From Hydrogenophaga sp. (GTDB lineage: Bacteria > Pseudomonadota > Gammaproteobacteria > Burkholderiales > Burkholderiaceae_C), in NCBI RefSeq assembly GCF_030373245.1, contig NZ_JAUCZF010000009.1, positions 124,001-188,000 of the forward strand: a stretch of DNA of 64,000 nucleotides. The letters run 5' to 3'. A program made the translations under genes and the position numbers. Positions 1 through 64,000 of the stretch are shown piece by piece (positions within the stretch are counted from its first letter, which is position 1; each line of letters begins with the position of its first letter). Under the pieces are notes generated by a model. That model saw only the letters and a program-made list of their open reading frames with translations. It did no database searches and was not told the origin of the DNA.

Positions 1-1
1 A

Positions 2-1204
<1,203 letters not shown>

Positions 1205-1206
1205 AG

Positions 1207-1340
1207 GTTCCCACCCAGGTCGCCGCAGATCCGGCTTTGCCGGTCTGCCAGCGACGCCCCCTTGAGGGGGTGACGCGCGAAGCGCAGCGCAGGGGTGGGC
1301 CAGATTCTTTGTCTTCGGCGCCGCGCAAGCGGTGGGTTTG
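1207..1340. repeat. GC-rich extragenic repeat-like element between fusA and tuf
   Basis: The fusA-tuf spacer holds a structured block. It contains a perfect CCCCC-TTGA-GGGGG hairpin at 1257-1270, followed by a GCGCGAAGCGC-type self-complementary run and a GGGGTGGGCC tail. Similar G5/C5-plus-GCGC blocks are, from memory, common dispersed spacers in Comamonadaceae genomes. Related but not identical blocks appear after rpoC (about 14930-14990) and between boxB and boxA (about 33627-33700). It may act as a processing site or weak terminator. Repeat status needs a genome-wide search. Confidence 0.45.
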
Positions 1341-1408
1341 CTGCCCGTGGCAGCCCGCGCCGGAAACGTTAAACCCACACGGGCCTTGTTCTTTTTGAGG
1401 TATTTCAA

Positions 1409-2599
<1,191 letters not shown>

Positions 2600-2628
2600 T
2601 CGCCGCCCGCTGGGGGGCATAAGCCAGT

Positions 2629-2704
2629 AGGGGTATAGCTCAATTGGCAGAGCGTCGGTCTCCAAAACCGAAGGTTGTAGGTTCGATTCCTACTGCCCCT
2701 GCCA
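2629..2704 (+). tRNA. tRNA-Trp (anticodon CCA)
   Basis: A 76-nt cloverleaf with acceptor stem AGGGGTA/TGCCCCT (one G-U pair), discriminator G and an encoded 3' CCA. The anticodon CCA is at 2662-2664 within TCTCCAAAA. The T arm is GTAGG-TTCGATT-CCTAC. It starts 30 bp after tuf and precedes secE, the classical tuf-tRNA-Trp-secE arrangement, so it is probably released from a tuf read-through transcript. Confidence 0.98.
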
Positions 2705-2749
2705 CCTGATGGAAATCGTTGGGATCTGATCCCCGCCTCAGGTGGTTTT
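2702..2749 (+). terminator. Possible weak terminator or processing hairpin after tRNA-Trp
   Basis: CCACCTGA at 2702-2709 is repeated inverted as TCAGGTGG at 2737-2744 and is followed by TTTTC. The left arm starts in the tRNA's own CCA tail. The 27-nt loop is long for an intrinsic terminator, so partial termination or 3' processing is as likely. Confidence 0.4.
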
Positions 2750-2846
2750 CAAGCCCGCCGAAGTCGTCAAGACCTCTGGTGGGCTTGCGTGTCTCAAGCA
2801 GCAGCGCTTCGAGTGCGCGTTTTTGTTAAGCATTGTCTGGAAATTC

Positions 2847-3230
2847 ATGGCCACCTCCGAAGTACAAACCGTCAACAGCAGCGCCGACAAGGCCAAGCTG
2901 GCTGCCGCCGTGCTGCTGCTGGTCGCGGGTTTTGTCGGCTATTACCTGCTCGCGGGCCAGGGTTCGTTGGTGCGCGTGGGTGTGCTGCTGGGCGCCATCG
3001 TGGCCGCCATCGTGGCCTTTGCCGTGTCCGAACCAGGCCGTCAGCTGATCGCCTTTGCTCGCGATTCCTGGCGCGAAACCAAGAAGGTGGTCTGGCCGGC
3101 TCGCAAAGAAGCGATGCAGATGACCGCTTATGTGTTCGCCTTCGTGTTCGTGATGGCGTTGTTTTTGTGGTTGACTGACAAGACCCTGGAATGGGTGCTG
3201 TTCGACCTTGTCCTGGGCTGGAGAAATTAA
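2847..3230 (+). CDS. secE: Preprotein translocase subunit SecE
   Basis: SecE is the essential inner-membrane subunit that clamps SecY in the SecYEG export channel. The frame is open from 2742, but the ATG at 2847 gives a conventional 127-residue protein (MATSEVQT...). The three-helix proteobacterial form is visible: two N-terminal hydrophobic segments (about residues 18-35 and 42-58), then the cytosolic amphipathic segment [16 protein letters not shown] with the conserved KKVVWP signature, then the final transmembrane helix. The stop codon TAA overlaps the nusG ATG (TAATG), so the two genes are translationally coupled. Confidence 0.95.
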
Positions 3231-3805
3231 TGAGTGACCATCAAAGCCCAGTGACCGACGGCGTGGCTGCCGAAGGCATGCGCTGGTATGTCGTGCACGC
3301 CTACTCCGGCATGGAGAAGGCGGCCGAACGCAATATCGTCGAGCGCATCAACCGGGCCGGCATGCAAGACAAGTTTGGCCGCATCCTGGTGCCGACCGAA
3401 GAGGTGGTCGAGGTCAAGAACGGCCAGAAGCGAACCACCGAGCGCAAGTTCTTCCCTGGCTACGTGCTGGTGGAAATGGTGATGGATGACGACACCTGGC
3501 ACCTGGTCAAGCATACCAACAAGGTCACCGGCTTTGTTGGTGGCGCCAAGAACCGCCCGGCGCCGATCTCCGAGGAAGACGTTCAGAAGATCGTCAACCA
3601 AATGCAGGAAGGCACGGACAAACCGCGTCACAAGGTCGAGTTTGTCGTGGGCGAGTATGTCCGCGTCAAGGAAGGTCCGTTCACCGACTTCAACGGCACG
3701 GTCGAAGAAGTCAATTACGAGAAAAGCAAGATGCGGGTGTCGGTGACCATTTTTGGTCGTGCCACGCCGGTTGAGCTCGAGTTTGGTCAGGTCGAAAAAG
3801 CCTGA
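3230..3805 (+). CDS. nusG: Transcription termination/antitermination factor NusG
   Basis: NusG binds the RNA polymerase clamp, suppresses pausing and links polymerase to Rho or to the ribosome. The start is the ATG at 3230, which shares its A with the secE stop, giving 191 residues (MSDHQSPV...). The NGN domain begins at [19 protein letters not shown] and contains the [10 protein letters not shown] strand. The C-terminal KOW domain begins around [17 protein letters not shown]. The length is slightly above the E. coli protein because of a short N-terminal extension. A 118-bp spacer with a hairpin separates it from rplK. Confidence 0.98.
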
Positions 3806-3818
3806 TCTTTATCGTGAC

Positions 3819-3843
3819 GCAGGCAGGTCGGCCCGCTGCCTGT
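3819..3843 (+). promoter_or_regulatory. Hairpin in the nusG-rplK spacer (L11 operon leader)
   Basis: CAGGCAG at 3820-3826 pairs with CTGCCTG at 3836-3842 across a 9-nt loop, in the spacer ahead of rplK. In many bacteria this leader carries the L1 binding site for translational feedback on rplK-rplA. The hairpin is visible; its role as the L1 target is an inference. Confidence 0.4.
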
Positions 3844-3923
3844 GGCATTTGTTTCTGAACCGGGTCCCCAATCGCGAGGAGGTTGTCCCTGTGGCAACCG
3901 TCTGCACTCGCAGGAGCTAACTC

Positions 3924-4355
3924 ATGGCGAAAAAAATCGTCGGCTTCATCAAGCTGCAAGTGCCAGCTGGTAAAGCCAATCCCTCTCCCCCGATCGGCCC
4001 GGCGCTGGGTCAGCGCGGCTTGAACATCATGGAGTTCTGCAAGGCGTTCAACGCACAGACCCAGGGTCTCGAGCCCGGTATGCCGATCCCGGTGACCATC
4101 ACCGCCTTCGCGGACAAGAGCTTCACCTTCAAGATGGGGACGCCTCCGGCGACCTACATGATCAAGAAGGCGATCAAGCTCGACAAGGGCTCTTCGGTGC
4201 CCAACAAGAACAAGGTCGGCAAGATCACCCGCGCTCAGCTCGAGGAAATCTGCAAGACCAAGATGAAAGACATGACCGCTGCCGACCTGGACGCCGCTGT
4301 GCGCACCATCGCCGGCTCGGCCCGCTCGATGGGCGTGATTGTGGAGGGCGTGTGA
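3924..4355 (+). CDS. rplK: 50S ribosomal protein L11
   Basis: L11 binds the GTPase-associated region of 23S rRNA and is needed for stringent-response activation of RelA. The 143 residues match the family length. The N-terminal domain begins [23 protein letters not shown] and shows the signature [19 protein letters not shown]. The C-terminal RNA-binding domain has the [14 protein letters not shown]-like end ([15 protein letters not shown]). The start has a GGAG Shine-Dalgarno about 8 bp upstream. The stop TGA is one base before the rplA ATG, so the two are coupled. Confidence 0.99.
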
Positions 4356-4356
4356 G

Positions 4357-5052
4357 ATGGCCAAACTGACCAAAAAACAGAAAGCCTTCGAAGGCAAGGT
4401 CGACAGCAACAAGCTGTACCCACTGGCTGAGGCGCTGGCCATCATCAAAGAGTGCGCCAACGCCAAATTCGATGAGTCCATCGACGTGGCGGTTCAGCTC
4501 GGTGTGGACGCCAAGAAATCCGATCAGGTGGTGCGCGGCGCCGTCGTGATGCCCAATGGGACCGGCAAGACCAAGCGCGTGGCCGTGTTCGCCCAAGGTG
4601 CCAAAGCCGAAGAAGCCAAGGCCGCTGGGGCCGACGTGGTCGGCATGGACGACCTGGCTGCCGACGTCAAAGCCGGCAAGATGGACTTCGATGTCGTGAT
4701 CGCCTCGCCCGATGCCATGCGCGTCGTCGGCACGCTGGGTCAAATCCTGGGTCCGCGCGGCTTGATGCCCAACCCCAAGGTCGGCACCGTGACGCCCGAT
4801 GTGGCCCAGGCTGTGCGCAACGCCAAGGCTGGTCAGGTGCAGTTCCGCGTCGACAAGGCCGGCATCGTGCACGGCACCATTGGCCGCCGCTCGTTCGACA
4901 GCGACAAGCTCCAAGGCAACCTGGTGGCGCTTCTCGATGCATTGAACAAGGCCAAGCCGGCCACCAGCAAAGGTGTTTACCTGCGCAAGGTGGCGGTGTC
5001 GTCGACCATGGGTGTGGGCGTTCGCGTCGACACGCAGAGCATCTCGGCCTGA
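4357..5052 (+). CDS. rplA: 50S ribosomal protein L1
   Basis: L1 builds the mobile L1 stalk that handles deacylated tRNA at the E site and is the feedback repressor of the L11 operon. The ATG at 4357 follows the rplK stop by one base and gives 231 residues, the usual length. The family signature around [20 protein letters not shown] is intact, as is the C-terminal end [11 protein letters not shown]. An upstream in-frame start at 4339 lies inside rplK and is less likely. Confidence 0.98.
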
Positions 5053-5270
5053 TGGCCTGAAAGAATTCGGGAGTCGCATCGTCAGGTGCGACGCCCGGGT
5101 GTGGTGGGTCCGAAGGGCTGGTGTTGTCACCCGACCTGAGGAGCCATCCAAGACCGCTGGTGTCCAAGGGCCTCAAAGCCCAGCGACTTAATGGTGACAA
5201 GCCAGCGCAGATGGCGATCCCGCTGCAGAAGAAACAAGGGTTTCGAAACAGTTGGTCGCTGCAATGAAGC

Positions 5271-5297
5271 GTGCCCCAGGCCTCAGGCCGAGGGCAC
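5271..5297 (+). promoter_or_regulatory. rplJ leader hairpin just upstream of the Shine-Dalgarno
   Basis: The 261-bp rplA-rplJ spacer (5053-5313) ends in an interrupted hairpin. The outer stem is GTGCCC (5271-5276)/GGGCAC (5292-5297), with a 2x2 internal loop CA/GA, and the inner stem is GGCCT/AGGCC around a single C (5279-5289). GGAG lies a few bases downstream and the TTG start follows. Feedback by the L10-(L12)4 complex on the rplJL leader is known in enterobacteria. Assigning this hairpin to that control is an inference. No promoter could be picked out of the spacer with confidence. Confidence 0.5.
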
Positions 5298-5313
5298 TTT
5301 GAAGGAGTAGACC

Positions 5314-5841
5314 TTGAGTCTGAATCGCAGTGAGAAAGAAGCGGTCATTTCCGAAGTGACCAGCCTCGCCGCTAAAGCTCAAACGCTCGTGATGGCGGAG
5401 TACCGTGGCATCACGGTCGCGAACATGGACAAATTGCGCGTGGCAGCACGCAGCAGCGGTGTGAGCCTGAGTGTGTTGAAAAACACCCTGGCACGCCGCG
5501 CTGTGGCTGGCAGCTCGTTTGAAGTGGGCGCCGACCAGATGACCGGTCCGCTGATCTATGGCTTCTCCGAAGACGCCGTGGCTGCCGCGAAAGTGGTGGC
5601 CGAATTCGCGAAAACCAACGACAAGCTGGTGATTCGCGGTGGTGTCTACGGTGGCAAAGTCCTGGACGTCGAGGGCGTGAAGCAGCTGGCCAGCATTCCA
5701 TCCAAGGAAGTGCTGCTGGCCCAGCTGTGTGGCTTGCTGATGTCGCCCATGTCCCGCACCGCCGTGGTGCTGGGTGCGCTGGCGGCGAAAAAAGGCGAAG
5801 GCGCTGCCCCCGCGGCAGCCGAGGAGCCCGCTGCCGCCTGA
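5314..5841 (+). CDS. rplJ: 50S ribosomal protein L10
   Basis: L10 anchors the L7/L12 dimers to the ribosomal stalk. Translation starts at TTG: the protein [15 protein letters not shown]... begins exactly where the family begins, with GGAG about 8-11 bp upstream. The next in-frame ATG (5392, MAEYRGI) would delete the conserved first helix. The 175 residues are typical for betaproteobacteria, ending in an Ala/Pro-rich tail ([13 protein letters not shown]). The N-terminal rRNA-binding domain includes MAEYRGITV and [10 protein letters not shown] weak start codon here fits the tight dosage control of stalk proteins. Confidence 0.97.
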
Positions 5842-5883
5842 AGGCGCAGCGAGCTTGTTTCAACCAATTGTTAGGAAATCAAA

Positions 5884-6261
5884 ATGGCATTCGATAAAGA
5901 CGCATTTCTGACCTCGCTGGACAGCATGACGGTCATGGAACTCAACGACCTGGTGAAAGCCATCGAAGAGAAGTTTGGTGTGAGCGCAGCTGCGATGGCA
6001 GCACCCGCAGCGGGTGGCGGCGGTGGCGCAGCCGCTGCGGCCGAAGAGAAGACCGAGTTCAACGTCGTGCTGCTGGAAGCCGGCGCCAACAAGGTCTCGG
6101 TCATCAAGGCTGTGCGCGAAATCACCGGTCTGGGCCTGAAAGAAGCCAAGGACCTGGTCGATGGCGCACCGAAGAACGTGAAAGAAGCCGTGGCCAAGGC
6201 CGACGCCGACGCCGCTGTGAAGAAGCTGCTCGACGCTGGCGCGAAGGCCGAGCTGAAGTAA
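5884..6261 (+). CDS. rplL: 50S ribosomal protein L7/L12
   Basis: L7/L12 forms the multimeric stalk that recruits translational GTPases. The 125 residues show the N-terminal dimerisation helix ([20 protein letters not shown]), an Ala/Gly-rich hinge around residues 37-55 ([14 protein letters not shown]) and the C-terminal factor-binding domain with [20 protein letters not shown]. An AGGA Shine-Dalgarno lies about 8 bp upstream. It sits 42 bp after rplJ and 260 bp before rpoB, with an attenuator-like hairpin between. Confidence 0.99.
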
Positions 6262-6277
6262 TTCGCCCGGTTTCAGG

Positions 6278-6310
6278 GGCTGGAGCGCTCGTGCAGAGCC
6301 TCCAGCCTTT
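6278..6310 (+). terminator. rplL-rpoB attenuator-type hairpin
   Basis: A perfect 8-bp stem GGCTGGAG (6278-6285)/CTCCAGCC (6300-6307) with a 14-nt loop is followed by only TTT. It lies 16 bp after rplL. Partial termination at this position, which sets the ratio of ribosomal protein to RNA polymerase subunit synthesis, is established in E. coli. The short U run fits partial rather than full termination. Confidence 0.65.
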
Positions 6311-6521
6311 GGTGCTTTCAGAGCACACCCAGCAGCGTGGTCCGCGGACCGCTCTGCTGAGTGTCTTCTGACCCCGACTGCAGAAGACGACTTGGTTCGG
6401 GCCTGTGTGCAATGCACAGGCCGTCCGCCAAGGTTGGTAGAGGCCAACCCACCAAGCATGTCACCGGGTGCGCCCACCCGATTGGCCAGACAGTCGCCGC
6501 AGACCTCAAGCCGGAGATCTC

Positions 6522-10646
<4,125 letters not shown>

Positions 10647-10673
10647 TTCGCCGGCTAGACAAGGATTGAACCC

Positions 10674-14903
<4,230 letters not shown>

Positions 14904-15067
14904 GTTTCGCCCCCGCGCTTCACCGCGGCACGGGGCATTGTTCACCCAAGGGGCTGATGCCCCCTGGGCGGACGGACAGGCAATCGGGCGGCTCCCACGC
15001 TTCGATGCCTCTTAACGCTTAGGCCCTTCGCGTTGTGGCGCTTCAGCGTGCCGCTCATTGCAAAAAA

Positions 15068-15096
15068 GCCCCCGATCGTCTGATCGGGGGCTTTTT
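15068..15096 (+). terminator. Rho-independent terminator after rpoC
   Basis: A perfect 10-bp stem GCCCCCGATC (15068-15077)/GATCGGGGGC (15082-15091) with a GTCT loop is followed by TTTTT. It closes the secE-rpoC transcription block. A flanking A run on the other side would also allow weak function on the opposite strand. Confidence 0.95.
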
Positions 15097-15181
15097 CATG
15101 TGGTGCTGAGCCCTATCTCACGGCGCGAATGCCCCTGGCTGGGCTAGAGTCGCAAGATCGAGGACCGAGAAGGAGAAAACC

Positions 15182-15775
15182 ATGTCTGTGACCCTGTGGG
15201 TGATGCTGGCCGTGTGCCTGGCGGTATTTTTCTGGGCGGTGGGTGCCTACAACCGCCTGGTGCGGCTGAAGAATGCGATTGCAAATGCGTTTGGCCAGAT
15301 CGACGTGCAGCTCAAGCGGCGCTACGACCTGATCCCCAACCTCGTCGAGGTGGCGCGAAAGTACCTGGCGCACGAATCTGAAACGCTGGAGGCGGTGATC
15401 GCTGCGCGCAACCAGGCGCGCACTGCCGAACAGGCTGCAGCCGCCAGTCCACTCAACGCGGGTGCGCTTGGCGCGCTGGCCGGTGCGGAGCAGTTGCTCG
15501 GTGGCGCCCTGGGGCGGTTGTTTGCGGTGGCCGAGGCCTACCCCGATCTCAAGGCCGACCAGACCATGCGCGAGCTCAGCGAAGAGCTGGCCAGCACGGA
15601 AAACCGCATCGGGTTTGCGCGCCAGGCCTACAACGACCACGTGCTGGAGTTCAACGACGCGGCGGCGCAGTTCCCCACGCTGATCGTTGCGCGCCTGTTC
15701 ACCTTCCTGCCGCAGGACATGCTCGCTTCCACCACCAGCGAGGTCGAACGCGCGCCGGTCAAGGTGGCGTTCTGA
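15182..15775 (+). CDS. LemA family protein
   Basis: A LemA-family membrane protein: one N-terminal transmembrane segment (about residues 4-22, LWVMLAVCLAVFFWAVG), then the long helical domain. Family hallmarks are visible: YNRLVRLKNAIANAFGQIDVQLKRRYDLIPNLVEVARKYLAHE and the AYPDLKADQTMRELSEELASTENRI block. The length of 197 is typical. The molecular function of LemA is not settled, but in many genomes it is paired with an M48 protease or a TPM-domain protein, as here. A purine-rich AGGAGAAAA precedes the ATG. Confidence 0.9.
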   Translation: MSVTLWVMLAVCLAVFFWAVGAYNRLVRLKNAIANAFGQIDVQLKRRYDLIPNLVEVARKYLAHESETLEAVIAARNQARTAEQAAAASPLNAGALGALAGAEQLLGGALGRLFAVAEAYPDLKADQTMRELSEELASTENRIGFARQAYNDHVLEFNDAAAQFPTLIVARLFTFLPQDMLASTTSEVERAPVKVAF

Positions 15776-15828
15776 GCGCGTGACCTTTCGGCCCACCCTG
15801 TTCGTCCGCGCAGGCTGACGGGATTTCG

Positions 15829-16887
15829 ATGCTGATCTTCGAGTCCCAGCGCGACGCCCGTGGCGAGACGCGCAAGTTGCTGCTGGCGTTTGCACTGACC
15901 GTGCTCCTGCTGGTGCTGCTGGTCAACGCGGCGCTGGCGTTGGCCTGGGGCCTCACCTGGGGTTTCTGGATGCCGGGGGAGCTGTCCTTGCCCAGGCATT
16001 TCATTGCGGTGAACACGATGGTGGTGCTGCTGTTCGTGCTGGGAGGCTGGTGGGTCGAAACCTCTCGCCTGGCCAGCGGAGGGGGCCAGCGCCTGGCCGA
16101 GCAACTGGGCGCGCGCCCGGCTCAGCCCTCTGGCCATTTCGACGAGCAGCGCTTTGCGAACATCGTCGACGAGATGGCCGTCTCGTCTGGCCTGAGGCGA
16201 CCAAAGGCCATGGTGATGGCACGCGACGCCGGTATCAACGCCTTTGCTGCGGGCTGGAGCGCCGACGATTCGGTGGTGACCGTCACTCAGGGCGCGCTCG
16301 ACCACCTCACGCGCGACGAACTGCAAGGCCTCGTGGCGCACGAGTTCAGCCACATCGTCGAGGGCGACACCCGGCTCAACATGCGGCTGATCGGTATGGT
16401 GTTTGGACTGGAAATGCTTTACCGCATGGGTCAGCACATGGCCCAGCCCGGCACCCACGACCGACGCATGGCCGCCGCGCTGCTCGGCTTCGCGCTCATG
16501 GGTGCGGGCTGGCTGGGCTGGCTGGCTGGCCACGCGCTGCAGGCGGCGGTGTCGCGCCAGCGCGAGTACCTCGCCGATGCGCGAGCGGTGCAATGGACGC
16601 GCAACCGCGATGGCCTGGGCGGCGTGCTGCGCAAGGTGCTGAGCCAGCGGAGCGATGGCCTGGTGTCAAGGCGCATCGGATCGCATGTGCAGCACATGCT
16701 GCTGATTTCTGATCACGAAGACCCCGTGGCCGACTGGCTCGACTCCCACCCCACGCTGGAGCAGCGCATTCGCCGCATCTACGGCCGCGCGATGGGGCCG
16801 CTGCCGCTGGCCAAAGAGACGCCAGAAGCGCCGCAGCCGCCGGTCAACCCGCGAGACGCCGACGGGCCAGGCTGGACGCTGGTCTGA
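15829..16887 (+). CDS. M48 family membrane metallopeptidase (HtpX-like)
   Basis: A zinc-dependent membrane endopeptidase related to HtpX, likely acting in inner-membrane quality control. It has two N-terminal transmembrane helices (about residues 20-45 and 60-80). The zinc motif HEFSH (in LVAHEFSHIVEGD) is followed by further membrane segments and the third ligand region REYLADARAVQWTRN. The 352 residues fit the long HtpX-like class. It starts 53 bp after the LemA gene, so the two probably form an operon. The Pro-rich C-terminus (residues 310-345) is not conserved in HtpX. Substrates are unknown. Confidence 0.88.
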   Translation: MLIFESQRDARGETRKLLLAFALTVLLLVLLVNAALALAWGLTWGFWMPGELSLPRHFIAVNTMVVLLFVLGGWWVETSRLASGGGQRLAEQLGARPAQPSGHFDEQRFANIVDEMAVSSGLRRPKAMVMARDAGINAFAAGWSADDSVVTVTQGALDHLTRDELQGLVAHEFSHIVEGDTRLNMRLIGMVFGLEMLYRMGQHMAQPGTHDRRMAAALLGFALMGAGWLGWLAGHALQAAVSRQREYLADARAVQWTRNRDGLGGVLRKVLSQRSDGLVSRRIGSHVQHMLLISDHEDPVADWLDSHPTLEQRIRRIYGRAMGPLPLAKETPEAPQPPVNPRDADGPGWTLV

Positions 16888-16944
16888 ATTGAGCGCCTCC
16901 TGAGCGACACTCGCAGGCTTGCGCACTCGATCAACCCGCCTGCT

Positions 16945-18315
16945 TTGAATACCCCTGTCCCCTCCGATACCGCCGTCTCCCGGCTGACCCCCAGTCTTGC
17001 TACCCAGCTTCACCACACCGCGCGCTGCGTGCTGGCGGTGGAGCAAGGCCATTCGCTGAGCGAAATCCTGCCCCAGGTGGCCGCTGACCTGCGCCCTGGC
17101 GTGCAGGCCCTTACTTTCCATGTATTGCGCAGACTCGGCACCTGCCGGGCACTGGTGGCTCGCCTGGCCCCGCGCAAGCCCGATCCTGCCGTACGTGCCA
17201 TGCTGTGTTGCGCGGTGGCGCTGCTCGTCGATGAGCCCGGGGTCGAGCCCGCAACCACTGCCGCGCTGTACCCGCCTCACACGGTGGTCAACCAGGCGGT
17301 GGAGGCGGTGCGGCAGCAGCGCAGCACCCAGCGCGCGGCGGCGTTTGTGAACGCTTGCCTGCGCCGCCTGCTGCGCGAGCGCGACGCACTGATGCAGGCA
17401 GTGAGCGCCGACGTCGAGGCGCGGTGGAACCACCCGAGCTGGTGGGTGGAGCTGCTGCAGCGCGACCACCCGGACCACTGGCAGGCGATTTTGCAGGCCA
17501 ACAACCTGCCCGGCCCCATGACGCTGCGCGTCAACCGGCGCCTGACCGATGTGGCGAGCTACCAGCAAGCCTTGCTGGCCCTGGGCATGCCCGCGCGCCG
17601 GGTGGGCGACGATGGACTGGAGCTGGAGGCGCCGCAACCCGTGGACCGCCTGCCGGGATTTGCCGATGGACTTTGCTCGGTGCAGGACGCCGCCGCCCAG
17701 CTGGCTGCGCCCCTGCTGCTGGCCGGGCGCGAGGGGCTGGCCGGTGCGCGTGTGCTCGATGCCTGCGCGGCGCCTGGTGGCAAGACCGCGCACCTGCTGG
17801 AGCGCGCCGATCTGGACCTGCTCGCGCTGGACCTGGACCCGAAGCGCTGTAACCGCGTGACCGACACCTTGAAGCGCCTGCGGTTGCACGCCGAGGTGCG
17901 CACGGCCGACGCCGCTCACCCCGCTGGCTGGTGGGATGGTCGCCCCTTCGATGCCATCTTGCTCGATGCGCCGTGCACCGCTTCGGGCATCGTGCGTCGC
18001 CACCCCGACGTGCGCTGGCTGCGCCGCGCGAGCGATGTGGCCCAGCTCGCCGCGGTGCAGCAGCAGCTGCTCGAGGCCCTTTGGCCGCTGGTCAAACCGG
18101 GTGGTAGGCTGGTCTACGCCACCTGCTCGGTCTTCCGCACCGAGGGTTCAGGTCAGGTCACGTCGTTCCTTGAGCGCCACACCGAGGCGGTTTTGTGGCC
18201 CTCGCCCGGGCATTTGCTGCCGGGAAATGTCGGCGACCCGGCAGGGTTCCACGACAATGAACCAGGTGGACCCGACGGCTTTTTTTACGCCCGCATCGAC
18301 AAGGCTCTGGCCTGA
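16945..18315 (+). CDS. rsmB: 16S rRNA (cytosine(967)-C(5))-methyltransferase
   Basis: RsmB methylates C967 of 16S rRNA with S-adenosylmethionine. The N-terminal third is a NusB-like RNA-binding domain and the C-terminal half is a Rossmann methyltransferase with DACAAPGGKTAHLLE (SAM binding), DAPCTASGIVRRHPD and YATCSVF. The two Cys residues in PCT and TCS are the expected catalytic pair. The first usable start is TTG at 16945 (MNTPVPSD...); no ATG occurs in the first 100 codons, and the upstream frame closes at the stop of the preceding protease. The 456 residues are somewhat long. It overlaps or abuts the DUF4390 gene. Confidence 0.92.
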   Translation: MNTPVPSDTAVSRLTPSLATQLHHTARCVLAVEQGHSLSEILPQVAADLRPGVQALTFHVLRRLGTCRALVARLAPRKPDPAVRAMLCCAVALLVDEPGVEPATTAALYPPHTVVNQAVEAVRQQRSTQRAAAFVNACLRRLLRERDALMQAVSADVEARWNHPSWWVELLQRDHPDHWQAILQANNLPGPMTLRVNRRLTDVASYQQALLALGMPARRVGDDGLELEAPQPVDRLPGFADGLCSVQDAAAQLAAPLLLAGREGLAGARVLDACAAPGGKTAHLLERADLDLLALDLDPKRCNRVTDTLKRLRLHAEVRTADAAHPAGWWDGRPFDAILLDAPCTASGIVRRHPDVRWLRRASDVAQLAAVQQQLLEALWPLVKPGGRLVYATCSVFRTEGSGQVTSFLERHTEAVLWPSPGHLLPGNVGDPAGFHDNEPGGPDGFFYARIDKALA

Positions 18316-18322
18316 GGTGATC

Positions 18323-19018
18323 GTGCGCGCTGCCGCTCGGTGGCCGGCCAGGTGGCTGCGAGCCAGCCTGGCGCTGTGGCTGTGTCTGGGCGCCTGGCTG
18401 CCGGCACACGCCACCGACCCCACCGTCGAGCAAATCGGCCTGCAGCGCTCGGCCGACGGGCTGTACCTCTCGGCCCGCTTGCAGCTCGCCCCCAGCGCCC
18501 CGGTGGAAGACGCGCTGCTGCGCGGTGTGCCGCTGTACTTCGTCTGGCAGGTCGACGTCCTGCGCGACCGCTGGTATTGGACCGACAAGCGGGTGGCCAG
18601 CACACAGCGCACCCTGCGCCTGATCTACCAGCCGCTGACCCGGCGCTGGCGGGTCAGCGTGTCCAACGATCCCGAGGCCGCACGCGGTGGCGCCGGGCTG
18701 CAGTACGCGCTGCACCAGAATTTCGACAGCCTGCCCGATGCCCTGGCCGGCGTGAGTCGCGTCTCACGCTGGCGCATCTCGGATGCGTCGAGTCTGGCCG
18801 CTGGCGGCGACCAGCGGGTCGAGGTGGCTTTCCGGCTCGACCTCACCTTGCTGCCGCGCCCGTTCCAGATCGGCATGGCCAATCAGCCCGAGTGGCTGGT
18901 CGAATTCAGCCGCCGGCTCGACGTGCCTGCCACCATCGAACCCGAGGCGCCGCCAGCGCCTCCAACGCCGCCGGACGAGGTCAAGCTTCAAGAATCGGCC
19001 AGCGAGAGTGGGCGCTGA
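18323..19018 (+). CDS. DUF4390 domain-containing exported protein
   Basis: A conserved betaproteobacterial protein of unknown function, found between rsmB and ntrY. Start candidates are GTG at 18317 and GTG at 18323, both just after the rsmB stop. Either leads into a signal peptide (RWLRASLALWLCLGAWLPAHA) with likely cleavage after AHA. The mature part is beta-rich (PLYFVWQVDVLRDRWYWTDK, LIYQPLTRRWRVS) and ends in a Pro-rich tail. Its last codons overlap the start of the ntrY-like kinase, so the three genes probably form one transcript. A periplasmic partner role for the kinase is possible but unproven. Confidence 0.8.
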   Translation: MRAAARWPARWLRASLALWLCLGAWLPAHATDPTVEQIGLQRSADGLYLSARLQLAPSAPVEDALLRGVPLYFVWQVDVLRDRWYWTDKRVASTQRTLRLIYQPLTRRWRVSVSNDPEAARGGAGLQYALHQNFDSLPDALAGVSRVSRWRISDASSLAAGGDQRVEVAFRLDLTLLPRPFQIGMANQPEWLVEFSRRLDVPATIEPEAPPAPPTPPDEVKLQESASESGR

Positions 19019-21275
19019 CATCGACGTGAGCCCCGCCGACACCACCAACGCCCGCAAAAAGGCCGCATCCACGCGCTGGGCCGTGGTGGCGGCCTTGGTC
19101 TTCATGACCGGCCTGGGCATGGTGCTGCTCTTCCTGCTCACCCTGGCCACGCGCAACCGCGCCCTCTACGAACAGAACTTCGCCTGGCTGGTGGGCGTGA
19201 ACGTGGGTGTGGCGGTGGTGCTGGGGCTGGTCATCCTGTGGCTGGCGGTGCGGCTGGTGTTGCGCTTTCGGCGCGGCAAGTTCGGCAGCCGCCTGCTGCT
19301 CAAGCTGGCCGGCATCATCGTGCTGGTGGGTATCCTGCCTGGCGCGCTGATCTACACCGTGTCTTACCAGTTTGTCTCGCGCTCGATCGAGAGCTGGTTC
19401 GACGTGCGCGTCGAGTCGGCACTCACCGCCGGCCTCAACCTGGGCCGCACCACACTCGACACACTCAGCGCCGACCTCAGCAGCAAGACCCGCCTGGCCG
19501 CCGAGTCGCTGGCGCGCGAGCCCAGCGCGACGGCGGTGCTGGCGCTGGAGCGCCTGCGCGAACAGCTCTCGGCCAGCGACATCGTGCTGTGGAACGCCGC
19601 GGGCCAGTCCCTGGCCAGCGCTGGCGAATCGCGTTTCGACATCAGCCCCGACCGGCCCAGCCTGGCGCAGCTGCGCCGGGTTCGCGCCGCGCGCGTGGTT
19701 GCCGACATCGACGGCCTGGACGAAGCCGATTCGCAGGAAGCGCAGGCGGCGCTGGACGCCGGGCGCGCCCGCATCAAGGTGATTGCGCTCGTTACCGCCA
19801 CCGGTTTCGGCTTCAACGCCGAGCCGCGTTACCTGCAGGTCACCACCCGCCTGCCACCGGCCTTGGTGGCCGACGCCCTGGCCGTGCAAGTGGCCAACCG
19901 CGAGTACCAGGAGCGCGCGCTGGCGCGCGAAGGCCTGCAGCGCATGTACATCGGCACGCTCACGCTGGCGCTGTTCCTTGCCGTCTTCGGTGCGGTGCTG
20001 CTGGCGGTGCTGCTGGGCAACCAGCTGGTGCGCCCGTTGCTGGTGCTGGCCGAGGGCATGCGCGAAGTGGCTGCCGGCGACCTCTCGCCCAAACCGGCGC
20101 TGGCCGCGCGCGACGAGCTCGCCGGCCTGACCCGGACCTTTGCCCACATGACGCAAGACCTGGCCGACGCCCGCAGCGCCGTGCAGCGCAGCATGGCGCA
20201 GGTGGACGCGGCGCGCGACAACCTGCAGACCATCCTGGACAACCTCACGGCCGGTGTGGTGGTGCTGGATGCTGATGGCCGCATCGAGAGCGTGAACCCC
20301 GGCGCGGCGCGCATCCTGCGCCTGCCGCTGGGGCTTCACATCGGCAAACCCCTGACCGAGGTGCCGGGCCTGGAGCCTTTCGCGCACGGCGTGGCGCAGC
20401 AGTTTGAGCGTTTTCTGGGTGACGGTACCCAGCATGGTGGTGGCCACTGGCAGCAGTCGTTTGAGCTCGGCGCCCCTGGCAACACGCCGTTTGACGAAGG
20501 CCTCACGCTGATCGCGCGCGGGGCGCTGCTGCCCAACAACGAGCGCCTGCTGGTATTTGACGACGTGTCAGACATGGTGGCCGCCCAACGCGCTCAGGCC
20601 TGGGGCGAAGTGGCGCGCCGCCTGGCGCACGAGATCAAGAACCCACTCACCCCCATCCAGCTCTCGGCCGAGCGTCTGGCCATGAAGCTCGAAGGCAAGG
20701 TGCAGCCGGCCGAGCAGGCGGTGCTGACCAAGTCCGTGCGCACCATCGTCGACCAGGTGGACGCCATGAAACGGCTGGTCAACGAATTCCGCGACTACGC
20801 GCGCCTGCCCGCTGCCCAGCTCGCACCCACCGACATCAACGCCCTGGTGCGCGACGTGCTCAGCCTGTACGACAACGCCAGCGTGCCGGTGCGCCATGAG
20901 CTGGACGACAGCTGCCCGCGCGCCATGGCCGATCCGCAGCAGGTGCGCCAGATTCTGCACAACCTGGTGCAGAACGCACAAGACGCCATGGCCGGCCAGC
21001 CCAATGCCGCCGTGCTGCTGCGCACGCGGCGTTCTGACTCGGGGCAATGGGTGCGGCTCTCGGTGTGCGACGAAGGCCCCGGCTTTGCCGAGCACATCCT
21101 CAAGCGCGCCTTCGAGCCCTACGTGACCACCAAGGCCAAAGGCACCGGCCTGGGCCTGGCGGTGGTGAAGAAAATCATGGACGAACACGGCGGCCGCGTT
21201 GACCTCAGCAACCGCGTGCAAGACGGGAAAGTGGTGGGCGCCCAAGTGTCGTTATCATTCGCAGTTGCGAATTGA
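19008..21275 (+). CDS. ntrY: NtrY-like sensor histidine kinase
   Basis: A membrane histidine kinase of the NtrY class. It has two N-terminal transmembrane helices and a third juxtamembrane one (about residues 20-110), then a periplasmic sensor region and another helix (about 330-350). A HAMP domain (GNQLVRPLLVLAEGMREVAAGD), a PAS domain (NLTAGVVVLDADGRIESVN), the H-box (RRLAHEIKNPLTPIQ) and a HATPase with N (NLVQNAQDAM) and G boxes (GTGLGLAVV) follow. Start codons GTG at 19008 and GTG at 19026 are both possible; the first overlaps the stop of the DUF4390 gene. The partner regulator is 30 bp downstream. The symbol is by family and order. Confidence 0.85.
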   Translation: MGADIDVSPADTTNARKKAASTRWAVVAALVFMTGLGMVLLFLLTLATRNRALYEQNFAWLVGVNVGVAVVLGLVILWLAVRLVLRFRRGKFGSRLLLKLAGIIVLVGILPGALIYTVSYQFVSRSIESWFDVRVESALTAGLNLGRTTLDTLSADLSSKTRLAAESLAREPSATAVLALERLREQLSASDIVLWNAAGQSLASAGESRFDISPDRPSLAQLRRVRAARVVADIDGLDEADSQEAQAALDAGRARIKVIALVTATGFGFNAEPRYLQVTTRLPPALVADALAVQVANREYQERALAREGLQRMYIGTLTLALFLAVFGAVLLAVLLGNQLVRPLLVLAEGMREVAAGDLSPKPALAARDELAGLTRTFAHMTQDLADARSAVQRSMAQVDAARDNLQTILDNLTAGVVVLDADGRIESVNPGAARILRLPLGLHIGKPLTEVPGLEPFAHGVAQQFERFLGDGTQHGGGHWQQSFELGAPGNTPFDEGLTLIARGALLPNNERLLVFDDVSDMVAAQRAQAWGEVARRLAHEIKNPLTPIQLSAERLAMKLEGKVQPAEQAVLTKSVRTIVDQVDAMKRLVNEFRDYARLPAAQLAPTDINALVRDVLSLYDNASVPVRHELDDSCPRAMADPQQVRQILHNLVQNAQDAMAGQPNAAVLLRTRRSDSGQWVRLSVCDEGPGFAEHILKRAFEPYVTTKAKGTGLGLAVVKKIMDEHGGRVDLSNRVQDGKVVGAQVSLSFAVAN

Positions 21276-21305
21276 CAACAAGCACCAAGGGGACGAACGA
21301 ACGCC

Positions 21306-22001
21306 ATGGCAACCATTCTGGTCGTAGACGACGAACTGGGCATCCGAGATCTGCTCTCGGACATCTTGAACGATGAGGGTCACACCGTCGAGCTGGCCGA
21401 AAACGCGGCGCAAGCCCGAGCGGCTCGCAGCATGCTGCGCCCCGACCTGGTGTTGCTCGACATCTGGATGCCCGACACCGATGGCGTCACCTTGCTCAAA
21501 GAGTGGTCCAGCACCGGTTTGCTCACCATGCCGGTGATCATGATGAGTGGCCACGCCACCATCGACACCGCGGTCGAGGCCACCCGCATCGGCGCCACCG
21601 CCTTCCTCGAAAAGCCCATCACCCTGGCCAAGCTGCTCAAAGCCGTCGACCAGGGATTGAACAAGGCAATGGCCAAACCCGGCATGGTCGCGCCCGTGCT
21701 CAGGTCCTCCGGGCCGCCTGCGGCCGACCTCACGGTCGAAGTCGCCATGACCGGCGGCACCGCTCTGCCAGTGCCCGTGATGGACATCGGCCCGCAGCCA
21801 CTGCAGTCCTTCAACCTTGAAGGCCCGCTGCGCCAGTCGCGCGACGAGTTCGAAAAAGCCTACTTCGAATACCACCTGGCCAAGGAGTCCGGCTCTATGA
21901 CCCGTGTGGCGGAAAAGACCGGTCTCGAGCGAACCCACCTCTACCGCAAGCTCAAGCAGCTCGGTGTCGACCTGGCTCGCAGCAAGCGCAACGGCATCTG
22001 A
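21306..22001 (+). CDS. Short NtrX-like response regulator (REC + Fis-type HTH, no AAA+ domain)
   Basis: The partner of the upstream NtrY-like kinase. The receiver domain (residues 1-120) has the acidic pair D8/D9, phospho-acceptor D52 (LVLLDIWMPD), the SGH switch and K in FLEKP. After a linker of about 60 residues comes a Fis-type helix-turn-helix (DEFEKAYFEYHLAKES through HLYRKLKQLGVDL). Classical NtrX has about 450 residues with a sigma-54-activating AAA+ ATPase between these parts. That module is absent, and the 231-residue frame is intact with no stop codons. It should therefore act as a direct DNA-binding regulator rather than a sigma-54 activator. Confidence 0.88.
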   Translation: MATILVVDDELGIRDLLSDILNDEGHTVELAENAAQARAARSMLRPDLVLLDIWMPDTDGVTLLKEWSSTGLLTMPVIMMSGHATIDTAVEATRIGATAFLEKPITLAKLLKAVDQGLNKAMAKPGMVAPVLRSSGPPAADLTVEVAMTGGTALPVPVMDIGPQPLQSFNLEGPLRQSRDEFEKAYFEYHLAKESGSMTRVAEKTGLERTHLYRKLKQLGVDLARSKRNGI

Positions 22002-22043
22002 ACCTCACGCGCTGGCGGTGGCTGAACCGCCCGGCGAAACTGC

Positions 22044-22049
22044 TATACT
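22044..22049 (+). promoter_or_regulatory. Candidate -10 box of the tRNA-Phe promoter
   Basis: TATACT, a near-consensus -10 element, lies 13 bp before the mature tRNA-Phe 5' end, in a GC-rich spacer. No good -35 hexamer is seen 16-18 bp upstream. Confidence 0.5.
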
Positions 22050-22061
22050 TTCGCCTCTGTT

Positions 22062-22137
22062 GGCCCGGTAGCTCAGTTGGTAGAGCAGCGGATTGAAAAT
22101 CCGCGTGTCGATGGTTCGATTCCGTCCCAGGCCACCA
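22062..22137 (+). tRNA. tRNA-Phe (anticodon GAA)
   Basis: A 76-nt cloverleaf with encoded CCA and discriminator A. The anticodon GAA is at 22095-22097 in GGATTGAAAATCC. The T arm is GATGG-TTCGATT-CCGTC. The acceptor stem GGCCCGG/CCAGGCC has one C-A mismatch at the 5:68 position; all other pairs are Watson-Crick. Confidence 0.97.
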
Positions 22138-22145
22138 CAATCTCA

Positions 22146-22170
22146 GAAGCCCATCCTCGCGATGGGCTTC
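22146..22170 (+). terminator. Terminator hairpin after tRNA-Phe
   Basis: A perfect 10-bp stem GAAGCCCATC (22146-22155)/GATGGGCTTC (22161-22170) with a 5-nt loop CTCGC, followed by GTCGTTT. The U run is poor, but the stem is strong and the place is right, between convergent units. Confidence 0.7.
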
Positions 22171-22221
22171 GTCGTTTGGAGCGCTGAATGAAGTCAGTGC
22201 GCAGCGGTTTGGCCTGCTTCG

Positions 22222-23175
22222 TCAGCCCCGTCGTCTTGCCGCAAACTCCCCCCGCTCCACCCGCGCACACCAGTCGCGAATCTCGGCCCCCAGCGTGTTG
22301 TGCGCGGTGTTGAACTGGGCCATCACGCTGTAGTGGTTGTGGTCGGGCAGTTGCAGCACGCGGGGCATGGGGCCGCCGTGGGTGTCGTGGATCTGCGCTA
22401 GGTGGTGGGCGAGTTCCAGCGCATAGACGTCGATCAGCGGGTTCTCGTACTGGGCCAGCGCCACGAAGGTGGGTGGGGCGTCGGGCCGGGCGTGCATCAA
22501 CGGCGCGCGGTCGTCGAACTGGGCGGGGTCGTTGCCGAAGTAGGCGGCGACACCAGCGGCGTTGATGTTTTCTGGACGTAGGTCGGCTCGCACGCGTGGG
22601 CTGGCGAGGATGAGACCGGCCAGAGGGAGCCCCTGGTGGTCGGGGCGCAGGCGCTCGTCCCAGACGGCGCTGGCGCAGTGGGCGCAGGCGGCGGAGTGGG
22701 AAAAGAGAAAGATGCGCTGCGGGTCGCCGCCGTGTTCTGCTGCGTGGGCGTGCACCCACTGCAGGGCGTCGCGCACGTCCTCAGCACCCGCTGGCCATGC
22801 GGCCTGAGGGGCGAGCCGGTATTCAACGTTGATGCCCAGCCAGCCAAGGGCAGCGAACTCGTGCAGCACGTTGGCAAACAGGCCGCCGCCCTGGTCCTTG
22901 TCGCCGCGCACAAAGCCGCCGCCGTGAACAAACACCATGACCGGCCTGGCCTGTGCCGAGTCCGAGGGTGCATAGACATCGAGCACCTGCCTCGGATCGG
23001 CGCCATAAGGCAGGTCCATGTGCACCTGCACGCCAGGAGGCGCAGAGGGGGGTAGCAGGGCGGCGTAAGCGGCGAACATGGCGTCGCGCGCGGCGGGCAG
23101 TTCGCTTTGCCAGCGAGGGCCCCAGTGGCGCAGCAATTCGAGCAGCGGCGAGGGCATGGCGTGGAGATGGTTCAT
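22222..23175 (-). CDS. Alpha/beta hydrolase (HGGG-type esterase/lipase family)
   Basis: An esterase-like hydrolase of the hormone-sensitive-lipase type. The oxyanion-hole motif HGGGF (in MVFVHGGGFVRGDKDQ) is followed by the nucleophile elbow. That elbow reads FSHSAACAH rather than the usual GDSAGG, so the catalytic Ser is likely the one in SHSA. A C-terminal Asp (IDVYALE) and His (LPDHNHYS) complete a plausible triad. The ATG at 23175 (MNHLHAMPSPLLELL) gives 317 residues; the longer frame upstream would overlap the divergent regulator. The substrate is unknown. The divergent GntR gene starts 55 bp away and may control it. Confidence 0.8.
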   Translation of the reverse strand: MNHLHAMPSPLLELLRHWGPRWQSELPAARDAMFAAYAALLPPSAPPGVQVHMDLPYGADPRQVLDVYAPSDSAQARPVMVFVHGGGFVRGDKDQGGGLFANVLHEFAALGWLGINVEYRLAPQAAWPAGAEDVRDALQWVHAHAAEHGGDPQRIFLFSHSAACAHCASAVWDERLRPDHQGLPLAGLILASPRVRADLRPENINAAGVAAYFGNDPAQFDDRAPLMHARPDAPPTFVALAQYENPLIDVYALELAHHLAQIHDTHGGPMPRVLQLPDHNHYSVMAQFNTAHNTLGAEIRDWCARVERGEFAARRRG

Positions 23176-23230
23176 GATGTGCGAGCAGGCAGTTGGGCGA
23201 GGTGGCTCGAGATTACAGACAATGGGGGCC

Positions 23231-24031
23231 ATGCGCACACCTGCTCCTCTGCCCGTCGCCACCGGCTTGATGGCTCCCGCCACCCGCTTGTCCGAGCGGG
23301 TAGCGTCCCAACTCTCTGACGAAATCCGCTCGGGCCGCATCGCGCCGGGTGGTCGCCTGCCGACCGAAGCCGCGCTGGCAGCGGCTTACGGCGTGAGCCG
23401 CACCGTGGTGCGCGAGGCGGTCACGCGGCTCAAATCGCAGGGGCTGGTGACGTCGCGCCAGGGCAGTGGGGTGTTCGTGGTGGATGCGGCCTGTGTGCCG
23501 CTGAGCTTCGATGCACGCTCGGCGCAGTCGCTGCAGGCGGTGGTGCAGATGGTGGAGGTGCGCCGCGGTCTGGAGGCGGAGGTGGCGGCGCTGGCGGCGC
23601 AGCGGCGCAGCGAGGCCGACCTCAAGGGCATTCGTCAGGCCATGCTGGCGCTGGACGAGGCGGTGCGAGAAGGTGGCGACGGTGCCGAGCAGGACGTGGC
23701 CTACCACCGCGCGATCGCGCTGGCCGCGCAGAACCCGTTTCTGATCAGCACGCTGGATTACCTGCGGCAGTTTCTGCGCGGCGTGACGCGGGTGACGCGC
23801 GCCAACGAGGCCCGGCGGCGCGATTTTGCGCGCCAGGTGCACGCCGAGCACGAAGCCATTGCCCAGGCCATCGAGGCTGGCGACGCGGCCCGCGCGCGCC
23901 GCGCAGCCACCCGCCACATGGACAACGCCATCGCCCGCATCCAGCAGGCCGACCCGGCGTTCTGGCAACAAGAGGGCGATCGCCTGGCCAGCGCACTCAC
24001 CGCAGCAGCCGGCAGCGGTCCGGCCAGCTAG
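23231..24031 (+). CDS. GntR family transcriptional regulator, FadR/FCD subfamily
   Basis: A metabolite-responsive repressor or activator. The N-terminal winged helix has the GntR signature (SERVASQLSDEIRSGRIAPGGRLPTE then YGVSRTVVREAVTRLKSQGLV), and the C-terminal FCD domain contains the metal-ligand pattern Asp/His (AYHRAIALAAQNPF, HEAIAQAIEAGD, ATRHM). The start is ATG at 23231 or 23222, nine bases apart. It lies between a divergent hydrolase and a downstream solute-binding protein gene, so both are candidate targets. The gap to the next gene (24032-24289) holds TTGT(N11)ACAA at about 24168-24186, a weak operator candidate. Confidence 0.9.
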   Translation: MRTPAPLPVATGLMAPATRLSERVASQLSDEIRSGRIAPGGRLPTEAALAAAYGVSRTVVREAVTRLKSQGLVTSRQGSGVFVVDAACVPLSFDARSAQSLQAVVQMVEVRRGLEAEVAALAAQRRSEADLKGIRQAMLALDEAVREGGDGAEQDVAYHRAIALAAQNPFLISTLDYLRQFLRGVTRVTRANEARRRDFARQVHAEHEAIAQAIEAGDAARARRAATRHMDNAIARIQQADPAFWQQEGDRLASALTAAAGSGPAS

Positions 24032-24289
24032 GGCCTGCCCCGGCGCTGATCGCTCTCTGGGAAAAGGCATGAACAAACCTCATCCGCCTCCGCCAGACCG
24101 CGTCATTTAGGCGAGGGCAATGCCCCTTTGCACGGGGAAAACCCGGTCTTGCTAGGCGTGCTTAACTTGTATGATGACTGCACAACTTGCCCGCTGGTGT
24201 GCCGTTTTCTACAGCGCCTGTCAGTCGCTCCGGTGGCGCATTCCATGGGCTGTCGCCAGTTCACCCATCCATCACTTTCGAGGTTCCCC

Positions 24290-25273
24290 ATGAAGCTGTC
24301 TTTGAACGCCTTGTCCCGCCGCCAGGCGCTGCTGATCGGTGGCGCGGCCCTGGCCGCTCCCGGCCTGGCGCTGGCCCAGGCCTGGCCGGCACGCCCGATT
24401 CGCCTCGTGGTGCCGTTCCCGCCCGGCGGCCTGATCGACAACATGGCCCGCCTGATCGCGCCCAAGCTGGCCCAAGAGCTGGGCCAGCCGGTGGTGATCG
24501 ACAACAAGCCAGGTTCGGGCGGCAACATCGGCGCCGCCGAAGCGGCGCGCGCCCAGCCCGATGGCTACACCTTCCTCATGGCCTCGCCGCCGCTCACCAT
24601 CAGCCCGGCGCTGTACAAATCGCTGCCCTACAAGCCCGAGCAGATCGTGCCGGTGGGCCTTCTCGGCCGCGTGCCCAACGTGATGCTGGTCAACCCGAAG
24701 TCCGGTATCAACAGCGTGGCCGACGTGATGGCCCGCGCCAAGCAGGCCCCGGGCAAGATGAACTACGCCTCCAACGGCAACGGCACCTCGCTGCACCTGA
24801 GCGCTGAGCTGTTCAAGAGCAGCACCGGTTCGTTCATCACGCACATCCCCTACCGCGGCGCGGCGGCGGCCATCATCGGCCTGATCGCGGGTGAGGTCGA
24901 CATGATGTTTGAAAACCTGCCCTCGGCCCTGGGCCAGATCCAGGGCAACACCGTCAAGGCCCTGGCCGTGACCACGCGCCAGCGCAGCAAGGCGCTGCCC
25001 AATGTGCCCACGATGATCGAGGCGGGCGTGGCCGATTTTGATGTGAGCTCGTTCTATGGCGTGGCAGCGCCCGCGGGCACGCCGGCCGAGGTGATCGCGC
25101 GCATGGAAGTGGCCTTGCAGAAGGTGCTGACGATGGCCGATGTGAGCCAGGCCATGGAGTCGCGCGGTGCCGATGTGGGCTTTCTGAACGCCAAGGCCAT
25201 GGGCGACTTCATGGCGGCCGACGCCGCCAAGTGGAAGCGCGTGGCCAACTTCGCCAAGATCACGCTGGGCTGA
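24290..25273 (+). CDS. Tripartite tricarboxylate transporter substrate-binding protein (Bug family)
   Basis: A periplasmic binding protein of the Bug/TctC family, greatly expanded in betaproteobacteria and often binding small carboxylates. The ATG at 24290 gives 327 residues. The signal peptide begins MKLSLNALSRRQALLIGG, with a twin-arginine-like pair, and is cleaved after ALAQA. The mature start WPARPIRLVVPFPPGGLIDNMAR is the family signature, followed by GSGGNIGAAEAAR and IPYRGAAAAI. No TctA/TctB membrane subunits are nearby, which is common for orphan Bug proteins. The ligand cannot be read from sequence; proximity to the benzoate genes hints at an aromatic acid but does not show it. Confidence 0.9.
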   Translation: MKLSLNALSRRQALLIGGAALAAPGLALAQAWPARPIRLVVPFPPGGLIDNMARLIAPKLAQELGQPVVIDNKPGSGGNIGAAEAARAQPDGYTFLMASPPLTISPALYKSLPYKPEQIVPVGLLGRVPNVMLVNPKSGINSVADVMARAKQAPGKMNYASNGNGTSLHLSAELFKSSTGSFITHIPYRGAAAAIIGLIAGEVDMMFENLPSALGQIQGNTVKALAVTTRQRSKALPNVPTMIEAGVADFDVSSFYGVAAPAGTPAEVIARMEVALQKVLTMADVSQAMESRGADVGFLNAKAMGDFMAADAAKWKRVANFAKITLG

Positions 25274-26080
25274 TCAGCCCGGTTGGACGAAGCGCTGCAC
25301 CGCGGCGATCAGCGCCTCGGGCTGATCGCGGTGCGGTGAATGACCGCAATGGGCCAGCTCCAGCAGCCGGGTCTGCGGTGCAGCCTCGGCGATGCCGTGG
25401 ATCTGTGCCAGCGTGCCGTACTCGTCGTCTTCGCCCTGCACCGCCAGCAGCGGGCAGTTGAGCCGTGGCAACTCGGCCGCCAGCGACCAGCTGCGAAACT
25501 CGGGCGAGAGCCAGGCGCCGTTCCAGCCCCCAAAGGCTGAGTCAGGGTCGTCGTGATGGCGCGCCAGGCGCGCGCGCAGATCACCTTGCTCGAAGGCCTG
25601 GCGCGCGGCTTCGATGCTGCGCACCGAGATGTCTTCCACAAAAATGTGCGGGGCCACCACGATGCTGCCGGCCACGCGGTCGGGGAAGTGCGCGGCGTGG
25701 ATGAGTGCAATCGAGCCACCGTCGCTGTGACCAAAGAGCCAGGGTGGGTTTCGCAAGCAGTCGATGCCGAGCGCATCGAACAGCGCGGGCAAGACCTCCA
25801 GCGCTTGCCGGTGCATGAAGTCGGGTGTCCAGTGTTCGTCGGTTGCGCGCGGCGTGGAACGGCCATAACCCGGACGCGAATAGACCAGGCCGCGCCAGCC
25901 GAGTGCCTCACACAGCCGAGTCGGGAAGTCGCGCCACATCGAGACCGAGCCCAGGCCTTCGTGCAGAAACACCATCAGCGGTGTGCCGCTGCGTTCGGGC
26001 GCGATCCACTGGTATTCGATCTGGACCGTGCGCTCGCGCCAGGCCACGGCGCAGCAGTGCGGCGCGGCACCAGCGCTCAT
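25274..26080 (-). CDS. Alpha/beta hydrolase coupled to benzoate-CoA ligase
   Basis: A 268-residue alpha/beta-fold hydrolase. The nucleophile motif GHSDGGS, the upstream segment FLHEGLGSVSMWRDFP and the C-terminal His (AHCGHSPHRDQPE) give a clear Ser-Asp-His scaffold. Its ATG overlaps the bclA stop (ATGA), so it is translated from the same leftward mRNA as boxD and bclA. Such hydrolases recur in box clusters; clearing dead-end CoA esters or opening a lactone are possible jobs, but no reaction can be assigned from sequence. Its stop codon abuts that of the convergent binding-protein gene inside a 14-bp palindrome (25267-25280). Confidence 0.82.
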   Translation of the reverse strand: MSAGAAPHCCAVAWRERTVQIEYQWIAPERSGTPLMVFLHEGLGSVSMWRDFPTRLCEALGWRGLVYSRPGYGRSTPRATDEHWTPDFMHRQALEVLPALFDALGIDCLRNPPWLFGHSDGGSIALIHAAHFPDRVAGSIVVAPHIFVEDISVRSIEAARQAFEQGDLRARLARHHDDPDSAFGGWNGAWLSPEFRSWSLAAELPRLNCPLLAVQGEDDEYGTLAQIHGIAEAAPQTRLLELAHCGHSPHRDQPEALIAAVQRFVQPG

Positions 26081-27660
26081 GCGGATCCAGCTTCCTGCTC
26101 GCGCAGCTTGAAGCGCTGGATCTTGCCGGTGGCGGTCTTGGGCAAGTCTTTCACAAAGGCGATCTGTCGCGGGTACTTGTAGGGCGCGAGCTTGTCCTTG
26201 ACAAAGTTCTTCAGCGTCGCTTCGTCGGCGCTCTGGCCGTTGATCAGAACGACAAAGGCCTTGGTTTTGGTCAGGCCGTCGGCGTCGGTGACACCGATCA
26301 CCGCCGCTTCGAGCACCGCTGGGTGCTGCACCAGGGTGGCCTCGACCTCGAACGGGCTCACGTAGATGCCGCTGACCTTGAGCATGTCGTCGCTGCGTCC
26401 GCCGTAGGTGTAGCTGCCGTCGCTGTTGCGGATGTACTTGTCGCCGCTCTTGGTCCAGCCGCCCTGGAAGGTGTCGCGGGTCTTTTCGCGGTTGCCCCAG
26501 TACATCATGGCGGCCGACGGGCCGTGGATGTAGAGGTCGCCCGGCTCACCGTCGGGCACCGCTTGGCCTTCGTCGCCACGCAGCTCGATGTCGTAGCCTG
26601 GCACCGGCCAGCCCGTGGTGCCGTAGCGCACGCGCTCGGGCCGGTTCGAGAGAAAGATGTGAAGCATTTCGGTGGAGCCGATGCCGTCCACGATGTCCAC
26701 GCCAAACTGCGCCTTGAATCGCTCGCCCAGCTCGGCCGGCAAGGCCTCGCCGGCGGATGACACCAGGCGCAACGCCAGTGCGTCGCGCGCGGGCAGTGCC
26801 GGATGGGCCAGCATCCCGGCAAAGCCGGTCGGTGCGCCATAGAACACGGTCGGCTTCAGGCCGGCAACGCTACCGGTCCAGCGCTTGAACGTGGCCTCGG
26901 GCGTGGGTCGTTCGGCCATGAGCAGGGTGGTGGCACCCACGGCCATCGGGAAGCTGAGCGCATTGCCCAGGCCGTAGGCGAAGAAGAGTTTTGCCGCGGA
27001 AAAACACACGTCGTCCTCGCGCAGGCCCAGCACCCGCTTGCCGTAGAGCTCGGCCGTCCAGTAAGGGTTGCCGTGCGAATGCACGGTGCCCTTGGGGCGG
27101 CCGGTGGAGCCCGACGAATAAAGCCAGAAACCGGGGTGATCGGGGCTGGTGGCGGCGGGTTTGGCGGCCGCTGCGTGAGGCTGCAAAAAGGCGTCGAACG
27201 CGAGCTCGGCCGGGTGCAATGGCGCTTGCGGGTGCGAGACGATGACCTTCTTCACCTCGTGGTCCGACTTCACGAGCGCCGCGGTCAGGGTCGGCAACAA
27301 GGCCCCCGAGACCAGCACCGCCTGCGCACGCGAATGTTCCAGCATGTACGCGTAGTCGTCGGCGGTGAGTAAGGTGTTCACCGCCACCGGCACGATGCCG
27401 GCGTACATCGCGCCCAGAAAGCTCACTGGCCAGTGGTTGTTGTCGTGCATGAGCAGGAGCACACGCTCTTCGCGCTTGACCCCCTGCGCCAGCAAGGCGC
27501 TGGCCATCTGCCGAACCTGCACAGCGAGCTCGCCGTAGCTCAGGCTGCCATGGTCATCGACGAAGGCCGCCTTGTCTGGACGTGCAGCGTTGGCTTCCAG
27601 CAGGTGGTGGGCGAAATTGAAGGTGTCGCCTGGTGCGGGCACTTCTGTGTGGTCTGTCAT
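26077..27660 (-). CDS. bclA: Benzoate-CoA ligase
   Basis: This enzyme activates benzoate with ATP and CoA to benzoyl-CoA, the entry step of the box pathway. The 527 residues show the adenylate-forming motif YSSGSTGRPKGTVHSHGN, the TTGWPVPGYDIELRGDEG region, the GDKYIRNSDGSYTYGGRSDD hinge and the C-terminal catalytic Lys in TATGKIQRFKLRE. The N-terminus (FNFAHHLLEANAARPDKAAFVDD) is typical of benzoate/hydroxybenzoate-CoA ligases. GAGGAGA lies 6-12 bp upstream of ATG. It follows boxD after 90 bp and overlaps the hydrolase gene. Preference for benzoate over 4-hydroxybenzoate is inferred from the box context. Confidence 0.92.
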   Translation of the reverse strand: MTDHTEVPAPGDTFNFAHHLLEANAARPDKAAFVDDHGSLSYGELAVQVRQMASALLAQGVKREERVLLLMHDNNHWPVSFLGAMYAGIVPVAVNTLLTADDYAYMLEHSRAQAVLVSGALLPTLTAALVKSDHEVKKVIVSHPQAPLHPAELAFDAFLQPHAAAAKPAATSPDHPGFWLYSSGSTGRPKGTVHSHGNPYWTAELYGKRVLGLREDDVCFSAAKLFFAYGLGNALSFPMAVGATTLLMAERPTPEATFKRWTGSVAGLKPTVFYGAPTGFAGMLAHPALPARDALALRLVSSAGEALPAELGERFKAQFGVDIVDGIGSTEMLHIFLSNRPERVRYGTTGWPVPGYDIELRGDEGQAVPDGEPGDLYIHGPSAAMMYWGNREKTRDTFQGGWTKSGDKYIRNSDGSYTYGGRSDDMLKVSGIYVSPFEVEATLVQHPAVLEAAVIGVTDADGLTKTKAFVVLINGQSADEATLKNFVKDKLAPYKYPRQIAFVKDLPKTATGKIQRFKLREQEAGSA

Positions 27661-27750
27661 GGGTGTCTCCTCGGGTGGGGCTTGGTGAGCTTGTGGGTGG
27701 CGTTGCGTGCCGGTGCATTGCCGGCAGGCGCGTGGCCATCATCCGGATGT

Positions 27751-29316
27751 TCAGGTCACTGGTGTGGTCTGCGTCAGCACAGCGGTGCTCGCCTGCAGCG
27801 CGCTGCGGCGGTGGTAGAAGCCGAGGGCGCGCGCGCCACCCAGCTCCTCGCCCCCACCGGCGCGGCCTGGCCCGCCGTGCAGCGACTGCGGCATCACATT
27901 GCCATGGCCGGTGTGCAGCGCGGCCACGTCGGGCGAAATCACGTGCACTCGGCCGTGGCTGTCGGCCAGTTCCAGCGCGGCGCTGGCCAGCGCTGCGGCG
28001 TCGCTGCCGTAGAGTGAGGCCACCAGCGAGCCCTGGCCTTGGCGGATGAGTTGCAGCGCTTGAGGCATGTCGCGGTAAGGCATGAGGGTGGCCACCGGGC
28101 CGAACACCTCCACGTCGTGTACCACGGCGTTGGCGTCCGGCTCGCGCGTGCCCAGCAGCACCGGGGCGGCAAAGCAGCCCACTGCCGAGTCGGCGCCGAC
28201 CAGTGCAGCGCTGCGGCCGTCGTGCAGCACCTCGGTGTGGGCCATCAGCTGCGCCAGGCCTTGATCGACAGCGTTTTTCTGCGCGCGGCTGACCAGCGAG
28301 CCCATGCGCACACCTTCGTTGCGCGGGTTGCCCACCGTGGTCTTGGCCAGGCGTGCGCTGATCGCGCTGGCGGCCGCGTCGTAGAGCGCCTCGGGTACCA
28401 GCACGCGTCGGATCGCGGTGCATTTCTGTCCGGACTTGACGGTCATCTCACGCGCCACTTCCTTGGCCAGCAACTCCAGGGTCGCGGCGGCATCTTCGGC
28501 GCTGCTGGCGGGCAACAGCAGGGCCGAGTTCACACTGTCGGCTTCGATGTTCACGCGCACCGAACGCTGCACCACGGCCGGGTGCGAACGGATCACTGCC
28601 GCCGTGTCGGCCGATCCGGTGAACGAGACCACATCGAACGGTTGCAGCTGGTCCAGCAGGCCAGCCGAGCTGCCGCAGACGATGGACAGCGCGCCCGATG
28701 GCAGGATGCCGGCGTTCACCACGTCCTGCACCATGCGCTGCGTCAGCCAGGCGGTGGCGGTGGCCGGCTTCACGATCACCGGTACACCCGAGAGCAGGGC
28801 TGGCGCAGCTTTCTCCCACAGGCCCCAGGATGGAAAATTGAAGGCATTGATGAAGAGCGCCACGCCGCGCGTGGGCACCAGCACGTGCTGCGACTGGAAC
28901 AGCGGGTCCTTGCCCAGCCGCGCAGCCTCACCGTCGAGCAGGTGGCGCTGATCCCCGAGAGTCTCGCCCATGCGGGCGAAGTGACCCAGGGTGAACAGTC
29001 CGCCGTCCACATCCACCGCGGTGTCGTTTTTCACCGTGCCGCAGTTGGCGGTGCTGATCTCGTAGTACGCGTCGCGGTTCGCCTGCAAAACTTTGCCCAC
29101 GGCGGTCAGCAGCGCGCCGCGTTCGCGGTAGGTCAGGGCTCGCAGCGCTGAGCCGCCTTGTTCGCGGGCGAAGCGAAACGCCTCGGGCAGGTCCAGGCCG
29201 GTGGCGTCCACCCGCACCAGCTCGGTGCCGAGTACCGGGTCGAACAGGGGTGTGCCAGCGCCCTGGCCGGTCACCCACTGACCAGCGATGTAATTGGGGA
29301 GCAGGGATGCGGTCAT
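27751..29316 (-). CDS. boxD: 3,4-dehydroadipyl-CoA semialdehyde dehydrogenase (BoxD)
   Basis: This enzyme oxidises the semialdehyde released by BoxC to 3,4-dehydroadipyl-CoA with NADP+. The 521-residue protein from ATG 29316 (MTASLLPNYIAGQWVTG) has aldehyde dehydrogenase family features: NAFNFPSWGLWEKAAPALL, the cofactor loop FTGSADTA, and the catalytic Cys in SGQKCTAIRR. It resembles the dehydrogenase domain of PaaN-type proteins, which act on similar ring-cleaved CoA semialdehydes. GAGGAGA precedes the ATG. The gene is divergent from boxR and its promoter region carries two copies of the proposed BoxR motif, so repression by BoxR is likely. Confidence 0.92.
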   Translation of the reverse strand: MTASLLPNYIAGQWVTGQGAGTPLFDPVLGTELVRVDATGLDLPEAFRFAREQGGSALRALTYRERGALLTAVGKVLQANRDAYYEISTANCGTVKNDTAVDVDGGLFTLGHFARMGETLGDQRHLLDGEAARLGKDPLFQSQHVLVPTRGVALFINAFNFPSWGLWEKAAPALLSGVPVIVKPATATAWLTQRMVQDVVNAGILPSGALSIVCGSSAGLLDQLQPFDVVSFTGSADTAAVIRSHPAVVQRSVRVNIEADSVNSALLLPASSAEDAAATLELLAKEVAREMTVKSGQKCTAIRRVLVPEALYDAAASAISARLAKTTVGNPRNEGVRMGSLVSRAQKNAVDQGLAQLMAHTEVLHDGRSAALVGADSAVGCFAAPVLLGTREPDANAVVHDVEVFGPVATLMPYRDMPQALQLIRQGQGSLVASLYGSDAAALASAALELADSHGRVHVISPDVAALHTGHGNVMPQSLHGGPGRAGGGEELGGARALGFYHRRSALQASTAVLTQTTPVT

Positions 29317-29352
29317 GAAAGGTCTCCTCGAAAAGCTTGATGTTTGGGTCGA

Positions 29353-29419
29353 CATGAAATATCGTGCATGCCGTGGAGATTACCAAGAAGACAGACGATG
29401 TCAAGCAATATATTGCATG
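29353..29419. promoter_or_regulatory. Candidate BoxR operator pair in the boxD-boxR divergent region
   Basis: CATGAAATATCGTGC at 29353-29367 and, inverted, GCAATATATTGCATG at 29405-29419 both fit CATGMAWWATMNTGC. The centres are 52 bp apart, close to five helical turns. The second copy lies inside the first codons of boxR, consistent with autoregulation. BoxR/BzdR operators described in Azoarcus contain TGCA elements (from memory). A matching pair lies before boxC. Confidence 0.7.
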
Positions 29420-30321
29420 TTTCTGAGCCCGCCAAGGCGGCGAGCCCGGGTCCGGAGAAGCACCCTTTCCTGGTCGCGCTGGGGGAGCGCGTGCGCAAGC
29501 TTCGCGCTCGCCGGGGCATGACGCGCAAGGCCGTCGCCGTCGCGGCCGATGTGTCCGAACGCCATTTGGCGAACCTGGAGTATGGCGAGGGCAATGTGTC
29601 CATCCTGCTGCTGCTGCAGGTGGCGCAGGCGCTGCAAAGCCCGCTGGCCGAGCTGCTGGGTGACGTGACCACCCAGTCCCCCGAATGGATGCTCATCCGT
29701 GAGTTGTTGCAGGGTCGCGATGAAGCCACGCTGCGCCAGGCGCGCACGGCGTTGGCCGATCTGCTGGGCACCGGGTTGTCCACCGGGCCGCGCAGCCATT
29801 GCGTGGCGCTGATCGGACTGCGCGGTGCCGGGAAGTCGACCCTGGGCCAGATGCTGGCCGACGACCTGGGCTTCCCATTCCTGGAGTTGAGCCGCGAAAT
29901 CGAGAAATTCGCTGGCTGCAGCGTGTCGGAAATCCAGGGCCTGTACGGGCAGAACGCCTACCGGCGCTATGAGCGGCGCGCGGTGGAGGAGGCGATCCAG
30001 ATTTATCCCGAGGCGGTGATCGCCACGCCCGGCGGCATCGTGTCGGACGTAGCCACTTTCAACCTGTTGCTCGGCCACTGCACCACCGTCTGGCTGAAGG
30101 CCGATCCCGAAGACCACATGCAGCGGGTGCGCGCCCAGGGCGACATGCGGCCCATGGCCGCGAGCCAGGAGGCCATGGAAGACCTGAAGGCGATCCTGCT
30201 GGGCCGCTCGGCGTTTTACGGCAAGGCCCACGTGCAGGTAAATACCAGTGCGCAGCCCCTGGCCGAGACCTTCGATCTGTTGCGGGCGGCGGTGCGAGCC
30301 CAGCTGACGCTGCCTGCCTGA
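29398..30321 (+). CDS. boxR: Benzoyl-CoA-responsive transcriptional regulator BoxR
   Basis: BoxR represses box genes until benzoyl-CoA binds. The ATG at 29398 gives 307 residues. The N-terminal HTH_3 domain (about 25-90, LGERVRKLRARRGMTRKAVAVAADVSERHL) is fused to a shikimate-kinase-like domain with P-loop GLRGAGKST (residues 140-148), the effector-binding part in the BzdR/BoxR family. Downstream kinase-like blocks (FLELSREIEKFAG, YRRYERRAVEEAI) are present, but the fold is used for sensing rather than shikimate phosphorylation. It is divergent from boxD and co-directional with boxCBA. Its own start region carries a predicted operator. Confidence 0.94.
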   Translation: MSSNILHVSEPAKAASPGPEKHPFLVALGERVRKLRARRGMTRKAVAVAADVSERHLANLEYGEGNVSILLLLQVAQALQSPLAELLGDVTTQSPEWMLIRELLQGRDEATLRQARTALADLLGTGLSTGPRSHCVALIGLRGAGKSTLGQMLADDLGFPFLELSREIEKFAGCSVSEIQGLYGQNAYRRYERRAVEEAIQIYPEAVIATPGGIVSDVATFNLLLGHCTTVWLKADPEDHMQRVRAQGDMRPMAASQEAMEDLKAILLGRSAFYGKAHVQVNTSAQPLAETFDLLRAAVRAQLTLPA

Positions 30322-30329
30322 TTCTGAAA

Positions 30330-30377
30330 CATGCATAATAATGCTTGACTTCTTCGGAAGTTGCACTATTATTCATG
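30330..30377 (+). promoter_or_regulatory. boxC promoter flanked by inverted candidate BoxR operators
   Basis: CATGCATAATAATGC (30330-30344) and inverted GCACTATTATTCATG (30363-30377) fit the same 15-bp motif found before boxR, at 13 of 15 positions with each other. Between and within them sit -35 TTGACT (30345-30350) and -10 TATTAT (30367-30372) with a 16-bp spacer. The right site covers the -10 and the left site abuts the -35, so bound repressor would block polymerase. Centre spacing is 33 bp, close to three turns. AT richness is far above the surroundings. Confidence 0.8.
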
Positions 30378-30421
30378 TCGTTGGTCGCGATTCGGCGCAG
30401 CCCACACCCAGGAGACAAGTC

Positions 30422-32104
30422 ATGAATGCACCCGCCCCACTGCGCGCCGTCCTGCCCGAGCAGGTCGACTACCGCACCCATCCCGACCAATACCACCACT
30501 GGACCCTGAGCGTGGATGGCCCGGTCGCCACGCTGGCCGCCGACTTCGACGAGAACGCCGGCCTGCGCCCGGGCTACAAGCTCAAGCTCAACAGCTACGA
30601 CCTGGGTGTGGACATTGAGCTGAACGACGCCATCCAGCGCATCCGCTTCGAGCACCCGGCCGTGCGCACCGTGGTGATCACCAGCGCCAAGGACAAGGTG
30701 TTCTGTTCCGGAGCCAACATCTTCATGCTCGGCGTCAGCAGCCACGCCTGGAAGGTGAACTTCTGCAAGTTCACCAACGAGACGCGCAACGGCCTGGAAG
30801 ATTCTTCGAAGCACAGCGGACTGAAGTTTCTGGCAGCGGTCAACGGCGCCTGCGCCGGCGGCGGCTACGAACTGGCCCTGGCCTGCGACGAAATCATCCT
30901 GGTAGACGACCGCAGCAGCGCCGTCAGCCTGCCTGAAGTGCCGCTGCTCGGCGTCTTGCCCGGTACTGGCGGCCTGACCCGCGTGACCGACAAGCGCAAG
31001 GTGCGCCACGACCTGGCCGACATCTTCTGTACCACCAACGAAGGCGTGCGCGGCCAGAAGGCCAAAGACTGGCGTCTGGTGGACGACATCGCCAAGCCGG
31101 CTGTTTTCGCCGAAAGAATCCAGGCGCGCGCGCTGAAGCTGGCCGAGCTGAGCGACCGCCCGGCCAGCGCTCAGGGCGTCAAGCTCACCCCGCTGGCGCG
31201 CCAGATCCACAGCGACTCGATCGCCTACCAACACGTCTCCGTGGAGATCGACCGCGCCAAACGCACCGCCACTTGGACTGTGAAGGCACCCACCGGCGCG
31301 CAGCCCGCCGACGTGGCCGCGATCGAGGCCGCCGGCGCTGCCTGGTACCCGCTGCAGATGGCGCGCGAACTGGAAGACGCCATCCTGCACATGCGCACCA
31401 ACGAACTGGAGATCGGCACCTGGCTGATCAAGACCCAGGGTGACGCCGCTGCCGTGCTCGCCATGGATGCGACGCTGCTGGCTCACCAGGACCACTGGCT
31501 GGTCCGCGAGACCATGGGGCTGCTGCGCCGCACATTCAGCCGCCTGGACGTGTCCTCGCGCAGCCTGTTCGCACTGATCGAAGCCGGTTCCTGTTTTGTC
31601 GGCAGCTTTCTGGAACTGGCCCTGGCCTGTGACCGCAGCTACCACCTGGCCCTGCCCGACGACGAGGCCAGCGCACCCAGGATCGCGGTGGGCGAGGTCA
31701 ACTTCGGCGCCTACCCCATGGCCACCGACCAGAGCCGCCTGGCGCGCCGCTTCTATGGCGACGAAGCGCACCTGGCTGCCGTGCGCGCCCAGATCGGTCA
31801 GCTGCTGGACGCCGACGCCGCGTTTGCCCTGGGCCTGGTCACCGCCAATCCCGACGACATCGACTGGGCCGACGAGGTCCGCCTCGCCATCGAGGAGCGG
31901 GTGGCCATGAACCCCGATGCACTGACGGGCATGGAAGCCAACCTGCGCTTCAACGGTGTGGAAACCATGGCGACCCGTGTCTTCGGCCGCCTCACTGCCT
32001 GGCAGAACTGGATCTTCCAGCGGCCCAATGCGGTGGGTGACAAAGGCGCGCTCAAGGTCTACGGCAAAGGCGACAAGGCGGTCTTCGACTGGACCCGTGT
32101 CTGA
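30422..32104 (+). CDS. boxC: 2,3-epoxybenzoyl-CoA dihydrolase / benzoyl-CoA-dihydrodiol lyase (BoxC)
   Basis: BoxC opens the non-aromatic ring of 2,3-epoxybenzoyl-CoA, adding two water molecules and releasing formate plus 3,4-dehydroadipyl-CoA semialdehyde. The 560-residue length fits. It is a crotonase-superfamily protein: a first crotonase-like half contains TSAKDKVFCSGANIFML and the oxyanion turn NGACAGGGYELALACDEI, and a second half repeats a degenerate form (ALIEAGSCFVGSFLELALACDRS). The ATG has an AGGAGA Shine-Dalgarno. It is the first gene of boxCBA and has the only clear promoter upstream, with predicted BoxR sites. Confidence 0.95.
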   Translation: MNAPAPLRAVLPEQVDYRTHPDQYHHWTLSVDGPVATLAADFDENAGLRPGYKLKLNSYDLGVDIELNDAIQRIRFEHPAVRTVVITSAKDKVFCSGANIFMLGVSSHAWKVNFCKFTNETRNGLEDSSKHSGLKFLAAVNGACAGGGYELALACDEIILVDDRSSAVSLPEVPLLGVLPGTGGLTRVTDKRKVRHDLADIFCTTNEGVRGQKAKDWRLVDDIAKPAVFAERIQARALKLAELSDRPASAQGVKLTPLARQIHSDSIAYQHVSVEIDRAKRTATWTVKAPTGAQPADVAAIEAAGAAWYPLQMARELEDAILHMRTNELEIGTWLIKTQGDAAAVLAMDATLLAHQDHWLVRETMGLLRRTFSRLDVSSRSLFALIEAGSCFVGSFLELALACDRSYHLALPDDEASAPRIAVGEVNFGAYPMATDQSRLARRFYGDEAHLAAVRAQIGQLLDADAAFALGLVTANPDDIDWADEVRLAIEERVAMNPDALTGMEANLRFNGVETMATRVFGRLTAWQNWIFQRPNAVGDKGALKVYGKGDKAVFDWTRV

Positions 32105-32196
32105 ACCCCGTCTCAATTTGACGTTGTGCAGCACGGTCCGGGCGGGGTGCTGCAACCGAACAACTTCCCCCGAGCTTTCTGATCCGGAGATTCCCC

Positions 32197-33624
<1,428 letters not shown>

Positions 33625-33911
33625 CCCCCCGCGCCGCCTTCGGCGTCACCCCCCAGGGGGCAATGCCTGCGGGCCGGGAGACCCGGACCCGCGGCATTCT
33701 GGGTTGAAGTCACGCGATGCGGATCGGGACAGGGAAGCAAAGGTGTTTCTCTTGCCTTTCCTCGCCAACAAGCATGGGCTGGGCCGGCAGACGCAGTGAA
33801 GTAAGGGAGGAGCCGGCCGAAGGTCGGCGGGGGACATGAACGAAGTGTGCCGACCCAGCTCGTGCGCTGCCACCACGAAGTCAACCGAACAGAAGCCGAA
33901 GAGAAACCAAG
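33625..33911. repeat. 287-bp structured spacer with repeat-like elements between boxB and boxA
   Basis: The spacer opens with CGCCGCCTTCGGCG and CACCCCCCAGGGGG blocks and continues with CGGGCCGGGAGACCCGG and GCCGGCCGAAGGTCGGC self-complementary runs. No credible gene is present; short frames lack family features. It resembles the GC-rich dispersed spacers seen elsewhere in the window. Effects on the boxB:boxA expression ratio are possible. Confidence 0.5.
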
Positions 33912-35186
33912 ATGAACGCACCCGCCGAAGCCGCCGTCATCCAGCAGCACCTGATCGATCCCGAGATCTGCATCCGCTGCAATACCTGCGAAGCCACCTG
34001 CCCGGTGGGCGCGATCACGCACGACTCGCGCAACTACGTGGTCGATGCCGAGAAGTGCAACCTGTGCATGGCCTGCGTGCCACCCTGCCCGACCGGCTCC
34101 ATCGACAACTGGCGCACCATGCCACGCATTCGCGCCTACTCGGTCGAAGAGCAGCTGACCTGGGACGAGCTGCCCGCTGAATTGCCGACCGAGGCGCTGG
34201 CCGAGGCGGATGAGCCGGATGCCAAGCCTGCTGCTGCCGCGCCAGCGCGCTCCACTGCCGCGGATGCCGAGCCTGTGTTCCACAGCGGGCAATACGGAGC
34301 GACGTTGCCGCCCTGGTCGGCCGCACATCCCTACACCAACCTCTATGGTCCCAAAGCCGCCGACAAACACATCACGGCGAAAGTCACCGGCAACTTCCGC
34401 GTGACCGAAGTCGGCAGCGACTACGACACGCACCACATCGTGCTTGACTTCGGCGCTATCCCCTTTCCCGTGCTCGAAGGCCAGTCCATCGGCATCGTGC
34501 CGCCGGGCACCGACAGCCAGGGCAAGCCACATCATGCGCGACAGTATACGGTGGCCAGCGCCCGCAACGGCGAACGTCCCGGCTACAACAACGTGTCGCT
34601 CACCATCAAGCGCGTGCTGCAGGACCACCAGGGCCGCCCGGTTCGCGGGGTGGCCAGCAACTTCATGTGCGATCTCAAGGTGGGCGACCATGTGCAGGTG
34701 ATCGGACCGTTTGGTGCCAGTTTCCTCATGCCCAACCACCCGCGCTCCAACATCGTCATGATCTGCACCGGCACCGGAAGCGCGCCGATGCGCGCCATGA
34801 CCGAGTGGCGTCGCCGGCTGAGAGCCACAGGCAAATTCGAGGGCGGCAAGCTGCTGCTGTTCTTTGGCGCCCGCACCCAGGAAGAGCTGCCGTATTTTGG
34901 TCCGCTGCAAAGCCTGCCCAAGGATTTCATCGACAGCCATTTCGCCTTCAGCCGCACCCTGGGACAACCCAAGAGGTATGTGCAGGACGCGATGCGTGAG
35001 CGCGCAGCAGACCTCGCGCGCTTGCTCACCGATGCCAACAGCTACTTTTTCGTCTGTGGCCTCAAGGCCATGGAAGAGGGTGTGGTGCTGGCGCTCAAGG
35101 ACATCGCCACAGGCGCGGGACTTGACTGGGACGAAGTGGGTGCGTCGCTCAAGCGCGATGGCCGCCTGCACCTGGAAACCTATTAA
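33912..35186 (+). CDS. boxA: Benzoyl-CoA 2,3-epoxidase reductase subunit BoxA
   Basis: BoxA passes electrons from NADPH to the BoxB diiron site. In the 424 residues, an N-terminal ferredoxin domain has two [4Fe-4S] motifs, [15 protein letters not shown] and [14 protein letters not shown] (residues about 17-60). An Ala/Pro-rich linker follows (about 95-125), then a ferredoxin-NADP reductase-like module with the FAD site [16 protein letters not shown] site [13 protein letters not shown] and the C-terminal [10 protein letters not shown]. The domain order is that of characterised BoxA proteins. The start follows a purine-rich stretch ending AAACCAAG. Confidence 0.95.
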
Positions 35187-35523
35187 GGCTCGTCCACCCG
35201 GTCTTCGTGGGTGCATTGCAAAAAAATGTGACCATGTGCAAGGTGCGAAACGCGGGTGGACCATTTCTTCGGCAAGGTGTTTGCAACGCCGTGTGTGGAC
35301 TCTTTGGCCGCACCTCGTTCGCACTTAAAAGAAAAGTGTGCACACGCCCTGGTCGTTTGCTGCAACAGCAAACCGCTTGCGGCGCGGTCGGTGCGATGAA
35401 TTTCTTCGGCGCCCCGCGGGTGCCCAACAGCCATCCGCGTGCGTCGAGTCGTATGCTCATGGTGGTGAGCATCCAGCCTCCCTGTCTGCGCCCAGCGCTT
35501 CAACGCCTTTCATCATTCAAGAC
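35187..35523. promoter_or_regulatory. 337-bp boxA-pcaF spacer with a perfect palindrome
   Basis: No gene is recognised here. The clearest element is GTTTGCTG (35355-35362) CAA CAGCAAAC (35366-35373), a perfect 8-bp inverted repeat with a 3-nt centre, usable as an operator or a hairpin. TGCATTGCA lies near 35207-35215, but the 15-bp box motif is not found. The spacer suggests that pcaF and the formate dehydrogenase genes have their own promoter as well as possible read-through from boxA. Confidence 0.45.
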
Positions 35524-36726
<1,203 letters not shown>

Positions 36727-36728
36727 CG

Positions 36729-38516
36729 ATGGCGGGTGCCGCCGTCCTGGGCAGCCCCGAGGCCTTGCGCGCGACCGCTCGCGTGCCGCGTTCTCGACCC
36801 AAGGGCCGGGCTGTCGATGCCGCTGCGCTGGCGTTGGTGAACCGGCTCATCGGTCCCGCAGCGCCCGACGGCCATCCGCGCGACCAGCTCATCGAGCATC
36901 TGCACCGCATCAACGATCACTGCAACGGCCTGCCCGATACCCATCTGGTGGCGCTGGCGCAGGTGATGCGCCTGTCGGTGGCCGAGGTGTTCGAGGTCGC
37001 GAGCTTCTATCACCACTTCGAGATCCTGCGCGACGGCGCTGTTGCGCCTGGCCTCACGGTGCGCGTATGTGATGGCCTGTCGTGCCAGCTTGCAGGTGCT
37101 GCGCCGCTGCTGGCGGACCTGCAAGCCCGATTGCCGCTTTTGCTTGGCCGCGACGATATGCGCGTCATCCCGGCGCCCTGTGTGGGCCGCTGCGAGCAGG
37201 CGCCGGCCGTGCAGGTCGGGCAATGGCCGCTGGGTGATGCCACCACCGATACCGTGGTGGCCATGGCCGCTGCGGCTCCATTGCGGTTTGAAGACGCCAC
37301 CTGGGCGCTGCCCGATGCCGCAAAAGCTTGCGTCGCGCCCGAGCCCATGGACTTCGCTGCCTACCGCGCACAGGGCGGCTACGCCCTGGCCGCTGCGCTG
37401 GCGAGCGGTGAGCGCAGCGCCGACGCGGTGATCGAAGCGCTGGAGCACGCCAGCCTGCGAGGCCTGGGCGGCGCGGGTTTTCCGGCGGGTCGCAAATGGC
37501 GCATCGTGCGCGACCAACCCGCGCCGCGCCTGATGGCAGTGAACATCGACGAGGGCGAACCCGGCACCTTCAAGGACCGCTGGTACCTGGAGCGCGATCC
37601 CCATCGTTTTCTCGAAGGCGTGTTGATCGCCGCCCATGTGGTGGGTTGCGACGCCGTGTATCTCTACCTGCGCGACGAGTACCACCACGCGCGCCGCCTG
37701 CTGCAGCAGGCACTGGCCGACCTGCAGGCCAAGTCGCCTTGCGCCCAGCCGCACATCGAGCTGCGGCGCGGCGCGGGCGCCTACATCTGTGGCGAAGAGT
37801 CGGCCATGATCGAAAGCATCGAAGGCAAGCGCGGCGAGCCTCGGCTGAGACCTCCCTACATCGCGCAGAAAGGTTTGTTTGGGCGACCGACGCTGGAGCA
37901 CAACTTCGAAACCCTTTACTGGGTGCGCGAGATAGTGGAGCGCGGCGGCGAATGGTTTGCCGCCCAGGGTCGCCACGGCCGCAAAGGGCTGCGCAGCTTC
38001 AGCGTGAGCGGGCGCGTGAAGTCGCCGGGTGTGAAGCTCGCCCCGGCCGGCATCACGCTGCGCGAACTGATTGATGAACACTGCGGCGGCATGGCCGATG
38101 GCCATACCCTGTACGCCTATCTGCCCGGTGGCGCCAGTGGCGGCATCTTGCCGGCGCGACTGGCTGATGTGCCGCTGGACTTCGACACCTTGCAGCCGCA
38201 TGGCTGCTTCATCGGCTCGGCGGCGGTGGTGGTGCTCAGTCAGCACGACAGCGCGCGCGAGGCGGCGCTGAACCAGATGCGCTTCTTTGCGCATGAGAGC
38301 TGCGGCCAGTGCACGCCTTGCCGCACCGGCACCGACAAGGCCTCGCGGCTGATGGAACTCGCGAAATGGGACGTGGCCACTTTGCAGGACCTGGCCACGG
38401 TGATGGCAGATGCCTCCATTTGCGGTCTAGGCCAGGCCGCGCCCAACCCGTTGCGCTGCGTGATCGAGTTCTTTCCGCACGAGATCGGCTTGGCCCCATC
38501 GGGAAATGTCGCATGA
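36729..38516 (+). CDS. NAD-dependent formate dehydrogenase, fused gamma-beta subunit (FdsG-FdsB)
   Basis: This is the electron-output arm of a cytoplasmic formate dehydrogenase, passing electrons from FdsA to NAD+. The 595-residue protein fuses a NuoE-like part (residues 1-160, thioredoxin-like [2Fe-2S] site with CDGLSC and CVGRCEQAP) to a NuoF-like part. The latter has GLGGAGFPAGRKW and NIDEGEPGTFKDR for FMN, GAGAYICGEESAMIES, and the [4Fe-4S] ligands in ESCGQCTPCRTGT. In Cupriavidus and Rhodobacter, FdsG and FdsB are separate proteins. The ATG is 2 bp after the pcaF stop and the TGA overlaps the fdsA ATG, so all three are coupled. Confidence 0.9.
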   Translation: MAGAAVLGSPEALRATARVPRSRPKGRAVDAAALALVNRLIGPAAPDGHPRDQLIEHLHRINDHCNGLPDTHLVALAQVMRLSVAEVFEVASFYHHFEILRDGAVAPGLTVRVCDGLSCQLAGAAPLLADLQARLPLLLGRDDMRVIPAPCVGRCEQAPAVQVGQWPLGDATTDTVVAMAAAAPLRFEDATWALPDAAKACVAPEPMDFAAYRAQGGYALAAALASGERSADAVIEALEHASLRGLGGAGFPAGRKWRIVRDQPAPRLMAVNIDEGEPGTFKDRWYLERDPHRFLEGVLIAAHVVGCDAVYLYLRDEYHHARRLLQQALADLQAKSPCAQPHIELRRGAGAYICGEESAMIESIEGKRGEPRLRPPYIAQKGLFGRPTLEHNFETLYWVREIVERGGEWFAAQGRHGRKGLRSFSVSGRVKSPGVKLAPAGITLRELIDEHCGGMADGHTLYAYLPGGASGGILPARLADVPLDFDTLQPHGCFIGSAAVVVLSQHDSAREAALNQMRFFAHESCGQCTPCRTGTDKASRLMELAKWDVATLQDLATVMADASICGLGQAAPNPLRCVIEFFPHEIGLAPSGNVA

Positions 38517-41413
38517 ACGCCCGACTGCCCCCCATCGCCTGGCCCGAGGGTGTGCGCCGCCACGGCACGCACACGCCTGCTCAGGGCGATGCCACCGTGG
38601 CCTTCACGCTCGACGGCCAGCCCGCGCTGGCGCGCGAGGGCGAATCCATCCTGCACGCGGCACAGCGCCATGGCGTGGCCATTCCCCACCTGTGCCACAG
38701 CAACGGCCTGCGCCCCGATGGCAACTGCCGTGCCTGCGTGGTCGAGGTGGCGGGCGAGCGCGTGCTGGCTGCGAGCTGCTGCCGGACGGTGACGCCCGGC
38801 ATGGACGTGAAGGCCCAGAGCGAGCGTGCGTTGAAAAGTCAGCGACTCGTGCTGGAGTTGCTGGCGGCCGACATGCCGCATCCCGAGCAGGCCGGCGAAC
38901 TGAGCGACTGGCTTTCGCAAACGGGCGTGAGGGTGCGCCCGGCGCTCGCCGCCCTGCAACGCGAACAACCCGCGCCCGACCTCAGCCACCCCGCGATGGC
39001 GGTGAACCTGGACGCCTGCATCCAGTGCACCCGCTGCGTGCGCGCCTGCCGCGAAGAGCAGGTGAACGACGTGATCGGCATGGCGCAGCGTGGCGCCCAC
39101 ACCCAGGTGGTGTTCGACCTCGCCGACCCCATGGGCGCAAGCAGTTGCGTGGCCTGCGGCGAGTGTGTGCAGGCCTGTCCTACCGGCGCGCTGAGTGTGA
39201 AAGCGCCGGGCGCCGCCGTCTTGCCCAACGGCCAGCTCAAGGTCGACCGCGAGGTGGACAGCGTCTGCCCCTTCTGCGGCGTGGGTTGTCTGCTCACCTA
39301 CCAGGTGCAGGACGCCACCATCGAAACCCCCGAGCGCATCGTGGCGGTGCAAGGCCGCGACGGGCCGGCCAACGGCGGGCGGCTCTGCGTCAAAGGCCGC
39401 TTTGGTTTTGATTACGTGCACCATCCCGAGCGACTCACGCGCCCGCTGGTGCGCATCGCCGGCGTGGCCAAAGACCCGGCCCACATCACCCACAAGCCCG
39501 ACTGGCGCAGCGTGTTCCGCGAAGCCAGCTGGTACGAAGCCCTCACCCTGGCCGCTGGCGGACTCAAAGCGCTCCGCGAAACGCACGGCCCCGCGTCGCT
39601 CGCCGGCTTCGGCTCGGCCAAGGGCAGCAACGAAGAGGCCTACCTGTTTCAGAAACTGGTGCGCACCGCCTTTGGCAACCACAACGTCGACCACTGCACC
39701 CGCCTGTGCCACGCCTCCAGCGTGGCCGCGCTGCTCGAAGGCGTGGGCTCGGGCGCGGTCAGCAACCCCGTGAGCGATGTCGAGCAGGCCGATTTCATTC
39801 TGCTCATCGGCGCCAACCCCACCAGCAACCACCCGGTGGCTGCGAGCTGGATGAAAAACGCGGCCCAGCGCGGCGCGCGCATCGTGCTGGCCGACCCGCG
39901 CCGCACCGACATCGCCCGCCACGCCTGGCGCACGCTGCAGTTCCGCCCCGATACCGATGTGGCCCTGCTCAACGCGCTGCTGCACGTGATCTTTGAAGAG
40001 AACCTGGTCGACGCCGCGTTCGTGGCCGAGCGGGTCGATCATGTGCAGGCGGTGCGCCAAGCGGTGCAGGCGTTCAGCCCCGAAGCCATGGCGCCGGTCT
40101 GCGGCATCGACGCCGCCACCCTGCGCGAAGTGGCGCGTGCCTACGCCACCAGCGAGCGCGCCATGATCCTCTGGGGCATGGGCGTGAGCCAGCACATCCA
40201 CGGCACCGACAACGTGCGCTGCCTGATCGCGCTGGCCAGCCTCACCGGGCAGATCGGCCGTCCCGGCACCGGCCTTCATCCGCTGCGAGGGCAGAACAAC
40301 GTGCAGGGAGCGAGCGATGCCGGCCTCATCCCCTTCATGCTGCCCAACTACCAGCCAGTGAACCAGGCCGAGGTGAAGCGCTGGTTTGAACACTTCTGGG
40401 GCGCGCCGCTGTCCGCTGTGCCTGGCCTCACCGTGGTGGAAATCCTGCGCGCGGCCGAGCGGCCGGCTGACGATCCTGCGCGCATTCGCGGCCTCTATGT
40501 GATGGGCGAAAACCCCGCCATGAGCGACCCCGACCTGAACCACGCGCGCCACGCCCTGGCCAGCCTCGATCACCTGGTGGTGCAAGACATCTTCCTCACC
40601 GAAACCGCCTGGCTGGCTGACGTGGTCCTGCCCGCCAGCGCCTGGCCCGAGAAAACCGGCACCGTGAGCAACACCGACCGCATGGTGCAGCTCGGCCGTC
40701 AGGCCATTGACCCTCCCGGCGAAGCGCGCGCCGATCTTTGGATCATCCAGCAGCTGGCCGAGCGCATCGGTCGCGCCGACGGGAAGGCCATGGGCTGGGC
40801 CTATGAGCAGCCTGGTGCCGAGCACCACGGCGTGGCCGCTGTGTACGAAGAAATGCGACAGGCCATGCACGCAGCCATTGGCGGCATCACCTGGACGCGC
40901 CTGGAGCGCGAGGGCAGCGTGACCTACCCCTGCCTGACCGAGGACGATCCCGGCCAACCCGTGGTGTTTGCTGACCACTTCCCCACCGCCGACGGCCGCG
41001 TGCAGCTCAAGCCCACCACACTCATCACCGCCGACGAGCAGCCCGATGCCGACTACCCCCTGGTGCTCATCACCGGCCGCCAGCTCGAACACTGGCACAC
41101 CGGCAGCATGACGCGCCGCGCCAGCATGCTCGACGCCATCGAACCCGCGCCCACCGCCTCCATGCACAGCGCCGACCTCGCCGCGCTCGGCGTGCAGGCC
41201 GGCGATCGCCTGCGCGTGCGCTCCCGACGCGGCAAGGTCGAGCTCACCGCCCGCGCCGACGATGGCATCCAGCGTGGCGTGGTCTTCATCCCGTTTGCCT
41301 ATGTGGAAGCCGCGGCCAACCTGCTGACCAACGCCGCGCTCGACCCGATGGGCAAGATCCCGGAGTTCAAGTACTGCGCCGTGCGGGTGGAAAAAGTGGG
41401 GAGTCCGGCCTAG
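38513..41413 (+). CDS. Formate dehydrogenase catalytic subunit alpha (FdsA-type, Mo/W bis-MGD)
   Basis: This subunit oxidises formate to CO2 at a molybdenum or tungsten centre. The ATG at 38513 overlaps the previous stop (ATGA), giving 966 residues. An N-terminal [2Fe-2S] domain (CHSNGLRPDGNCRAC, residues 61-75) precedes two [4Fe-4S] clusters (CIQCTRCVRAC from 169; CVACGECVQACPTG from 212). The catalytic domain starts with its own cluster (CPFCGVGC from 252), the active-site Cys is C399 followed by His (CTRLCH), and the C-terminus binds MGD. It uses Cys rather than selenocysteine. The maturation genes fdsC/fdhD and fdsD are absent nearby. Confidence 0.93.
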   Translation: MNARLPPIAWPEGVRRHGTHTPAQGDATVAFTLDGQPALAREGESILHAAQRHGVAIPHLCHSNGLRPDGNCRACVVEVAGERVLAASCCRTVTPGMDVKAQSERALKSQRLVLELLAADMPHPEQAGELSDWLSQTGVRVRPALAALQREQPAPDLSHPAMAVNLDACIQCTRCVRACREEQVNDVIGMAQRGAHTQVVFDLADPMGASSCVACGECVQACPTGALSVKAPGAAVLPNGQLKVDREVDSVCPFCGVGCLLTYQVQDATIETPERIVAVQGRDGPANGGRLCVKGRFGFDYVHHPERLTRPLVRIAGVAKDPAHITHKPDWRSVFREASWYEALTLAAGGLKALRETHGPASLAGFGSAKGSNEEAYLFQKLVRTAFGNHNVDHCTRLCHASSVAALLEGVGSGAVSNPVSDVEQADFILLIGANPTSNHPVAASWMKNAAQRGARIVLADPRRTDIARHAWRTLQFRPDTDVALLNALLHVIFEENLVDAAFVAERVDHVQAVRQAVQAFSPEAMAPVCGIDAATLREVARAYATSERAMILWGMGVSQHIHGTDNVRCLIALASLTGQIGRPGTGLHPLRGQNNVQGASDAGLIPFMLPNYQPVNQAEVKRWFEHFWGAPLSAVPGLTVVEILRAAERPADDPARIRGLYVMGENPAMSDPDLNHARHALASLDHLVVQDIFLTETAWLADVVLPASAWPEKTGTVSNTDRMVQLGRQAIDPPGEARADLWIIQQLAERIGRADGKAMGWAYEQPGAEHHGVAAVYEEMRQAMHAAIGGITWTRLEREGSVTYPCLTEDDPGQPVVFADHFPTADGRVQLKPTTLITADEQPDADYPLVLITGRQLEHWHTGSMTRRASMLDAIEPAPTASMHSADLAALGVQAGDRLRVRSRRGKVELTARADDGIQRGVVFIPFAYVEAAANLLTNAALDPMGKIPEFKYCAVRVEKVGSPA

Positions 41414-41573
41414 GGTGGGTGCGGTCTGGCTCCCGCTCGTGCCTTCGGCAGGCGCCTTGTGTGGCGAGCATGTCGCGCCTACGCACGACAGGAACTGACA
41501 GAAGCGCCCACACAGCGTAAATTCGAGTGCACTGCATCTTTCGCAGACAACCGTTGACGTTCAAAGGAAGCAC

Positions 41574-42038
41574 ATGGCCACCCGCAAAACCACCAAGAAA
41601 AAATCTGAGCTCGCCACCGCAGGCGCAAACCTGAAGACCGCCGTCAAGGAAGTGGGCACCGCCGTGTCGCACAAGATCAGCAGCATCGTGAAGTCTGCCG
41701 AGAAGCAGCTCGCGAAGGCACAAGCAGAGTTGTCCAAAGCGGGTGCGTCCGCCGAGAAGTCGGTCAAGGCCGCCGAGAAGAAGCTCGAAGCCACCAAGCG
41801 CAGCACCAGCAAGCGACTGGCTGCGCTGCAAGTTGGCGCCGAACGCAAAGCCAAGGCGCTGCAAAAGGCGGTTGAGAAAGAAGCCACTTTGCTGAAGAAG
41901 GCCGTCGCTGCGAAGACCAAGACGGCCGCGCCGAAGAAGGCTGCTGTGAAACCCGCGGCCAAAGGAGCCGCCGCCAAGAAGACCACGGCCAAAAAGCCTG
42001 CAGCCAAGAAGGCAGCTGCCAAGAAGGCCGGCAACTAA
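41574..42038 (+). CDS. Histone H1-like, lysine/alanine-rich DNA-binding protein
   Basis: A 154-residue, very basic protein. Residues 1-120 form a Lys/Ala/Glu helical region (KSAEKQLAKAQAELSKAG, KAAEKKLEATKRSTSKR) that is probably coiled. The last 35 residues are PKKAA/AAKK repeats like those of histone H1 tails and of bacterial AlgP/HctB-type proteins. It probably binds and compacts DNA non-specifically. AAAGGAAG lies just upstream of ATG. The gene stands alone, with a 160-bp spacer after the formate dehydrogenase genes. Low complexity makes the exact family uncertain. Confidence 0.8.
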   Translation: MATRKTTKKKSELATAGANLKTAVKEVGTAVSHKISSIVKSAEKQLAKAQAELSKAGASAEKSVKAAEKKLEATKRSTSKRLAALQVGAERKAKALQKAVEKEATLLKKAVAAKTKTAAPKKAAVKPAAKGAAAKKTTAKKPAAKKAAAKKAGN

Positions 42039-42254
42039 GGCGATCTGCCGATGGGCCGGTGCCTCGGCATCGGCCTGAATCCTGCTCAGCCTGCTTCGGC
42101 CGTTATCGCCAGCGCCGACGGGGTGCTGTGCAAGCTTCTCTCCGGCCTGTGCCGCTTTGGCAATGCGCTCGCCTCAACTTGAAGGCGGCGATTTCAAGCG
42201 ACCGATCGCGTTGCTGGCTTGGAAACGCCCTTCAGCGTTTACCAGACGGCTCGC

Positions 42255-42554
42255 TCAGAGCGGGTCGCCCAGCAGCTTGGAGATGGCGGCGATGTTGGCC
42301 GGGCTGGGCACCTGTGGCTTCATCTCGTCTTCGGCGGCGGTCGCATTCTCGTGGGCCTGGATGGCTGCGACCATGGCGTACTGGTTGTCCCAGCTGAGGG
42401 TTTTGCCCGCTGGGCAGAGGTCGCGCAAGGTGCCGTACCAGTAGTAGCCATCCTTGCCGCCAAAGAGCTGGTCAATGCCACCCGCGTCGCCGGGGGAAAG
42501 ACCCTGGGCAGCGAGGATGAGCTTGAGTTTCTGGTGGGAGATGGAGTAGCGCAT
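42255..42554 (-). CDS. Small conserved hypothetical protein (99 aa)
   Basis: I do not recognise the family. The ATG at 42554 (MRYSISHQKLKLILAAQG) has CAGGAA just upstream. The protein is soluble, without signal peptide or membrane segment, and has an aromatic cluster (GGKDGYYWYGTLRDLCPAG) followed by a helical stretch (NQYAMVAAIQAHENA). Codon use is like its neighbours. It is the last of three leftward genes (rep, a secreted protein, this one), but the 80-bp gap and its own Shine-Dalgarno allow separate expression. Confidence 0.65.
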   Translation of the reverse strand: MRYSISHQKLKLILAAQGLSPGDAGGIDQLFGGKDGYYWYGTLRDLCPAGKTLSWDNQYAMVAAIQAHENATAAEDEMKPQVPSPANIAAISKLLGDPL

Positions 42555-42634
42555 GGAGTTCCTGTGAGGTGTTGTGCAGGTGTTCGCAGGAGCAGATTGT
42601 CCAGTGAATGGGTCGCCGGCTGCTGGGTGAAGAA

Positions 42635-43135
42635 TCAGTTCCAGCCCGGGGCCTTGCGCAGCAGGAAGTTCATCGCTGGCTCGGTGGCCGCGCTGCCTTC
42701 GGCCGGGCGGCGCAGGCCGCGGATTTCGCGGCCGCAGTCGCCAGGCGCGCCTTCCCACACCGCGTCCATGCGCAGGCCATCAGCCGATTCGTCGAGGTTG
42801 AAGGCACCGCTGATCACATCGCCGGACACCAGCGCTTCGCGCTCAGCGCCGGGCGTGCTGCGCCTGAGGCTGCCCCGCACGCTGCCTGCGTACTCCGGAT
42901 GGCGCTCGAACCGCACCACGCCGCGTGAGGCGGGCGCCTGAGCGGTGCCGTTTTCGGGCCACAGGCTGAGCTGCCACTCGCCGTAGAGCTGTGGGCTGAT
43001 GAAGTCGCTCGCTGCGGTGCAGACGCCTGCAGGCGCCGTTGAGGAGGCGGGGGCGGAGCCTTGTGCGGCCGCCATGACGGCTGTCATCGCGAGCGGTAGC
43101 CACAGCAGGGGGAGGAACAGGTGACGCGCATTCAT
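42635..43135 (-). CDS. Secreted hypothetical protein overlapping rep
   Basis: A 166-residue protein of unknown function. It begins with a clear signal peptide (MNARHLFLPLLWLPLAMTAVMAAAQG), probably cleaved after AAA or AAAQG. The mature part contains two or more Cys residues (GVCTAASDF, GDCGREI) that could form a disulfide and a beta-type region (LYGEWQLSLWPENG, RGVVRFERHPEYAGSVRGSL). Its ATG overlaps the stop of rep (ATGA on the minus strand), so it is probably translated with it. No domain was recognised. Confidence 0.7.
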   Translation of the reverse strand: MNARHLFLPLLWLPLAMTAVMAAAQGSAPASSTAPAGVCTAASDFISPQLYGEWQLSLWPENGTAQAPASRGVVRFERHPEYAGSVRGSLRRSTPGAEREALVSGDVISGAFNLDESADGLRMDAVWEGAPGDCGREIRGLRRPAEGSAATEPAMNFLLRKAPGWN

Positions 43136-45213
43136 GGGGTTTCGGCCGCCTTGGCAGCGGCCTGTTCGGTGGCGCGCTGGGCAAATTCGGCGCGCAGCGC
43201 ACGCAGCTTTTCGCGCGGATCTTCTTTCACCGTGGCCTGGTCCAGCGCCATCTCCTTGATGAAGCGGCTGGGCAGGCCTGCGACGGTGTCGCGGCCCTTT
43301 TTGCGGCGCTTGAGCCAGCTCACGGCCAGTGTGTAGCGCGCGCGGGTGATGCCCACGTACATCAGGCGGCGCTCTTCCTGCAGCCGCTGCGCCAGCGCCT
43401 CGGCGGGCAGGTCCATGGCGGCCTCATCCATCTTGAAGGGCAGCAGACCTTCGTTGACGCCGACCAGCGTCACGTGCGGCCACTCCAGCCCTTTGGCGGC
43501 GTGCAGGGTCGAGAGGGTGACCACGTTCTGGTCCTGCTCGCGTTCACTCAGCGTGGAGAGCAGCGCAATCGTCTGCACCACCTCCAGCAAGGACTTGCGT
43601 TCGGTTTCCATCTGCACACTCGCGCCATCTTCGATCTGGCCACCGCAGCGCCCGGCCACCCAGTCGCAGAAGTCGGTGACGTTGGTCCAGCGTGAAGCCG
43701 CGAGCTTTTCGCTTTCTTCGCTGTCGTACAGGTGTATTTCGTAGCCGATGTCGGTGAGCCAGTCGGTGAGGAAGCTGCGGGCCGCTTCGGCGCCCACGGT
43801 GTGGCGCGCGCGGTATTCGAGGTCGTTCACCGAGCGGCCAAATTCGTGCAGCGTGGTCACGGCGCGTGCCGGCAGTGCGGCGCTCAGCGAGTGGGCGAAC
43901 AGCGCTTCGAACAGGCTGAGCTTGTACTGGGTGGCGAAGTTGCCGAGCTGCTGCAGCGTGGTGTGGCCGATGCCGCGCTTCGGTGTGGTGGCGGCGCGCA
44001 GAAAGGCCGGGTCGTCGTTGTTGTTGACCAAAAGGCGCAGCCAGGCGCAGAGGTCGCGGATCTCGGCGCGGTCGAAAAAGCTCTGGCCGCCCGAGACCTT
44101 GTAGGGAACCTGCGCGCGCCGAAGCGATTGCTCGAAGGCGCGCGCCATGTGGTTGGCGCGGTAGAGGATGGCGAAGTCGCGCCACTCCTTGTATTGTGAA
44201 TTCGCGCGCAGGCTCTGGATGCGCGCGACCGCGCGATCGGCCTCGTGGTCCTCGTTGTCGGCGTCGACCACGCGCACCGGTTCACCTTCGCCCAGATCGC
44301 TCCACAGCGTCTTGGGGAACAGCTTGGGGTTGGGGCCGATCACCGCGTTGGCCGCGCGCAGGATGCCGCCGGTGGAGCGGTAGTTCTGCTCCAGCGTAAT
44401 CACGCGCAGGTCAGGGTAGTCCTGCGGCAGCTTCTTGAGGTTGTCCAGCGTGGCGCCGCGCCAGCCGTAGATGGACTGGTCGTCGTCGCCCACGGCGGTG
44501 AAGCGGGCGCGCTCGCCCACCAGCAGTTTCAGCAACTCGTATTGCGTGGCGTTGGTGTCCTGGTACTCATCCACCAGCACATGGCCCATCTTTTGCTGCC
44601 AGCGATCGCGCACATCGGCGTGGTCGCGCAGCAGCTTGAGCGGCAGGCCGATCAGGTCGTCGAAGTCCACGCTCTGGTAGGCGGTGAGGCGCTCTTCATA
44701 GCGCGCCATGATGGTGGCGGTGGTGCGCTCGCTGTCGTCCTTGGCCTGGGCCAGGGCCAGGGCGGCGGTCATGCCTGCGCTCTTCCAGGCGCTGATGGCC
44801 CACTGCCAGGCGCGCGCGGTGTTGGCGTCGGTGGTGCCACCGCAGTCTTTCAAGAGGCTGGTGATGTCGTCGGTGTCGAGGATGCTGAAGTTTTTCTTCA
44901 GGCCCAGGGTGTCCCCGTCTTCGCGCAGCAGGCGCACGCCCAGTGCGTGAAAGGTGCAGATCAGCACCTTGCGCGCATCGCGCCCGACCAGCTGCTTGGC
45001 GCGTTCGCGCATCTCGGCCGCGGCCTTGTTGGTGAAGGTGATGGCGGCGATGCGGTCGGCCGCCAGGCCGGCCTGGATGAGACGGCCGATCTTGTGCGTG
45101 ATCACGCGCGTCTTGCCCGAGCCTGCGCCCGCGAGCACGAGGCAGGGGCCGCCGAGGTGGTTCACGGCGTCTTGCTGGGCCTGGTTGAGACCGGGGCCGG
45201 TTGGGGCTGACAT
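43132..45213 (-). CDS. rep: ATP-dependent DNA helicase Rep (UvrD/Rep, SF1A)
   Basis: A 3'-5' single-strand translocase that helps replication forks pass protein roadblocks. In the 693 residues, Walker A is GAGSGKTRVITHKIG (about residue 30), motif II VDEYQDTNATQYELL, motif III GDDDQSIYGWRGA, motif IV LEQNYRST, motif V TLHAAKGLEWPHVTLVG and motif VI EERRLMYVGITRA. The C-terminal extension is short and lacks the longer basic tail of UvrD or PcrA, which favours Rep. The ATG at 45213 begins MSAPTGPGLNQAQQDAVNHL, the normal start for this family. Confidence 0.93.
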   Translation of the reverse strand: MSAPTGPGLNQAQQDAVNHLGGPCLVLAGAGSGKTRVITHKIGRLIQAGLAADRIAAITFTNKAAAEMRERAKQLVGRDARKVLICTFHALGVRLLREDGDTLGLKKNFSILDTDDITSLLKDCGGTTDANTARAWQWAISAWKSAGMTAALALAQAKDDSERTTATIMARYEERLTAYQSVDFDDLIGLPLKLLRDHADVRDRWQQKMGHVLVDEYQDTNATQYELLKLLVGERARFTAVGDDDQSIYGWRGATLDNLKKLPQDYPDLRVITLEQNYRSTGGILRAANAVIGPNPKLFPKTLWSDLGEGEPVRVVDADNEDHEADRAVARIQSLRANSQYKEWRDFAILYRANHMARAFEQSLRRAQVPYKVSGGQSFFDRAEIRDLCAWLRLLVNNNDDPAFLRAATTPKRGIGHTTLQQLGNFATQYKLSLFEALFAHSLSAALPARAVTTLHEFGRSVNDLEYRARHTVGAEAARSFLTDWLTDIGYEIHLYDSEESEKLAASRWTNVTDFCDWVAGRCGGQIEDGASVQMETERKSLLEVVQTIALLSTLSEREQDQNVVTLSTLHAAKGLEWPHVTLVGVNEGLLPFKMDEAAMDLPAEALAQRLQEERRLMYVGITRARYTLAVSWLKRRKKGRDTVAGLPSRFIKEMALDQATVKEDPREKLRALRAEFAQRATEQAAAKAAETP

Positions 45214-45492
45214 GGTGGGGAAAGGTGACCGAAGGGGGCGAAGCCGGCTCAGCAGCGGGCCGGTTGCCCGGAAGCAAACGCAGGGTTTTGATCATACCGG
45301 GCGGGCGAAAGCCGGCAGTGCCTGTGTCTGTCCTTGCAAAGAGGGTAAGCAGACGTTGCGAGGTCGTGATGGGGTTCACAAACGCCAACATTTGGGCCGG
45401 GCGACCTTGATTTTTGTCATGCGGTCCAGCCAGCCGGGCTCCTATCTTCAGCAGACAAGCGGTGCCCCTGCACCGCGATTTGAGGACGATGA

Positions 45493-46194
45493 ATGAGAAG
45501 AGACCTGTTTTTGCGCTGCGCCGGGGCGGCGCTGGGAGGCCTGGTGATCGGGCCGGTGTTGAGTGGCTGTGGCGGAGGCGACGAGGAGCTGGCGGATGCG
45601 GCTTTGCCAGCCGACCGCACCGCGGTGACCACTGACCCTGCGACGAGTTCGGCGCCTGCGGTGCCCGAGGACCTGTCCGCCGAAGAGATCGCCGGCCTGC
45701 TGTTCATGCGCGAGGAAGAAAAGCTGGCGTACGACGTGTATGTCGCCCTGTTCAACCGTTGGGGTCACAACGTGTTCAACCAGATCGCCCAGAGCGAGGC
45801 ACAGCACGCCGAGACCATGCGCCTGCTGGTGCTTGCCCATGGGCTGGTCGATCCGGCGGCCGGCAACCCTCCCGGCGTGTTCGTGAACACGGACCTCCAG
45901 GCGATGTACGACACCCTGGTGGCGCGCGGGCAGACCAGCCTGATCGACGCCCTCAAGGTGGGCTGCCTGATCGAGGAAAAGGACATCCAGGACATCAACG
46001 ACAAAAAGGCCGAGGTGCTGGACGAGCCCGATATCGTGCAGGTCTACGACAACCTGCTCTGTGGTTCTCGCAACCACCTGCGCGCCTTCAACCGCACGCT
46101 GGTCAGCCAGGGCGGGGTGTACGTGCCCGAGGTGATCACCCAGGCCGAGTGGGACGCCATTGCAAATTCGCCCAACGAGACCTGTGGCGGATAA
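45493..46194 (+). CDS. DUF2202 domain lipoprotein (ferritin-like)
   Basis: A 233-residue envelope protein. The N-terminus has an arginine pair, a hydrophobic stretch and the lipobox LSGC (C at about residue 26), so it is a likely lipoprotein. After an Ala/Pro/Thr linker comes a DUF2202 domain (about 60-220): LSAEEIAGLLFMREEEKLAYDVY, NVFNQIAQSEAQHAETM and NNLLCGSRNHLRAF-like segments carry the Glu and His spacing of a ferritin-like four-helix bundle, so metal binding is plausible. TGAGGA lies 6 bp before ATG. It faces the minus-strand sorting locus and may belong to it functionally. Its substrate is unknown. Confidence 0.85.
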   Translation: MRRDLFLRCAGAALGGLVIGPVLSGCGGGDEELADAALPADRTAVTTDPATSSAPAVPEDLSAEEIAGLLFMREEEKLAYDVYVALFNRWGHNVFNQIAQSEAQHAETMRLLVLAHGLVDPAAGNPPGVFVNTDLQAMYDTLVARGQTSLIDALKVGCLIEEKDIQDINDKKAEVLDEPDIVQVYDNLLCGSRNHLRAFNRTLVSQGGVYVPEVITQAEWDAIANSPNETCGG

Positions 46195-46258
46195 GCTGGG
46201 AGCCGGTATGCCGCTCAGAAGAAGCCGGGTTGTCCCTGGCTTCTTTGTTGGCGTGGCC

Positions 46259-46801
46259 TCATGCGAGCACCAGCCAGGCAGTGAGGCCGAAGCCCGCGTT
46301 GTAGAACGCGTGCACGCCCACCGCCGGCCATACGCTGCTGAACCGCTCACGCAGGTGGCCAAACACGAGTGAGGGCACGGCCACCGCCAGCGCCCAGGCC
46401 AGCGGTTGCGCGCGCAGGTGCAGGGCCACGAAGGCAACGGTGACCAGCGCGTTGGCGAGCGTCAGCGGTCCCAGACGCATCGGCCGCCCGCCGCGCTGCA
46501 ACCAGACCAGCGCCTGGCCTTGCAGCAGACCGCGAAACACCAGCTCTTCCAGCAGCGGCTGCACCAGCACCAGTGACACCCAGGCCCACGCGCCAGGCGG
46601 CGCGCGCAGGTGCGGCCCCAACAGCAGGCCCAGTGCCAGCCAGACGGGCAGGGCGGCCATCATCGCCAGCGCCAGATGGGTATCCGGCGGCCAGGTGAAC
46701 AGGGGCGGGTGCGGTCGGGTGACGCCCAAGGCCTCGGCCAGCGTGGGCGACGCGGGCGCGCTGGGCGGATAGCTCGGGTCTGGTGGTTGAGGAGAGGTCA
46801 C
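46259..46801 (-). CDS. CPBP (glutamic-type) intramembrane protease, MrtJ-like candidate for JDVT-CTERM sorting
   Basis: A small polytopic protease of the CPBP/ABI family. The best start is GTG at 46801 (MTSPQPPDPSYPP), giving 180 residues, because the longer frame to 46903 runs through the terminator of the upstream gene. Active-site motifs are E85-E86-x3-R90 (LLEELVFRG), a His in VAFVALHLRAQ and HAFYN near the C-terminus. Helices are at about 43-62, 72-90, 105-130, 135-150 and 160-178. From memory, proteobacterial JDVT-CTERM systems use one such protease. Two tagged substrates lie 3.6-6 kb upstream on the same strand. A general CPBP role is the alternative. Confidence 0.72.
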   Translation of the reverse strand: MTSPQPPDPSYPPSAPASPTLAEALGVTRPHPPLFTWPPDTHLALAMMAALPVWLALGLLLGPHLRAPPGAWAWVSLVLVQPLLEELVFRGLLQGQALVWLQRGGRPMRLGPLTLANALVTVAFVALHLRAQPLAWALAVAVPSLVFGHLRERFSSVWPAVGVHAFYNAGFGLTAWLVLA

Positions 46802-46879
46802 AAAAGCGATCTTCCCATGTTGTCGTTGCCTTGCATCCCGAGGGCTTGCGTGGCCAGGGGCCGCTGAGCATTCGCCCAG

Positions 46880-46910
46880 AAAAAAGGCGCCGCCTGTTGC
46901 CATCGGCGCC
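46880..46910 (-). terminator. Terminator after the LVIVD-type lipoprotein gene
   Basis: On the minus strand a 7-bp stem GGCGCCG/CGGCGCC with a loop of about 11 nt (46886-46910) is followed by six T (46880-46885). It lies 46 bp beyond the gene's stop codon, so the lipoprotein gene and the protease gene are transcribed separately. Confidence 0.85.
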
Positions 46911-46955
46911 TGCGGATCACCCTGCCTGCCGGAGCAGGCGGGGTTTGGCCAGTGC

Positions 46956-49900
46956 TTACTTCAGGACGCTGAGGCCGCCGGCTCCAGCCGCGACATAGAC
47001 ACGCCCGTTGTTGATGGCGGTTGCCGCTGCGCCACCGACCACGCCCTTGATCGCCATCACGGATGGTGCCGCCACGTTGCTCCAGTCGAGCTTGACCACA
47101 CCGGCTGGGCCGTAGGCCACGTAGAACAGCAGCCTGGGCGAGGTCAGCGTGTAGGTCCTGCTGCCGTCGCTCAGCAACTGGTCGGCCGGGAAGTATTGCG
47201 ACGTCATGTAGAGCGCGCCACCGTCCACGTCCGCATAGGGCGACGGCGTGGTCACCACACCCATGGCGTCCTGGACCTCGCCGTACTTCTGCAGCTTGAA
47301 GTAACCGGCAGCGGTCGGGCGACACTCAGCCACGCCACCCTGCTTGGCGCTCAGCTTCGTCACGTCTGTCACGGCCAAGCAAGCATCCGGTGCCTGACCG
47401 ACGGGCACCACGGCCGGACGCTCCTCGGTGGCGGGACGGATCAGATCGGCCATGCGGTAGGCCACCAGACCAAAGCTGTCGTAGCTGAAGTAGGCAACGT
47501 TACCGACGATATGCACATCGACACTCTTGCCGTCGGCCGAGCCAAACGCATTGTCATCGTCGGACTTCACGGGCTCGAAGGTCTTGATCAGCTTGTCGAT
47601 GCCGAGATCAGCAGGTTGACCGCTGGCCAGGAAGGCGGTCATGTCGACCACTGAGATGCCGTAGGCACCGGCGGCCACCACCGCGTAGGTCTTGCCCGTC
47701 ATGGTGTCGTTCCACAGTTTCACCGTGGCTGCGCGACCCAGTGGGGGCTTGCCCTGGTTGCCTGCGCCGTCGGAGTCACCGAGGTTGGCGACCACGCTGG
47801 CGTCTGTGCCACCTGCTGCCGTGGTGTCGTAGATGGTCAGCCCGTTGTCACCGTCCGCCACGATGGCGTATTTGCCGTGGAAGGTCACGCCGTAGGCATG
47901 GTCCTGCCCTTCGACTCTGACCAGGCCAATGCTGCCGGCCTCGGTGTTGTGCTCGTAGATGCCACCCGCTGCGTCCAGGATGGCGGGAGAACCAACCTGC
48001 GCGCTGCCCCCCGTGACGGCCGACACATCCACTCGGCGCATGCCCAGGCTCTGGCTCATCACATAGGCCTTGTTCGGGTCGCTGCCGAAGCCCACCTTGA
48101 AGGCGTGGGGCGTGGGCTGCACGCCGGTTGGCGAAGTCGCGTACTCATCCTGCAAGGTATTGGCCACCAGTTTCAGGGTGTCGATCGGTGTGAAGCCATC
48201 GGCAATGGTCCACACGCTCACGCCGTGCGGGCCGTCGGCCAGGTACAGGTGGTTGCCCGAAACGGTCACGCCTTCAGCATGGCCGATGGCAATCGGCTGG
48301 GTCGCTGACCCGTCTTCTGCTGCGCCCACTTCGTTGGTGCTCACCAGGTTCACCGGCACATCGAAGCGGCTGGCCACCGCCGTTCCCGAGCTCTGGCCCA
48401 GGTCAATGAAGTCGATGAAACTCACGCCACCGGCTCCGGATGACTGCACTGCGTCAACCGTGCCTGCGCCCGCCGTGTTCATGGTGGGCATCAGGAAAAG
48501 CGAGCCGCCATGGCCGTTGATCTCCCCCGTCACCAGCCTGACGGGTGCCGTGTAGTTGTTGCCCGCAGCGGTCAGGAACTTGGGTAGCGATTCGTCGCCC
48601 ACCGGAACGGGCGTCATGTCGTACGACGTGACGAACTCGTAGTCGGGCCAGAACACCTTGGTGTCCGTATCGTTGTCGAACGATGATGGGGGTGCCGGAT
48701 TCTTCCAGGAGGTGGCTGGATCCTCGGCGCCGCTCACCACCACCAGACCCGCAAAGTGGTCGGTGTAGTAGGCCATGTAACCGCTGGCACCATCCGGCAC
48801 CACGCGCACATCCATCACGCCGGCTTCCTTCAGCATGCCGGAGCCGAAGTGCGACAGGATGCCCTTCTTGTCCACGTTGATGGGTGGTTCGTCCGGGCCA
48901 TGCGCCGGGGCTGCCGGCACATAGCCCGCGTACACAGGGGCGGCGGGCGCCGTGACATCCACAGCAACCAGACCTCCCAGCCCATAAGCGATGTAGGCCA
49001 TGGTCTTGCCACCGATGACCTGCACGTCCATGGTGCGGGCGTTGTAGTAGTACTTGCCGTAGCGGTCGAACTCGGCCCAGGGATTCCAGCTCAGGCCGCC
49101 GGTGCTGCTCTTGTTGTCCAGTTCGGCCGCTGCTTGCAAGTAGGTCGGCATACCCTCAGCAAGATCAACCGCGTTGATGTCGATGGGGGTGAAGCCGCCA
49201 GCGACAGCGGTTCCCACCGTTGCGCCGGGACACGCGATCTTGCGCTGCGGATAACCAAACCAGTCTTCCTGAGCGTTGTTGGTGCAATCGGCGTACAGGT
49301 TGTAGGCACCCACTGCGGTCAGATCGACGGGATCGAAGATGCCCATGCCCAGGAAGCCCAGCGCCGCGTAAAGCCTGCCGTCCGCCATCCTCAGGCTCAT
49401 GGGTCCGCCCCAAGGGTTTTCGCCCGCGTAGGTCAGCGTGTAGGCCTGTACCGTCGGGCTGTCGATGGTGAGCGCGCCGTCGCCGGTGGCACCGATCAGG
49501 TTGGCCAGGCTGGTCTTCTGGATGCCATAGGCCTCGTTGGCGATGAACAGCTGGTCGTCTGTGGTGTCGGGCGTGCCCCTGTCGTCCACCAGAAGGTCAT
49601 TCACCACACCGTCGGTGTGTACCGTCTCGGGCTCGGAAAATTCGTTGCCTCCGCCGTCCACGGTGGTGAATGCGGGCGCCGTGTAGCCCACGCTCATGGT
49701 TCGCAGGTAGCTCATGGCCACAGGGTTGGTGATGTCCACCACCCCGATGCCCTTGTCACCCATGGACAGGAGCGCGTAGCTTGCCCCTGCGTAGTCTTTC
49801 ACCACGGTGATGTGCTGGATGTAGCCAGGCACGGTGATTTCGGTTGTAGCGCCCTTGTTCATGCCGACGGGCGTTGCCGCAAAGCGGTTGGCCATGGTGT

Positions 49901-50171
49901 ACAGCGTCCACTGGGTAGTGCCGTCGTCGTACAGCGCCACATCCTGCGTGCCACCCCCAATCTGAGCGGCCAGGGTGTCGATGTTGGCCTCGATGATGGT
50001 GACGGGTGTGGGCGTGGTCGACGACCCGCTTCCGCAGCCGCTCACGAGCAAAGCCACCGCGGCCGCCATCGCGATGCCAGCCTGAGCCATAGGTTGCATA
50101 TGCCGCTTGAACCGCGCTGGGTTCGCGGCCTCATGGGGCTTGCTCAAGGGCAATTTGACGCTGACGGACAT
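46956..50171 (-). CDS. Large LVIVD-repeat-type beta-propeller lipoprotein
   Basis: A 1071-residue envelope protein. A strong AGGAGA sits 7 bp before the ATG at 50171. A long n-region (residues 1-30) leads to the hydrophobic core and lipobox LLVSGC (Cys at 46). The body is built of repeats in which a hydrophobic strand ends in a V-D-(I/V)-(T/S) turn: GVVDITNPVAMSYLR, LVAVDVTAPAAPVYAGY, GISVVDMTAF, GVVKLDWSN. These are typical of LVIVD or YVTN-like propellers. It has no C-terminal sorting tag, unlike the next two genes. Function is unknown; a surface scaffold is a reasonable guess. Confidence 0.78.
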   Translation of the reverse strand: MSVSVKLPLSKPHEAANPARFKRHMQPMAQAGIAMAAAVALLVSGCGSGSSTTPTPVTIIEANIDTLAAQIGGGTQDVALYDDGTTQWTLYTMANRFAATPVGMNKGATTEITVPGYIQHITVVKDYAGASYALLSMGDKGIGVVDITNPVAMSYLRTMSVGYTAPAFTTVDGGGNEFSEPETVHTDGVVNDLLVDDRGTPDTTDDQLFIANEAYGIQKTSLANLIGATGDGALTIDSPTVQAYTLTYAGENPWGGPMSLRMADGRLYAALGFLGMGIFDPVDLTAVGAYNLYADCTNNAQEDWFGYPQRKIACPGATVGTAVAGGFTPIDINAVDLAEGMPTYLQAAAELDNKSSTGGLSWNPWAEFDRYGKYYYNARTMDVQVIGGKTMAYIAYGLGGLVAVDVTAPAAPVYAGYVPAAPAHGPDEPPINVDKKGILSHFGSGMLKEAGVMDVRVVPDGASGYMAYYTDHFAGLVVVSGAEDPATSWKNPAPPSSFDNDTDTKVFWPDYEFVTSYDMTPVPVGDESLPKFLTAAGNNYTAPVRLVTGEINGHGGSLFLMPTMNTAGAGTVDAVQSSGAGGVSFIDFIDLGQSSGTAVASRFDVPVNLVSTNEVGAAEDGSATQPIAIGHAEGVTVSGNHLYLADGPHGVSVWTIADGFTPIDTLKLVANTLQDEYATSPTGVQPTPHAFKVGFGSDPNKAYVMSQSLGMRRVDVSAVTGGSAQVGSPAILDAAGGIYEHNTEAGSIGLVRVEGQDHAYGVTFHGKYAIVADGDNGLTIYDTTAAGGTDASVVANLGDSDGAGNQGKPPLGRAATVKLWNDTMTGKTYAVVAAGAYGISVVDMTAFLASGQPADLGIDKLIKTFEPVKSDDDNAFGSADGKSVDVHIVGNVAYFSYDSFGLVAYRMADLIRPATEERPAVVPVGQAPDACLAVTDVTKLSAKQGGVAECRPTAAGYFKLQKYGEVQDAMGVVTTPSPYADVDGGALYMTSQYFPADQLLSDGSRTYTLTSPRLLFYVAYGPAGVVKLDWSNVAAPSVMAIKGVVGGAAATAINNGRVYVAAGAGGLSVLK

Positions 50172-50360
50172 GGAAGTCTCCTGTAAAAACCGAACGGAAA
50201 ACGCACTACCCAGTTCAGTATTTCTCTTCCATCGGCTGGCGCATTGACTGGCGTCAATCGGCTCCAGATTCGTGCTGGGCCTCTACACCGGGGAACCTGG
50301 TGCGCGTTGTTCTTTGGACGCACGGTCGCGACGGCGATGCAGTGCAAAGCCGCCGACCAA

Positions 50361-50395
50361 GAAAAAAACGCCGGGCGTTGCCGCGCGGCGTTTTG
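50361..50395 (-). terminator. Terminator after the frameshifted tagged-protein gene
   Basis: Minus-strand stem AAAACGCCG/CGGCGTTTT (50365-50373 and 50386-50394) with a 12-nt loop, followed by a run of seven T (50362-50368 complement). It lies about 40 bp past the stop codon. Confidence 0.88.
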
Positions 50396-50437
50396 GAAAA
50401 AGTCCCGAGGCGCATGGGCCCCGGGGAATGGCAGGTT

Positions 50438-52041
50438 TCAGCTGTGGCGCGAGCGGCGGCGCAGTCCCCAGCCAGCAAGTCCCAGCGCGGCCAGCAGCGG
50501 CAGCATCGGGTCGATCGGCGGGTTGCCCGGGACGGCGGTGCAGCCACCACCCTGGTCAACCGTCGCAGGCGGCGTCACTGGCGGTGTCACCGGTGGAACC
50601 AGGGGTGCTGGTTCTGCAGCGAGGAAGGTCGGCGCCACCTGCGAGTCGGCCACCACCGGGATGATGCGGATGGTGAACGTCGATCGGGAGGTCATGGCGT
50701 CGTTGTCCAGGTCATCACCGACTTTCACGATGTAGTTGATACCCAGGTTCAGCACGTCTTCGATGTGAGACACCGCGTAGAGTGGGTCATTGCCCCAGGC
50801 CTCAAGCGTGGCCGCCGGGATGGGGGTGAACCCGCCGTCGTTGTTGCTCACCCACTGGCTGCCGTTCCACCAGGCTTGCAGCACCGCGTCGGTGTTTGGG
50901 TCGTTGTCGTCGTCGAAGAAGACACCGCTCGGCTGCCAGGTGCTGGGCAGCCAGTCGCCGAACAGGGTGGTGTAGTTGCTTGGCAAGACGGTGGTCGATT
51001 CGATCGTGTCGGAGTTGATCAGGTCGGGGCCACCAACGAACGGGTTGGGCGTGGTGCTGCATGGCGGGACTGCGCAGCTTTGCGTCACGTCGAATCCTGC
51101 CGTCCGCGTGTCGAAGAAGCCATTCGCGGGGAAGTTGGCGTCGATGGCGCCAAACAGTCCGTGGGAGAAGGTGGCCAGCCCGTCGCCGTCAAACAGGTCG
51201 GATCCGTTCGGTGCTCCCATGGATCCGGACGACCAGCCCTCGCCCCTGCCCAGTGAAATGTGCAGCTTGTCGGCGATACCCAGGGCACTGGCCGACTGAA
51301 AGCCGGTGCCCGTGCCGACGCCCACCACGATCCTGTACCCCTTGAGCCGCTTGCCGGTGTAGTTGTTGATCTTGCTGAACACTTGGTAAGGTGTGAGGCC
51401 GCCACCGTCGCTCACGTTGAACACCATGTCGATGGGCTTGTCGCTGGCAGCGCCGTCGGCCACTCCTTCCACCGTGGCAGGCTGCATCGCAATCTTGAAC
51501 CGCTTGTGCGACTGAAAGCCGCTGGAGCAGATGACGGGCTCGGGTGCGGTGCTGTTGAGGTAGGCTCCAGGCCGCTGGTGCTGACGTCAAATCCCAGGTA
51601 CGAAGAGTTGATCAGGCAGTTTTGCGGCTTGCCGTTCTTGGTCTGGGTGTCGCCGTTGACTGCCTTGATGCCGCTCGGCTCACCGACCGGCCAGACCTTG
51701 CCGGTGACCTTGGCCATGACGCTGCCCATCGCATCCTTCACCGAGCTGATGAAGCTCTCGCCGCTGGCCATGGCGGCGTAGGCGCCGGTCGACTTCTCGA
51801 ACGAGCCGAAAGTGGTTGTGCCGTCGGCTCGAACCTGTTGCACGTCGACGTTGTCGAGGTTCCAGGCGCCGACGCAGGCTTCGGCTGCACCCGATGTGCC
51901 GCACGACCCTAGGAAGGTGGGTGCAACGGTGGGGTTGCTGTCGGCAATCACACCCGCCTGGGCGCTGGTTGCGAGCAACATGGCCGCGACCGCAAGGCTG
52001 ACGGGGTTGGTTTTGCGGGAGAGTGGGGATGCATATTCCAT
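50438..52041 (-). pseudogene. Secreted JDVT-CTERM-like tagged protein, interrupted by an apparent -1 frameshift near 51567
   Basis: Two overlapping minus-strand frames make one protein. The first (from ATG 52041) has a signal peptide (MEYASPLSRKTNPVSLAVAA...SAQAG) and reads sensibly to ...SYLGFDVSTSG. The second continues GAYLNSTAPEPVICSSGF... to a C-terminal tag: GGGC, DPMLPLLAALGLAGWGL, then RRR. The switch falls at GGCCTGGAGCC (complement of 51563-51573); one added G would restore a protein of about 534 residues. The body (DGGGLTPYQVFSKINNYTGKR) resembles choice-of-anchor secreted proteins, tentatively. It may be a sequencing error, a true pseudogene or a phase-variable site. Confidence 0.75.
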
Positions 52042-52193
52042 GGGGCTGTTGTCCTGCTCAAAGAAAACGGAAATGAAGAAAAGGGCTCACTTCCCATGTG
52101 CGCAAATACCAGTTGGGGGTATGTGGGAACCCAGGCTGCGGTTGAGACATGTCAACTGCACTGCGCCATTGGGGTGACGTGATCCGATGCGGG

Positions 52194-52230
52194 GGAAGAA
52201 AAATGGCCACCGCCGAGGCAGTGGCCATTT
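52194..52230 (-). terminator. Terminator after the second tagged-protein gene
   Basis: Perfect 10-bp stem AAATGGCCAC (52201-52210)/GTGGCCATTT (52221-52230) with a 10-nt loop; on the minus strand it is followed by a T-rich run (52200-52196). It lies 37 bp past the stop codon at 52267. Confidence 0.88.
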
Positions 52231-52266
52231 CAGGTACTGGGGCAATGCGCCCCAGGCCATGGGGCA

Positions 52267-54579
52267 TCAGCTGCGACGTGCGCGGCGCAGGCCCCAGCCG
52301 GCCAGGCCAAGTGCGGCCAGCAGCGGCAGCATCGGGTCGATCGGCGCGTTGCCCGAAGCGGTTGTGCAGCCACCACCACCGTCGGTGGTGCCAGGCGTGA
52401 TGCCAGGCACGGTGCCATCGTCAACTTCCACGATGTCGGCGCTGCGGAAGGCCGCAGCGGAGCCCGTGGTGTTTTCGGTGTTGAAAGTGCCATAGACACG
52501 GCCGCCGTCGGGACGGGCCACCACTTGAGCCTCGAAGGCATAGTCTTCGTCGTCAAACAGGCTGCCGCGCTCGTTCGAGTACTCGACCGCCGGTATGAAG
52601 GTCTGGCCGCCATCCTTGCTCACCGTGAGGTAGATGCCAAGGTCATCGCCCCCGTTCGGGTCGAACGGCGACACGTTGGTCTGCGAGCCGTAGGCCACGA
52701 AGATCACGTTCTTGGCCTGACACAGCGTCGCATCCAGCGTCGTCGGATCTGCCGGGTTACCGGTTGGGCAGCCGACCGGCTGGCTTGGCGGTGTCCCGAA
52801 GAAGCGCGGCTCACGCACGTTGATGCGCGTGTCGGTGATGTTGGTGATGTTGTACGGCAAAGCCCAGCTACCGGTGCTGGTCGCAGGGTCAAACGTGTAC
52901 TTGCGCACCCAGAAGTTGTAGTTGTCTTGCTGTGCCCACATCTTCACCAGGTCGTTGGTGTAGTTGTAGCCAATCCACAGCTCGTCACCCCGCAACACCC
53001 CGCGGTGGGCCAGGGCGTTTTCGGCGAAGTTCACTTCCGTGCCGTCGCCCAGGCCGCTGTCAGTCGCGGTCAGGAACGGCGCGCGGCTGCTGATGTTTTC
53101 TGGCAGCGCGTTGGCGAGACCAATGGCGGTGGTGTAGTCCGAAGTCGCGCAGTTGGGATCGACGGCTGGGACCATGTTGGTGCTGGCCAGCCCACCCATA
53201 CCGCGGCGCACCACGATGTCGGACGGGCCGCCTTTGTCAAACAGGCCTTCCTTCCAGAAGATTGCAATGTTGACGCCACCGGGTGAAGCCACGCTGCCGT
53301 CCTGCGTCAGGAAACGCACGCGACGGGCATTTTTCAGCGGGTTGCTGATGACGCAGCCTGGTGTAGCGGCTGGGGGTGTGTTGTATGGGAAGTTCAGGTA
53401 ACGAACAAACTTGCCTGAGTCCAGACCCTGCGAACCCTTGGTTTCCTCCCAGGCCAGCACCGAGGTCGGGCCCACCATGAAGATGTTGGGCCGCGAAGCA
53501 CCCGCATTGCCTTTTTCGACCTCCTGACCCGCAGCCTTGCCGTCCAGATTGGTGCCGTCGGCGCCGAACACATTGGAGATCTGGCCGGTTAAGCCATACG
53601 TGCTGCCATCCCAGTTGTCGGTCACACGGTAAGCCTTGCTTCTGGCAGTACGGGGAGTACCTTCACCCGGCGCAAGGGTGATCACCCCGCCGGCCAGGTC
53701 CGCGTAGGTGTACCAGACATCGGTGCCGCCGGTGACGTTGGCGCCGGAAGCGCCATCACCCGGGCCGTCGGCGTCGCCAGGCTGCAGGCCTTCTGGATCC
53801 TCTTGCCACGAGATGTTGAAGCGACCCGTGGAGGTGGTCGAGTTGTAATTGCCACTGCTGGCATCTTGCTTGGCATCGCGCTCGCCGTTGCTCAATTGAA
53901 CGGCTGAGCGCCATGTCACGCCGTTGTTGGTCGAGGCAGCCATCCAGGTGCAAGAAAACGGAATGATGCGGTTCTCGCGGTCCAGGTAGCGGATGGCGCG
54001 CTGGTTCGCATTGGGGAAGAAATTCGGGTCGGTGCCGTCCGCGACGGGCGCGTTGGCATCGCTCAAGTCATTGTCCGGGCAGTACTTGCTGGTCCAGGTC
54101 AGCACCATCACGGGACCGCTGGTCTTGATGTTGGGCTTGTCGATGTCACCATAGAAAGGGAGACGCCCGGTCACCGGATCGCCGCCTTGCCATGCGGTCT
54201 GAATACTGTATTTGTCAGCCGACTTCGAGACGTTGACAGCAGCGCTCCAGTCGCTGTCCACATCGCAGGTTTTGCGTGGTGTGGTTGTGGTGTCTGTCTC
54301 GGGCGTTGGGGTGCAGTAGCGAACGAAGATATCGCGTGCTTTGCGTTCTTCCTGCGCCTTGGTGTCATAGATTGTGGGCGCCGCGTCAAAGGTATCGCCA
54401 TACGCCATGACCAAGTTGCCGTTGGAGCCAGCGCGCTGGATTTTGGGCTTGTGGCCGCTGCCACCCGTGCTGATGCTGATCTCGGGCTTGAGCTGGATCT
54501 GCGTGACGATCGCGGCGTAGGCCATGCCGGCCACCGCCACGGTACCCAGCAGAGCCAGCTTCTTGCGCTTGAATTTCAT
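52267..54579 (-). CDS. Secreted protein with JDVT-CTERM-like C-terminal sorting tag (choice-of-anchor O-like)
   Basis: A 770-residue exported protein. A GGAGG Shine-Dalgarno precedes ATG 54579. The signal peptide is MKFKRKKLALLGTVAVAGMAYA. The body looks like a sialidase/BNR-type propeller: repeated TWTSKYCPDN, GVTWRSAVQLSNG, FNISWQEDPEG and SKDGGQTFIPAVEY, with Ser-x-Asp-x-Gly-like boxes (SKDGGQTF; TNNGVTW). The C-terminus is GGGGC, then DPMLPLLAALGLAGWGL and RR, almost identical to that of the neighbouring frameshifted gene. The expected fate is export, membrane retention by the tag, cleavage near the Cys by the CPBP protease, and surface anchoring. The family name is tentative. Confidence 0.8.
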   Translation of the reverse strand: MKFKRKKLALLGTVAVAGMAYAAIVTQIQLKPEISISTGGSGHKPKIQRAGSNGNLVMAYGDTFDAAPTIYDTKAQEERKARDIFVRYCTPTPETDTTTTPRKTCDVDSDWSAAVNVSKSADKYSIQTAWQGGDPVTGRLPFYGDIDKPNIKTSGPVMVLTWTSKYCPDNDLSDANAPVADGTDPNFFPNANQRAIRYLDRENRIIPFSCTWMAASTNNGVTWRSAVQLSNGERDAKQDASSGNYNSTTSTGRFNISWQEDPEGLQPGDADGPGDGASGANVTGGTDVWYTYADLAGGVITLAPGEGTPRTARSKAYRVTDNWDGSTYGLTGQISNVFGADGTNLDGKAAGQEVEKGNAGASRPNIFMVGPTSVLAWEETKGSQGLDSGKFVRYLNFPYNTPPAATPGCVISNPLKNARRVRFLTQDGSVASPGGVNIAIFWKEGLFDKGGPSDIVVRRGMGGLASTNMVPAVDPNCATSDYTTAIGLANALPENISSRAPFLTATDSGLGDGTEVNFAENALAHRGVLRGDELWIGYNYTNDLVKMWAQQDNYNFWVRKYTFDPATSTGSWALPYNITNITDTRINVREPRFFGTPPSQPVGCPTGNPADPTTLDATLCQAKNVIFVAYGSQTNVSPFDPNGGDDLGIYLTVSKDGGQTFIPAVEYSNERGSLFDDEDYAFEAQVVARPDGGRVYGTFNTENTTGSAAAFRSADIVEVDDGTVPGITPGTTDGGGGCTTASGNAPIDPMLPLLAALGLAGWGLRRARRS

Positions 54580-54799
54580 GAAATGCCTCCAGTCGATGAA
54601 AGGGAAACGTGCGGAGATAACTCCTACACGTACCAGTATCCAATCGTTACGGAAGGTGACCATTGACACAAATCAAGGCCGCAAAAAGCCAGAGTTCGAG
54701 GCCTACATCGGGGAACTGTTTCTGCGCGAAACGCGCGGCGATCGTGCAGCCGCGACAGCCCGCCTGGGGTCGGCGCGATCAAGCTGCGAGAATCCGCCG

Positions 54800-55771
54800 G
54801 TGCTCAACGTCCTCATCGTCACCTTCCCGTTCTTCGCGCTTGTGCTGGCGGGCTTCGTGGCGGCGCGCCGGCGCATGCTGCCGCTGGAGGCGATTCCGGG
54901 GCTGAACGGCTTTGTGCTGTTTTTCGCCCTGCCGGCCATGCTCTACCGCTTCGGCTCAACGACGCCGATCGCCGACCTGCTGGACGGTTCGGTGGCCGGC
55001 GTCTACCTGCTGTGTGCGCTGGTGATGGTGGCGTTCTGCATTGCGCTGACGATGAACGACCGCATCCGCTGGAAAGACGCCTCTCTGGGTGCGCTGGTGG
55101 CGGCGTTTCCCAACACCGGTTTCATGGGCGTGCCGCTGCTGGCCGCACTGCTTGGGCCGCAGAGCGTGGGTCCGGTGATCGTGCTCATCATGGTCGACAT
55201 GATCGTCATCAGCTCGCTGTGCATCGCGCTCTCGCAGCTCGACAGCGACGGCAGCGAGGGCGAAGGCGGTACGCGCGCCATGCTGGTGGCTGGGCGCAAG
55301 GCGTTGCGTGGCGTGGTCAGCAACCCCATGCCCTGGGCCATCCTGCTGGGCGCGGCGGCCTCGGCGGCGCAGTTCACTTTGCCGGGGCCAGTGGAGAAAA
55401 CCGTTTGGCTGCTGGCCGATTCCGCTTCGCCGGTGGCGCTGTTCACCATCGGCGCGGTCTTGGCGCGCTCGCAGATCCAGGCCAACCACCCCATGCCGCT
55501 CTCGGACTACCTGCCAGTGGCCCTGATGAAGCTGCTGCTGCACCCGCTGCTGGTGCTGGCCGTGGGTGTGGCGGCGATTCAGCTCGGGGTGCCGCTGGAT
55601 CCGTTTGCGCTCACGGTGATGGTGCTGGTGGCGGCCCTGCCCAGCGCCAGCAACGTCTCGCTGCTGGCCGAGCGCCTGGGCGCGGACAACGGGCGCATCG
55701 CCCGCATCATCCTGGTGTCGACCGCCGCCGCGTTTTTCACCTTCTCGGGTGCAGTGGCGCTGCTGACCTGA
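54800..55771 (+). CDS. AEC family transporter (auxin efflux carrier superfamily)
   Basis: A polytopic inner-membrane permease of 323 residues from GTG 54800 (MLNVLIVTFPFFALVLAGF). The frame is open from 54524, but the upstream codons are not family-like. Ten hydrophobic segments can be traced. Family marks include AFPNTGFMGVPLLAALLG in the middle and ALPSASNVSLLAERLG near the C-terminus, the pair of Asn/Pro-containing crossover motifs of AEC carriers. Bacterial relatives export or import malonate, malate or other organic acids, but the substrate cannot be told. It is divergent from the tagged-protein gene and followed by katG. Confidence 0.87.
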   Translation: MLNVLIVTFPFFALVLAGFVAARRRMLPLEAIPGLNGFVLFFALPAMLYRFGSTTPIADLLDGSVAGVYLLCALVMVAFCIALTMNDRIRWKDASLGALVAAFPNTGFMGVPLLAALLGPQSVGPVIVLIMVDMIVISSLCIALSQLDSDGSEGEGGTRAMLVAGRKALRGVVSNPMPWAILLGAAASAAQFTLPGPVEKTVWLLADSASPVALFTIGAVLARSQIQANHPMPLSDYLPVALMKLLLHPLLVLAVGVAAIQLGVPLDPFALTVMVLVAALPSASNVSLLAERLGADNGRIARIILVSTAAAFFTFSGAVALLT

Positions 55772-55807
55772 CACGCCGGCTTGGCCGCGGTGGGTGGGCC
55801 TGGCCTG

Positions 55808-55847
55808 ATCAATCAATAATTGCTATTGATTGGATGATGTGAATCAA
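55808..55847 (+). promoter_or_regulatory. Inverted-repeat operator upstream of katG (OxyR-type candidate)
   Basis: CAATCAATA (55810-55818) and TATTGATTG (55824-55832) form a perfect 9-bp inverted repeat with a 5-nt centre. A second inverted pair, TTGATT (55826-55831)/AATCAA (55842-55847), overlaps it 10 bp further on. Tandem LysR-type half-sites at helical spacing in an AT-rich patch fit an OxyR site on a catalase-peroxidase promoter. The regulator gene is not in the window. Confidence 0.6.
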
Positions 55848-55952
55848 GTACTCATATCGACCGATGCTGCGTAGAGTCAATCCATCGCAACCAACACGAC
55901 GCACCATGATCCATTCAACACCGCACCCGATCACCGGCCCGTCCTGGCTTGA

Positions 55953-58232
<2,280 letters not shown>

Positions 58233-58247
58233 TCTGAAGCCCAGCGC

Positions 58248-58285
58248 AAAAGAGCCCCGCAGGGCATGCCCTGCGGGGCTCTTTT
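58248..58285. terminator. Bidirectional terminator between katG and the MBL hydrolase
   Basis: A 38-bp perfect palindrome, AAAAGAGCCCCGCAGGGC followed by its reverse complement, centred at 58266/58267. A run on one side and T run on the other let it serve both convergent genes. Confidence 0.95.
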
Positions 58286-58308
58286 CTTGGCAGGTGATCC
58301 AGGGAGGC

Positions 58309-59292
58309 TCAGCGCTTCTTCTCCAGCGCCTCTTCCTCCATCAGCAAATAGGTGTTGTAGGCGTTCATGCGGTTGGCAAAGCCGAACATGGGCGTGGCTT
58401 CGAACGCGCTCCAGTCGGTGGCCTTGTAGGCCTCTTCAAACGGCACGAAGTCTTGCACCGCCTGGCCCATGGTGGCACGCAGGTACTTGAGGTAGTCGCG
58501 CGTCATACCGATGTCTTTTTTCGGGTCGCGGGATGCCGGGCCGTGACCGGGCACCACAGAGGTGGCGTCGTGCTTGAGCATTTGATCAAGCGACAGAATC
58601 CACTGGCTGCTGTTGGCCTTGCCCACGAAGGGCAGGCGGCCGTTGAAGAACAGGTCGCCGGCGAACAGCACCTTCTCTTCGGCCACGAACACGGTGAGAT
58701 CTTCTGGCGTGTGCGATGGACCGACGTGGTCGATCTCGAACACCCAGCCGCCGATCTTCATCGCTGTCGGTCCATCGATCCAGGTGTCGGCCTCGACCAG
58801 CCGTGTCTGCTCGTCGATCCATGGCGCGAGGTCGGTGCGTGAGGCCTGCAGCCGCAGGCGCGCGGTGTCGGACTGGATGTATTCCTTGGCCGCCGCGTGC
58901 GCGGTCACTTTGGCTCCCAGCTGCTTGAAGTGCTGCAGGCCGTAAATGTGGTCGGCGTGGTAGTGGGTGAGGATCACATCGGAGATCGGCAACGGGGTGA
59001 GCTTGCGGATCTCGGCGGTGAGCCGCTCGGCCAGTCGCGGGGAGCCCAGCGCGTCGATCACGACCACGCTTTGCGGCGTGATCACGAACCCGGCGTTGGA
59101 GATGAAGTTCTGATTTTTCGTCGAACCCAGCTGCGACAGGCCTTGTACGTAGTAGCTGTGCGGCCCGACCTGTTCCACCTTCATGGCCGGCTCCGGGTCA
59201 GCGGCGAGCGAGAGGCCGGCCGCGGCCCACAGCAGCAGGCCGAGGCTGGCGCGCTTGAAGAGTGAAGGGGCGGGATGAAGTGCCTGTGGCAT
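58309..59292 (-). CDS. Periplasmic MBL-fold metallo-hydrolase
   Basis: A 327-residue metallo-beta-lactamase-fold protein with a signal peptide (FKRASLGLLLWAAAGLSLAADPEP). Zinc ligands are visible in the HxHxDH motif THYHADHIYG, the His in GPSHTPEDL, the Asp in LFAGDLFF and the last His in VVPGHGPAS. Close relatives are the SoxH-like or quinoprotein-associated zinc hydrolases, whose substrates are poorly defined; beta-lactamase activity is not implied. GAGGAGA precedes the ATG. No sox or quinoprotein genes are adjacent. Confidence 0.85.
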   Translation of the reverse strand: MPQALHPAPSLFKRASLGLLLWAAAGLSLAADPEPAMKVEQVGPHSYYVQGLSQLGSTKNQNFISNAGFVITPQSVVVIDALGSPRLAERLTAEIRKLTPLPISDVILTHYHADHIYGLQHFKQLGAKVTAHAAAKEYIQSDTARLRLQASRTDLAPWIDEQTRLVEADTWIDGPTAMKIGGWVFEIDHVGPSHTPEDLTVFVAEEKVLFAGDLFFNGRLPFVGKANSSQWILSLDQMLKHDATSVVPGHGPASRDPKKDIGMTRDYLKYLRATMGQAVQDFVPFEEAYKATDWSAFEATPMFGFANRMNAYNTYLLMEEEALEKKR

Positions 59293-59942
59293 GGGAGTCT
59301 CCTCTGGGGTCGTGAATCACCCTGCTTATATCGCAGTTCACTTATGTTTGGATGCGACGAGTGGCCTTTGCTGCGGCCAGGCAGGCCAGAGTCGTTGCCG
59401 CAAGAGGCCTTGAACCATGTCGATTTCAGCGCGCTGGTCCACGAATGACGCCACCCGCTGCGGTCTCTCGCGTGTGTGCCGCTGAGCCCCAGCAGCCTGC
59501 AGCACCCAGTTGGGGGCTTGCTGGGCCGCAGCGCCTGGCGGGCGCTGATGCTGGCCGAGCGCTCCCACCGCCCAATAGCTCGCCGCGATCGTGACCAGCA
59601 TCAAGTCGAGCCACCCGGCCCAGCTCGGTGCGCTGCAGACCCAGCCCAGCCCGACGGGCCAGGCGGGACGGGGTCCGCCAGATGCTCACGCGATCGACCA
59701 GAAGCTGGAGCCAGGCTGGAGGGGCGGGTGTTCTGGGCGAGAGCGAAGCCGCCGATGCACAGCGGTTGCCGTGGTTGATCGCTGGCGAGGTGCACCTGCC
59801 CAACCCTGGATGGGCCAGCGCCTGGCTCGTTGCCGGCGTCGAGGCAATCGGCCTGCGGCCGATCAGCTTCGCCGTCGACTTCCGCCGCTTCGGGTTGAGC
59901 GGCCTCCTGCGGCTGGGTGTTCAGCCGGGGTGGCCCGCGCTC
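59293..59942. other. 650-bp stretch without a recognisable gene
   Basis: Several frames are open on both strands, as expected at this GC content, but none carries a family signature, Shine-Dalgarno or signal peptide that I can defend. A plus-strand stretch at about 59770-59930 (GEVHLPNPGW, LVAGVEAIGLRPISF) and a minus-strand stretch near 59540-59604 (MMLVTIAASYWAVGALG) look protein-like, so decayed genes are possible. The MBL hydrolase promoter must lie at the left end. Confidence 0.4.
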
Positions 59943-62078
59943 TCAGATCACCTGCGGGTCCACGTCCACCGCCCAGCGCACCAGCCCTCTGGCCTCGGGG
60001 GCGCTGCGGCAGTCGTGCAGCACCGGACCCCAGGCCGACAAAAAGCGCTGCAAGGCGCCGCGTGAAGCGCTTTCCACCAGCAGCTGCGCACGCTCTACGT
60101 TGGCCACGCGCTGAATGGTCAAAGGCACGGCGGGGTAGAGCGTGATCGCGTCCCGGTGCGGCAGGCCCAGCGCTTGTGCAGCCGCCAGATTCAGGAAAGC
60201 CTGCGCTGCGGCCTGGGTGCGCGCGTCGGCGCGCAGCAGAGCCTGGGCACCAAACGGCGGCATGCCGGCGATCTCGCGCTCAGCCAGCTGCTCGGCGGCA
60301 AAGGCCGGGAAGTCGTGGGTCTTGAGCGCGGCAAAGAGCGGGTGCTCGGGTGTCCAGGTCTGCACCCACATCTCGCTGGCAGCGCTGTGTGCGGCGTCGC
60401 GCCCGGCGCGCCCGCCGGCCTGCATGAGCAAGGCAAACAGTCGCTCGGGCGCGCGGTGGTCGCTGGCAAACAGGGCAGCGTCCACGTTGATACCGGCCAC
60501 CAGGGTGATGCGTCGGAAGTCGTGGCCCTTGGCGATCATCTGGGTGCCCACCAGCACATCCACCTCGCCGCTGTGCAGCGCGGCGAGCTGCGTTTCCAGG
60601 CTGCCCTTGAGCCGGGTCGAGTCGGCGTCCATCCGCGCCACGCGTGGCGGCTGGCCGTCGGGCCGGCGCGCGTCGGCCAGCAGGGCGGCAAGCTGTTCCT
60701 CCACCTGCTCGGTGCCGCGGCCCACGGGCGCGATGTCGAGGTTGCCGCAGTCGGGACAGGCGCGCGGCACTCGCTCGGTGAATCCGCAGTGGTGGCAGCG
60801 CAGCGTGCGGTCGAGCTTGTGGAACACACGGTAGGCGCTGCAGTGCGGGCAGCCGCTTTTCCAGCCGCAGTCGTGGCAGGCCAGCACCGGCGCGTAACCC
60901 CGGCGGTTGAGCAGCACCAGGCACTGCTCGCCGCGCGCAATGCGCTCGCCCATGGCAGCCAGCAACGGCGGCGCGATCACTGCGCCTTTGGGCTGGTGGT
61001 TCATGTCGACCAGACGCAGCCTGGGCAATGAACCTCCGCCAATGCGCGCTGGCATGGCCAGTCGCAGGTAGCGCCCCTGGTCGGCGGCGTGCCAGCTCTC
61101 CAGCGAGGGCGTGGCCGAGCCGAGGATGACCTGGCAGCGAGTGCCTGCTTCCCCGCCTGCTGTCGACAGCGCCCCGCTTTCGATCTTGGCGCGGTACACC
61201 GCCAGGTCGCGTGCCGAGTAGCGCGCGCCTTCCTGGCTTTTGTAGCTCGGGTCGTGCTCTTCATCCACCACGATCAGACGCAGCCCGGGCAGGCTGGCAA
61301 AGATGGCCATGCGCGTACCGAGCACGATGCGGGCCACGCCGGTGTGGGCGGAAAGCCAGCTCGCCAGTCGCTGTGCAGGCGTCATGCCGCTGTGCAGGCA
61401 GACCACCGCGCCGGCGCCGTACAGCGGCTCGAAGCGCTCGCGAAAACGCGCTTCGAGCTGCGGCGTGAGGTTGATCTCGGGCACCATCACCAGCACCTGG
61501 GTTGGCGTGCCGCCGGTGCCTTGAGCGTCGAGTACACGTTGCGTGGCGCGCAGGTAAACCTCGGTCTTGCCGCTGCCGGTGGCGCCAAACAGCAACACCG
61601 GGACGCTCGCCGTGTCCAGCGCAGACAACGCCTCGGCTTGTTCAGTACTCAGCGCGGGCTGCGTTTGCTGGTCCAGCTTTGATTCGACGGGCTGGGCGGC
61701 AGCCTGGGTGCGGCGCTTCAGGCGCCGGGCCAACTGGGTGTTGTCGAGTTCGCGCAGCTGGGGCGGCAGCGCAGCCAGCGCCACCTCGCCCAGGCTGCGC
61801 TGGTAGTACTGACCGGCAAACTTCACCAGCTGGCGCCAGCGCGCGTTGAGTGGCGGCAGTCCGTCCAGCGTGCCGGTGACCTCGCGCGTCTGGCTATCGG
61901 TGAGTCCCTCTGGCGGCTCGGTCGGGCAGTCCCACACCACGCCCAGCACCTCGCGCTTGCCCAGCGGCACACGCACCAGTGTCCCCGGCGCAAGCAACAG
62001 CTCACTTCGGTAGCTCAGGCTGGCACTCACCCCGCTGTGGGCAGGGGTGGCCACGATGACGCTCGGCCAGCAGGTCAT
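59943..62078 (-). CDS. priA: Primosomal protein N' (replication restart helicase PriA)
   Basis: PriA reloads the replisome at repaired forks. In the 711 residues, the N-terminal 3' DNA-binding domain (MTCWPSVIVATPAHSGVSASLSYRS, GTLVRVPLGKREVLGVVW) is followed by the helicase core with Walker A FGATGSGKTEVYL, DEEH (VVDEEHDPSYKSQEG) and SATPSLES. The zinc-binding insert has paired Cys motifs (CHDCGWKSGCPHC; CHHCGF; CPDCG), and the C-terminal lobe has GTQMIAKGHDF and QAGGRAGR. The length is normal. The start MTC at 62078 agrees with family starts that lack a long leader. Confidence 0.95.
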   Translation of the reverse strand: MTCWPSVIVATPAHSGVSASLSYRSELLLAPGTLVRVPLGKREVLGVVWDCPTEPPEGLTDSQTREVTGTLDGLPPLNARWRQLVKFAGQYYQRSLGEVALAALPPQLRELDNTQLARRLKRRTQAAAQPVESKLDQQTQPALSTEQAEALSALDTASVPVLLFGATGSGKTEVYLRATQRVLDAQGTGGTPTQVLVMVPEINLTPQLEARFRERFEPLYGAGAVVCLHSGMTPAQRLASWLSAHTGVARIVLGTRMAIFASLPGLRLIVVDEEHDPSYKSQEGARYSARDLAVYRAKIESGALSTAGGEAGTRCQVILGSATPSLESWHAADQGRYLRLAMPARIGGGSLPRLRLVDMNHQPKGAVIAPPLLAAMGERIARGEQCLVLLNRRGYAPVLACHDCGWKSGCPHCSAYRVFHKLDRTLRCHHCGFTERVPRACPDCGNLDIAPVGRGTEQVEEQLAALLADARRPDGQPPRVARMDADSTRLKGSLETQLAALHSGEVDVLVGTQMIAKGHDFRRITLVAGINVDAALFASDHRAPERLFALLMQAGGRAGRDAAHSAASEMWVQTWTPEHPLFAALKTHDFPAFAAEQLAEREIAGMPPFGAQALLRADARTQAAAQAFLNLAAAQALGLPHRDAITLYPAVPLTIQRVANVERAQLLVESASRGALQRFLSAWGPVLHDCRSAPEARGLVRWAVDVDPQVI

Positions 62079-62469
62079 GTTTAGCGTGTTTTCCTCAGCC
62101 CAACTGTCGAAAGATGATGTAAGTCATTGATTTGTCTTTGCTTCTCGACCTGTCCCAAGCTTCTGTGGATAACTTTGTTGATAGGTCTGGTTGGCGGGTC
62201 GCGAAGCCTTAAGAATCAAGGCTTTTCTTAAGTTGCCCAGAAAAACGGCAACCTTCAATCGCTATATGAATCAACAGCTTACAGCGGCGTTGTCGACAGA
62301 GGCTGGCGTGGACCGCCTATTTGGCGCTTGTCGCACCGCAGCACAAAAAATGTGCATAAGTGAGACGTGTCAAGCCCTTTATTTTGCGAATTTCTGTGTC
62401 AGCGGGTTGACAGGCCCGCCATCACGCGCTCAGCCAGCGCTGCCGCGGGCTGCAGCCGCATGAGCGGTT
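62079..62469. promoter_or_regulatory. 391-bp priA-hemE spacer with a perfect DnaA box
   Basis: The spacer is AT-richer than its surroundings. TGTGGATAA at 62164-62172 is the exact complement of the DnaA box TTATCCACA. AAGCCTT (62204-62210)/AAGGCTT (62218-62224) is a hairpin followed by TTCTT, a weak plus-strand terminator. A 90-codon plus-strand frame (62191-62463) has no family features and is treated as chance. One box is not an origin, but it suggests DnaA influence on priA. Confidence 0.5.
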
Positions 62470-63564
62470 TCAGGCGGCGGTGCGCAGGCGACGTGAATGC
62501 GCGTGAACCGCGTTCACCAGCGCCGTCACATGCTCGGGCGGGGTGAACTGGCTGATGCCGTGGCCCAGGTTGAAGATGTGGGTGGGTCCGGTGCCCGCAC
62601 CCTGGTGGGGCTTGCCAAAGCTCTCCAGGACTGCCGCCACCTCGGCGTCAATGCGTTCGGGTGGTGCAAACAGCACGTTGGGGTCGATGTTGCCCTGCAG
62701 CGCCTTGGTGTCGCCCACCAGCGTGCGCGCCTTGCCCAGGTTGACCGTCCAGTCCAGGCCCAGCGCTTCGCAGTCCAGGTCCTTCATGTCGTCCAGCCAG
62801 AGGCCACCGCCCTTGGTGAACACGATGCGCGGGATCTTCACGCCGTCCTTTTCGGTCTTCAGCTGAGCCAGCACGCGCCGTGTGTAGGCCAGGCTGAATT
62901 CCTGGAACTTGCCGTCGGCCAGTACGCCGCCCCAGCTGTCGAACACCATCACCGCCTGCGCACCGGCGTCGATCTGGGCATTGAGGTAGCTGGCCACGCT
63001 GTCGGCGTTGATGGCCAGGATCTGATGCATGAGGTCCGGGCGGCTGTACATCAGCGACTTCACTGCGCGGTAGTCGTCCGAGCCGCCGCCTTCGACCATG
63101 TAGCAGGCCAGCGTCCAGGGGCTGCCCGAAAAGCCGATCAGCGGCACGCGGCCGTTGAGTGCCTTGCGGATGGAGGTCACGGCGTCGAACACGTAGCGCA
63201 GCTTGTCCATGTCGGGTACGGCCAGCGTGGCCACATCGGCTTCGGTGCGCACTGTCTTGGCAAACTTCGGTCCTTCGCCGATCTGGAACGACAGGCCCAG
63301 GCCCATGGCGTCGGGCACGGTCAGGATGTCCGAAAACAGGATGGCTGCATCCAGTGCATAGCGCTCCAGCGGCTGCAGCGTCACTTCGGTGGCGTAGTCC
63401 ACATTGGTCGCCAGCCCCATGAAGCTGCCCGCCTTGGCGCGCGTGGCGCAGTACTCGGGCAAGTACCGCCCCGCCTGGCGCATCAGCCACACGGGCGTGT
63501 GGTCGGTGGACTGGCGCAGGCAGGCGCGAAGAAAAGAGTCGTTTTGCAGGGGAGCGAAGGGCAT
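62470..63564 (-). CDS. hemE: Uroporphyrinogen decarboxylase
   Basis: HemE removes four carboxyl groups from uroporphyrinogen III to give coproporphyrinogen III in haem synthesis. The 364 residues match the family. The N-terminal signature [15 protein letters not shown] and the block [19 protein letters not shown] carry the active-site Arg and Asp, with [19 protein letters not shown] and FDSWGG downstream and NLGHGI near the C-terminus. It is on the same strand as priA, but the 391-bp gap and the different roles suggest separate transcription. Confidence 0.97.
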
Positions 63565-63710
63565 GGCGGTTCCGGTTGCGGTCTAGAGTAATCGCAGATT
63601 ATCCCGCGAGGGGCCGGGGCCTTCGATTTGATGTGAAGCAGGGCCAACGGCGGTGCACGGCCGGTGGCCGGAGCGTCAGCAGGCGCCGTGCGGTTGGTCA
63701 GTCAGCACGC

Positions 63711-64000
63711 TCAAGACTTCGGCAGCCCAAACGGCTTGACCATGGGCCAGCCTTTCCGAGCCCAGTCGCTCATGCCCCCTTGCACGTAGCGCACGTTGGT
63801 CCAGCCGGCATCCTTCATGGCCTGCACCACTTTGCTGGAGCGGTTCTGCGTGTTGCAGATGATGAGCACCGGCTGCGCCGGGTCTCTGGGGATTTCACCT
63901 GCGCGCTGGTTGAGTTGCGACATGGGCAACAGCAGGGCGCCTATGGCCACGCCGGTGGCGTGCTCGTCGGGTTCGCGGATGTCGAACATGACGACCTGTC
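63711..64000 (-). CDS. Rhodanese-like sulfurtransferase domain protein (5' end outside window)
   Basis: The frame runs off the right edge of the window, so the start is not visible; the internal ATG at 63989 lies inside the conserved VMFDIREPDEH strand and is not the start. The visible 96 codons are the rhodanese core: DIREPDEHATG, the active-site loop with Cys in IICNTQNRSSK, and the last block VRYVQGGMSDWARKGWP. The loop C-N-T-Q-N-R-S has the expected length for a sulfur-accepting rhodanese. Persulfide transfer is the likely chemistry; the physiological partner is unknown. Confidence 0.85.
   Translation of the reverse strand, partial: QVVMFDIREPDEHATGVAIGALLLPMSQLNQRAGEIPRDPAQPVLIICNTQNRSSKVVQAMKDAGWTNVRYVQGGMSDWARKGWPMVKPFGLPKS

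Follow-up and report, generated by a model that had tools for sequence, protein, structure and literature searches.

The gene at 52041-50438 on the minus strand of the window (the whole 64 kb stretch of DNA that was analysed) is a single choice-of-anchor F gene with a JDVT-CTERM tag, and it is a frame-broken member of its family. Its export signal and its tag lie in different frames, hence not on one polypeptide. As the probable cause we favour inactivation by one recent natural frame-changing indel over an error in the consensus. The break is an ordinary one, due either to recent damage of the gene or to a slip in sequencing, and not a novel type of switch.

The frame switch and the two halves of the gene

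Both strands of the window were scanned blind with a frameshift-aware coding Viterbi model, which comprised six frames and a non-coding state, was trained on the codon usage of long ORFs from the same genome and treated start/stop overlaps of neighbouring genes as cheap. Eight same-strand frame changes were found, seven of them being ordinary start/stop gene overlaps, and the sole change without a gene-overlap explanation was at 51565 (-). The mean codon score of the upstream frame was 0.200 before this site (47th percentile of 427 sampled genes) and -0.337 past it, lower than in all 427 genes, and the downstream frame scored 0.214 after it (53rd percentile). The scan peak and the swap of codon scores between frames at the same place confirm that a frame switch is present in the sequence, as held by the initial annotation, which had described a single gene whose reading frame shifts by a net one base. 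The shift needed to join the frames is formally -1. The programmed shift of prfB (AGG..CTTTGAC; L073:19173) was recovered by the same detector as a positive control, and was also found in the control genome used below.

The upstream frame begins with a signal-peptide-like stretch (MEYASPLSRKTNPVSLAVAAMLLATSAQAGV), and its real coding stops near 51565, the remaining ~50 codons up to the TGA being out-of-frame. The downstream half alone matched the choice-of-anchor F family (NF033657) with 174.7 bits over profile positions 63-306, above the cut-off of 50 bits; the split gene scored 189.6 bits for this family in the genome search. The domain is not contained in a single ORF, profile positions below about 41 being encoded in the other frame. 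The tag was identified as JDVT-CTERM (NF033191) with 40.8 bits compared to a cut-off of 27, and the Cys, the helix and the Arg cluster are all present. The earlier reading, with the signal peptide in one half, the tag in the other and a TGA just upstream in the downstream frame, was thus upheld in all three respects (Table 1). The break had also been placed within about 20 bp. The codon likelihood does have a flat peak of only a few bases, at 51567-51562, but its 95% set is wider than was claimed.

Table 1. Coordinates of the split gene, its parts and the neighbouring genes in the window
Feature	Position	Strand	Remarks
Choice-of-anchor O protein	52267..54669	(-)	NF040591, 459 bits; intact upstream neighbour; own JDVT-CTERM tag at 52276-52380
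Tag-end direct repeats	52151-52480 and 50331-50660	(-)	Ends of the anchor O and anchor F genes
Upstream frame of split gene	51412..52041	(-)	ATG at 52041, TGA at 51414-51412; N-terminal signal-peptide-like stretch and beginning of choice-of-anchor F region
TGA bounding the downstream frame upstream	51587..51589	(-)	Last stop before the open stretch
Downstream frame of split gene	50438..51586	(-)	Remainder of choice-of-anchor F domain and JDVT-CTERM tag; stop at 50440-50438
Frame-change interval	51537..51585	(-)	95% of codon-likelihood; flat peak 51567-51562; in hypervariable linker
JDVT-CTERM tag of split gene	50453..50551	(-)	Invariant Cys, hydrophobic helix, Arg-rich end
LVIVD-repeat protein	46956..50171	(-)	Lipoprotein-like; intact; next cluster gene; dN/dS 0.16 vs G814
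MrtJ	46259..46951	(-)	JDVT-CTERM glutamic-type intramembrane sorting protease; intact; 104 bits vs cut-off 75; EELVFRG and HAFYN motifs

Homologues, the linker and the state of preservation

The question whether the orthologues are naturally two genes was answered in the negative, since all nine homologues (L010-L015, G136, G555 and G807) have a single unbroken frame. The six named ones come from two Thiobacillus, Vibrio, two Cocleimonas and Sulfuricurvum, and G807, from the same genus as the window, carries an unbroken homologue of 42% identity. The window copy therefore shares the domain and an above-cut-off tag with its family and differs from it in being written in two frames. Two real, separate genes would indeed both be open and coding, as the two frames are; however, the family domain spans the break, and the second half begins within conserved motifs, with its first internal ATG (51487) located after them, inside conserved sequence. 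No obvious ribosome-binding site was seen at this ATG, and the downstream half has no export signal. This arrangement is extremely improbable and was rejected on account of the fused homologues.

When both halves were aligned with the homologues (seven of them for the upstream half), the last conserved stretch of the upstream half was ...NCLINSSYL, just short of its end, and the downstream half was found to start right before ...PVICSSGFQSHKRFK. The segment between them counts 7-23 residues in the homologues and is unalignable. Judged from this alignment, the break sits in a tolerant, hypervariable linker that borders the conserved domain. Owing to this variability, several bases and positions fit the change equally, as do one base lost and two gained, and the single missing G proposed earlier is not the only solution. 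As to whether the break parts two domains, the AlphaFold2 model of the intact homologue L010 has a mean pLDDT of 59, with values below 50 in the stretch around the site.

Both halves are well preserved. Among the residues invariant in six homologues, 91 of 94 are retained (22/23 upstream and 69/71 downstream), and the downstream half keeps, over its length, all 47 of the residues invariant in seven homologues. The split gene contains no additional stop and no second frame break. With this conservation and with codon usage intact in both halves, the break is either recent or not real (an assembly error), which agrees with the earlier view that it had to be recent or artefactual since both halves looked normal. 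In the upstream half, the motif GKVWPVGEP has a Val where the six closest homologues invariably have an Asp (GKDWP/GKDYP); it is the only change of an invariant residue there.

Indel, consensus error or recoding

An error of base calling or assembly, in which the gene of the organism would be intact and the consensus off by one base, is possible but the less probable of the two main readings. Neither half being decayed otherwise is what such an error predicts, and a single-base artefact would leave an identical picture; the completeness of the assembly is 90.85%, and a finished relative, too, shows isolated frame breaks, such as one in sucA at a CCCC run, which is implausible as a genuine lesion. 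Against this stand the frame-switch counts, obtained from 760 kb of sampled stretches of the assembly, window included, and, as control, from 400 kb of a finished congeneric genome. There were five strong calls in the former (prfB included) compared to two in the latter (prfB and sucA), and this low number, close to the control, does not indicate pervasive indel errors in the assembly. Moreover, no run longer than two bases is present at the site, unlike other candidates, which lie at CCCC runs. A recent natural indel in the organism's own DNA therefore remains the reading that we prefer.

The frame break of the finished relative G005 (L052:16829 (+)), at a CCCC run in an apparent sucA (2-oxoglutarate dehydrogenase E1), is probably a sequencing error. 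At L070:15697 (+) (G000:C3), a simple shift was rejected: the gene for an FMN-dependent dehydrogenase (FMN_dh) lacks its first ~50 residues, with a TGA directly before the match, and is likely a gene remnant. The call at L064:4832 is weak and covers a short stretch only. One more clean candidate for a frame switch in the genome was seen at L076:11342 (+) (G000:C7; context CCCCTGGG), where neither half had a Pfam match.

The initial annotation had also raised a slippage or phase-variation site at a G run. The longest run at the site is of two bases, the first homopolymers of three bases in the interval being the CCC runs at 51544 and 51538, and a search for tandem repeats at the site was negative. 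Nor does the upstream frame contain, near the site, an X XXY YYZ slippery heptamer, partial matches only being present, and the RNA downstream is no more structured than its shuffles (z = +0.44). For want of a long homopolymer, a repeat, a heptamer or a stable RNA structure, there is no support for slippage or phase variation, nor for programmed frameshifting. Phase variation often targets surface proteins, and this general knowledge is what speaks for a reversible on/off toggling of the protein by slipped-strand mispairing; given the short runs and the lack of a repeat at the site, we hold it to be exceedingly unlikely.

Programmed -1 ribosomal frameshifting, which would join the frames and yield tagged and untagged forms from one gene, agrees with the formal sense of the shift and with the position of the break between the exported and the tagged half, from which two differently sorted forms would result. 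We nevertheless consider it very unlikely: besides the heptamer and the RNA structure being missing, the linker is unconserved and the nine homologues need no shift, so that the split arrangement was not found to be conserved in relatives, whereas the detector does recover the genuine programmed shift of prfB. The split gene resembles prfB (release factor 2) in being read in two frames, and the same detector finds both in the genome, but the conserved CTTTGAC site and the upstream SD-like element belong to prfB and nothing similar is present here. An occasional -1 shift at a non-canonical site, giving mainly a secreted stub without tag and, in small amounts, a tagged form sorted to the surface, is a most improbable variant of the same idea. 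Even taken together, these exotic readings are improbable.

Under the preferred reading of a recent natural indel, the intact gene would have encoded an exported choice-of-anchor F protein with a JDVT-CTERM tag, presumably a substrate of MrtJ, and one frame-changing indel in the variable linker would have inactivated it. From the normal start, translation would now yield an exported stub of 209 residues, untagged and scrambled at its end, and the tagged half would have neither an export signal nor a convincing start of its own. For this last reason, surface sorting of the protein is almost certainly lost. Automatic annotation of this locus would produce either two hypothetical genes or one pseudogene, and in both cases a JDVT-CTERM/MrtJ substrate would go unrecognized; the case is mainly one of annotation hygiene.

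The JDVT-CTERM/MrtJ cluster and its relatives

The cognate sorting protease of the tagged substrate, MrtJ, is present in the genome, two genes downstream of the split gene. Apart from the split gene, the cluster consists of open genes that evolve under purifying selection, with dN/dS of 0.16-0.22 compared to G814. The distribution of MrtJ/JDVT-CTERM pairs within beta- and gammaproteobacteria is sporadic, and the myxosortase MrtX, to which they are related, has been demonstrated experimentally (PMC11980579). As in the pair related to MrtX/MYXO-CTERM (PMC11980579), an MrtJ with its catalytic motifs is clustered here with tagged substrates; the difference is that the locus has two tagged proteins and an LVIVD lipoprotein-like gene, with a third tagged protein, a protease, on another contig. 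This third JDVT-CTERM protein is a subtilase-like serine protease (L040:9544-11292 (-), G000:C1), away from MrtJ.

A match to MrtJ was found in only 6 of 67 genomes of the genus. The nearest, G814, shares 93.3% protein identity in the LVIVD protein and 95.7% in MrtJ, with dN/dS of 0.16 and 0.21, respectively. In the cluster of this sister species the LVIVD gene comes straight after the anchor O gene, and the anchor F gene is missing. No close copy of the latter was found in the other genomes of the genus searched, and a DNA search of plasmids gave no match. From its absence in the G814 cluster and from the lack of a close copy in the genus genomes searched, we infer that the anchor F gene is an accessory, dispensable substrate, the loss of which can be tolerated, and its absence from a close relative makes a real loss-of-function mutation plausible. 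G814 appears to carry two anchor O-LVIVD-MrtJ clusters (L096, G814:C541; L097, G814:C513), both without anchor F.

The tag-coding ends of the anchor O and anchor F genes form direct repeats, 80% identical in DNA over 138 bp, that bracket the anchor F gene, and the tag and terminator after anchor F resemble those that follow anchor O in relatives. This suggests that recombination between the tags may have brought the anchor F gene in or removed it. Among close relatives, tagged substrates of the system are gained and lost but the sorting protease is retained, and the similar tag DNA on both sides of the accessory gene could aid such an exchange. Outside the genus, the Vibrio homologue (L011) is encoded in an anchor F-MrtJ gene pair. 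In Sulfuricurvum (L015:4111-4647 (+)), the gene after anchor F encodes an exosortase-family protein and not MrtJ, the same domain being accompanied there by a different sorting enzyme.
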